A stretch of DNA of 33,337 nucleotides, taken from positions 1 through 33,337 of the forward strand of contig JACPSF010000224.1 in the NCBI GenBank assembly GCA_016193385.1. The letters are read 5' to 3'. Shown here one piece after another: positions 1 through 33,337 of the stretch (its first letter is position 1; each line of letters opens with the position of its first letter). The notes beneath the pieces are model-generated. The model was not told where the DNA came from and searched no databases. It saw nothing but the letters and a program-made list of their open reading frames with translations. The position numbers and the translations under genes are program-made. Source of the DNA: Deltaproteobacteria bacterium. Lineage in GTDB: Bacteria > Desulfobacterota_B > Binatia > UBA9968.

Positions 1-552
1 CGCGATTTAAGCGCAAAGCGCGTGGAGTTGCTGAAGGAAGTGCTTCCTAAGATGTCGCGCGTCGCCGTTCTCTGGGATGCGGACGGTCCAGGGCCCGCCG
101 TCGCTTTTAAAGAGTATGCGGCGGCGGCGCGTGCTTTTAAACTAGAGCTTCGATCCCTTGAAGTACGCGGCCCCAACCCTGATTTTGCGGGAGCGTTCCA
201 AGCTGCAAAAACGGCGCCCGCGGACGCGCTGATCGTCGTTGGAAACCCTCTAATGGCCCATCATTCAAAGGAAGTTTTCGAACTCACCAGAAAACATCGC
301 TTGCCGTCGATGACCGAAGGGGATCAACCTCTAGAAGCTGGTAGCCTGATGTCCTACGGAGCGAACCGAGCCGATTTATACCGGCGCGCCGCTACCTATG
401 TGGACAGGATCTTGAAGGGCGCTAAACCGGGTGATCTGCCGGTGATGCTGCCGGCGAAATTCGAGATTTTCATCAACCTAAAGACCGCGCAGCAACTTGG
501 CCTGGTGATACCACGCCATGTGCTGATCCAGGCGGATAAAGTGATTAAGTAG
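1..552 (+). CDS. ABC transporter substrate-binding protein (ABC_sub_bind type), 5' end outside window
   Basis: This is the C-terminal 183 residues of a periplasmic substrate-binding protein of the ABC_sub_bind (TrpX-like) family. The frame is open from base 1 and begins RDLSAKRVELLKE, the usual family stretch before the strand that here reads RVAVLWD, so the GTG at 22 is an internal codon and the true start lies upstream. Further family features are the ADALIVVGNPL strand, the hinge-region LPSMTEGDQ, and the C-terminal LPAKFEIFINLKTAQQLGL ending. These proteins bind a small ligand for an ABC importer, but no permease or ATPase gene follows. That fits the orphan binding proteins common in some uncultured lineages. 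The ligand cannot be inferred. Confidence 0.85.
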   Translation, partial: RDLSAKRVELLKEVLPKMSRVAVLWDADGPGPAVAFKEYAAAARAFKLELRSLEVRGPNPDFAGAFQAAKTAPADALIVVGNPLMAHHSKEVFELTRKHRLPSMTEGDQPLEAGSLMSYGANRADLYRRAATYVDRILKGAKPGDLPVMLPAKFEIFINLKTAQQLGLVIPRHVLIQADKVIK

Positions 553-863
553 CCTGGTGCTTATCCCCGCAGGCCACTTTTTTCGTGAGCTTTTGTGTCA
601 TTGATGAAAGCCGGCTCGGCCTCGCGCATGTCGCGGAACGAGCGAGTCACACCCTTCTCTTCGAAGCACAAACCTGCTCTTTTTCGGCAATTTGTCGACA
701 TTTTTGCGCGTTGGCAGGGCCTCGCGTCTCGACCGCCAAAAACGATAATCCTTTGAAAAAACGGGGTATTATCGTTGAATAGATCACCCTGAACAGTGTG
801 GCATAATTCCTGCTACCTTGGAATTCCTGGGAGGGAATAAGTAAACCGAGGAGGGGATTTCCG
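553..863. other. Intergenic region with a 9-bp inverted repeat
   Basis: No convincing gene is seen. A 65-codon open frame at 585-782 has no ribosome binding site and no recognisable family. The region holds a perfect inverted repeat at 741-776 and ends in a strong Shine-Dalgarno sequence (GAGGAGGGG, about 849-857) in front of the small HTH gene. Confidence 0.5.
741..776. repeat. Inverted repeat, 9-bp arms, upstream of the HTH micro-gene
   Basis: AACGATAAT at 741-749 pairs exactly with ATTATCGTT at 768-776, with an 18-nt A-rich spacer. It may be an operator for the HTH protein encoded 90 bp downstream, or a hairpin ending transcription of the binding-protein gene. It lacks a following T tract on the plus strand, so the operator reading is slightly preferred. 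This is inference. Confidence 0.45.
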
Positions 864-1010
864 TTGGAAGAAATATTAACGGCTGACCAGGTAGCTAGCC
901 TTTTGCAGGTGCATGTAAAGACAGTTTACAAGTTTGCGCAAGAAGGATCTATTCCTGGTAGGAAAGTCGGGGGTGTTTGGAGGTTCAGCAAAGAAGCGAG
1001 AGTGAGATAA
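864..1010 (+). CDS. Small helix-turn-helix protein, excisionase/MerR-like (HTH_17)
   Basis: This 48-residue protein starts at TTG 864, seven bases after a strong Shine-Dalgarno sequence, and ends at TAA 1008. The sequence has the HTH_17/excisionase pattern: LTADQVASLLQVHVKTVYKF forms the helix-turn-helix, followed by the wing SIPGRKVGGVWRF and SKEA. Family members read LT.EEVAxLL.VS..TVYR....G.LPA.RVG..WRF and usually run 10-20 residues further, to a DLxxWL helix. This one stops just after the wing, so it is either a minimal DNA-binding protein or slightly truncated. Such proteins act as excisionases or small transcription factors. No integrase is nearby. The sensor kinase begins 166 bp downstream on the same strand, which does not prove a link. 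Confidence 0.65.
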   Translation: MEEILTADQVASLLQVHVKTVYKFAQEGSIPGRKVGGVWRFSKEARVR

Positions 1011-1176
1011 GGAGGCTGAGAACAGGGCCGCTCTTGGGTATCGTGTTAGCATTTCTGGCAGCCCTCAACAGCCGGCACTGAGGGCCCGGCAAAAGCTGGC
1101 GATCAATCTCAGACTATGGGGGCTTGACATTCTCAAAGGAATAGTACTGACGGCGGACGAAGTCATCAGGGTCCCA

Positions 1177-3075
1177 GTGATGTCGGATTGGAAAAAAATA
1201 GCCCGATTCCCTCTTCGTCGCGGTGGTATCCGTCGTCGCCTCCTGATGTGGGGCCTTAGCTTTTTCGGGATTGCGCTGACGGCGGTCGTTATGGCCGGTT
1301 ATTCGTATACCGTAAGGCAGATAGAGCGAGATGCTGCCGAGTTGCAGGCGGAGATTGCGTCAGTGACGGCTGATCGCATTCATAACTTTGTTCGACGTAA
1401 GATCGAGCGGTTTTCGGATATGGCTGCTGCCGCAAGTCTCTATCAGTTGGGGAGCAAAGAACAACAGTTGCTGGCAGCTCTGCTGGCAAAAAACGATGGC
1501 AGCTTTACTGACGTTTCGATTATCGACGCTCGGGGCATGGAGGTGCTGAAAGTATCCGACAGAAGAGTTTATTTCCCCTCGGACTTGTCCGACCAAAGCA
1601 AATCAGCGAAGTTTAACAACGCTATAAAGGGGGAGAATTATATAAGCCCAGTCTACACTTCAGACAAGTCTCAGCCATACGTGACGCTTGCAATTCCGCT
1701 TTGGGGTAACGCTCAAAGTATCATCGGCGTAGTAGCGGCCGAAGCCGATCTGTCGTTTCTGTGGGAAGTGATTGAAAAAATTCATTTCGGTACTGCAGGC
1801 TACGCGTACTTAATAGACGAGCACGGAAATCTAATCGCCCATAAAGACCCCCTGCTGGTATTAAAAAAAATGAACCTCCGACAACTTGATGGAGTCCAGA
1901 AATTTTTGCGCAATCCTACGCGTTCAGATCTGAGTCCCGCCCACAAGGGGCGAGGATTAATGGATAGGCCCGTGTTATCCACATACGCGCCGGTCCCTGA
2001 GTTGGGCTGGGCGGTTATCTTGGACGAGCCTCTCGTTGCCGCGTTAGCCAATGTGGAAACATTGAAGCGCTCTGCGCTGGTGCTCCTGGCAATAGGCCTG
2101 TTCGTCGGAGCCGCTGCTATTGCTTGGGTCAGTAGCAAGATGACAGGGCCGATTCGGGAACTTCATGAGGGGGCTAAAATAATCGGGAGTGGGAATCTTG
2201 ACTATCGGGTCAACATCGAGACAGGAGATGAAATCGAGTGGCTAGGACAGGAATTCAACAAAATGGCGGCTGAACTCGAGGTCTCTTATGCCACCTTAGA
2301 ACAAAGGGTGAAGGACAAAACCGGTGAGTTAGAGAAAGCCAACTCGCAGCTTCAACAGGCAAACTGCAGTCTGTTAATGGCTAACAAGGCCAAGGATGAG
2401 TTTCTCGGCGTCATGTCCCACGAGCTGCGCACACCCCTCAACGTGATAATGGGTTATACGGGCATTATGAAGGATGGCATGTTAGGGCAGGTCAACCCGA
2501 AACAGCAGGAGGCCCTCCAGAAAGTCGTAAACCGATCTGAAGATCTCTTGAGAATGATCACCGAGATCATGCAGGCAACGAGTTTCGAGGCAGGGGCGGT
2601 CAAGGTGGAGAGCCGCGATGTGAATCTAGCGAGCTTTCTGGACGATCTCAGATCCAGCTATGAGCTTCCGTTAAGTGAATTGAATAAAGATCTTACCTTC
2701 AAGTGGGACTATTCCCCAGATATTCCGACCGTCAGAACTGACCGCGAGAAGCTAAAACATACGCTTCAGAATCTCATTAATAATGCCGTTAAATTTACCG
2801 ACAGGGGCTATGTGAGCATATCGGCCCGTTATGTTCCCGAAACTAAAGTCGTGGTGTTCAAGGTTGCAGACACGGGGATAGGAATTCAAGAGGAGATGCT
2901 TCCCTCGATCTTTGAGATGTTCCGTCAGGTTGACAGCTCGGAGACCAGAAACTATGGCGGAGTTGGGATAGGCCTTTATATCGTCAAAAAATACACCGAG
3001 ATACTTGGAGGAAATATCCAGGTAGAAAGCGAGGTTGGAAAAGGATCCATCTTTAGTGTAACGATACCCGGCTGA
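1177..3075 (+). CDS. Membrane sensor histidine kinase (Cache-HAMP-HisKA-HATPase)
   Basis: This 632-residue orphan two-component sensor starts at GTG 1177 or the adjacent ATG 1180, with only a weak ribosome site. A first membrane helix lies at about residues 22-46, followed by an extracytoplasmic region of about 250 residues that looks like a double Cache ligand sensor (SVTADRIHNFVRRKIERF, YISPVYTSDKSQPYVTLAIP, FGTAGYAYLIDEHGNLIAH). A second helix lies at about 300-321 and HAMP at about 322-374. A coiled coil then leads to HisKA with phosphoacceptor His415 in SHELRTPLN. The ATPase domain shows the N box (NLINNAVKF, 532-540), the G1 box (DTGIGI, 565-570) and the G2 box (GGVGIGLYIVKK). All catalytic motifs are intact. 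No receiver domain or response regulator gene is adjacent, so the output is unknown. Its base composition looks less GC-rich than the genes after 3500. Confidence 0.92.
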   Translation: MMSDWKKIARFPLRRGGIRRRLLMWGLSFFGIALTAVVMAGYSYTVRQIERDAAELQAEIASVTADRIHNFVRRKIERFSDMAAAASLYQLGSKEQQLLAALLAKNDGSFTDVSIIDARGMEVLKVSDRRVYFPSDLSDQSKSAKFNNAIKGENYISPVYTSDKSQPYVTLAIPLWGNAQSIIGVVAAEADLSFLWEVIEKIHFGTAGYAYLIDEHGNLIAHKDPLLVLKKMNLRQLDGVQKFLRNPTRSDLSPAHKGRGLMDRPVLSTYAPVPELGWAVILDEPLVAALANVETLKRSALVLLAIGLFVGAAAIAWVSSKMTGPIRELHEGAKIIGSGNLDYRVNIETGDEIEWLGQEFNKMAAELEVSYATLEQRVKDKTGELEKANSQLQQANCSLLMANKAKDEFLGVMSHELRTPLNVIMGYTGIMKDGMLGQVNPKQQEALQKVVNRSEDLLRMITEIMQATSFEAGAVKVESRDVNLASFLDDLRSSYELPLSELNKDLTFKWDYSPDIPTVRTDREKLKHTLQNLINNAVKFTDRGYVSISARYVPETKVVVFKVADTGIGIQEEMLPSIFEMFRQVDSSETRNYGGVGIGLYIVKKYTEILGGNIQVESEVGKGSIFSVTIPG

Positions 3076-3507
3076 TGCTAGTCTAACAACTTTACCCCTT
3101 CGGGCCAGAGAACCAAAACTACGGTCTCTCCAATGGCACGCGGAGTATGGACTGATCGAGGATCCAGACAAACCATATCGCCCTCTTCGTAAACCCAGTC
3201 TCATCGGCGATCGAACCCTTGAGGAGAAGCTAAACGGGGGCTTGAAATCCTTAAATACTTACATTAACTCCAAGGCGGCGCAACTGACCAGCTTTGCCTG
3301 GAAGCCGAGCCAGAGTTGACATAAGACCACCTTATCGGATAGTCTGCCCTCAACTCAGCGGTCCGAATCGACTCGCTCCCTCTGGGTCGCTCACTTAAGA
3401 CTACGACAGGGCCAGCCAGAAAGCAGCCGCAGGGGAGAATCCGGTTCTTCGAGCTTGCAGGGAAAAAGCAATTTCCTGTCACTTCCTATCACCTCACTTT
3501 CACTTTT
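3076..3507. other. Intergenic region, no gene recognised
   Basis: These 432 bases separate the kinase from the aminotransferase. One plus-strand frame stays open for about 80 codons (about 3070-3319) but has no plausible start, no ribosome site and no recognised family. No hairpin terminator or clear promoter was found. The stretch just before 3508 is pyrimidine-rich. Confidence 0.4.
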
Positions 3508-4701
3508 ATGACTAAGATTCCCATTCTCGATCTCAAGGCGCAGTATCGGAGAATCCGAAACGAGGTGATCCAGGCCATCGAGGAAGTCCTGGAATCGCAA
3601 CAATTCATCTTGGGGCCGGTGGTGGAGCGGTTTGAACAGCAGGTGGCATCATACCTTGAAGGCGGCGCCGCCGTCAGCGTGGCTTCCGGAAGCGATGCCC
3701 TACTGCTCTCTCTGATGGCTCTTGGCATCGGGGCGGGCGATGCGGTCATCGTGCCCCCGTTTACCTTTTTCTCCACCGTCTCTTCGATCACGCGCCTCGG
3801 AGCCACGCCGATCTTCATCGACATCGATCCGCAAACCTTCCTGATGGATCCCCGAGCGGTAGAGGCCTTTCTCGAAGAGCGCGCCCAACCTCATCCTGAG
3901 GGGGATGGGCTTATGGACTCGAAGAGCCGGTGCCGGATTCGGGCCCTCCTGCCGGTTCACCTTTTCGGGCAATGCTGTGCCATGGTTGGACTCCTCTCCC
4001 TCTCTCGCAAGCACCAGCTTTACATCGTGGAGGACGTCGCCCAGGCCTTTGGCGCCCGCACGCCGGTTTCCCCCGGCGTCTCCCAGCCCGCGGGGACCGT
4101 AGGAGACCTGGGATGCTTTTCCTTTTTTCCCACCAAAAACCTCGGCGGCATGGGCGACGGAGGGCTCGTCGTCACCAATCGAAGCGACCTGGCGGATAAG
4201 GTGCGCATGCTCCGAGTCCACGGTGCAAGCCGCAGATACCACCACCTGGAAATCGGTCTCAACTCCCGCTTGGACGCGCTCCAGGCCGCCGTGCTCCTCG
4301 TCAAGCTGCGTTACGTAGATCAATGGCGTGAGGAAAGGATCGAGAGGGCGCGCGTATACCAGACCCTTTTTCTTTCCTCAGGGCTGGCGGGAGAGGAGAT
4401 CCTCAGCCTGCCCAACTCGGGGGATGCCCGATCCCATGTTTTTAACCAATATGTGATCCGCGCCCGGCGACGCGACCAGCTCAAGGACTATTTGGCCAAG
4501 CAGGGGATCAAAGCCGAGGTCCATTACCCTGTGCCGCTCCATCTGCAGCCCTGTTTTTCTTCCCTCGGTTACCGCCGCGGCGACTTCCCTCACTCCGAGG
4601 ATGCATCCACCCAGGTCCTTTCCCTGCCCATGTACCCTGAGCTTGCGGCGCACCAGCAGGAAACCGTAGTCCGGCAAATCCGGAGCTTCTATCGGGGATA
4701 G
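3508..4701 (+). CDS. DegT/DnrJ/EryC1/StrS-family PLP aminotransferase
   Basis: This 397-residue enzyme belongs to the sugar-aminotransferase family, which transfers an amino group to keto-sugar nucleotides for lipopolysaccharide, S-layer or antibiotic sugars. The N-terminus IPILDLKAQY and the phrase ILGPVVERFEQQVASYL are family hallmarks. SGSDALLLSLMALGIG binds the cofactor phosphate. Asp176 in VEDVAQAFGA contacts the pyridine nitrogen, and Lys210 in FFPTKNLGGMGDGG is the Schiff-base lysine. HHLEIGLNSRLDALQAAVL and AEVHYPVPLHLQPCF are also typical. Length is normal, and ATG 3508 fits the family start although no Shine-Dalgarno is visible. gmhA follows 74 bp downstream, which supports a role in surface polysaccharide sugars. 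The exact substrate is not readable from the sequence. Confidence 0.92.
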   Translation: MTKIPILDLKAQYRRIRNEVIQAIEEVLESQQFILGPVVERFEQQVASYLEGGAAVSVASGSDALLLSLMALGIGAGDAVIVPPFTFFSTVSSITRLGATPIFIDIDPQTFLMDPRAVEAFLEERAQPHPEGDGLMDSKSRCRIRALLPVHLFGQCCAMVGLLSLSRKHQLYIVEDVAQAFGARTPVSPGVSQPAGTVGDLGCFSFFPTKNLGGMGDGGLVVTNRSDLADKVRMLRVHGASRRYHHLEIGLNSRLDALQAAVLLVKLRYVDQWREERIERARVYQTLFLSSGLAGEEILSLPNSGDARSHVFNQYVIRARRRDQLKDYLAKQGIKAEVHYPVPLHLQPCFSSLGYRRGDFPHSEDASTQVLSLPMYPELAAHQQETVVRQIRSFYRG

Positions 4702-4775
4702 AGTCGCTTTACGCCTTGCTGCTCATGTGGTAGAAAGCGAGGAAACTTTTTTCAGCAAGGCGCTGCAACGAAGAT

Positions 4776-5357
4776 ATGAAAGATGCCATCGTCAAGGCTT
4801 TCGAGGAAAGTATCCAGGCAAAACAGGCCTTCCTCAAAGACAACCTCGATACGCTGCTTAAGACGATCAGCGTCATCACCGAGGCATTCCTTCGCGGCAA
4901 CAAACTGCTCCTGTTCGGCAATGGCGGCAGCGCCGCGGACGCCCAACACATTGCAGCCGAGTTCGTGAACCGATTTCGCATCGAGCGCCCCCCCTTGCCC
5001 GCTTTGGCCTTGACCACCGACACCTCGGCAATCACCAGCATCGCCAACGATTACGACTACAAGGAAATCTTCGCCAAGCAGGTGAAGGCTTTGGGCAGGG
5101 AGGGGGACGTCGCTCTGGCCATTTCCACGAGCGGCCAAGCCGCCAACGTGCTGGCGGCAATCGACGCCTGCAAGAAGCTCAACATCATCACCATCGGCCT
5201 CACCGGGGGAGATGGCGGTATGCTGGGTCGGAAAGTTGACTATTGCCTCCGCGTCAGCGAGGGTAAGAACACCGCCCGCATTCAGGAAACCCATATCTTA
5301 GTGGGCCACGTCATCTGCGAGATGGTGGACCAAAGGCTCTTCTCTACCCCAGCCTAA
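4776..5357 (+). CDS. gmhA: D-sedoheptulose 7-phosphate isomerase (SIS domain)
   Basis: This 193-residue SIS-fold enzyme should convert D-sedoheptulose 7-phosphate into D-glycero-D-manno-heptose 7-phosphate, the first step of heptose synthesis for the lipopolysaccharide core. The phosphate-binding loop GNGGSAADAQHIAAEF covers residues 48-63. His58, Glu62, Gln170 and His178 match in order and spacing the metal and catalytic residues His61, Glu65, Gln172 and His180 of the E. coli enzyme. ISTSGQAANVL is the second sugar-phosphate loop. Length agrees with the family. The gene sits 20 bp upstream of the GSU2090-like gene, probably in one operon. Other heptose genes (hldE, gmhB, waaF) are not in the window. 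SIS paralogs such as DiaA are the main alternative, less likely given the residue match. Confidence 0.88.
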   Translation: MKDAIVKAFEESIQAKQAFLKDNLDTLLKTISVITEAFLRGNKLLLFGNGGSAADAQHIAAEFVNRFRIERPPLPALALTTDTSAITSIANDYDYKEIFAKQVKALGREGDVALAISTSGQAANVLAAIDACKKLNIITIGLTGGDGGMLGRKVDYCLRVSEGKNTARIQETHILVGHVICEMVDQRLFSTPA

Positions 5358-5378
5358 GTTGGCGGCGCCGCATAACCG

Positions 5379-6326
5379 ATGGCGAGAAAGACCTTTAAGC
5401 CGCTCGACTTTTCTGGTGCCAGAACCTACCCGCTGAAGCAGCGCTTCAGCAAGGTCAACGAGTCCCTGCTGGGAAAGAAACCCCGCAAGGGCATCCGCCT
5501 GCGCTCCTTCATCCAGGGGCTTCCCGATATCCTGGCGGCACAAAACCTGAAAGCGATTGCCCGCGCCGTTGCCCGAGCGCATCGCGCCAACAAGACCATT
5601 CTTTTGGGCATGGGGGCCCATTCGATTAAGGTCGGCCTCAGCCCCCTGATCATCGACTTCATGGAAAAGGGAATTCTGAGCGCGGTGGCCATGAACGGGG
5701 CGGGCATCATCCACGATTTCGAGATCGCCTTTATGGGTAAAACCTCGGAAGATGTCGCATCGAGTCTCAAGGATGGAAGCTTCGGGATGGCCGAGGAAAC
5801 CGGCGCGTTTTTAAACCGGGCGATCGCCCGAGGCTACGAGCGCGGGCAAGGGATCGGCCAGGCGGTGGGCGAGGCGATCCTGAGAGGCCGTCTACCACAT
5901 CGGCGTCTCAGCATACTTGCCGCGGGCGCCGAGCTGGGGATTCCGGTCACCGTCCACGTCGGAATCGGCACCGACATCATCCATATGCACCCACAGGTCG
6001 ACGGCAAGTCCTTGGGAGAGGGAAGCCTGCGGGACTTTCATATGCTCGCCTCCATCGTGGCCACACTGAACGCTGGTGTGTTTCTCAACCTGGGCTCAGC
6101 AGTTATCCTCCCCGAGGTCTTCTTAAAGGCATTGAGCCTAGCACGCAATTTAGGCCACCCGGTGCGCAACCTGACCACCGTCAACCTCGACTTTCTCGCT
6201 CACTATCGGCCGCTCACCAATGTAGTCAACCGCCCCACTTTAGAAGGGGGGAAGGGATATCATCTCACCGGCCATCTGGAGATCATGGTCCCGTTACTTT
6301 TTGCTGCAATCTTGGAGGAGCTGTAG
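5379..6326 (+). CDS. Conserved protein of the GSU2090-like family, possibly deoxyhypusine-synthase-related
   Basis: This 315-residue soluble protein starts at ATG 5379. It resembles the conserved proteins that accompany gmhA in Geobacter-like bacteria. Notable segments are KTILLGMGAHSIKVGLSPLIIDFM, MNGAGIIHDFEIAFMGKTSEDV, a glycine-rich IGQAVGEAIL region, VTVHVGIGTDIIHMHP and the C-terminal VVNRPTLEGGKGYHLTGHLEI. The nucleotide-binding-like glycine patterns recall the NAD-binding fold of deoxyhypusine synthase, which is the basis for the weak functional label. The eukaryotic catalytic lysine motif is not evident, so a hypusine role is not claimed. Tight spacing after gmhA (20 bp) suggests a role in sugar-phosphate or envelope metabolism. 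This rests on recall of the family, not on a search. Confidence 0.6.
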   Translation: MARKTFKPLDFSGARTYPLKQRFSKVNESLLGKKPRKGIRLRSFIQGLPDILAAQNLKAIARAVARAHRANKTILLGMGAHSIKVGLSPLIIDFMEKGILSAVAMNGAGIIHDFEIAFMGKTSEDVASSLKDGSFGMAEETGAFLNRAIARGYERGQGIGQAVGEAILRGRLPHRRLSILAAGAELGIPVTVHVGIGTDIIHMHPQVDGKSLGEGSLRDFHMLASIVATLNAGVFLNLGSAVILPEVFLKALSLARNLGHPVRNLTTVNLDFLAHYRPLTNVVNRPTLEGGKGYHLTGHLEIMVPLLFAAILEEL

Positions 6327-6637
6327 CATCGGGAACTCGCTCGGGGACTTACCTCGCTCCCAGAAAGCAATAGGCCAGTGGGTTCTTTGAACCGTTTACT
6401 CTCAGCGCTTTCGGCTCGCTCGGCAAGCCCCCTTACTCGCCCACGAGTCTCCTTTGGAAAGAGGGGCAACGATGGGTCGGCAGACCGGGAGCGGATCGAG
6501 GGCGCGATGCACCAGGCGTGCAGTGTCAAGCGTATTCAACGGTCGAGCGTACCACAGGGGTATTGCATCGCGCCTGAAAGGCGCTTCCGGTCTGCGCGTC
6601 AGCCTGCGCTCGGAAGAGTTGCCCACGAGGAACCACC
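6327..6637. other. Intergenic region, no gene supported
   Basis: These 311 bases contain several overlapping open frames of 60-90 codons on both strands. None has a family signature and their residue composition (Arg, Ser, Pro) is typical of GC-rich noncoding DNA. The region ends with AGGA at 6628-6631, six bases before the TTG used by the next gene. Confidence 0.4.
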
Positions 6638-7318
6638 TTGCATGAAATGAAAATCTCTCGTCGAGAATTGATGCACCTTTACCGCCGCCTTTACCGTCAT
6701 TACGGCGAACTTCATTGGTGGCCGGGGGAGAGTCCCCTGGAGATTTCCGTCGGGGCCATCCTGACGCAAAACACCGCCTGGACCAATGTCGAAAAGGCAG
6801 TCCGGTCTCTCAAGGAGACGCGCTCCCTCAGCGTCAAGTCCTTAAGCCGCCTGTCGCGGCGGCGCCTGGCCCGCTTGATCAGGGCCGCCGGCTACTTCAA
6901 CGTGAAGGCGAAGCGGCTTAAAAACTTCATCGCCTTTCTCCAAGGGCGTTACGGCGGCAGTCTCACAAAGATGTTTCACCAAGAGACAAACCGGCTGCGG
7001 GCTGAACTCCTCGCGGTCAACGGGACAGGTCCCGAGACCGCAGATTCTATTCTCCTCTACGCCGGCACGAAGCCCGTCTTTGTCATCGACGCCTACACCA
7101 AAAGGATCCTGTCGCGCCACGGCGTCAGCCGGTACGAGGAAAGGTACGAGGAATTCCAGCAGCTCTTCATGCGCCACCTTCCCCTCGATGCTCCCCTTTA
7201 CAATCAATACCACGCGATGCTGGTCAACGTCGGGAAAGACTTCTGCCGAAAGCGGGCGCTCTGCGCCTCTTGCCCTCTCAACGGCTGGCGCGGCGTGCCG
7301 CCGTTAAAAGTGACCTGA
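6638..7318 (+). CDS. Endonuclease-III-like DNA glycosylase (HhH-GPD; HP0602/MagIII-like)
   Basis: This 226-residue base-excision repair glycosylase is read from TTG 6638, which has AGGA six bases upstream. ATG 6647 is the alternative. GAILTQNTAWTNVEKAV is the family's N-terminal helix pair. The helix-hairpin-helix reads LLAVNGTGPETADSILLYA, followed by FVIDAYTKRIL, which carries the conserved catalytic Asp. In true endonuclease III the hairpin is GVGRKTA with a lyase lysine. Here that position is Glu (GPETA), as in the HP0602/MagIII branch, so monofunctional removal of alkylated bases is more likely than AP-lyase activity. The C-terminus keeps three cysteines (CRKRALCASC) but the expected fourth iron-sulfur cysteine is missing. 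The gene ends inside a 19-bp repeat (7309-7351), so its natural end may have been altered. Confidence 0.82.
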   Translation: MHEMKISRRELMHLYRRLYRHYGELHWWPGESPLEISVGAILTQNTAWTNVEKAVRSLKETRSLSVKSLSRLSRRRLARLIRAAGYFNVKAKRLKNFIAFLQGRYGGSLTKMFHQETNRLRAELLAVNGTGPETADSILLYAGTKPVFVIDAYTKRILSRHGVSRYEERYEEFQQLFMRHLPLDAPLYNQYHAMLVNVGKDFCRKRALCASCPLNGWRGVPPLKVT

Positions 7319-7351
7319 TTTTTTCCCGGCGCAGTGACCTGATTTTTTCCC
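7309..7351. repeat. Two direct copies of a 19-bp sequence, 24-bp period
   Basis: AGTGACCTGATTTTTTCCC occurs at 7309-7327 and again, identically, at 7333-7351, separated by GGCGC. Each copy supplies an in-frame TGA. The first ends the glycosylase gene and the second lies just before the recognisable start of the SAM adenosyltransferase homology. The repeat looks like part of the end of a mobile element (IS21-family ends carry internal repeats of this kind) or the scar of one, but no transposase is present. That origin is inference. Confidence 0.75.
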
Positions 7352-7393
7352 CTCCTGACCGACTTTGGGCATAAAGACCCGTACGTCGGCATC

Positions 7394-8143
7394 ATGAAAG
7401 GCGTCATCTTCGGAATCAATCCCGCGGCACGCGTGATCGACTTAAGCCATGGCGTCCCGCCGCAGGACCTAATGGCCGGAGCCCTGATGCTGCGCCAGAC
7501 CGCCCCCTATTTCCCCCGTGGCACGATCCACGTAGCGATCGTCGATCCAGGCGTGGGCAGCGAGAGGCGCCCGCTCCTGGTGGAGGCGGACGGAAGTTTT
7601 TTCATCGGACCGGACAACGGTCTTCTGAGCCTCGCCTTCGATGAGAAAGAGCCGCGCCACATTATCGAGCTCAGCAACGAGATATACCATCTTAAACCCA
7701 CCAGCCTAACCTTTCACGGCCGGGACATTTTCGCGCCCGTCGCTGCCTATCTCTCCCTGGGCATGCCGCCGCCAGACTTCGGACCCGCCGTGAGGGAGTT
7801 TCGCACTCTTCCCTGGCCCGAGATCACGGCGACGGACCGCGCCATCCAGGGAGAGATCGTATACATCGACAGCTTCGGCAACCTGGTCACCAATGTTGAA
7901 GAACGGACTCTCAGGGCCTTTCAGGCCGATAGGCTGACCTTCTCCCTCGGCCCTCTAACGATCCGCGGCTTGGCGCCAAATTACAGCGCCGGCAGCGACC
8001 GCGACTACCTCGCCCTAGTCAATAGCTGGGGCCTCCTGGAAATCGCCCTCTACAAAGGCAATGCTCACCTTTCCTGCGGGGCCAAGCTTGGTGACAAGGT
8101 GGACATCCGCACGAAGCCGGAAAACTCGGAGAGGGCTCCCTGA
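7394..8143 (+). CDS. SAM hydroxide adenosyltransferase (DUF62 family), start codon unclear
   Basis: Members of this family hydrolyse S-adenosylmethionine to adenosine and methionine, and relatives are fluorinases and chlorinases. Diagnostic segments are AARVIDLSHGVPPQDLMAGA, VAIVDPGVGSERRPLLVEADG, FIGPDNGLLSLA, FHGRDIFAPVAAYLSLG and YIDSFGNLVTNVEE. From ATG 7394 it gives 249 residues. However, family homology clearly begins upstream in the same frame: LLTDFGHKDPYVGI at 7352-7393 contains the invariant TDFG of the substrate pocket. Between that and the in-frame TGA at 7340 there is no ATG, GTG or TTG, only CTG 7355. Either CTG is used or the 5' end was damaged by the adjacent repeat. A TGATG overlap couples it to the protease gene. 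Confidence 0.85.
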   Translation: MKGVIFGINPAARVIDLSHGVPPQDLMAGALMLRQTAPYFPRGTIHVAIVDPGVGSERRPLLVEADGSFFIGPDNGLLSLAFDEKEPRHIIELSNEIYHLKPTSLTFHGRDIFAPVAAYLSLGMPPPDFGPAVREFRTLPWPEITATDRAIQGEIVYIDSFGNLVTNVEERTLRAFQADRLTFSLGPLTIRGLAPNYSAGSDRDYLALVNSWGLLEIALYKGNAHLSCGAKLGDKVDIRTKPENSERAP

Positions 8144-9072
8144 TGGATGGCGGTAGGCGCAAAAAAAGGCTCGGGCTTCACCTCTCCCTGTTCCTCATCA
8201 CCTTCGCGACCACCACCACGGCAGGAGCGATACTGAACGGCGTAAACCCCCTTGCCGATCCCTGGAGCATCAGCTCGGGCCTGCCGTTTGCCATCACGCT
8301 AATGACGATCCTCCTGGTCCACGAGATGGGCCACTATCTCATGTCGCGCTACCACGGCGTGCAGGCCTCGCTGCCCTACTTCATTCCCGCGCCGTCTTTT
8401 ATCGGAACCTTCGGCGCCTTTATCAGGATGGATTCCCCACCCCGTGACCGCCGCTCGCTGTTCGACGTCGGGGCCGCCGGACCTCTGGCCGGACTCGCCC
8501 TGGCCATCCCCGCCGTAGTCGTGGGGCTGCGGCTCTCCACCGTGGCGCCGGAGCCCGGAGCTGAAGGAAGCGTCTCGCTGGGCTCTTCGCTCCTCCTGCG
8601 TTTTCTCAGCTACATCACACTCGGCGTCTTGCCTGAGCAGGCTAATGTCATCCTCCACCCGATCGCCTTTGCTGGCTGGATCGGCCTCTTTGTTACGGCT
8701 CTAAACCTCCTGCCGATTGGGCAGCTCGACGGCGGGCATGTGGCCTACGCCCTATTCGGCCGAAAGCACATTTGGATTTCGCGGCTGGCCCTCGGCTCCA
8801 TTCTCGCGCTGGGAATACTCCGCTGGTGGTATGGTTGGCTGGTCTGGGGGGCATTGCTACTGCTCATGGGAGTCCATCACCCCTTGCCCCTTGATCCCGA
8901 CACTCGTCTGGACGTTAAGCGACTGGTTCTCGCTTGGTTGACTTTGGTTATCCTGGCTATCACCTTTACCCCCGTGCCGTTTTCCGTCGCGCCGCCGAAG
9001 CCCGCGGCGGAGCGCCTCAGCACCGGATCGGCCAGCCGACTGGCGCCGGAGCAGCATTACGGAGGCAGCTGA
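8143..9072 (+). CDS. Site-2 protease family membrane metalloprotease (M50)
   Basis: This 309-residue multi-pass membrane protein starts at ATG 8143, overlapping the preceding stop (TGATG). The zinc site is complete: HEMGH at residues 60-64 in one membrane helix, and the third ligand in [12 protein letters not shown] at 188-199. The segment [19 protein letters not shown] followed by [16 protein letters not shown] is the standard arrangement of soluble-domain-free M50 proteases. Such enzymes cut transmembrane substrates within the membrane, usually after a first cut by another protease. No PDZ or CBS domain is seen. The C-terminal tail after about residue 265 is short and basic. Its operon partners, a SAM-cleaving enzyme and dCMP deaminase, suggest housekeeping co-transcription and do not point to a substrate. 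Confidence 0.92.
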
Positions 9073-9533
9073 TGAGCGAGCGTCTGACGTGGGACCAGTA
9101 TTTTATGACCATCACCCGACAGGTGGCCGAGCGTTCCACCTGCAACCGCGCCAAAGTGGGAGCGGTGATCGTGCGCGACAAAAACATCCTGGCCACGGGC
9201 TACAACGGGGCGCCGGCTGGCATGCCCCACTGCACCGATGTAGGCTGCCTTATCTACGAATCCAAAACCCCGAACGGAGAAACAGAGGAGAACTGCTTCC
9301 GCACCATTCACGCGGAGATGAATGCCATCGCCCAGGCCGCCAAGAACGGCTCCAGCATCAAGGACGCCTCCATCTATATCACCCACACTCCCTGCATCCA
9401 TTGCCTCAAAGTTCTTGTCAACACCGGGATCCGTGAGATCTATTATGAGAGACCCTACAAGGTCCACACGTTGGAGGAGACCCTAAGGGCGACCCACGTG
9501 CGCTTAGAACAGGTCGACTTGGCACAAAAATAA
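9072..9533 (+). CDS. Deoxycytidylate (dCMP) deaminase
   Basis: This 153-residue zinc deaminase converts dCMP to dUMP, feeding thymidylate synthesis. ATG 9072 is chosen because GGAGG at 9061 precedes it at good spacing, it overlaps the protease stop (TGATG), and [12 protein letters not shown] is the usual family N-terminus. A longer in-frame reading from 8934 would overlap the protease. His80 and Glu82 (HAEMNAI) and Cys108 and Cys111 (PCIHC) form the zinc site and the proton shuttle. [23 protein letters not shown] is typical, and [17 protein letters not shown] matches dCMP deaminases more than cytidine or guanine deaminases. It is the last gene of the run and is followed at once by a hairpin terminator. 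Confidence 0.92.
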
Positions 9534-9562
9534 AAGAGGCGAGAATTTCTCCTCGCCTCTTT
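9533..9562. terminator. Bidirectional hairpin terminator between convergent genes
   Basis: AAAGAGGCGAG at 9533-9543 pairs perfectly with CTCGCCTCTTT at 9552-9562 around an 8-nt loop. On the minus strand the stem runs into TTTTATTTTT, a good U tract for ending the atpZ-I-B-E transcript. On the plus strand the T tract is short (TTT). It sits exactly between the dCMP deaminase and atpE stops. Confidence 0.85.
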
Positions 9563-9581
9563 GACCGTGCCTGACTCCGGG

Positions 9582-9908
9582 TCAGATCTTGCCCTGCAGG
9601 GCAAAGGCGATAATCAAGGCATAGATCGCGAGCGCCTCGATGAAGGCCAAACCGAGAATCATCGGGAGCTGAATCCTGTCCGCCGCGTTGGGATTGCGCC
9701 CGATGCTCTCCATGGCTGCCGCAGCCATGCGGCCTTGACCGAGAGCCGCGCCGAAAGCCGCGATCGCGATACCGAACCCGGAGGCCAACGCAATGGCCAC
9801 CTTCGCCGTCGAGTCGGTCCCGCCCGCCGCTTCAGCGGCGGCTAGAGCTGCTCCGGAACAAACCAGGACGAGTGCAACTGTAGCGAATAGAGAGACAAGC
9901 CTCTTCAT
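9582..9908 (-). CDS. atpE: ATP synthase F0 subunit c, with N-terminal leader
   Basis: This is the ring-forming proteolipid of ATP synthase, 108 residues. ATG at 9908 is chosen because GGAGG stands eight bases before it. A longer frame up to 9995 adds an Arg-rich stretch unlike the family. Residues 1-23 look like a signal peptide (MKRLVSLFATVALVLVCSG then ALA). The two ring helices follow, joined by the RNPNAADRI loop (71-79). Ion-binding Glu91 lies in LGLAFIEALAIYAL. The residue after it is Ala rather than Ser/Thr and the first helix lacks the sodium-site Gln, so proton coupling is expected. It follows atpB with a 76-bp gap and the operon ends at the hairpin 9533-9562. Confidence 0.95.
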   Translation of the reverse strand: MKRLVSLFATVALVLVCSGAALAAAEAAGGTDSTAKVAIALASGFGIAIAAFGAALGQGRMAAAAMESIGRNPNAADRIQLPMILGLAFIEALAIYALIIAFALQGKI

Positions 9909-9984
9909 CCCCTTACCTCCTTTCCAGCGCGCCGGCTCTTTGCACCGCCTCTCTCCTCTTCCTCTCCGCTCGAAGCCTGCCCGC

Positions 9985-10680
9985 TCAGTGCTCATGGCTT
10001 ACCGCCATGGCGACGTAAATCACGCTCAAAAGCGTAAAGACAAAGGCCTGGATCAGCGACACCAAGGCACCCAAGATGTAGAACAGGACGGGGATGGCCA
10101 CCTTGGTCAAGTCAGTAAAAATCTCCACGACCAGATGGTCTCCGAACATATTGCCAAACAGACGCAGCGCCAGGGAAAAGGGCCGGACCAAATGGGAAAT
10201 TCCCTCCAAGACAAAAAAGAACGGGGCCAACAGCAACACGGGGCCCATAAATTGCTTGAGATACCCGATCCCATGTTCGCGCACGCCAAAGTAATGGTAC
10301 GCCAGAAACGAGACTAGGCCGAGACCCAGCGTTGTGTTGAGATTATTGGTCGGCGGCGAGAAGCCCGGCACCAGCCCAAAGAGATTGGCAGTCAGGATAA
10401 AGATGAAAAAGCTGCCAAACAGGGGCACGTACTTGCGCCCCTTTCGACCTAGCAACGCATCGGTGAGGCTGAGGATAAGCTCAACGAGCAGCTCCGCCAA
10501 ATTCCTCAGACCGAAGCCCTCATCGGGAACCACCGGCTCCGGCGCGCGCAAGAGCGCGCGCCGCGCCAGATACGCTACACCAACCAGCAGGACCATGACC
10601 AGGAGCGCCGTCGCGGTATGCTGAGGCACAACCCGCCACCCCAAAGGCAGCAGATCGTACCATTGAAACGGGTGTTCCAA
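9985..10680 (-). CDS. atpB: ATP synthase F0 subunit a
   Basis: This 231-residue membrane subunit forms the two proton half-channels next to the c ring. Essential Arg173 lies in SLALRLFGNMFGDH, matching Arg210 of E. coli. SLIQAFVFTLLSVIYV near the C-terminus is the other signature. KYVPLFGSFFIFILTANLFGLVPGF is the conserved second-helix region. The start is a TTG at 10680 that directly abuts the TAA of the upstream subunit I gene, with GGAGGAAAGG just before it. The family-like beginning EHPFQWYDLLPL supports this start. Length is on the short side, as in Geobacter-type operons. Confidence 0.95.
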   Translation of the reverse strand: MEHPFQWYDLLPLGWRVVPQHTATALLVMVLLVGVAYLARRALLRAPEPVVPDEGFGLRNLAELLVELILSLTDALLGRKGRKYVPLFGSFFIFILTANLFGLVPGFSPPTNNLNTTLGLGLVSFLAYHYFGVREHGIGYLKQFMGPVLLLAPFFFVLEGISHLVRPFSLALRLFGNMFGDHLVVEIFTDLTKVAIPVLFYILGALVSLIQAFVFTLLSVIYVAMAVSHEH

Positions 10681-11061
10681 TTAGCCTTTCCTCCCCAGAT
10701 GCGCCCAGCCCCGCTCCGCGAGGATAGCGAAGAGCAGACATGTCACGCCGACGGCGAACGAGGCGGGGTCCACATCGAGGCGCACAAACAGGGCCGACAG
10801 CAAGCCCATGAAAAGTACCAGCTTCAGAACCAGCAAAAAGATCCCGGTTCGCACCCGGCGCCTCTCGGCAAAGGGCGCCAGCAGGTAGCGGATCCCCAAG
10901 CCGAGCAAGACAAAATTCACCCCCATAAATAGCCCGCCCAAAAAAAGCCCCGCCGGGTCAAGCAACCCGAGCGGAAGCAGAATAAACCAGAGCGCCAAGA
11001 GCAAAAGCCCGTGCCAGAGTTCAATGCGAAGCACCGGCTCTATCGTGAGCGCTGTCCTCAT
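10681..11061 (-). CDS. atpI: ATP synthase subunit I-like membrane protein
   Basis: This 126-residue protein has about four predicted membrane helices (residues about 13-34, 37-60, 71-92 and 95-115) and resembles the ATP-synt_I family. Those proteins assist assembly of the c ring or ion supply to the F0 sector. Sequence conservation in this family is poor, so the call rests mainly on hydrophobicity, size and position between atpZ and atpB. Its ATG overlaps the atpZ stop by four bases (ATGA) and its stop touches the atpB TTG, indicating strict translational coupling. Confidence 0.78.
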   Translation of the reverse strand: MRTALTIEPVLRIELWHGLLLLALWFILLPLGLLDPAGLFLGGLFMGVNFVLLGLGIRYLLAPFAERRRVRTGIFLLVLKLVLFMGLLSALFVRLDVDPASFAVGVTCLLFAILAERGWAHLGRKG

Positions 11062-11303
11062 CGGTTCTCATTCGAAAAGCGCTGCATCCACTGCACCAAC
11101 CTGACGAAGGCCCCCACCAAGGCGGCGAGCGTACAGATGGCCGTCAACCAAGGGAACGACGCTAGATAGGTGTCCAGCAGATAACCCAGAAAGAGGCCGC
11201 CGATAACCGTGCTCGGGAACTCCAAACCAATGGCTGCGTATTTCCCGAGCTTAAAAAAGAGGGGCTTCCGAGAACCTTCAGGCTCGTCCCTCGTTGGTAC
11301 CAC
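11058..11303 (-). CDS. atpZ: AtpZ/AtpI family accessory protein of ATP synthase
   Basis: This 81-residue protein has two membrane helices and the pattern LGKYAAIGLEFPSTVIGGLFLGYLLD, typical of the F0F1-ATPase subunit (ATPase_gene1) family found first in many atp operons. In other bacteria AtpZ with AtpI has been linked to magnesium or calcium transport and c-ring assembly. The start is GTG 11303 with AGGAG nine bases upstream. It is the first gene of the minus-strand atpZ-I-B-E operon and lies 143 bp downstream of hemL, across a hairpin-rich gap. Confidence 0.85.
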   Translation of the reverse strand: MVPTRDEPEGSRKPLFFKLGKYAAIGLEFPSTVIGGLFLGYLLDTYLASFPWLTAICTLAALVGAFVRLVQWMQRFSNENR

Positions 11304-11335
11304 AAAGACTTTCTCCTAGCATGGAATCGCCCTGA

Positions 11336-11452
11336 GGGTCAACCCATTCGACACCCCGCCCGCACGGCGGGGCTTGCTCCGGGTTGACGGTGAGCGACCT
11401 ACGAACAGCCTGACCCCGTGCATAGCACGGGGCATGAGCCGAACCGTCAACC
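11336..11452. repeat. Nested inverted repeats between hemL and atpZ
   Basis: Several perfect palindromic arms pack this gap: GTCAACCC (about 11336-11343) with GGGTTGAC (11381-11388); CCCCGCC (11354-11360) with GGCGGGG (11366-11372); CCCCGTGC (11414-11421) with GCACGGGG (11425-11432); and GGTTGACGGT (11382-11391) with ACCGTCAACC (11443-11452). The last arm contains the hemL stop codon. Two mutually exclusive folds share the GGTTGAC arm, as in an attenuator. No T tract follows on the minus strand. Confidence 0.6.
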
Positions 11453-12739
11453 TTCAGGCTCGCCACTCGCCCAACTCTCGCAGGCAGCGAGCGTTTTCTC
11501 TATGTCGCTGCGCGTATGAGCCAAAGAAAGAAATGCCGCCTCAAACGGAGACGGCGGGAAATAGACGCCGCGCGCCAGCATTCCATGGAAAAAGCGCGCA
11601 AAGCGACCCCGATCTGCACTCCGGGCGTCAGCGGCATCGCGAACACGCTTGGCGCCAAAGAACACCGTAAGCATCGAGCCCACCCGATTGATCACGCCGG
11701 GGAGGCGCCGCCGGAGGAGAATAGCTTCCAGGCCTTCTTGAAGCCGTCTCCCCTTTTCTTCCAGCTCCCGATACGCCTCCGGGCGCGCAAGCTCCGCCAG
11801 CGTCGTCCGCCCCGCGCACACCGCCAGCGGATTTCCCGAAAGCGTACCCGCCTGATACACCGGCCCCACCGGGGCCAATAGATCCATGATCTCCGCTCTC
11901 CCGCCGAAAGCTCCCAACGGAAGCCCGCCGCCCAGAACCTTGCCCAAGCAGGTCAGGTCCGGGCGAATCCCGTAAAGTTCCTGCGCCCCGCCGGGCGCAA
12001 CCCGAAACCCGGTGATCACCTCATCAAAGATCAGCAGCGCCCCGTCTCTTTGCGTCAACTCCCGCAGTCCCACAAGAAATCCGGGCGCCGGCGGTATGAC
12101 GCCCATATTGCCGCAGACCGGCTCCACGATCACCGCCGCCACGGCGTCCCGATGCTCGCGCAAGGCAACCGCCACCGCCTCCACGTCATTAAACGGCGCA
12201 ACGACGGTCTCGGCAGCGTAACCCGCCGGCACCCCGGGGCTATCGGGCAGAGCGAACGCCGCCACGCCGGAGCCGGCGCGCGCTAGCATCCCGTCGGCGT
12301 GCCCATGGTAGCAGCCATCGAACTTAATGACTTTTGTGCGGCGTGTAAAAGCGCGCGCCAAGCGCACCGCAGTCATCGCAGCTTCGGTCCCAGAACTCAC
12401 GAGCCGCAACTTCTCGATCGCAGGGAGCCGCGCGCACACTTCTTCCGCTAGTTGAACTTCGCCTTCGGTCGGTGCCCCAAAAGTTGTCCCGCGCCTCGTC
12501 GTCTCGATCAGAGCCGCTACTACTTTAGGATGCGCGTGGCCGAGAATCAGCGGACCCCAAGACCCAACGTAGTCCAGGTACACGTTGTCGTCGGCATCAA
12601 AGACGTAGGCGCCGTCCGCGCGCGCGATGAAAAGCGGATCGCCACCCACAGCTTTCCAAGCACGCACGGGACTATTGACACCGCCCGGAACTCGTTGCTG
12701 TGCGCGCCCGTACAGCACATGTGAACGCTCGGTCCTCAT
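11447..12739 (-). CDS. hemL: Glutamate-1-semialdehyde 2,1-aminomutase
   Basis: This PLP enzyme converts glutamate-1-semialdehyde to 5-aminolevulinate, the C5 route to heme. ATG at 12739 (430 residues) is preferred. A GTG seven codons upstream (12760) is possible. Signatures are RVPGGVNSPVRAW at the N-terminus, SSGTEAAMTAVRLARAFT for cofactor phosphate, GCYHGHAD, VEPVCGNMGV, LLIFDEVITGFR carrying the pyridine-nitrogen Asp, and LGKVLGGGLPLGAFGG with the Schiff-base Lys. YQAGTLSGNPLA is also diagnostic and separates it from acetylornithine or GABA aminotransferases. It lies next to oriC, where rpmH-rnpA is found in many other bacteria. Its transcript may read through the hairpin region into atpZ. 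Confidence 0.95.
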   Translation of the reverse strand: MRTERSHVLYGRAQQRVPGGVNSPVRAWKAVGGDPLFIARADGAYVFDADDNVYLDYVGSWGPLILGHAHPKVVAALIETTRRGTTFGAPTEGEVQLAEEVCARLPAIEKLRLVSSGTEAAMTAVRLARAFTRRTKVIKFDGCYHGHADGMLARAGSGVAAFALPDSPGVPAGYAAETVVAPFNDVEAVAVALREHRDAVAAVIVEPVCGNMGVIPPAPGFLVGLRELTQRDGALLIFDEVITGFRVAPGGAQELYGIRPDLTCLGKVLGGGLPLGAFGGRAEIMDLLAPVGPVYQAGTLSGNPLAVCAGRTTLAELARPEAYRELEEKGRRLQEGLEAILLRRRLPGVINRVGSMLTVFFGAKRVRDAADARSADRGRFARFFHGMLARGVYFPPSPFEAAFLSLAHTRSDIEKTLAACESWASGEPEG

Positions 12740-13010
12740 GGACGGAGATGTTCCTAACACCCGGTCGGTGGCGTGTCAAGGCGAGGCCGCGGATGGGCAA
12801 AAAAGTTTTTTCCTTTTTTTCTTGCAAAGGAGAGTAAAAAGGATTATGAAATTCTTCGCGATCAACAGCGCGGGAAAATTTTTTCATTCGTTGCCGGAGA
12901 TCACTAGCCTGAAGCGCGCGCGATGCGAGCTAGAGAGCTGACTGCGGAATCCCTCCTTGCCCTGCAGCTCGCCCGGGGTTGCGCTGGGTTCTCCGGCTCC
13001 AATTTCCCTG

Positions 13011-13040
13011 TTCACATTGTTGTTCAAGATCAAACATAAT
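13011..13040 (+). promoter_or_regulatory. Possible dnaA promoter
   Basis: TTCACA at 13011-13016 and CATAAT at 13035-13040 are spaced by 18 bases, about 120 bp before the dnaA start. The DnaA-box palindrome lies just downstream of the expected transcription start, where bound DnaA would repress its own gene. Confidence 0.4.
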
Positions 13041-13067
13041 GGGGCGATCTTTTTGTCTTTTGCCAGG

Positions 13068-13087
13068 TTATCCACAGCTGTGGATAA
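13068..13087. promoter_or_regulatory. Palindromic pair of consensus DnaA boxes
   Basis: TTATCCACAGCTGTGGATAA is a perfect 20-bp palindrome made of TTATCCACA (13068-13076) and its inverted copy (13079-13087), separated by GC. Both boxes match the high-affinity consensus. The position, 76 bp before dnaA, suits origin binding and dnaA autoregulation. Confidence 0.92.
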
Positions 13088-13162
13088 CTTTGTTTGTAAC
13101 TTTTACCGACTTCTTTTCCTGCTTCTAGCTAGCGGCGGCGTGAGGCACGAGGTTAATGGTGT

Positions 13163-14488
13163 ATGGATGAATTTTGGGAAGGGGCGCTGAAAGAGCTGAA
13201 AGAGCGCCTAGGAAAACAGAACTTCGATACCTGGATCAAGCCCATCCGAGTCGGGGAACCCACGCGGGGAGAATTTCTGCTGGAAGTCCCCAACAAATTT
13301 TTCCGCGATTGGGTCGCGGAGCATTTCCTGACCGAGATTCGGGAGACGCTCGCCTTTGTCTCCCGCCAGAGCGTCAAGGTCACCTTGAGCGTTAACCAAG
13401 AGCTGCAATCCCAGCCTAGGGTGGAAAGGAGGGAGGACAAGGAACGGGCGCGGCCCAAGAGGTTTAACAGCCTCATGCCCAAATACAACTTCGAAAACTT
13501 CGTCGTCGGGGCGAGCAACCAGTTCGCCCACGCGGCCTCGCTTGCCGTCGCTAACCAACCCGGTGAGCACTATAACCCGCTCTTCATCTACGGCGGTGTC
13601 GGCCTAGGCAAGACCCACCTCATCAATGCCATCGGCAACCGGGTCATGCAAAGACGGCCGGCGCTAAAGATCCTTTACATCACCTCCGAGGCTTTCATGA
13701 ACGAGCTGATTGGCTCCCTGCGCAGGGACAAGATGGATGAGTTCAAAAGTAGATTTCGCAACATGGACGCCCTGATTGTAGACGATGTCCAATTCATCGC
13801 CGGCAAAGAGAGGACCCAAGAAGAGTTCTTCCATACGTTCAACTCACTCTATGAATCGCACAAGCAGATCGTCATTACCTCTGACAAGTTTCCCAAGGAG
13901 ATCCCCGGTCTCGAAGACCGCCTGCGCAACCGCTTCGAGTGGGGGTTGATTGCCGACATCCAACCACCGGACATGGAAACCCGCGTCGCCATCCTGCTGA
14001 AGAAAGCCGAAGCGGAAGGGATCCATCTTCCCCATGAGGTCGCCATCTTCCTCGCCTCCCACATCTACTCGAACGTGCGCGAACTTGAGGGTTCGCTCAC
14101 CCGGCTCGGGGCCTTCGCCTCACTGACCAAAGCCCCTATCACTGTCGATTTAGCTAAAGAAGTGCTTCACAACATCCTCGGGCAGAGTCAGAGAGAAGTC
14201 ACCATCGAAAGCATCCAAAAGACGACGAGCGACTACTTTAGCATCAAGATCGGAGATCTGAAGGCAAAAAGAAGGACCAAGAACGTAGTGCTCCCCAGGC
14301 AGGTGGCCATGTATCTGTGCCGCAAACACACCTCTACCTCGTTCCCGGCGATCGGGGAAAGGTTTGGCGGCAGAGATCATTCAACCGTCATCCATGCCGC
14401 AAAAGCCATCGAGAAGCGGATCAAGGAGGATCCTACCATGCAGGCCACCGTTGAGAAGTTGGAAAAGACCTTAAATCTGCGAAAATAG
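13163..14488 (+). CDS. dnaA: Chromosomal replication initiator protein DnaA
   Basis: This 441-residue initiator binds DnaA boxes, forms an ATP-dependent filament and melts the origin. Domain I reads FWEGALKELKERLGKQNFDTWIKPI. A short charged linker (about residues 85-105) replaces a long domain II. The AAA+ core has Walker A GGVGLGKT with Lys150 and Walker B with Asp207-Asp208 (VDDVQF). Domain IV carries the box-binding signature GRDHSTVIHA around residues 403-412. The length is typical of short-linker DnaA proteins. ATG 13163 is the natural start, with only a weak AGG element before it. DnaA boxes flank the gene on both sides and dnaN follows, the standard bipartite origin layout. Confidence 0.98.
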   Translation: MDEFWEGALKELKERLGKQNFDTWIKPIRVGEPTRGEFLLEVPNKFFRDWVAEHFLTEIRETLAFVSRQSVKVTLSVNQELQSQPRVERREDKERARPKRFNSLMPKYNFENFVVGASNQFAHAASLAVANQPGEHYNPLFIYGGVGLGKTHLINAIGNRVMQRRPALKILYITSEAFMNELIGSLRRDKMDEFKSRFRNMDALIVDDVQFIAGKERTQEEFFHTFNSLYESHKQIVITSDKFPKEIPGLEDRLRNRFEWGLIADIQPPDMETRVAILLKKAEAEGIHLPHEVAIFLASHIYSNVRELEGSLTRLGAFASLTKAPITVDLAKEVLHNILGQSQREVTIESIQKTTSDYFSIKIGDLKAKRRTKNVVLPRQVAMYLCRKHTSTSFPAIGERFGGRDHSTVIHAAKAIEKRIKEDPTMQATVEKLEKTLNLRK

Positions 14489-14500
14489 CTGGGGACAACC

Positions 14501-14697
14501 TGTGGGTAGAGAGACAAAGGCCGTGGATAAGACGAAGCGATGACCTTTCTTGCGTCGTGTCCTGCAGTGTGGGGGATGAACCAGAGCTGCGCATCCACAG
14601 GAAAAAGGCTCTCCCAGTTTAGCCTTTTTAGCTTTTTGCCCCTTATCCACAGCACCTATTACTACTTCTCTGAATCTCTTATAAATAAGTAGTTTTA
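14501..14697. other. Origin core: DnaA boxes, DnaA-trio module and A/T-rich unwinding element
   Basis: The dnaA-dnaN gap contains a consensus box TTATCCACA at 14643-14651, a one-mismatch box CGTGGATAA at 14522-14530, and weaker ones at 14501-14509 (TGTGGGTAG) and 14591-14599 (GCATCCACA). Directly after the consensus box come a short C-rich spacer (GCAC) and five phased triplets at 14656-14670, CTA TTA CTA CTT CTC. An A/T-rich stretch follows (14680-14697, TATAAATAAGTAG). This is the layout of the basal unwinding system defined in Bacillus subtilis, where DnaA passes from double-stranded boxes to trios on one strand. Confidence 0.85.
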
Positions 14698-14710
14698 GTC
14701 AGGAGGCGTT

Positions 14711-15817
14711 ATGGAAGTTAAGGCTAAGCGAGAAAAGTTTCTCGCGACGCTCTATTGGACACAAAGCATCGTCGAGCGGCGCAACACGATGCCGATTTTG
14801 GCTAACGTGCTGGTGGAAGCAAGCAAAGGAACCCTGCGGATCACCGCAACCGATCTTGAAGTTGGGGTGCGAGGGAGCCTTGAGGCCGAAGTGTCCCAGG
14901 AAGGGATGGTCACCCTGAATGCAAAGAAATTCTACGAAATCGTTCGGGAGGCCCCGGAAGAGACCATACAGTTGAGAAGGTTGGAAAACGAGTGGGTGGA
15001 GATTAGGAGCGGCAAATCGATTTTTAAGGTGGTGGGGCTAGACGCCCGTGAATTCCCTCAGTTTCCTCGCTTCGACGGGGAGAGGTTGTCGGCTGCCCCA
15101 GCGGGCGTTCTGAAAGAGATGATTGAAAAGACTCTCTTTTCGGTGTCTACGGACGAGACTCGCTACAATCTCAACGGGGTCTTTGTCGAGGAGCTGGCAG
15201 GGGGAAAAGCGCGCATGGTGGCCACTGACGGGCACCGGTTAGCTTTGGTGGAAAGGGATCTGGGGTCACTGGGCCTGGACAAAGGGGTCATTCTACCACG
15301 CAAGGGCTTGGCAGAGCTCAAGAAGGTTTTGGAGGGTTCGGACGGTGGCGTGGCGTCACTTGGCTTTAAAGAGAATATGGGTCTGGTTGTAAAAGAAGAC
15401 GTTGAACTCTTTATGCGGCTAATTGATGGGGAGTTTCCGGACTATAACAAAGTTATTCCTACGGATAACCCGCATAAGGTAAAAATAGAACAGGAAGCGC
15501 TCCACCAAGCTCTGCGCAGGGTATCGATCCTTTCGAGCGAGCGATATAAGGGGGTCAAGATGGAACTGACGGAGGGGAAAGTGGCGATCTCGACCAGTAA
15601 CCCCGACCTCGGAGAGGCGGTGGAAGAGATCGAGGTGGAGTATCAGGGGAAATCGTTGACCGTCGGCTTCAATGCGCGCTATCTGATGGATGTCCTGAGT
15701 GTTTTGGGCGCCGGCAACGAAATCGAACTCTCGCTAAAGGACGAAGTGAGCCCCAGCCTGTTGCGCAAGGCGGGAGACGACGGGTATCTCTACGTCGTGA
15801 TGCCAATGCGGCTGTAG
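14711..15817 (+). CDS. dnaN: DNA polymerase III subunit beta (sliding clamp)
   Basis: This 368-residue protein forms the ring-shaped clamp that tethers DNA polymerase III. It has three repeated clamp domains. Typical segments are RRNTMPILANVLVEA near residue 22, ETRYNLNGVFVE, RMVATDGHRLALVER, DGEFPDYNKVIP, and the C-terminal YVVMPMRL that shapes the partner-binding pocket. AGGAGG stands close before ATG 14711. It lies downstream of dnaA across the origin core. recF and gyrB, the usual next genes, are absent, and a convergent gene ends only 24 bp after the dnaN stop. Confidence 0.98.
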   Translation: MEVKAKREKFLATLYWTQSIVERRNTMPILANVLVEASKGTLRITATDLEVGVRGSLEAEVSQEGMVTLNAKKFYEIVREAPEETIQLRRLENEWVEIRSGKSIFKVVGLDAREFPQFPRFDGERLSAAPAGVLKEMIEKTLFSVSTDETRYNLNGVFVEELAGGKARMVATDGHRLALVERDLGSLGLDKGVILPRKGLAELKKVLEGSDGGVASLGFKENMGLVVKEDVELFMRLIDGEFPDYNKVIPTDNPHKVKIEQEALHQALRRVSILSSERYKGVKMELTEGKVAISTSNPDLGEAVEEIEVEYQGKSLTVGFNARYLMDVLSVLGAGNEIELSLKDEVSPSLLRKAGDDGYLYVVMPMRL

Positions 15818-15841
15818 AGGCGGCCACCGTGGAGTAAGCGT

Positions 15842-16711
15842 CTAACTTCTGTAGCGAGCGTCGAGAGCATATTTCTCGCCCAGGCCGACGACTTCATGAA
15901 ACTCGTCAAAGGGCATTAGGCGGTCGAGGATTCCTTGAGTTGTTCCCTGCGCACGTAGCGTGCCGTAAACCTCTTTGAGTGCCTTGGCTGAGGCGTAAAG
16001 CGGGGCGAGCGGCCAGACAATCATTTGAAATCCTAACTCACTCAGCTCCTCGGGTGACATAAGCGGGGTGACGCCGCGTTCGATCATGTTGGCGACGAGA
16101 GGCCCGGGGACGGCCTGGGCTATTTCGCGCATCTCTTCTTTCGTCTCAGGCGCCTCTATAAAGACAGCGTCCGCGCCTTCGTGCTTAAAGGCGACGCCTC
16201 GCCGAATCGCCTCTTTGAGTCCGAGAGCCTGCCGCGCGTCCGTGCGCGCGACGACGAAGAGGTCGCCGCCTTCCCTCGCCTCCAGAGCCGCCGTGAGCTT
16301 CTTGAGATGCTCCTCAAGCGGGATCACCGCTTTACCTTTCATGTGGCCGCAGCGCTTAGGCCATACTTGATCCTCGAGGAACAGCCCTGCAGCGCCAGCG
16401 CGGATGAGCTCTTTGACCGTACGAATGACATTGATGGCGTTGCCATAGCCGGTGTCGGCATCGACGATGACAGGCTGCTCGACTACACCGCAGATCCGCC
16501 GCGCTCCTGCAAGCATCTCGGTTTGCGTGAGCAGGCCGAAGTCAGGCTCGCCAAGCAGCGTCGCCGATAAGCTATACCCGGTGGTGAAAATGACCTCGAA
16601 GCCGGCGCGGGCAGCGAGCTTGGCGCTAAGCGCATCGTAAACACCGGGCATGAGCAGGACGGTTTTTTGCTTGAGTAACGCGCGTATTTGAGCAGCCTGA
16701 TGATGTGCCAT
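15842..16711 (-). CDS. Isocitrate lyase/PEP mutase family enzyme (methylisocitrate-lyase- or oxaloacetate-decarboxylase-like)
   Basis: This 289-residue enzyme of the PEP-mutase/isocitrate-lyase superfamily cleaves or rearranges C-C or C-P bonds of small 2-oxo acids. DADTGYGN (84-91) binds the magnesium, EDQ lies at 113-115, and the loop KRCGHMKGK (119-127) carries the catalytic Cys121 found in lyases and absent from true PEP mutases. ARTDA is at 155-159. The single-domain length fits PrpB or carboxyvinyl-carboxyphosphonate mutase relatives. AAGGAGG directly precedes ATG 16711. Upstream on the same strand are an SDR protein and a binding-fold protein. There is no methylcitrate synthase nearby, so a propionate role is not supported, and many such solitary members are promiscuous lyases. 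Confidence 0.85.
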   Translation of the reverse strand: MAHHQAAQIRALLKQKTVLLMPGVYDALSAKLAARAGFEVIFTTGYSLSATLLGEPDFGLLTQTEMLAGARRICGVVEQPVIVDADTGYGNAINVIRTVKELIRAGAAGLFLEDQVWPKRCGHMKGKAVIPLEEHLKKLTAALEAREGGDLFVVARTDARQALGLKEAIRRGVAFKHEGADAVFIEAPETKEEMREIAQAVPGPLVANMIERGVTPLMSPEELSELGFQMIVWPLAPLYASAKALKEVYGTLRAQGTTQGILDRLMPFDEFHEVVGLGEKYALDARYRS

Positions 16712-16747
16712 AGTTTCCTCCTTGATAAAGCTTGAAGCGGCGGGCGG

Positions 16748-17455
16748 TTAGAACTTTTCCATGTAAGGGCGGATATCGATCTCGTGCGTCCACGCGTTCT
16801 TGGGCTGTCTGTAGGCGTGGATGATGGCGTCGGCGATGGCGTCGGGGGGAATGGTGGTGTCGCTTGGCCGGTCCGGCTCGCGGGCGCGCAGTCTGGGCGT
16901 TTCGATTTGACCGTCCACCACCACGTGGACCACATGGATGCCTTTCGGATGGAACTCGCGGGCCAGAGCCTGGCCGAGCATGCGCAGCGAGGATTTGGCG
17001 ATTGCTAGAGGGGCAAAGCCGGCGCGGCCGCGCAACGAGGCCGTGGCCCCGGTGAGCGAGATGAAACCGTGGCCAGCCTTGAGCATGTCCGGGATGACTG
17101 CTTGAGCCAGGTGGACGGCCCCCATGGTTCCCACCTCGAAGGATTGGCGGATCACTTCGGGGTCAAGATCGAGGAAGGCGCCGCGCCCGAAACCACTGGC
17201 ATTATAGGCGAGCACGGTGATGTTCCCGAGGCCACTGCGGATTTTTGCCACCGTCTCGCGGGCCGCCTGTCGGTCAGTAACATCGACCGGGACCACCAAC
17301 GCCTTGCCTTTCATGGCTTGGATCTGGCTGGCGACGGGCTCGCTTGACTCGGCGCGACGCGAAAGGAGCCCCACCGAGAAACCCTCGCGGGCGAGGGCGC
17401 GCGCCAGCGAGGCGCCGAGCCCGGGACCGACACCGGCGACGATAGCGGCTTCCAC
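16748..17455 (-). CDS. SDR-fold protein lacking the catalytic tyrosine
   Basis: This 235-residue protein has the short-chain dehydrogenase fold. GVGPGLGASLARALAREGF (8-26) is the dinucleotide loop, with PDVT-like VDVT at 57-60 and NASG at 85-88. The usual Tyr-x-x-x-Lys reads L150-A-I-A-K154: the lysine remains but tyrosine is replaced by leucine, and the serine position is probably a threonine (T138). A known SDR branch has this change, so it is not damage in itself, but classical hydride transfer is doubtful. The start is GTG 17455, eight bases after the preceding gene's stop, so the two are probably co-transcribed. The role is unknown. Confidence 0.82.
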   Translation of the reverse strand: MEAAIVAGVGPGLGASLARALAREGFSVGLLSRRAESSEPVASQIQAMKGKALVVPVDVTDRQAARETVAKIRSGLGNITVLAYNASGFGRGAFLDLDPEVIRQSFEVGTMGAVHLAQAVIPDMLKAGHGFISLTGATASLRGRAGFAPLAIAKSSLRMLGQALAREFHPKGIHVVHVVVDGQIETPRLRAREPDRPSDTTIPPDAIADAIIHAYRQPKNAWTHEIDIRPYMEKF

Positions 17456-17461
17456 GGCGAC

Positions 17462-18427
17462 TTAACCTTTCGGACTGGGATAGATGAACAACTCTTCGAG
17501 GGCCATTAATTTGCCGATCAAGCCTTGCTCGTACGAATACTGCATCAGGGTCGCTAAATTTTTCCGATTCGCCTCGCCGAGGCCATAAGCCCACGGGTCC
17601 TTTCCGATAATGGCCTCCTGCTCCTCGAGCGCATGGCGAAACCAGGCGAGCGGGACGACCCGTGGGTTCTCCATCCTCTTATAGGCTACCTCTTTAGCGC
17701 GCTGGAAGGCCTGCAAGAGGTTCAGCGGGACCCATGGATATTTCTCGACGACCTCTTGCCTGATCGCGGTCGTGTGCATGATGGGGAAGATGGCGGTCCG
17801 TTTGAAGTATTCCACCTCCAATTCTTTGTAATTTTCGAACAACCTCCCGACCCTCGGATCGCGGTCCAGGATCGGCTGGAGGATGTCGGGGTGGATCACC
17901 GCGTCGAGTTCCCCATCGAGCAACATTCCCTCGACGGTTTTTCCCTTCGGAATCCATTCCAGCTTGAGGTCCTGAGGGGGAGTGAATTCGACCTCCTCTT
18001 TGTCCTCTTTATACCAGCAGATCTTTCGGTGCGGGGCACCATATTCGTGCTCGAGGATCCCCCGGACCCAGAGGTTGTTCGTTGCCTGGTAGTTCCTCAG
18101 GCCCACCCTTCTGCCGATCAGGTCCGTGGGCTTTTGGATCCCTTTGTTGACGTTGATGAAGACAAAGCCGTGGCGAAACCTGCGGTGCAGAAAGACGGGG
18201 ATCGCCACGAACGGAAGGCCCATGAATTTCGCTCTCAGGTAGTTGGACATGGACAGCTCGGCGACATCGAACTCCCGGTCACGGATCATGCGCCAGTGGC
18301 GTACGGAGGAGATCATGTCGGTCAGAACCGTGAGCTCGATCCCGTCGGGCTGAACGGTTCCTTCCTTTAAGGCGCGTATGATCTCGTAATCGCCGCAGGC
18401 CAAAGTTAAATGGAGTTTTTTGGACAT
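17462..18427 (-). CDS. 4,5-dihydroxyphthalate-decarboxylase-like / periplasmic-binding-fold protein
   Basis: This 321-residue protein resembles the Pht5-like group: LTLACGDYEIIRALKEGTVQPDGIELTVL at the N-terminus, FDVAELSMSNYL, LPFVAIPVFLHRRFRHGFVFIN, and GKTVEGMLLDGELDAVIHP. The fold is that of substrate-binding proteins, but there is no signal peptide: the protein starts MSKKLHLTLACG with no hydrophobic helix. A cytoplasmic enzyme or a ligand-binding protein is therefore both possible. Genes of this type are often annotated either as decarboxylases or as ABC binding proteins. It opens a minus-strand cluster with the SDR and PEP-mutase-family genes, which suggests aromatic or organic acid metabolism. 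The substrate cannot be read from sequence. Confidence 0.75.
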   Translation of the reverse strand: MSKKLHLTLACGDYEIIRALKEGTVQPDGIELTVLTDMISSVRHWRMIRDREFDVAELSMSNYLRAKFMGLPFVAIPVFLHRRFRHGFVFINVNKGIQKPTDLIGRRVGLRNYQATNNLWVRGILEHEYGAPHRKICWYKEDKEEVEFTPPQDLKLEWIPKGKTVEGMLLDGELDAVIHPDILQPILDRDPRVGRLFENYKELEVEYFKRTAIFPIMHTTAIRQEVVEKYPWVPLNLLQAFQRAKEVAYKRMENPRVVPLAWFRHALEEQEAIIGKDPWAYGLGEANRKNLATLMQYSYEQGLIGKLMALEELFIYPSPKG

Positions 18428-18531
18428 GCGGTTTATCTAGCACGGTTTGCCGCGATTTTCCAAATGGGGTAGGCGGCTTTTATTTTGGCGGCTAAAAATG
18501 GTAAAGTCGCGTCGCATAGAAGGGAGAACCT

Positions 18532-19515
18532 ATGAGATTACGAACGCTCTTTTTTGCAACCGTTCTCATGCTGGTGGTTTCTACCGGACCGCTGCGGGCC
18601 CAGACCAAGGTCCGGATCAACTGGACCGCTGTTACCGGCGCTCAGAGCGGTGTTTATGTCGCCCAGGAGGAAGGGCTCTTTAAGAAAAATGGCCTGGAGG
18701 TGGAACTGATCCACATTCCCTCTAGCTCCAGAGGCATTCAGGCGATACTCGCCGGAGAGCTCGCCTTCTCCACCATGGATGGGCTGAACGCCGTGCAAGC
18801 GAATCTCAAAGGGGCGGGATTGGCGCTGGTTGCCGGCGCGACCAACCGCTTCGTCTTCTCTCTCATGTCGCGTCCCGAGATTAAAAAGATAAGCGATCTT
18901 AAGGGCAAAAAGATCGGCATCACCCGTATCGGCTCTTCCACGCACACGGCAACCCTGTACGCCCTTAGCCAGGCCGGTCTTAAGACCGGCGACTATCAGA
19001 TTCTCCCTCTAATGGAGGTGCCCAATATCTTTACTGCCCTCGTAGCCGGACAGATCGATGCCGGGACTGTCTCTCCACCTACCAATAGCCGGGCGCGCAA
19101 GGCAGGTTTGAATGAACTGATGAATCTGGCTAAAGAGGGGCCCGAGTATGTCTCGGTGGCTATTGGAACGTCTCGCTCCTATATCAAGGCCAACGAGGAT
19201 ACCGTTCGACGCGTAGTGCGCGCCTATGCCGAGGCTCTCTATCTTTTCAAAACGAACAAAACGGTTGCCATCAGAGTCTTGGGAAAATATACCAGGGTGA
19301 AAGAACAGGATATTCTGGAAGACGCCTACAGCCAATTCCACGACTATCTGGAGAGTATCCCCTACGTCAGTACGAAAGGGATGGAGGCGATAATCTCGGA
19401 AGCGGCGGAAAAGGATCCTGCGGCGAAGCAATCAAAGCCGGAAGATTTCCTTGACATGCGCTTTGTCGCGGAGCTGGACAAAGAGGGCTTTTTCAAAAAG
19501 TTATGGGGGAAATAA
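18532..19515 (+). CDS. Exported NMT1/THI5/SsuA-type substrate-binding protein
   Basis: This 327-residue protein begins with a signal peptide (MRLRTLFFATVLMLVVSTG, cleavage near LRA-Q). The mature part is a TauA/SsuA/NMT1-like ligand-binding protein: KVRINWTAVTGAQSGVYVAQEEGLFKKNGLEVELI, then AGELAFSTMDGLNAV, then DLKGKKIGITRIGSSTHT, then LVAGQIDAGTVSPP. GGGAGA stands seven bases before ATG 18532. It is a lone gene: no ABC permease or ATPase is adjacent, and a convergent gene ends 11 bp after its stop. Ligands of relatives include sulfonates, pyrimidine precursors and aromatic acids. None can be assigned here. Confidence 0.88.
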   Translation: MRLRTLFFATVLMLVVSTGPLRAQTKVRINWTAVTGAQSGVYVAQEEGLFKKNGLEVELIHIPSSSRGIQAILAGELAFSTMDGLNAVQANLKGAGLALVAGATNRFVFSLMSRPEIKKISDLKGKKIGITRIGSSTHTATLYALSQAGLKTGDYQILPLMEVPNIFTALVAGQIDAGTVSPPTNSRARKAGLNELMNLAKEGPEYVSVAIGTSRSYIKANEDTVRRVVRAYAEALYLFKTNKTVAIRVLGKYTRVKEQDILEDAYSQFHDYLESIPYVSTKGMEAIISEAAEKDPAAKQSKPEDFLDMRFVAELDKEGFFKKLWGK

Positions 19516-19526
19516 ACGAGTGCCGC

Positions 19527-20228
19527 TCAACCGCCTCTTCTGTCCCTCTTTGCCCGCCGAACGAAATAGTCCCACATGGAGTCCAACCGATGTGGCGTGT
19601 AGATCTGCTCGTATTTGAGCTTCGCCTCTTCATCGCTGGTCCACGAGGGCTCGCCGGAGGCCGTGGCGAGAAGTTGGATGCGCGCGGCCTTCTCTAGAAA
19701 GACCGCGTAGAGAGTTGCGTCCTGGATCGTTTGTCCCACTACCGTTGAGCCGTGGTTCTTCATGAGCACGCCGCGGCATTGGCCGAGGGTCTTTGCCACC
19801 TCTTTACCCCACTCGGGGGTGCGGATCAGGGCCGTGGTTTTGTCAAACAGGGGCAGGCCGTCGTGAAAGATGGAGCCTTCATGGCTGATCGGCCGAAGCG
19901 GCTGGCGTAGGGAGCCGAACGCCGTCGCGAAAGGCGGGTGAGAGTGAACGACGCAGTTGACATCGGGTCGGGCCTTGTAGATCTCCGTGTGGATGAAGAT
20001 CTCGGAGTGGCGCTCGTATTTTCCCTCGATCTTTTTTCCGTCCAAGTTGCAGACGATGATGTGCTGCGGCCGGATCTCCTCGAAGCCGAAGCTGTGGGGT
20101 TTCATTAGTATCTTATCCTGTTTCGGGATGCGTACCGAGACATGGCCGAGGATATTGTCCCAGTGGCCTTCGATAGCCAGGATGTTGCAGGAGTATGCCA
20201 AAGTTTCCTTGAGTTCTTTTAGGTTCAT
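19527..20228 (-). CDS. Class II aldolase/adducin family protein
   Basis: This 233-residue zinc-dependent aldolase-type protein is related to L-fuculose-phosphate aldolase. ATG 20228 is chosen because GGAG precedes it at six bases. A longer reading adds 14 residues from the upstream repeat array. The metal site is present: Glu76 (HSEIFIH), His95 and His97 (HSHPPF), and His159 (KNHGS). Members cleave phosphorylated or free hydroxy-acids, or decarboxylate. The gene is last in a minus-strand set after an aldehyde dehydrogenase and an aryl-CoA ligase, so a step in catabolism of an aromatic or C3/C4 fragment is plausible but unproven. Confidence 0.87.
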   Translation of the reverse strand: MNLKELKETLAYSCNILAIEGHWDNILGHVSVRIPKQDKILMKPHSFGFEEIRPQHIIVCNLDGKKIEGKYERHSEIFIHTEIYKARPDVNCVVHSHPPFATAFGSLRQPLRPISHEGSIFHDGLPLFDKTTALIRTPEWGKEVAKTLGQCRGVLMKNHGSTVVGQTIQDATLYAVFLEKAARIQLLATASGEPSWTSDEEAKLKYEQIYTPHRLDSMWDYFVRRAKRDRRGG

Positions 20229-20240
20229 TCTGTCTCCTTC

Positions 20241-20296
20241 AAGTTTTAAGTGTTGAGTTTTGAGTCGCAACTAAAAACTGGGAACTCAAAACGGAA
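20241..20296. repeat. Tandem heptamer array (8 x 7 bp) filling an operon gap
   Basis: Eight 7-bp units in register: AAGTTTT, AAGTGTT, GAGTTTT, GAGTCGC, AACTAAA, AACTGGG, AACTCAA, AACGGAA. The first four begin RAGT and the rest AAC, which makes the array partly self-complementary: GTTTTGAGT (20257-20265) pairs with ACTCAAAAC (20284-20292). It occupies nearly all of the 73-bp gap between the CoA ligase and aldolase genes. Confidence 0.8.
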
Positions 20297-20301
20297 ACCT
20301 A

Positions 20302-21840
20302 TTATTGACTGCGCAGTTTGAATCTCTGGATTTTGCCTGTCACCGTTTTGGGCAGCTCTTCGGCGAATTCGACCCAGCGGGGGTATTTATAGGGGGCCAG
20401 CTTGTTTTTGACCAGGGACTGGAGCTCGGCTTTGAGCTGGTCGCTTGGTTGGTATTCGCTTTTCAAAACGACGTAGGCCTTCGGCTTCAACAGACCATCC
20501 TGGTCTGCTTGTCCCGTAACCGCGGCCTCCAGGACCGCAGCGTGCTCGAGCAGCGTGTTTTCGATTTCGATGGGCGAGACCCACATGCCTCCGACCTTCA
20601 GCATGTCATCCGAGCGCCCGCAGTACCAGTAGTAGCCCTCTTCATCGCGGTAGTAGGTGTCTCCGGTCTTCAGCCATTCCCCCAGCATGGTTTTCTTGGT
20701 TTGCTCGTGCTTGTTCCAGTAGTAGGGAGAGTTGGCCTCCCCTTTGACCAGTAAATTTCCCACCTTTCCCACGGGGACCTCCCGGCCTTCCTCATCCACG
20801 ATCTTGGCTTCGAAGGCCGGTGTGACCTCGCCGCTGCTGCCCGCCTTTGCCCGCCCCGGTCGGTTGGCCAGAAAATCGTGTGTCGCCTCCGTGGAACCGA
20901 CCACGTCCAGAAGCTCAAGTCCGAACTTGTCCTTCCATTGATGGAACAGGGTGGGGGGGAGGGGTTCCCCGGAGGAGAGACAGATTCTGAGCGAACTGAG
21001 ATCGTATCTCTTTTCCACGCGGAGTAGCCGGGCATAAAGCGTAGGCACCGAAAAGAAAAAGGTGGGTCGGTATTTCTCGATGACCCGCAGGACCTTGTCC
21101 GGTTCGGGGCGCTCCGGCCAAAGCACGGTAGAGGCACCGAAGCGAAAAGGGAAATAGAGAGAATTGCCCAGGCCGTAGGAGAAGAACAGCTTTGAAGCAG
21201 AGAAACAGATGTCGTCTTCTCTCATTCCCAAGACCGGTTTTGCAAAGAGGTCGGTGACGGTGATCATGTCGTGTTGGAGATGGACTGCGCCTTTGGGGTT
21301 GCCGGTGCTGCCCGAGGTGTAGTTCCACATGACGACGTCGTCCCTGCTGGTGGGTTCGGCTTCCAAGATGCCAGAGGCCTTGGAAATCAGGGCGTCGTAG
21401 GAGAGAGCCTTCCCCCTGGGCTTTCCTATCACGATAACGTGCTTCAGATAGCGGGATTGGTCCCAGATCGGTTCTACCTCCGAGCGGGAAGATTCATGGA
21501 AGATTAAAACCCGGGCTCGGCTATCACGGACCAGGTAGGCGTAGTCGCGAGCCTTCATCCAGGGATTGGTGGGGATGGGGACGGCGCCAATCTTTATGGC
21601 GCCGAAAAAGCTAAAAGCAAATTCTGGAGAATCGGGCAGGACAAGAAGGACCCGTTGTTCGATCTCAACTCCCAGCTCTTTGAGGGCGTTGCCCGTCTGG
21701 TTTACCTTTTCGAAGAGATCCTGATACGTGAATTTCTCATCCTGAAAATAGATGGCGGTCTTCTTCCCGCGACCCTGGCGAATGTTCTCATCCACGAAGG
21801 TGGTGGCCGCGTTATAGATGTCGGGAAGATCGAGTTTCAT
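20302..21840 (-). CDS. Benzoate-CoA ligase family acyl-CoA synthetase
   Basis: This 512-residue adenylate-forming enzyme probably activates an aromatic acid to its CoA thioester using ATP. The A3 loop YTSGSTGNPKG lies at 174-184. VVGSTEATHDFLANRPG matches the benzoate-CoA ligase pattern of STE followed by a hydrophobic pocket. LKTGDTYYRDEEGYYWYCGRSDDMLKVGGMWVSPIEIE is the hinge and is highly typical of this family. The C-terminal catalytic lysine is Lys503 in VTGKIQR. ATG 21840, preceded by GAGGAGAG, is preferred to an in-frame start nine codons upstream inside repeat sequence. It lies between an aldehyde dehydrogenase and a class II aldolase gene on the same strand. 2-Aminobenzoate or hydroxybenzoate ligation is an equally possible specificity. 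Confidence 0.87.
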   Translation of the reverse strand: MKLDLPDIYNAATTFVDENIRQGRGKKTAIYFQDEKFTYQDLFEKVNQTGNALKELGVEIEQRVLLVLPDSPEFAFSFFGAIKIGAVPIPTNPWMKARDYAYLVRDSRARVLIFHESSRSEVEPIWDQSRYLKHVIVIGKPRGKALSYDALISKASGILEAEPTSRDDVVMWNYTSGSTGNPKGAVHLQHDMITVTDLFAKPVLGMREDDICFSASKLFFSYGLGNSLYFPFRFGASTVLWPERPEPDKVLRVIEKYRPTFFFSVPTLYARLLRVEKRYDLSSLRICLSSGEPLPPTLFHQWKDKFGLELLDVVGSTEATHDFLANRPGRAKAGSSGEVTPAFEAKIVDEEGREVPVGKVGNLLVKGEANSPYYWNKHEQTKKTMLGEWLKTGDTYYRDEEGYYWYCGRSDDMLKVGGMWVSPIEIENTLLEHAAVLEAAVTGQADQDGLLKPKAYVVLKSEYQPSDQLKAELQSLVKNKLAPYKYPRWVEFAEELPKTVTGKIQRFKLRSQ

Positions 21841-21862
21841 CTCTCCTCGCTTCGCTCGGAAT

Positions 21863-21918
21863 CTCAAATCTCAGATCTCAAATTTCAAATCGGAGATATG
21901 AGATGTGCAATTTGAGAT
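21863..21918. repeat. Tandem heptamer array (8 x 7 bp) in the next operon gap
   Basis: Eight 7-bp units in register: CTCAAAT, CTCAGAT, CTCAAAT, TTCAAAT, CGGAGAT, ATGAGAT, GTGCAAT, TTGAGAT. Every unit ends in AT, and the early units are complementary to the late ones (ATCTCAAA against TTTGAGAT). It fills much of the 89-bp gap between the aldehyde dehydrogenase and CoA ligase genes. It shares period and design with the array at 20241-20296 but uses different words. Confidence 0.8.
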
Positions 21919-21929
21919 CTCGGAGGCGG

Positions 21930-23402
21930 TTATTCGCCTCCGGTCGCCTCCGAGTGAGTCTCGGTGGCGATGACCACGGATTTCGACTCCGTATAGTGCT
22001 CGATCGCCTCCTCGCCATGCTCCTTGCCGATGCCGCTCTGCTTGACTCCACCGAAAGGCAGCTCGTCATAGATGATCTGCGCCGAGTTGATCCAGGTGTA
22101 GCCGGATTCGATATGCTCCGCAGCGAACATTGCTTTGTTGATGTCTCGTGTCCAGACGGACGAGCCCAGACCGAAGATCGAGTTATTAGCCTGCTTGATG
22201 CCCTCTTCCAGGTCCTTGACTCTGACGATCGGAAGGGCTGGCCCGAAAACTTCCTCTTTAAGCATCCTTGATTGAGGATCAACGTCGGTCACGAGAGTCG
22301 GCATCAGATAAAAGCCTTTATCGTATTCTCCGCCTTTGGGCCGCTCGGCGCCGCAGAGGACCTTCGCCCCGCGCTTAACCGCGTCCTCGACCTGTTCTTC
22401 GACCTCTTTTCGCTGGTCAGCAGTATGGAGGGGACCCATGATAGTGTCCGGCTTGAGTCCGTTGCCGATTCTCAGCTTTTTAACCTTGTCTACAAGCTTC
22501 TCGATGAATACCTCGGCAATCCTGTCGGCGAGATAAAGTCTCTTAACGGCCAGACAGGCCTGGCCGCAGTTGAAGAAGCGCCCGACGGAAGCGGCGCTCA
22601 CCGCCCGGTCGAGATCGGCGTCGTCGCAGACGATCATAGGATCGCTGCCGCCCAATTCCAGGGTCACGTGTTTGAAATCCTTGGCGGCGGCCTGCATTAC
22701 ACGCCTGCCCGTGTCGGTTGCGCCGGTAAAGCCGATCTTACGTACCGTGGGATTGACGAGCAGCTCTTCGCCCACGACGCTTCCCGGCCCGGTGACGACG
22801 TTGATAACTCCCTTTGGACCCCCTCCGGCCTGAATCGCCTTGTCGATTAACTCGCAGCAGCGAATGGCTGTTAGTGGCGTCGTCCCGGCAGGCTTTACCA
22901 CGACCGTGTTGCCAGCTAAAAGGGCGGGGCCGAGCTTGTTGCCCATGAGCGAAACCGGGAAATTCCACGGCACGATCGCGCCGCAGACGCCTAGGGGCTT
23001 GCGCAGAACGATGCCATGGCGGCCGTTGTCCAGCACCACGGCCGCCGTGCGCAGGCTCTTGGCCATGCCGCCGTAGTGATCCAGCGTGTGCACGAAGCGG
23101 CGGATTTCCATAATCGACTCGCGGATCGGTTTTCCCTGCTCGCGCGTGAGCAGGGTTGCCAGCTCCTTTTCCTGCTCAAGAATGAGCCTACACGCCGCCA
23201 GCAGGATCCCCCCGCGCTTGGCGGGCGCCATTTCCGACCATTTTTTTAGCGCCCCGGCGGCTACATTGATAGCGCGGCGGACATCGTTGACCGTGCCCTT
23301 CGGGACTGTGTCGACGGGCTCTTCGGTTGCGGGATTGCGGATCTGGGAGGTTTCGCCGCTCTCAGAGTCGCAGAACTCACCCGCGATAAAAAACTGCGCC
23401 AT
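21930..23402 (-). CDS. NAD(P)-dependent aldehyde dehydrogenase
   Basis: This 490-residue enzyme oxidises an aldehyde to the acid. The motifs are complete: PWNFPVSLMGNKLGPALLAGNTVVVKPA with Asn147 and Lys170, FTGATDTGRRVM, general base Glu249 in LELGGSDP, and the nucleophile Cys283 in NCGQACLAVKR. The C-terminal EVFGPALPIVRVKDLEEGIKQANNSIFGLGSSVWTRD and PFGGVKQSGIGKEHG are family-typical. ATG 23402 has GGAGG seven bases upstream. It is the first gene of the minus-strand operon. With the aryl-CoA ligase it would make an aldehyde to acid to acyl-CoA route, for instance benzaldehyde to benzoyl-CoA, which is inference. Succinate-semialdehyde dehydrogenase is the closest alternative label. Confidence 0.93.
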   Translation of the reverse strand: MAQFFIAGEFCDSESGETSQIRNPATEEPVDTVPKGTVNDVRRAINVAAGALKKWSEMAPAKRGGILLAACRLILEQEKELATLLTREQGKPIRESIMEIRRFVHTLDHYGGMAKSLRTAAVVLDNGRHGIVLRKPLGVCGAIVPWNFPVSLMGNKLGPALLAGNTVVVKPAGTTPLTAIRCCELIDKAIQAGGGPKGVINVVTGPGSVVGEELLVNPTVRKIGFTGATDTGRRVMQAAAKDFKHVTLELGGSDPMIVCDDADLDRAVSAASVGRFFNCGQACLAVKRLYLADRIAEVFIEKLVDKVKKLRIGNGLKPDTIMGPLHTADQRKEVEEQVEDAVKRGAKVLCGAERPKGGEYDKGFYLMPTLVTDVDPQSRMLKEEVFGPALPIVRVKDLEEGIKQANNSIFGLGSSVWTRDINKAMFAAEHIESGYTWINSAQIIYDELPFGGVKQSGIGKEHGEEAIEHYTESKSVVIATETHSEATGGE

Positions 23403-23519
23403 AAAAAATCCTCCATCTTAATCAGAACTTAAAAAACAACCATTTTCGCTGCGGCTTGTCAAGAATAAGCGGGCCCTATCGGCTTTTCATGCCTCAGGGG
23501 ATCGGCTATAGGGGTACCT

Positions 23520-24296
23520 ATGAGCAGAAGCAATCATATGGCTGGTAGGATCTTTGTCGGCACGAGCGGCTGGAACTACCGCCATTGGAGCGGCGGCCGC
23601 TTCTACCCGGCCGACCTTGCCCAGGGCGATTGGCTGGCTTATTACGCCGATCGCTTCGGCACCGTGGAAATCAACAGTACGTTTTACCGGCTTCCCGAAA
23701 CAAAGACCTTTCGCGATTGGGCGCGCAAGGTTCCGGCGAAGTTCGTCTTTGCGGTCAAAGTAAGCCGCTTCATTACGCACATAAAGAGGCTAAAAGAGCC
23801 GGAAGAAAGCTTGAAGCTCTTTCTTTCCCGCGCCTTGCTGCTCGGTAAAAAGCTCGGCCCCATTCTCTTTCAACTTCCGCCCCAGATGAGGTTCGAGCGG
23901 GAGCGACTGGAAAGGTTGATTGCCTGTCTAAGGCGTCGACGAAACCTGCGGATTGTTCTCGAAGTTCGCCATGAGAGCTGGCTTACGCAGGAGGTTTACG
24001 ATCTCGTGGGGGGCGCCGGATGGACCCTTTGCCTCGCCGACTATCCGGGCCTTGAGCATCAGCCACCAGCACTTGGCCCGTTTTGCTATATCCGGCGCCA
24101 CGGCGCCACTGCTCTCTATGCAGGTTGTTACTCTGATGATCAGTTGGCCCAGGATGCTGAGTTTGCCCTGAAGTTGGCTAAACAGGACAAGGACGTCTAC
24201 ATCTACTTCAATAACGACGCCGAGGCCTACGCCGTCAAAAACGCTCAGACTCTGATGGGAATCATTCCTCCGCGATACCTTGCCACCGCCACTTAA
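23520..24296 (+). CDS. DUF72 family protein (YecE-like)
   Basis: This 258-residue protein of the DUF72 family has a TIM-barrel-like fold and no established function. It shows RIFVGTSGWNYRHW near the N-terminus, FYPADLAQGDWLAYYADRFGTVEINSTFYRLP, KVPAKFVFAVKVSRFITHIKRL, LGPILFQLPP, LEVRHESW and the C-terminal VYIYFNNDAEAYAVKNA. All are standard for the family and the length is normal. ATG 23520 is used; ATG 23538 (MAGRIF) is also possible. It stands alone between the divergent aldehyde dehydrogenase operon and the hicBA locus and marks the left edge of the accessory region. Confidence 0.92.
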   Translation: MSRSNHMAGRIFVGTSGWNYRHWSGGRFYPADLAQGDWLAYYADRFGTVEINSTFYRLPETKTFRDWARKVPAKFVFAVKVSRFITHIKRLKEPEESLKLFLSRALLLGKKLGPILFQLPPQMRFERERLERLIACLRRRRNLRIVLEVRHESWLTQEVYDLVGGAGWTLCLADYPGLEHQPPALGPFCYIRRHGATALYAGCYSDDQLAQDAEFALKLAKQDKDVYIYFNNDAEAYAVKNAQTLMGIIPPRYLATAT

Positions 24297-24347
24297 GAAG
24301 AGAAGGGTTTGGTCTTGATGTAAGAGAGGGTAGTAGAGGTTGCCTTG

Positions 24348-24376
24348 TTGGAAAAGAAGAGCCTCTGGTTTATACT
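24348..24376 (+). promoter_or_regulatory. Sigma-70-type promoter for hicBA
   Basis: TTGGAA at 24348-24353 and TATACT at 24371-24376 are spaced by 17 bases and lie about 33 bp before the proposed hicB start. Their position inside a longer open frame argues that the antitoxin starts downstream of them. Confidence 0.6.
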
Positions 24377-24408
24377 TCTTTGTAATCGAAGGTGCTCTAG
24401 GCATCTCA

Positions 24409-24666
24409 TTGGTAGGGGTATTTATACGTTATTCCGTATTTCTTGAGCCTGTCCATGAGCCCGAATTTAGCGGTTATTACTATGCTCATATTCCGACGCT
24501 CGATCTGACCACGCATGGCCAGGGAATCGAAGGGGCACTTGCTGCCGCACAAGAGCTGGTCGAGGCATGGGTTGCGGAAAAGCGCGCGCGCGGCGAGGCC
24601 GTTCCTGTCGAAGAGAAATCCGTGATCGCGCAGATCGAGATTGCCGATGCCCTACTCCGCCCGTGA
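24409..24666 (+). CDS. hicB: HicB-like antitoxin
   Basis: This protein of about 85 residues belongs to the HicB type, which binds and blocks the HicA RNase. The core reads [49 protein letters not shown], the partial RNase-H-like fold of HicB proteins. No C-terminal HTH or ribbon-helix-helix domain is present, so this is the short form and self-repression would need another contact. The start is uncertain: TTG 24409 fits the promoter at 24348-24376 and the family N-terminus, while a frame from 24340 would include promoter DNA. It precedes and overlaps hicA by 20 bases, the reverse of the usual toxin-first order. Confidence 0.78.
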
Positions 24667-24853
24667 GGTGCTGGCGAAGCTCCTTCGCGCTGGGTTCATC
24701 GAAGTCAGGCAAGCCGGACGTCACAAGGTCCCGCGACATCCAGACGGAAGGCAGACCTACGTAGCAGTGCATCTCGGAACACTGCCAACCGGGACTTTTC
24801 GGAAGATTCTCAAACAGGCCGGTTTAATTGAAGAACAATTCCGCACTTTATAA
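24647..24853 (+). CDS. hicA: HicA-like mRNA interferase toxin
   Basis: This 68-residue protein shows the double-stranded-RNA-binding-like HicA fold: [33 protein letters not shown], then [22 protein letters not shown]. His26 in the GRHKV motif is the expected catalytic residue (GSH in many relatives). Such toxins cut mRNA and tmRNA when the antitoxin is lost. ATG 24647 lies inside hicB (20-base overlap), so the toxin is translated after the antitoxin. A TTG two codons upstream is an alternative. The catalytic residues and length look intact. Confidence 0.85.
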
Positions 24854-24895
24854 GAGACGGCTCGGGTATTGGATGCGCCGTTCAGGGTCGCACAT

Positions 24896-25804
24896 TCATC
24901 CCGAAAAGGAAGCTTCCTGCAGCTCAATGGTGTGGCCGTCGTCAGGAACGCGGTAAGATAGAAGACGAACGGTCTTCTCTTCAATGCGTTGACGCTCTTT
25001 CACGTATTCGATTACAGGGTTGGAAAAACGGGCCGCGACCAGCAAGCTCTGGACCATTTCATTTTCACCCGCCGCTAACCGGCGCGCCAGCCAGTCTTCA
25101 TATCTTAGGACTTGGGCCAAGTCCTGTTCGGTTGCGCGATCAGCCTTTAGTTCGATGCAGGTGTATTTATGGAGGACCTCAATCGAGTCCACAGTGGTTA
25201 CGTGAGTTAGAAAAATGTCCATGACTTTATTGAACGTTGTTGGCACAAGGTTCAGGAACTCACGATAATCGCCCAGCACAGCCTTCAGATCGCCGTTTGC
25301 CAGTGAGCGCATAAACCAAGCGTTGAGCCAGCCCTCGTAGCGAACCCGCCCACCGGCGTTTGGAGTCAAGTCAATCTGGATTTTGTCGCGGCGTGCGGGG
25401 GCGTAAGGCTCGGGGATGGTACGGGGTGTCTGCCGAAGAGGATTATTTCTCAAGAGGAGCCGTAACAACTCGCGTGCTTCATCAATTGTAATCTTGTACT
25501 GGTTTTTCTGCTGAACCGGATTCAGATCGAATGTCCAAACCCGTGCCTTGTCGCGCAGGTCAAGGACATCGCTTAGCGAAACCGGTTTAGGGAAGAAACC
25601 AACGGCCGGTTCAAAGCAGAACCGATAGGGGAACGACTGCTTTTCGTCAGGCCAAATCTTCGTCTCATCGAAGTAGGGCTCGCCAACTACTTTCCATAAG
25701 CCGTAGACTCCTCGGTTCTTGACATAGAAGAATACCAAGTCGTCGGGGTTCATGGAAAGAATACCGGCAACGATCTCCGCTTTATTCCATTCGGTGGTTG
25801 GCAT
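24896..25804 (-). CDS. Probable EVE-like domain plus PD-(D/E)XK (NucS/DUF91-like) nuclease
   Basis: This 302-residue protein is not assignable to a named enzyme. Residues about 18-75 (DDLVFFYVKNRGVYGLWKVVGEPYFD...FPYRFCFEP) resemble EVE/PUA-type domains, which read modified bases. Residues about 155-285 resemble the NucS/RecB-like nuclease fold: Glu157 in a helix, Asp196 (KVMDIFL), a strand with Glu218-x-Lys220 (CIELKAD) and the QxxxY motif Gln231-Tyr235 (AQVLRYEDW). That order of acidic residues, lysine and Gln/Tyr is the PD-(D/E)XK pattern and looks intact. A modification-dependent DNA endonuclease is the natural hypothesis, alternatively a repair nuclease. Two small acidic protein genes lie upstream on the same strand. 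The start ATG 25804 has no clear Shine-Dalgarno sequence. Confidence 0.6.
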   Translation of the reverse strand: MPTTEWNKAEIVAGILSMNPDDLVFFYVKNRGVYGLWKVVGEPYFDETKIWPDEKQSFPYRFCFEPAVGFFPKPVSLSDVLDLRDKARVWTFDLNPVQQKNQYKITIDEARELLRLLLRNNPLRQTPRTIPEPYAPARRDKIQIDLTPNAGGRVRYEGWLNAWFMRSLANGDLKAVLGDYREFLNLVPTTFNKVMDIFLTHVTTVDSIEVLHKYTCIELKADRATEQDLAQVLRYEDWLARRLAAGENEMVQSLLVAARFSNPVIEYVKERQRIEEKTVRLLSYRVPDDGHTIELQEASFSG

Positions 25805-25876
25805 AACGCAGCCATTCGCCTACGAGAAAGATGTGAGCACCCATTAGAATTAGAACTCTGTAAAAGCTTGTTGTTG

Positions 25877-26086
25877 CTAGCCCTCGACGTAGCTAGTCAG
25901 ATCAACCAGAGATTCAGCCTTGGTCTCAAACGGGCCACCTACAATGTCGCTGTCCGTGTCATCCCCATCGACATAGCCCAAATATTCCCAGTTATCGTCG
26001 TTCTCCATGGCAGCTTCCTCGTTTTCAGCTTCGACAACGAATTTGGTCCACGTCTTCCGCTCGCGCTGAATGATAAACCAGGCCAT
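25877..26086 (-). CDS. Small acidic protein, 69 residues, unknown function
   Basis: ATG 26086 is preceded by AGGAGG at four bases, so translation is likely. An upstream in-frame start at 26152 is less supported. The protein is MAWFIIQRERKTWTKFVVEA followed by an acidic part rich in Glu, Asp and Asn (EAAMENDDNWEYLGYVDGDDTDSD) and a GGPFETKAESL motif. It has no cysteine, membrane helix or signal peptide. The gene lies 72 bp upstream of the EVE-nuclease gene on the same strand, so the two may form a unit. It shares a GPF-x-T-x-AE motif with the 75-residue protein encoded upstream. No family name is recognised. Confidence 0.62.
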   Translation of the reverse strand: MAWFIIQRERKTWTKFVVEAENEEAAMENDDNWEYLGYVDGDDTDSDIVGGPFETKAESLVDLTSYVEG

Positions 26087-26192
26087 GATGCCTCCTAATG
26101 TTTTTAGTTGATTCGCCACGTGGATTATCTGGCGAACGCGGCTGAAGGTCAAGGAAATTTCGGACTCTCAAAAGACATCCAGCGCTGCAAGC

Positions 26193-26420
26193 CTAAGTGC
26201 TGGCGTCCGCTGGCTCAACCAAGAAGAACCCCGCCATATACGAGCCGACGGTTAGCGCTCCATCTTCATCGACATCAGCCCATAAGAGACCGTCATCCTC
26301 GTCTTGGGCGGCTCGGATTTGTTTGGCCGCATCGTCTTGCTCGGCTTCTGTCTGGAAAGGTCCTCGGGCAAAAGCCTCTACACCACCGTCGACCTCTATC
26401 AGGTAGTATTTCGTTTCCAT
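26193..26420 (-). CDS. Small acidic protein, 75 residues, unknown function
   Basis: ATG 26420 follows AAGGAGG at six bases, a strong ribosome binding site. The protein reads METKYYLIEVDGGVEAFARGPFQTEAEQ, then AKQIRAAQDEDDGLLWADVDEDGALTVGSYMAGFF. It is small, soluble and acidic, with the GPFQTEAE motif that recurs in slightly altered form in the 69-residue protein 106 bp downstream. Similar short proteins occur as uncharacterised accessory or phage/plasmid-type genes. No function is proposed. It would be the first gene of a minus-strand unit that also includes the EVE-nuclease. Confidence 0.62.
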   Translation of the reverse strand: METKYYLIEVDGGVEAFARGPFQTEAEQDDAAKQIRAAQDEDDGLLWADVDEDGALTVGSYMAGFFLVEPADAST

Positions 26421-26771
26421 TTTTGGCCTCCTTTAAGGGGTTTCGCCTTCGGTTCTATACCAATTCTGAGGTCCTTGGCCAGAAGGGCCTTTACGGTCGC
26501 ACGGCCGCGATCTGCAAATCCATCGCTCGATTCCAACAAATAGGGTCATTTTCGGTCAGAAGCAAGCCGAATGGGCCTCCGGCTCAGAACCTTTTTGCGC
26601 AAACTGCAGACGGAGAATTAACCCCAGGCCCTGTTGGTGTTGGGGCGGAAGCGGAATAGAAAGAAATCCGCATTGACTAATTTACCCCGTCTGGGCTAGG
26701 TTCGTGGGAGCGAACGACGTTTTAGGCTATAATTGGTGCAGTGCATCGGTTGGGGTCGGCAATCTTAGTTC
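26421..26771. other. Divergent intergenic region, possible promoter for the DHH gene
   Basis: No gene is supported in these 351 bases. TATAAT at 26728-26733, 38 bp before the DHH start, is a good -10 element, but the -35 position (TGGGAG) is poor. A small inverted repeat, GTTCG-N6-CGAAC (26700-26715), overlaps that -35 position and could be an operator. Confidence 0.45.
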
Positions 26772-27761
26772 ATGGGTCCTAACGGGCACATTTATTTTCA
26801 CGCGCCGTGTTTTGACGGACTCGTCTCCGCCGTCTTGACTTGGGATTTCTTGGAGAAGAAGCAGGATTGGAGTGTCCCCACCCTTCAGGCAGTCAACTAC
26901 GATCTTCGTGATAATTGGCTAGCCTCTAATCTCGCTAGACCATGCGCGGTGGTGGATTTTCTTTATCACCCCGACGCGGATTTTTGGGCAGATCACCATC
27001 TTACGACCTTTCTGACCGATGCAGTTAGGGAAGACTTTAAACGTCGGCAGGGGCCTGCGATCGTCTACGACGACCAGGCTGGCTCGTGTGCGATCCTTCT
27101 CTGGGAGCATTTGGCAAGAGCGTTTGACCATAGGAATGACAGCTATACGGGCCTAGTAAAGTGGGCGGATAAGATCGACGCGGCTCGATACGATTCGGTT
27201 GCCGAAGCCATCTTTCCATCAGCGCCGGCACTGAGAATCAGCTTGGGATTGGTATTTGGAGATCGCGATGGGTACTGCGCTGGGCTGGTGGGGGCTCTTC
27301 GTAAGCAGAGTTTGGAGGAAGTGGCCGAACTTGCTGAAGCTAAGCGAAGGTTTAACCGCGCCCTGGCCCTGATTGAAGCCGGTTTGGATCGTTTCAAAGA
27401 AGCCGCGAGGCTCGAAAAAGATGGTATTGTTGTATTCGACGTCGAGGCCAAAGATACGATCGTAAGCCGGTACGCCCCCTACTACTTCTACCCCGAGGCG
27501 CGCTATTCCGCGGGCATTCTTCGGTGGGAACGAGGGGCCAAGGTCACCGCCATGAGGAACCCCTGGAAAGAATTCGAGGGCGTTCCCTTGGGAAAGCTAT
27601 GCGAAGAGCTTGGAGGTGGGGGTCACCGGCGGGTGGGATCTATTTTTCTGAGCGGCGAGCGGGCTTCGGGCGCGCGGGACGTTCTCAATCGTCTTCTTTC
27701 GGAGATTAGACGAGAAGAACCCGAGAAAGGAAAAAAGCCAGTACATGGTAGAGCGCCTTAA
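26772..27761 (+). CDS. DHH/DHHA1-family phosphoesterase
   Basis: This 329-residue protein of the DHH superfamily hydrolyses phosphodiester or phosphoanhydride bonds in nanoRNA, cyclic dinucleotides or polyphosphate. Motif I reads HAPCFDGLVSA (His10, Cys13, Asp15), the HxxCxDG variant of a subgroup, rather than DxD. Asp62 (VVDFLYHPD), Asp74-His75-His76 (ADHH), and Asp133/Asp136 (WADKIDA) supply the remaining metal ligands. The C-terminal DHHA1 part ends in GGGGHRRVGSIFL, the substrate-binding glycine loop. All motifs look functional. The next gene, a membrane protein, overlaps its end by 17 bases, so the two are probably translated together. The substrate is not known. Confidence 0.85.
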   Translation: MGPNGHIYFHAPCFDGLVSAVLTWDFLEKKQDWSVPTLQAVNYDLRDNWLASNLARPCAVVDFLYHPDADFWADHHLTTFLTDAVREDFKRRQGPAIVYDDQAGSCAILLWEHLARAFDHRNDSYTGLVKWADKIDAARYDSVAEAIFPSAPALRISLGLVFGDRDGYCAGLVGALRKQSLEEVAELAEAKRRFNRALALIEAGLDRFKEAARLEKDGIVVFDVEAKDTIVSRYAPYYFYPEARYSAGILRWERGAKVTAMRNPWKEFEGVPLGKLCEELGGGGHRRVGSIFLSGERASGARDVLNRLLSEIRREEPEKGKKPVHGRAP

Positions 27762-28593
27762 TTTCTACGATTTGTATGGCTATCTCATTCCTGGAATCGC
27801 GTTTCTCGCGCTAGTTTGGTTCCCTTACGGCGTGGGGGACGGCACCGTCACAAATTTGGATTGGTCGTCAGCTTTGTTGGCCCTGGTATTTGCTTATGTT
27901 GCGGGTCATTTACTTCAGGGACTGGCGATTCCTGCCCTTCCTTCGTTAAGAAAGGACAGCGCTGGTTTTTGGAGGTACCCTTCCGATATCCTTTTAGACG
28001 ACGATGATGAATCCCTCTCTCTAGAATTAAAGAGGCGCCTTGTTCGCCGCATCTTGGTTCAGTTTGATCTCGATGTAAGGGACAACGCGGGCCCCGACGT
28101 ACGGAAAAAGCGCCAGGACGCCTTTTTCCTGTGCCGTAGGGTTTTGATCCAAAAGGGCGTGGCGTCTTATGCCGAGCAATTTGAGGGGATGTATGCCCTT
28201 ATGCGGGGCCTCTGCGCCGCCTCAATCCTTGGTGTCGCTTACTATTTTGGGTTGTTAGCTCGTTCCGCGGCGGAACTCTTTGCCCCGGCAAACCAGATTT
28301 GGTTCTGGTACGCGGGGCTTGTGGCGACGCCGATTCTGGCCGTAGCCGTTGTGATTGCGGAAGTCACCACCCCCAGGCAGGATGACGGCACTGTTTTTTG
28401 GTTTGTCTCGGCTCTTATCTACTTGTTTGGCGGTTTTGTAGCGCCTCAAAAAGTCGGCTGGCATGATTCGTCGTCGACGCTACTGGTCGCATCTTTCGTT
28501 TTACTTTTCATCTCCTTCAGAACTTACCGTGCCTATCAGGAATTTTCCCGCCGCTTTGCGGAAACGGTTTACCGCGACTTTTCCGCTCTCTAG
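27745..28593 (+). CDS. Multi-pass membrane protein of unknown function, coupled to the DHH gene
   Basis: This 282-residue protein begins MVERLNFYDLYGYLIPG, an N-terminal pattern seen in a scattered group of uncharacterised membrane proteins. Hydrophobic segments lie at about residues 10-28, 38-60, 150-172, 185-208, 213-230 and 240-256, so five or six membrane helices are likely. Between the second and third is a soluble loop of about 90 residues, acidic at first (DDDDESLSLE) and then basic (KRRLVRRIL, RKKRQDAFF). ATG 27745 overlaps the DHH reading frame by 17 bases, strongly suggesting joint expression. No catalytic or transporter motif is recognised. A membrane effector or anchor partner of the phosphoesterase is a hypothesis only. 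Confidence 0.75.
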   Translation: MVERLNFYDLYGYLIPGIAFLALVWFPYGVGDGTVTNLDWSSALLALVFAYVAGHLLQGLAIPALPSLRKDSAGFWRYPSDILLDDDDESLSLELKRRLVRRILVQFDLDVRDNAGPDVRKKRQDAFFLCRRVLIQKGVASYAEQFEGMYALMRGLCAASILGVAYYFGLLARSAAELFAPANQIWFWYAGLVATPILAVAVVIAEVTTPRQDDGTVFWFVSALIYLFGGFVAPQKVGWHDSSSTLLVASFVLLFISFRTYRAYQEFSRRFAETVYRDFSAL

Positions 28594-28963
28594 TTTTCTT
28601 TCTTGTCGGTTCCACGCCTATCCTTAGGTCATTAGCCACAATGGACTCCACCAAGGCGCGGGCGCGCTCCTCGAATTCGTCATTGGATTCCGGCAGGTAG
28701 AGCCACTTTTTCAGGATGGGGTGAGTAACCAAGCCATGGTGCTCGCGCCGTAGCGAGGTGTGGTGGTTCTTTTCCGTTGGAACGAGCAGCCCCATCCAGG
28801 GCTCGTGCCTGCGGGCAGCCAAGACCAAAACAAGCCGGCCGTGGAGGTAGCAACCTACGCAGCCGAACATCGCCTTGGCGATGAATGACGGCTCCTCTTC
28901 GAGGGGCTCGATGACCCATTGTAGCGGGTGCGAGCTTCTTGCTTTGGGTTTTAGTAAATCCAC
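28517..28963 (-). CDS. Conserved small protein resembling TfoX-N/YjbR-type domains
   Basis: This 148-residue protein starts at GTG 28963, three bases after the nfeD stop, with AAGG close upstream. The core (about residues 25-118) reads AKAMFGCVGCYLHGRLVLVLAARRHEPWMGLLVPTEKNHHTSLRREH, then HPILKKWLYLPESNDEFEERARALVESI. This is a pattern of conserved deltaproteobacterial hypotheticals that resembles TfoX N-terminal or YjbR domains. The function is unknown. The last 30 residues are very basic and lie in a 77-bp antisense overlap with the end of the membrane protein gene, so they may be an extension gained when an earlier stop was lost. Confidence 0.65.
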   Translation of the reverse strand: MDLLKPKARSSHPLQWVIEPLEEEPSFIAKAMFGCVGCYLHGRLVLVLAARRHEPWMGLLVPTEKNHHTSLRREHHGLVTHPILKKWLYLPESNDEFEERARALVESIVANDLRIGVEPTRKKTRERKSRGKPFPQSGGKIPDRHGKF

Positions 28964-28966
28964 ACC

Positions 28967-29350
28967 TTAGTTCTTTTCTGCTGTTACGATCAAGGTCATT
29001 CCCTCGGCAGCCAAAACTTTTACGGGGCTTCCGGGCGCGAGCGGGTCGTCGCTCGGCTCGACCTCAGCCTGCCAAAGCTCCCCGCGCACGCGTACGTAGC
29101 CCCGGGGGGAAAGCTCGTCCTGGGCCACTCCGCGCGCCCCGATCAGTCGCTCGGCTCCGGTCTTCACTCCCGATTCGTACGCGGTGCGTAGGAGGGGATA
29201 CATCACGAGATCCTTTGCGACCCATAGAACAAAGAGTCCCAAGGCTACCCAGGCGGGTATGGCCGTCCAATATCGCAATCCACTGAGGATAACTGCTGCC
29301 AGTACCCATCCAGGAAGCTGGAAGAGCAAATACTTTACCGGGGTCGACAC
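28967..29350 (-). CDS. NfeD-like membrane protein (short form)
   Basis: This 127-residue protein has two membrane helices (about residues 8-25 and 31-50) followed by an OB-fold domain: LIGARGVAQDELSPRGYVRVRGELWQAEVEPSDDPLAPGSPVKVLAAEGMTLIV, the NfeD C-terminal signature. GTG 29350 is chosen because GGAGGGG lies about seven bases upstream. A frame reaching 29587 would run over the divergent bactofilin promoter. Short NfeD proteins lack the protease part and normally pair with a stomatin-type protein in membrane quality control. No stomatin gene is adjacent here. The TfoX-like gene follows three bases after its stop. Confidence 0.86.
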   Translation of the reverse strand: MSTPVKYLLFQLPGWVLAAVILSGLRYWTAIPAWVALGLFVLWVAKDLVMYPLLRTAYESGVKTGAERLIGARGVAQDELSPRGYVRVRGELWQAEVEPSDDPLAPGSPVKVLAAEGMTLIVTAEKN

Positions 29351-29417
29351 CGAGCCCCTCCGATCTTCTCTGCTTATAGCGCGGCGGCAAAAAATGGCAA
29401 ATGGGCCGTTCGGTCTT

Positions 29418-29446
29418 TTGACAATGGTTGGGCTGAATGTTATAGA
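29418..29446 (+). promoter_or_regulatory. Sigma-70-type promoter for bactofilin and possibly the atp operon
   Basis: TTGACA at 29418-29423 and TATAGA at 29441-29446, spaced by 17 bases, lie 31 bp before the bactofilin ATG. No other clear promoter stands before atpF', so this one may also serve the ATP synthase genes downstream. Confidence 0.72.
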
Positions 29447-29477
29447 AAAAATTTGTCTTTTAGGGGATTTAAGTCTC

Positions 29478-29933
29478 ATGGCTTGGTTTGATCGCAGCCC
29501 CGGAGGTAAAAAAGGCCCTCTTGAGGAAGCGCCGGAGCCAGCGGTAGAGCCGCCCGGCGCCGCAGACCTCAGCCCGGCTGAATCCACTGGCGAGGAACTG
29601 GTCGCTCATCTATATAAAGGGAGTCGGGTGACTGGACAGCTAACCTTCCATGGTCCCGCGAGGATCGAGGGAACTGTGGAGGGAGAGGTACTTTGCCATG
29701 GGGTTTTGACCATTGGTGAAGGAGCGGAGGTGCGGGCCAAGGTTTCCGGCGACGTCATCATCATACGCGGCAGTGTCGAGGGTGATGTGGCAGCCAAAAA
29801 GAAGGTGGAGCTGGAAAGTCCGGCCCGGCTCTTCGGCAATATTGAAACCCCCCGGCTGGTTGTCGCAGAGGGCGTGTTGTTTGACGGTGATTGCTCCATG
29901 AGAGGGGCAAGGGAGAAGGGTGAGGAGAAATAG
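29478..29933 (+). CDS. Bactofilin
   Basis: This 151-residue cytoskeletal protein polymerises without nucleotide. The central beta-helix domain is clear: YKGSRVTGQLTFHGPARIEGTVEGEVLCHGVLTIGEGAEVRAKVSGDVIIIRGSVEGDVAAKKKVEL, then ARLFGNIETPRLVVAEGVLFDGDCSM. Flanking tails are short and Pro/Glu/Lys-rich. ATG 29478 is chosen because the promoter at 29418-29446 lies within the longer upstream frame. Bactofilins next to atpF' and near parAB are a known arrangement close to the origin in Geobacter-type genomes, where they can act in chromosome segregation or cell shape. parAB is not in this window. Confidence 0.92.
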   Translation: MAWFDRSPGGKKGPLEEAPEPAVEPPGAADLSPAESTGEELVAHLYKGSRVTGQLTFHGPARIEGTVEGEVLCHGVLTIGEGAEVRAKVSGDVIIIRGSVEGDVAAKKKVELESPARLFGNIETPRLVVAEGVLFDGDCSMRGAREKGEEK

Positions 29934-30078
29934 GCTGAGGTTCGCCACTCATCTCATCACCACATCCTAGCTTCATTCCCAGAAATTTTCGCTGTAAAGC
30001 TCGATCGAGCGGGCCTCGAACCATTCTCTCTCTGGGGAAAGCTATGCGCGCGATCGACCACCACGACCTGGGTTAATT

Positions 30079-30507
30079 ATGATCGCACTAGATTATACGG
30101 TCGTCATTCAGATTTTCGCTTTTCTGGTTCTCTGGTTTCTTTTGAGCAAGATCTTGTTCGGGCCTTTTCTCCGACTGGTGGAGGAGAGGGAGCGAAGGAC
30201 TGAGGGTTCGAGGGCGGAGGCCGCGTCTCTCAGGGAGGAAGGCGAGCGGCTGGGGGCGGGCTACGAACGCGGCATTGAAAGCGCCCGGGAGGAGGGGCTG
30301 AGAGTGAAGGAGACATTGTTGGAGGAGGGTCGGCGAGCCAACGAGCGGCTTTTGGCGCAAGCCCGGGAGGAATCGACAAAGCTGCTTCAAGCTGTCCGGG
30401 ACGAGTTGCAGCAGGCCATGCAGCGGGAGCGCGAGGGGGCGGCACGTGAGGCCGAAGAGATCGCCCGGCAAATTGCGGAGAAAGTCCTCGGACGGAGGGT
30501 CGGATGA
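30079..30507 (+). CDS. atpF': ATP synthase F0 subunit b' (first b-type subunit)
   Basis: This 142-residue peripheral-stalk subunit has one membrane helix at about residues 7-27 (VVIQIFAFLVLWFLLSKILFGPF) and then an uninterrupted Glu/Arg/Ala-rich coiled coil to the C-terminus ending AEEIARQIAEKVLGR. The beginning FLRLVEERERRTEG just after the helix is typical of b/b' proteins. It is the first of two consecutive b-type genes, so the stalk is likely a b-b' heterodimer. The ATGA overlap (30504-30507) couples it to atpF. Confidence 0.9.
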   Translation: MIALDYTVVIQIFAFLVLWFLLSKILFGPFLRLVEERERRTEGSRAEAASLREEGERLGAGYERGIESAREEGLRVKETLLEEGRRANERLLAQAREESTKLLQAVRDELQQAMQREREGAAREAEEIARQIAEKVLGRRVG

Positions 30508-31052
30508 GGCTTCTGTTAGGCCTGTGGGTCACCCAGGCTTGGGCGGCGGGTTCAGGTGCCGAGGAGGCCCATGAAGTGGCGTGGTTTCAGCTCATCTTTC
30601 CGCTCGTCAACTTTCTCATTTTCGCCTACCTGATCAAGCGCTACCTGCTGCCCGTGCTGCGGGATTACCTGCGGGGGCGGCGCGGCAGGATTGTTAGCGC
30701 GGTGAAAGAGGCAGAGGAGGATCGGGCGCGCGCCGAGGCGATAGTCCAGGATTACCGGGGTCGGCTGGCGCGCCTTGAGGCGGAGACCCAGGAGCTGCGC
30801 GAAAGGCTGCGGCAGGAAGGTGAGAAAGGGCGGGCCAGGCTTGTCGCCGAGGCCGAGGAGTTAGCCGCCAAGGTCAAAGCCGACGCTGATTTCTTGGCGC
30901 AACAGGAAGTCAAGGCGCGGCGCCAGCAGTTGAGAGCCGAGATGGCCTCGATGGCTGAGCGCAAGGCCGCCGAGATGCTCCAGCAGCAGTTGACTGCCGC
31001 AGACCAGCAGCGTCTGGTCGAAGAATTTGTGCACGGTGTAGGACAGATTTGA
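30504..31052 (+). CDS. atpF: ATP synthase F0 subunit b
   Basis: This 182-residue second b-type subunit starts within an ATGA overlap. Residues 1-15 (MRLLLGLWVTQAWAA) resemble a short leader, followed by EEAHEVAWFQLIFPLVNFLIFAYLIKRYLLPVLRDYL, the membrane helix and the arginine-rich turn of subunit b. The remaining 120 residues are a charged coiled coil that bridges to subunit delta. It joins F0 to F1 with atpF'. The next gene, atpH, overlaps its stop (TGATG). Confidence 0.92.
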   Translation: MRLLLGLWVTQAWAAGSGAEEAHEVAWFQLIFPLVNFLIFAYLIKRYLLPVLRDYLRGRRGRIVSAVKEAEEDRARAEAIVQDYRGRLARLEAETQELRERLRQEGEKGRARLVAEAEELAAKVKADADFLAQQEVKARRQQLRAEMASMAERKAAEMLQQQLTAADQQRLVEEFVHGVGQI

Positions 31053-31594
31053 TGGTCGAAGGAAGGTTAAGTCGCAGATACGCGAGGGCCCTTTTCCAGC
31101 TGGCCCTTGAAGAGGCGCGGGAGGCAGAGGTGGGCCAGGAAATCAGCCGCTATGCCGAGGTCTACACGACGTCGGCACTTATCCGGGTGGTTAGCAATCG
31201 CGCCCTGGCGGCACGGGCGCGGAAGAATGTGGTGATCGAGGTCGCCCGGTCCGTTGGCCTTTCCTCCCTCATGATCCATTTCTTATCCCTCCTGGTGGAC
31301 CGGGATCGCGTGGGCCTTCTTCCCTCGATCGCTTCGCGTTATCGGCGGTTGCTGGACGAGGCAAAGGGTCGAGTCGAGGCCCGGGTCGTCGCAGCGGCCC
31401 TGCTAAGTCGGGATATGATGGAGAGGGTTCGTGTAGCGCTCCAGAGCATCTCCGGCAAGGAAGTGATCCTGCACGAAGAGACTGATCTAGGGCTCATCGG
31501 GGGGGTGCGGATCGAGTTGGAAGGCAGAGTCTACGATGGCAGCGTGCGCACCCAACTGGAAAAAATGAAGCAGCGCATTGAGCGCGGGTACTGA
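31052..31594 (+). CDS. atpH: ATP synthase F1 subunit delta
   Basis: This 180-residue protein caps the F1 head and binds the b stalk. The family pattern is complete: [18 protein letters not shown] at the N-terminus, [39 protein letters not shown] in the middle, and [32 protein letters not shown] at the end. ATG 31052 overlaps the atpF stop. A TTG one codon earlier is also open. It is followed after 64 bp by atpA, the gap holding two copies of CCTGAGCTC (31604-31612 and 31620-31628). Confidence 0.95.
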
Positions 31595-31658
31595 AGGCTT
31601 CGACCTGAGCTCCCCTCGGCCTGAGCTCGGGACGAAGGCAGCCGAAGGAGGCAGAAGG

Positions 31659-33167
31659 ATGGAGATTGGCACAGCGGAAATCAGCCGGATCATTAAGGAG
31701 CAGATCCGGGATTATGACAAGGCGGTGGAGGTTCAGGAGGTCGGGACCGTCCTGTCCACTGGCGACGGCATCGCCCGCATCTACGGGCTTGACCGCGTGG
31801 CTGCGGGGGAGCTGCTGGAGTTTCCCCACGGGATCTACGGCGTGGCGCTGAACCTCGAGGAAGACAACGTCGGCGCCGCTCTCTTCGGCGAGACGCATCT
31901 CATCGGAGAGGGAGATACGGTCAAGCGCACGGGTCGGATTGCCGAGGTGGCAGTCGGGGAAGCCCTGGTCGGCCGGGTGGTGAACGCCTTGGGCGAGCCG
32001 ATCGACGGCCGCGGGCCCATCGAGATCAAGGAGAGAAGGAGGATCGAGGTCAAGGCCCCAGGGATCATAGCGCGACAGCCCGTCAAAGAACCGCTTCAAA
32101 CCGGGCTCAAAGCGATCGACGCGATGATTCCCATCGGCCGGGGCCAGCGCGAGCTGATCATCGGCGACCGGCAGACGGGCAAGACCGCGCTGGTCATCGA
32201 CACCATCATCAACCAGAAAGGCGGCAATGTCACCTGCATCTATGTCGCCATCGGACAGAAGCGCTCCACGGTCGCGCAAGTCGTGGATCGGCTGCGGCGG
32301 GACGGTTCCATGGAGTATACGATCGTCGTCTCCGCCACGGCCGCCGAATCGGCGCCGCTGCAGTTCATCGCTCCCTATACCGGCTGCACCATGGGAGAGC
32401 ACATCCGCGACCGCGGCGGCCATGCCCTAGTCATCTACGATGATCTCTCCAAGCATGCCGTGGCCTACCGGCAGCTCTCGCTGCTGCTGCGCCGTCCGCC
32501 GGGCCGGGAGGCGTTCCCGGGAGACGTTTTCTACCTCCACTCGCGCCTGCTCGAGCGCGCGGCCAAACTGAGCGATGCCCGCGGCGGCGGTTCGCTCACG
32601 GCCCTTCCCATCATCGAGACCCAGGCAGGCGACGTCTCGGCTTACATCCCCACGAATGTGATCTCGATCACCGATGGGCAGATCTATCTCGAAAGCGATC
32701 TCTTTTACTCCGGCGTGCGGCCGGCGATCAACGTAGGCCTTTCAGTCTCGCGCGTCGGGGGCGCCGCCCAGATTAAGGCGATGAAGCAGGTGGCGGGAAG
32801 TCTCCGCTTGGACCTCGCCCAATACCGGGAGATGGCGGCCTTTGCCCAATTCGGCTCCGACCTGGACGCGACCACCCAGCGCCAGATCGCCCGGGGAAGT
32901 CGCCTGGTGGAGATCCTCAAGCAGGATCAATATGCGCCGTTGACCGTGGCGAAGCAGATCCTGATCATCTATGCCGGGACCAACGGCTTTGTAGATCATC
33001 TCCCGGTCGGCGCGCTCAAGAAGTACGAGCGCGAGCTCTATGCCTTCGTTGAGTCCAGTTATCCCGATCTGCTTCCGGAAATCCTCAAAAAGCGTGAGCT
33101 GGATGAGGAGCTGCGCGGCAAGATCAAAAAAATCTTAGAGGAATTTAACTCGAGCTTTAAGGAATAG
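31659..33167 (+). CDS. atpA: ATP synthase F1 subunit alpha
   Basis: This is the 502-residue non-catalytic nucleotide-binding subunit of the F1 head. ATG 31659 has AAGGAGG in front and gives the usual start [17 protein letters not shown] longer frame from 31578 adds 27 unrelated residues. The P-loop GDRQTGKT lies at 169-176 with Lys175, the same number as in E. coli. [62 protein letters not shown] and the arginine-finger region [14 protein letters not shown] are all present. It should assemble with beta, gamma, delta and epsilon. The genes for beta and epsilon lie beyond the window. Confidence 0.98.
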
Positions 33168-33185
33168 GACCGAGGACTGAACGAA

Positions 33186-33239
33186 TTGAACTACTTGAAC
33201 CGTTTAAACAGTTTAAATCGTTCAAGCCGTTCAAAGTGT
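33186..33239. repeat. Tandem nonamer array (6 x 9 bp) between atpA and atpG
   Basis: Six 9-bp units in register: TTGAACTAC, TTGAACCGT, TTAAACAGT, TTAAATCGT, TCAAGCCGT, TCAAAGTGT. The consensus is TYRAAVCGT-like. The array fills over half of the 92-bp gap between atpA and atpG. Like the heptamer arrays at 20241 and 21863, it lies inside an operon, but the period is 9. Confidence 0.78.
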
Positions 33240-33259
33240 CTATGCAGCCCAACTGAGCC

Positions 33260-33337
33260 ATGGCAACTTTAAAGGCAATACGCAAACGGATCGTTTCGAT
33301 CCGCAACACGCAGCAGATCACCAAGGCGATGAAGATG
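33260..33337 (+). CDS. atpG: ATP synthase F1 subunit gamma, 3' end outside window
   Basis: Only the first 26 codons are present. They read MATLKAIRKRIVSIRNTQQI followed by TKAMKM, the highly conserved N-terminal helix of the rotor shaft that sits in the centre of F1. ATG 33260 follows atpA after 92 bp. No strong Shine-Dalgarno is visible, and the nonamer array lies just upstream. The gene order atpF'-F-H-A-G predicts atpD and atpC downstream. Confidence 0.93.
   Translation, partial: MATLKAIRKRIVSIRNTQQITKAMKM

Follow-up and report, generated by a model that had tools for sequence, protein, structure and literature searches.

The window analysed here is the whole stretch of 33,337 nt of contig JACPSF010000224.1 from a Deltaproteobacteria bacterium (GTDB lineage Desulfobacterota_B; Binatia; UBA9968; assembly GCA_016193385.1). 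It contains genes for an aldehyde dehydrogenase, a CoA ligase and an aldolase on one strand and the ATP synthase genes atpA and atpG on the other, and three of the gaps between these genes are occupied by arrays of short tandem words (Table 1). Array 1 is flanked by the stop codon of the CoA-ligase gene and the start codon of the aldolase gene, and the 73-nt gap (20229-20301) consists of the array, the Shine-Dalgarno side at 20229-20240 and five bases beside the ligase stop. Its units, AAGTTTT, AAGTGTT, GAGTTTT, GAGTCGC, AACTAAA, AACTGGG, AACTCAA and AACGGAA, keep a single strict register with 30 of 49 lag-7 matches; the first half is composed of RAGT words and the second of AACT or AACG words. 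An earlier note, made from the sequence alone, had described eight 7-bp units in strict register between the two genes, and this description is borne out: when the entire gap was dinucleotide-shuffled 3000 times, no shuffle reached the best periodicity score of the array (periods 5 to 12). It had further proposed that the GAGT-type half and the AACT-type half allow the RNA to fold on itself. The RNA of the gap indeed folds better than its shuffles (z -2.4), and the best ungapped hairpin possesses an arm of 23 positions, mismatches counted, and a loop of 4 nt. TRF detects the array in part only (3.4 copies, score 34).

Table 1. Arrays and neighbouring features discussed in the text; positions are those of the window.
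Feature	Positions	Strand	Basis
Array 1: eight heptads, an arm of RAGT words followed by one of AACT words	20241..20296	-	sequence, periodicity, fold
Aldolase gene leader with AAGGAG, from array 1 to the start codon at 20228	20229..20240	-	sequence reading
Class II aldolase/adducin-type gene (Aldolase_II), downstream of array 1	19527..20228	-	PF00596
AMP-binding CoA-ligase-type gene; stop codon 20302-20304 adjoins array 1	20302..21840	-	PF00501, PF13193
Array 2, the core of a dispersed element: in-register heptads, first RATCTCA and after them RATNTGA	21863..21918	-	sequence, element alignment
Conserved flank of the array-2 dispersed element, TCCTCGCTTCGCTCGG	21844..21859	+	sequence, aligned copies
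Aldehyde dehydrogenase gene (Aldedh); stop codon 11 nt from array 2	21930..23402	-	PF00171
Array 3, in the atpA-atpG gap: nonamers whose TTGAACNNN-type arm precedes an arm of the GTTCAANNN type	33186..33239	+	sequence, fold
ATP synthase alpha gene (atpA), upstream of array 3; start at 31659 in the analysis's own gene call	31578..33167	+	PF00006

The two sister arrays to which the earlier note had attributed the same period are both real; array 2 has period 7 as stated (34/49 lag-7 matches), whereas array 3 has period 9 (32/45 matches), and in either case none of 3000 shuffles was as periodic. The RNA of their gaps also folds better than shuffled sequence (z -2.3 for array 2 and -2.4 for array 3). 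The atpA-atpG gap extends from 33168 to 33259, with the start of atpG placed by eye at 33260. On the mRNA strand, the conserved flank of array 2 ends directly upstream of the ligase start, so that it is a possible candidate for the Shine-Dalgarno sequence of the ligase gene. No match to Rfam was found in the window at the gathering threshold.

The wider occurrence of such arrays was surveyed in stretches of five genomes of the same family (f1), namely G001 (260 kb), G006 (319 kb), G008 (131 kb), G017 (216 kb) and G018 (336 kb), in the window, and in 400 kb of G029, which belongs to another family (f3) of the same order. Genes were called with an own hexamer-based script, and gaps of 25 to 600 bp were scored for lag-p self-similarity. 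Most of the f1 stretches are contig starts; L264 (G008), L280 (G017), L053 (G018) and the window were not chosen blind, as they contain the operon of interest and regions where the presence of arrays was known or had been sought beforehand, and they are included in the 718 gaps. At the lower of two thresholds, period-7 arrays were present in 90 of these 718 gaps, compared with 1.4 summed over the dinucleotide-shuffled sets. The expectation of the earlier note that 7-bp periodicity is enriched in other gaps was thus confirmed in the nearest genome compared, G001, which is 98% identical to the window over the atp region (22/144 gaps vs 0.2 shuffled), and it also held in G006 (31/186), G008 (9/73), G017 (18/121) and G018 (8/176); the window contributes 2/18, and the shuffled sets of the f1 genomes and the window yielded 0.0 to 0.5 period-7 gaps each. 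With 3/240 gaps vs 1.5 in shuffled sequence, G029 lacks the enrichment seen in f1.

Other periods are enriched to a lesser extent or in some genomes only. Period 9 was found in 10/121 gaps of G017 vs 0.3 and in 6/186 gaps of G006 vs 0.7 in shuffled sequence, and G006 additionally shows period 6 (7/186 vs 0.1); in the 718 gaps, periods 8, 10, 11 and 12 were counted 8, 4, 2 and 6 times vs 1.9, 1.5, 1.4 and 1.6 after shuffling. At the higher threshold, 74 arrays remain, 69 of period 7 and five of period 9. Strong period-7 arrays reach a density of 627 per Mb of gap vs 3.1 per Mb of coding DNA, whereas strong period-9 arrays are nearly as dense in coding DNA (36.7 per Mb) as in gaps (45.5 per Mb), which makes the case for nonamers weaker. 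The evidence is therefore strong for period 7 and weaker for period 9.

Most of these arrays are self-complementary. An ungapped hairpin exceeds shuffled sequence (z > 2) in 53 of the 69 strong period-7 arrays, with a median z of 5.4, and the z value is not above 2 in the remaining 16. RNAfold gives a median z of -2.3 for the 74 arrays, 54% of which are below -2; the 60 gaps without an array have a median of -0.4, and 25% of them are below -2. For the hairpins with period 7 or 9, 56 in all, the medians are 23 positions for the arm length, 15 nt for the loop and 0.34 for the GC content of the arm. Intrinsic terminators, that is, G+C-rich hairpins followed by a T run, were considered and rejected, because TTTT follows within 12 nt downstream in only three of the 56 hairpins and the arms are poor in G+C. 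An origin of one arm as a snap-back copy of the other was likewise rejected, since the arms correspond word by word but scarcely unit by unit: the observed order of units pairs only 0.9 bp per hairpin better than permuted units, and the choice of register favours the observed order. In the same 56 hairpins, G exceeds C in the 5' arm in 39 cases and C exceeds G in 14, a bias for which the mechanism favoured below does not account; stop codons are not significantly more frequent in the 5' arm (23 vs 15). The words themselves are diverse, with 46 consensus strings among the 69 period-7 arrays, part of which are near variants of one another. The suggestion of a genome-wide class that shares its design and not its sequence is thus right in that design is shared more than sequence; however, sequence is common within a word family, and array 2 is a copy of a dispersed repeat.

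The arrays occur in 62/503 co-directional, 7/89 convergent and 5/126 divergent gaps, and the difference between co-directional and divergent gaps is significant (p = 0.0055). Of the 62 co-directional arrays, 51 have their upstream end at most 15 nt from the stop codon before them vs 39.1 expected under uniform placement (z 4.6); where the gap leaves at least 40 nt to spare (19 gaps), eight arrays are within 15 nt of the stop vs 3.3 expected, and four are within 15 nt of the start. When 15 nt are granted to the Shine-Dalgarno sequence on the start side, the asymmetry between stop and start in co-directional gaps vanishes (23 vs 28). All seven arrays in convergent gaps are located within 3 nt of a stop codon vs 0.41 expected. 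The idea that the arrays belong specifically inside operons needs some correction: they are found close to stop codons, also where genes converge, and less often in divergent gaps. In 12 of the 69 arrays the periodicity extends at least 7 nt into the coding end, and in L325 an array, judged by eye, appears to code for a gene's final residues together with its stop codon.

Orthologous gaps show how the arrays change over time. In the gap behind atpA, an array scoring at least 9 is present in 10 of 19 family loci among the matches listed, and six words can be distinguished by eye: the nonamer (G001, G003 and the window), TAGTTAT (G015, G020), NATGAGT (G008), TTTCGAG (G018, G011, G017), GGCAAAG (G009) and CCAGTTN (G021). 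Four of these words have AGT in common and may have arisen from each other by drift, while the nonamer and GGCAAAG are plainly different. The gap is absent from G006, G012 and G013, and in G025 (L130) another palindrome-like sequence, beginning TCATCCTGAGCG, stands in place of a heptad array. The gap between the ligase and aldehyde dehydrogenase genes contains arrays in 8/15 genomes, with the words RATCTCA, GAGGATN, AAAAGGY or an ATTCCAG-like word, and the gap between the aldolase and ligase genes in 6/14 genomes. Even within one genus (g6), G008, G015 and G020/G023 carry three different words in one orthologous gap. Occupancy of orthologous gaps is uneven, with 8/15, 8/13, 6/14 and 6/9 in some and 0/14 in two others; this unevenness was matched by none of 2000 within-genome permutations, a figure that takes relatives as independent and is inflated by shared descent, and that scores gene pairs with a short gap or an overlap as unoccupied. 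The table of orthologous gaps was compiled without the window's own atpG gap.

Among 80 cross-genus pairs of orthologous arrays, 27 differ in period. For the 53 pairs with the same period, word similarity exceeds the 95th percentile of 347 non-orthologous pairs in six cases and stays below it in 47; the mean similarity is 0.554 for orthologous vs 0.499 for non-orthologous pairs, and a value as high was obtained in four of 1000 permutations. Because of this slight excess, part of the difference between words may reflect drift of one word rather than replacement. Replacement of words prevails, and retention or drift contributes.

The residual similarity at orthologous gaps is also what would be expected if the arrays were neutral heptamer microsatellites, which grow because polymerases slip preferentially by 7 bp, acquire their second arm by template switching at quasi-palindromes, drift in their words and survive only where they are harmless, namely behind stop codons and before Shine-Dalgarno sequences. 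The arrays of G020 and G023, which differ by one 7-nt unit and three substitutions, are in line with slippage by single units, and heptameric repeats are reported to be over-represented among simple repeats in many bacteria, for which slippage related to the polymerase footprint is put forward in the accessible part of PMC4692102. However, neutral survival leaves unexplained why seven of seven convergent arrays hug a stop codon, and in 12 of 12 pairs that share a word, the gap is more alike than fourfold degenerate sites (0.87 vs 0.57 for G003 and G001), although these pairs and their words were judged by eye and the selection is biased to alike pairs, diverged ones being unrecognisable. Neutral microsatellites are considered a serious but rather unlikely explanation.

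Array 2 belongs to a dispersed element, whose common form starts with TCCTCGCTTCGCTCGG, continues with about eight or nine heptads and ends with CCCGAAGGG. It is present in 20 of 23 f1 genomes and in the single genome searched from a sister family (f2); none was found in nine f3 genomes and six genomes of other families of the class, that is, in none of these 15 among the 39 genomes searched. In G003, GGTCCTCGCT of the element has been kept in a gap of 20 nt and looks like a deletion remnant. Two copies in G006 (L031, L032) are, as judged by eye, embedded in a longer palindrome that is GC-rich and measures about 150 bp. In an alignment of 18 copies, the dinucleotides AT and CA/TG are repeated with a spacing of 7 bp and are almost all invariant, while the positions in between vary. 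RNAalifold pairs the two arms; covariation was rejected as proof of the RNA fold, as a two-sided change that keeps the pair was found in only one of 23 pairs of these copies.

Invariant word positions with little covariation would suit a protein-binding word as well. It is conceivable that the arrays are DNA- or RNA-binding platforms, in which the heptad word would be the site of a sequence-specific protein and different words would recruit different proteins; for the tandem pairs of Geobacter metallireducens, binding of an IHF/HU-type protein is proposed in the accessible part of PMC2700814. The number of consensus strings would then require many proteins, even with near variants among them, different words occupy the same gap in related genomes, and arrays are scarce in divergent gaps, where promoters lie. 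Binding platforms are judged distinctly improbable as an explanation.

The many places at which G003 carries array-2 copies of 93-100% identity speak for a mobile element, and it could be assumed that the arrays are of the REP/MITE type, moved by REP-associated tyrosine transposases and without a role for the host. Genes with the Y1_Tnp domain are present in 35/39 relatives, including all 23 family genomes; when two of the encoded proteins were tested, one passed the NCBIfam cut-off for REP-associated tyrosine transposases and the other fell short of it. Two array-2 copies of G008 are located about 1.5 kb from REP-transposase-like genes; however, this vicinity is not significant by a rough estimate, and besides the element, the two neighbourhoods share only a piece of 71-72 bp just upstream of both transposase genes (L324:1970-2040 and L325:1923-1994). 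This piece is 86% identical between the two, forms a CCCC-GGGG hairpin, is not heptad-like, was found in no other locus examined, and looks like the better candidate for a cognate transposase site. The neighbourhood in G008 was therefore rejected as support for a link between the array-2 element and the RAYT genes, since the piece shared beside the transposase genes is another hairpin. Both genes have DnaA-like tails, and in L325 a nonamer array lies beside the gene as well. Moreover, Y1_Tnp genes are found in 8/9 f3 genomes, yet G029, the one surveyed f3 member, is without arrays. The hairpin of REP/BIME elements is accompanied by a tag of four conserved nucleotides, GTAG or CGTC. In the 12 nt on the 5' side of the arrays, on either strand, GTAG was found in seven of 74 cases and CGTC in six, so that there is no common tag. 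Mobile elements without a host role are regarded as an improbable explanation.

Several known systems resemble the arrays in part. The earlier note had named the STRR heptamers of cyanobacteria as the nearest analogy. Their traits, tandem direct heptamers in intergenic regions and in many copies, are found in the family arrays as well, by design only and with the inverted arms as an addition; the analogy holds, but closer counterparts exist. One is the P6b stem of the group I intron of trnL (tRNA-Leu UAA) in Nostoc, which, according to the accessible text of PMC4476775, always consists of heptads, either Class I (TDNGATT) or Class II (NNTGAGT). In Nostoc and Calothrix, a switch from one class to the other has taken place repeatedly at this site, in lineages independent of each other, and repeats are gained or lost in sevens (PMC4476775, in part). 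Tandem heptads whose complementary arms form a stem are common to both systems. The units TTTGAGT and GTTGAGT of array 1 fit the Class II word as given there, AATCTCA of array 2 fits Class I on the other strand while GATCTCA does not, and array 3 fits neither class. As far as that text goes, P6b is a single intron stem with two words, whereas the family arrays occupy many intergenic sites near stop codons with many words and without an intron; those of the window lie between protein genes and not in a tRNA group I intron.

A second counterpart is found in Geobacter metallireducens, for which putative global regulator sites and H4 elements are described as intergenic tandem 7- or 8-mers with the consensus words GTTGCTYN, TCTCCGTS, MTYCTGA and GGGACCG (PMC2700814, accessible part). 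These are likewise multicopy, the regulator sites are mostly inverted pairs, and there are several word classes per genome; the classes are, however, few and fixed (24, 21 and 8 pairs or places are named in the text), and placement at stop codons or exchange of words at orthologous sites is not described in the accessible part. By position, REP elements are a closer counterpart too: the passages available from PMC12306157 place some of them within 15 nt of stop codons and cite ribosome stalling there. Like them, the family arrays are dispersed intergenic hairpins, some of them at most 15 nt from a stop codon, and the REP/BIME trait of an intergenic, multicopy, imperfect palindrome applies to them; tandem arrays are not described for REP stems in those passages. 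The heptamers GGGAATC/GGGGAYT of Xanthomonas and Nostoc and TAACTGA of Beggiatoaceae (PMC4692102 and PMC4679880, in part) are also intergenic and tandem, a few of them inverted, but in the accessible texts they comprise one main word per group, are mostly direct, and TAACTGA is found near start codons. Conserved repeats and hairpins are further reported for intergenic regions of the Nostoc hyp operon (PMC2408588, accessible part). In the literature searched, mostly outside subscription journals, no description was found of hairpins that abut stop codons and use many exchangeable heptad words.

Taken together, the arrays are enriched in gaps, mostly self-complementary, close to stop codons, built of many words and largely turned over at orthologous sites, and array 2 is dispersed in copies that are nearly identical. 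It is because of this position, self-complementarity, word diversity and turnover that a mechanism based on an mRNA hairpin is favoured: array 1 would be a member of a lineage-specific group of REP-like intergenic hairpin repeats that act at the 3' end of the upstream gene's mRNA, an account with about an even chance of being correct. The arms, tandem 7-mers and sometimes 9-mers, would pair in the mRNA behind the stop codon, and the resulting hairpin may mark the upstream reading frame's 3' end and protect it against 3'-to-5' exonucleases, slow ribosomes at the stop codon, or both. Either effect is proposed to separate the expression of neighbouring genes. The words would spread when entire elements are copied, and slippage would lengthen or shorten them by one unit per step. 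It is further proposed that the choice of word counts for less than fold and position, which would let one word take the place of another.

A more far-reaching version would be that a dedicated process of the family builds or exchanges period-7 hairpins immediately after stop codons with little regard to the word, whereby a site would inherit the design and have its sequence swapped; the same process would act on the trnL stem of Nostoc, the word would be free, and selection would concern only periodic self-complementarity at the stop codon. This version is rated quite unlikely. If design is indeed kept more than sequence, sequence-based searches for repeats and RNA families would miss many such elements. 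The Nostoc trnL stem, the paired sites of Geobacter, the excess of heptamers in bacteria and the REP elements at stop codons would then be linked, and two questions would become testable, namely why the period is seven and which role a hairpin plays behind a stop codon.

The word of array 2 is not confined to the family. A scan for three units of RATCTCA yielded at least 119 stretches across many phyla; among the matches listed, L163 from Deltaproteobacteria bacterium nzgw178 carries the flank of the array-2 element. Of the matches listed from other phyla, 19 were too near to the end of the locus and were dropped, and 100 were analysed with crude gene calls. Inverted words were nearby in only 16 of these 100, and 38 lie inside and 62 outside long open reading frames, a pattern that again fits neutral microsatellites. 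By the same crude gene calls, 25 of 64 distances to a stop codon and 16 of 55 distances to a start codon are at most 15 nt. In L149, RATCTCA heptads within a long open reading frame can be read by eye as an SQISNLK-type peptide near the start of the gene. The arrays of L169, L222 and L237 follow a similar stretch ending in an APEH-like motif, in L169 and L222 within called open reading frames, as if they occupied one homologous site of one protein, presumably leucyl-tRNA synthetase. Six further loci (L142, L143, L176, L180, L183 and L233), mostly from named cyanobacteria, have, as judged by eye, a common right flank like AATCGRNTGAC, which suggests a defined element with a variable heptad core.
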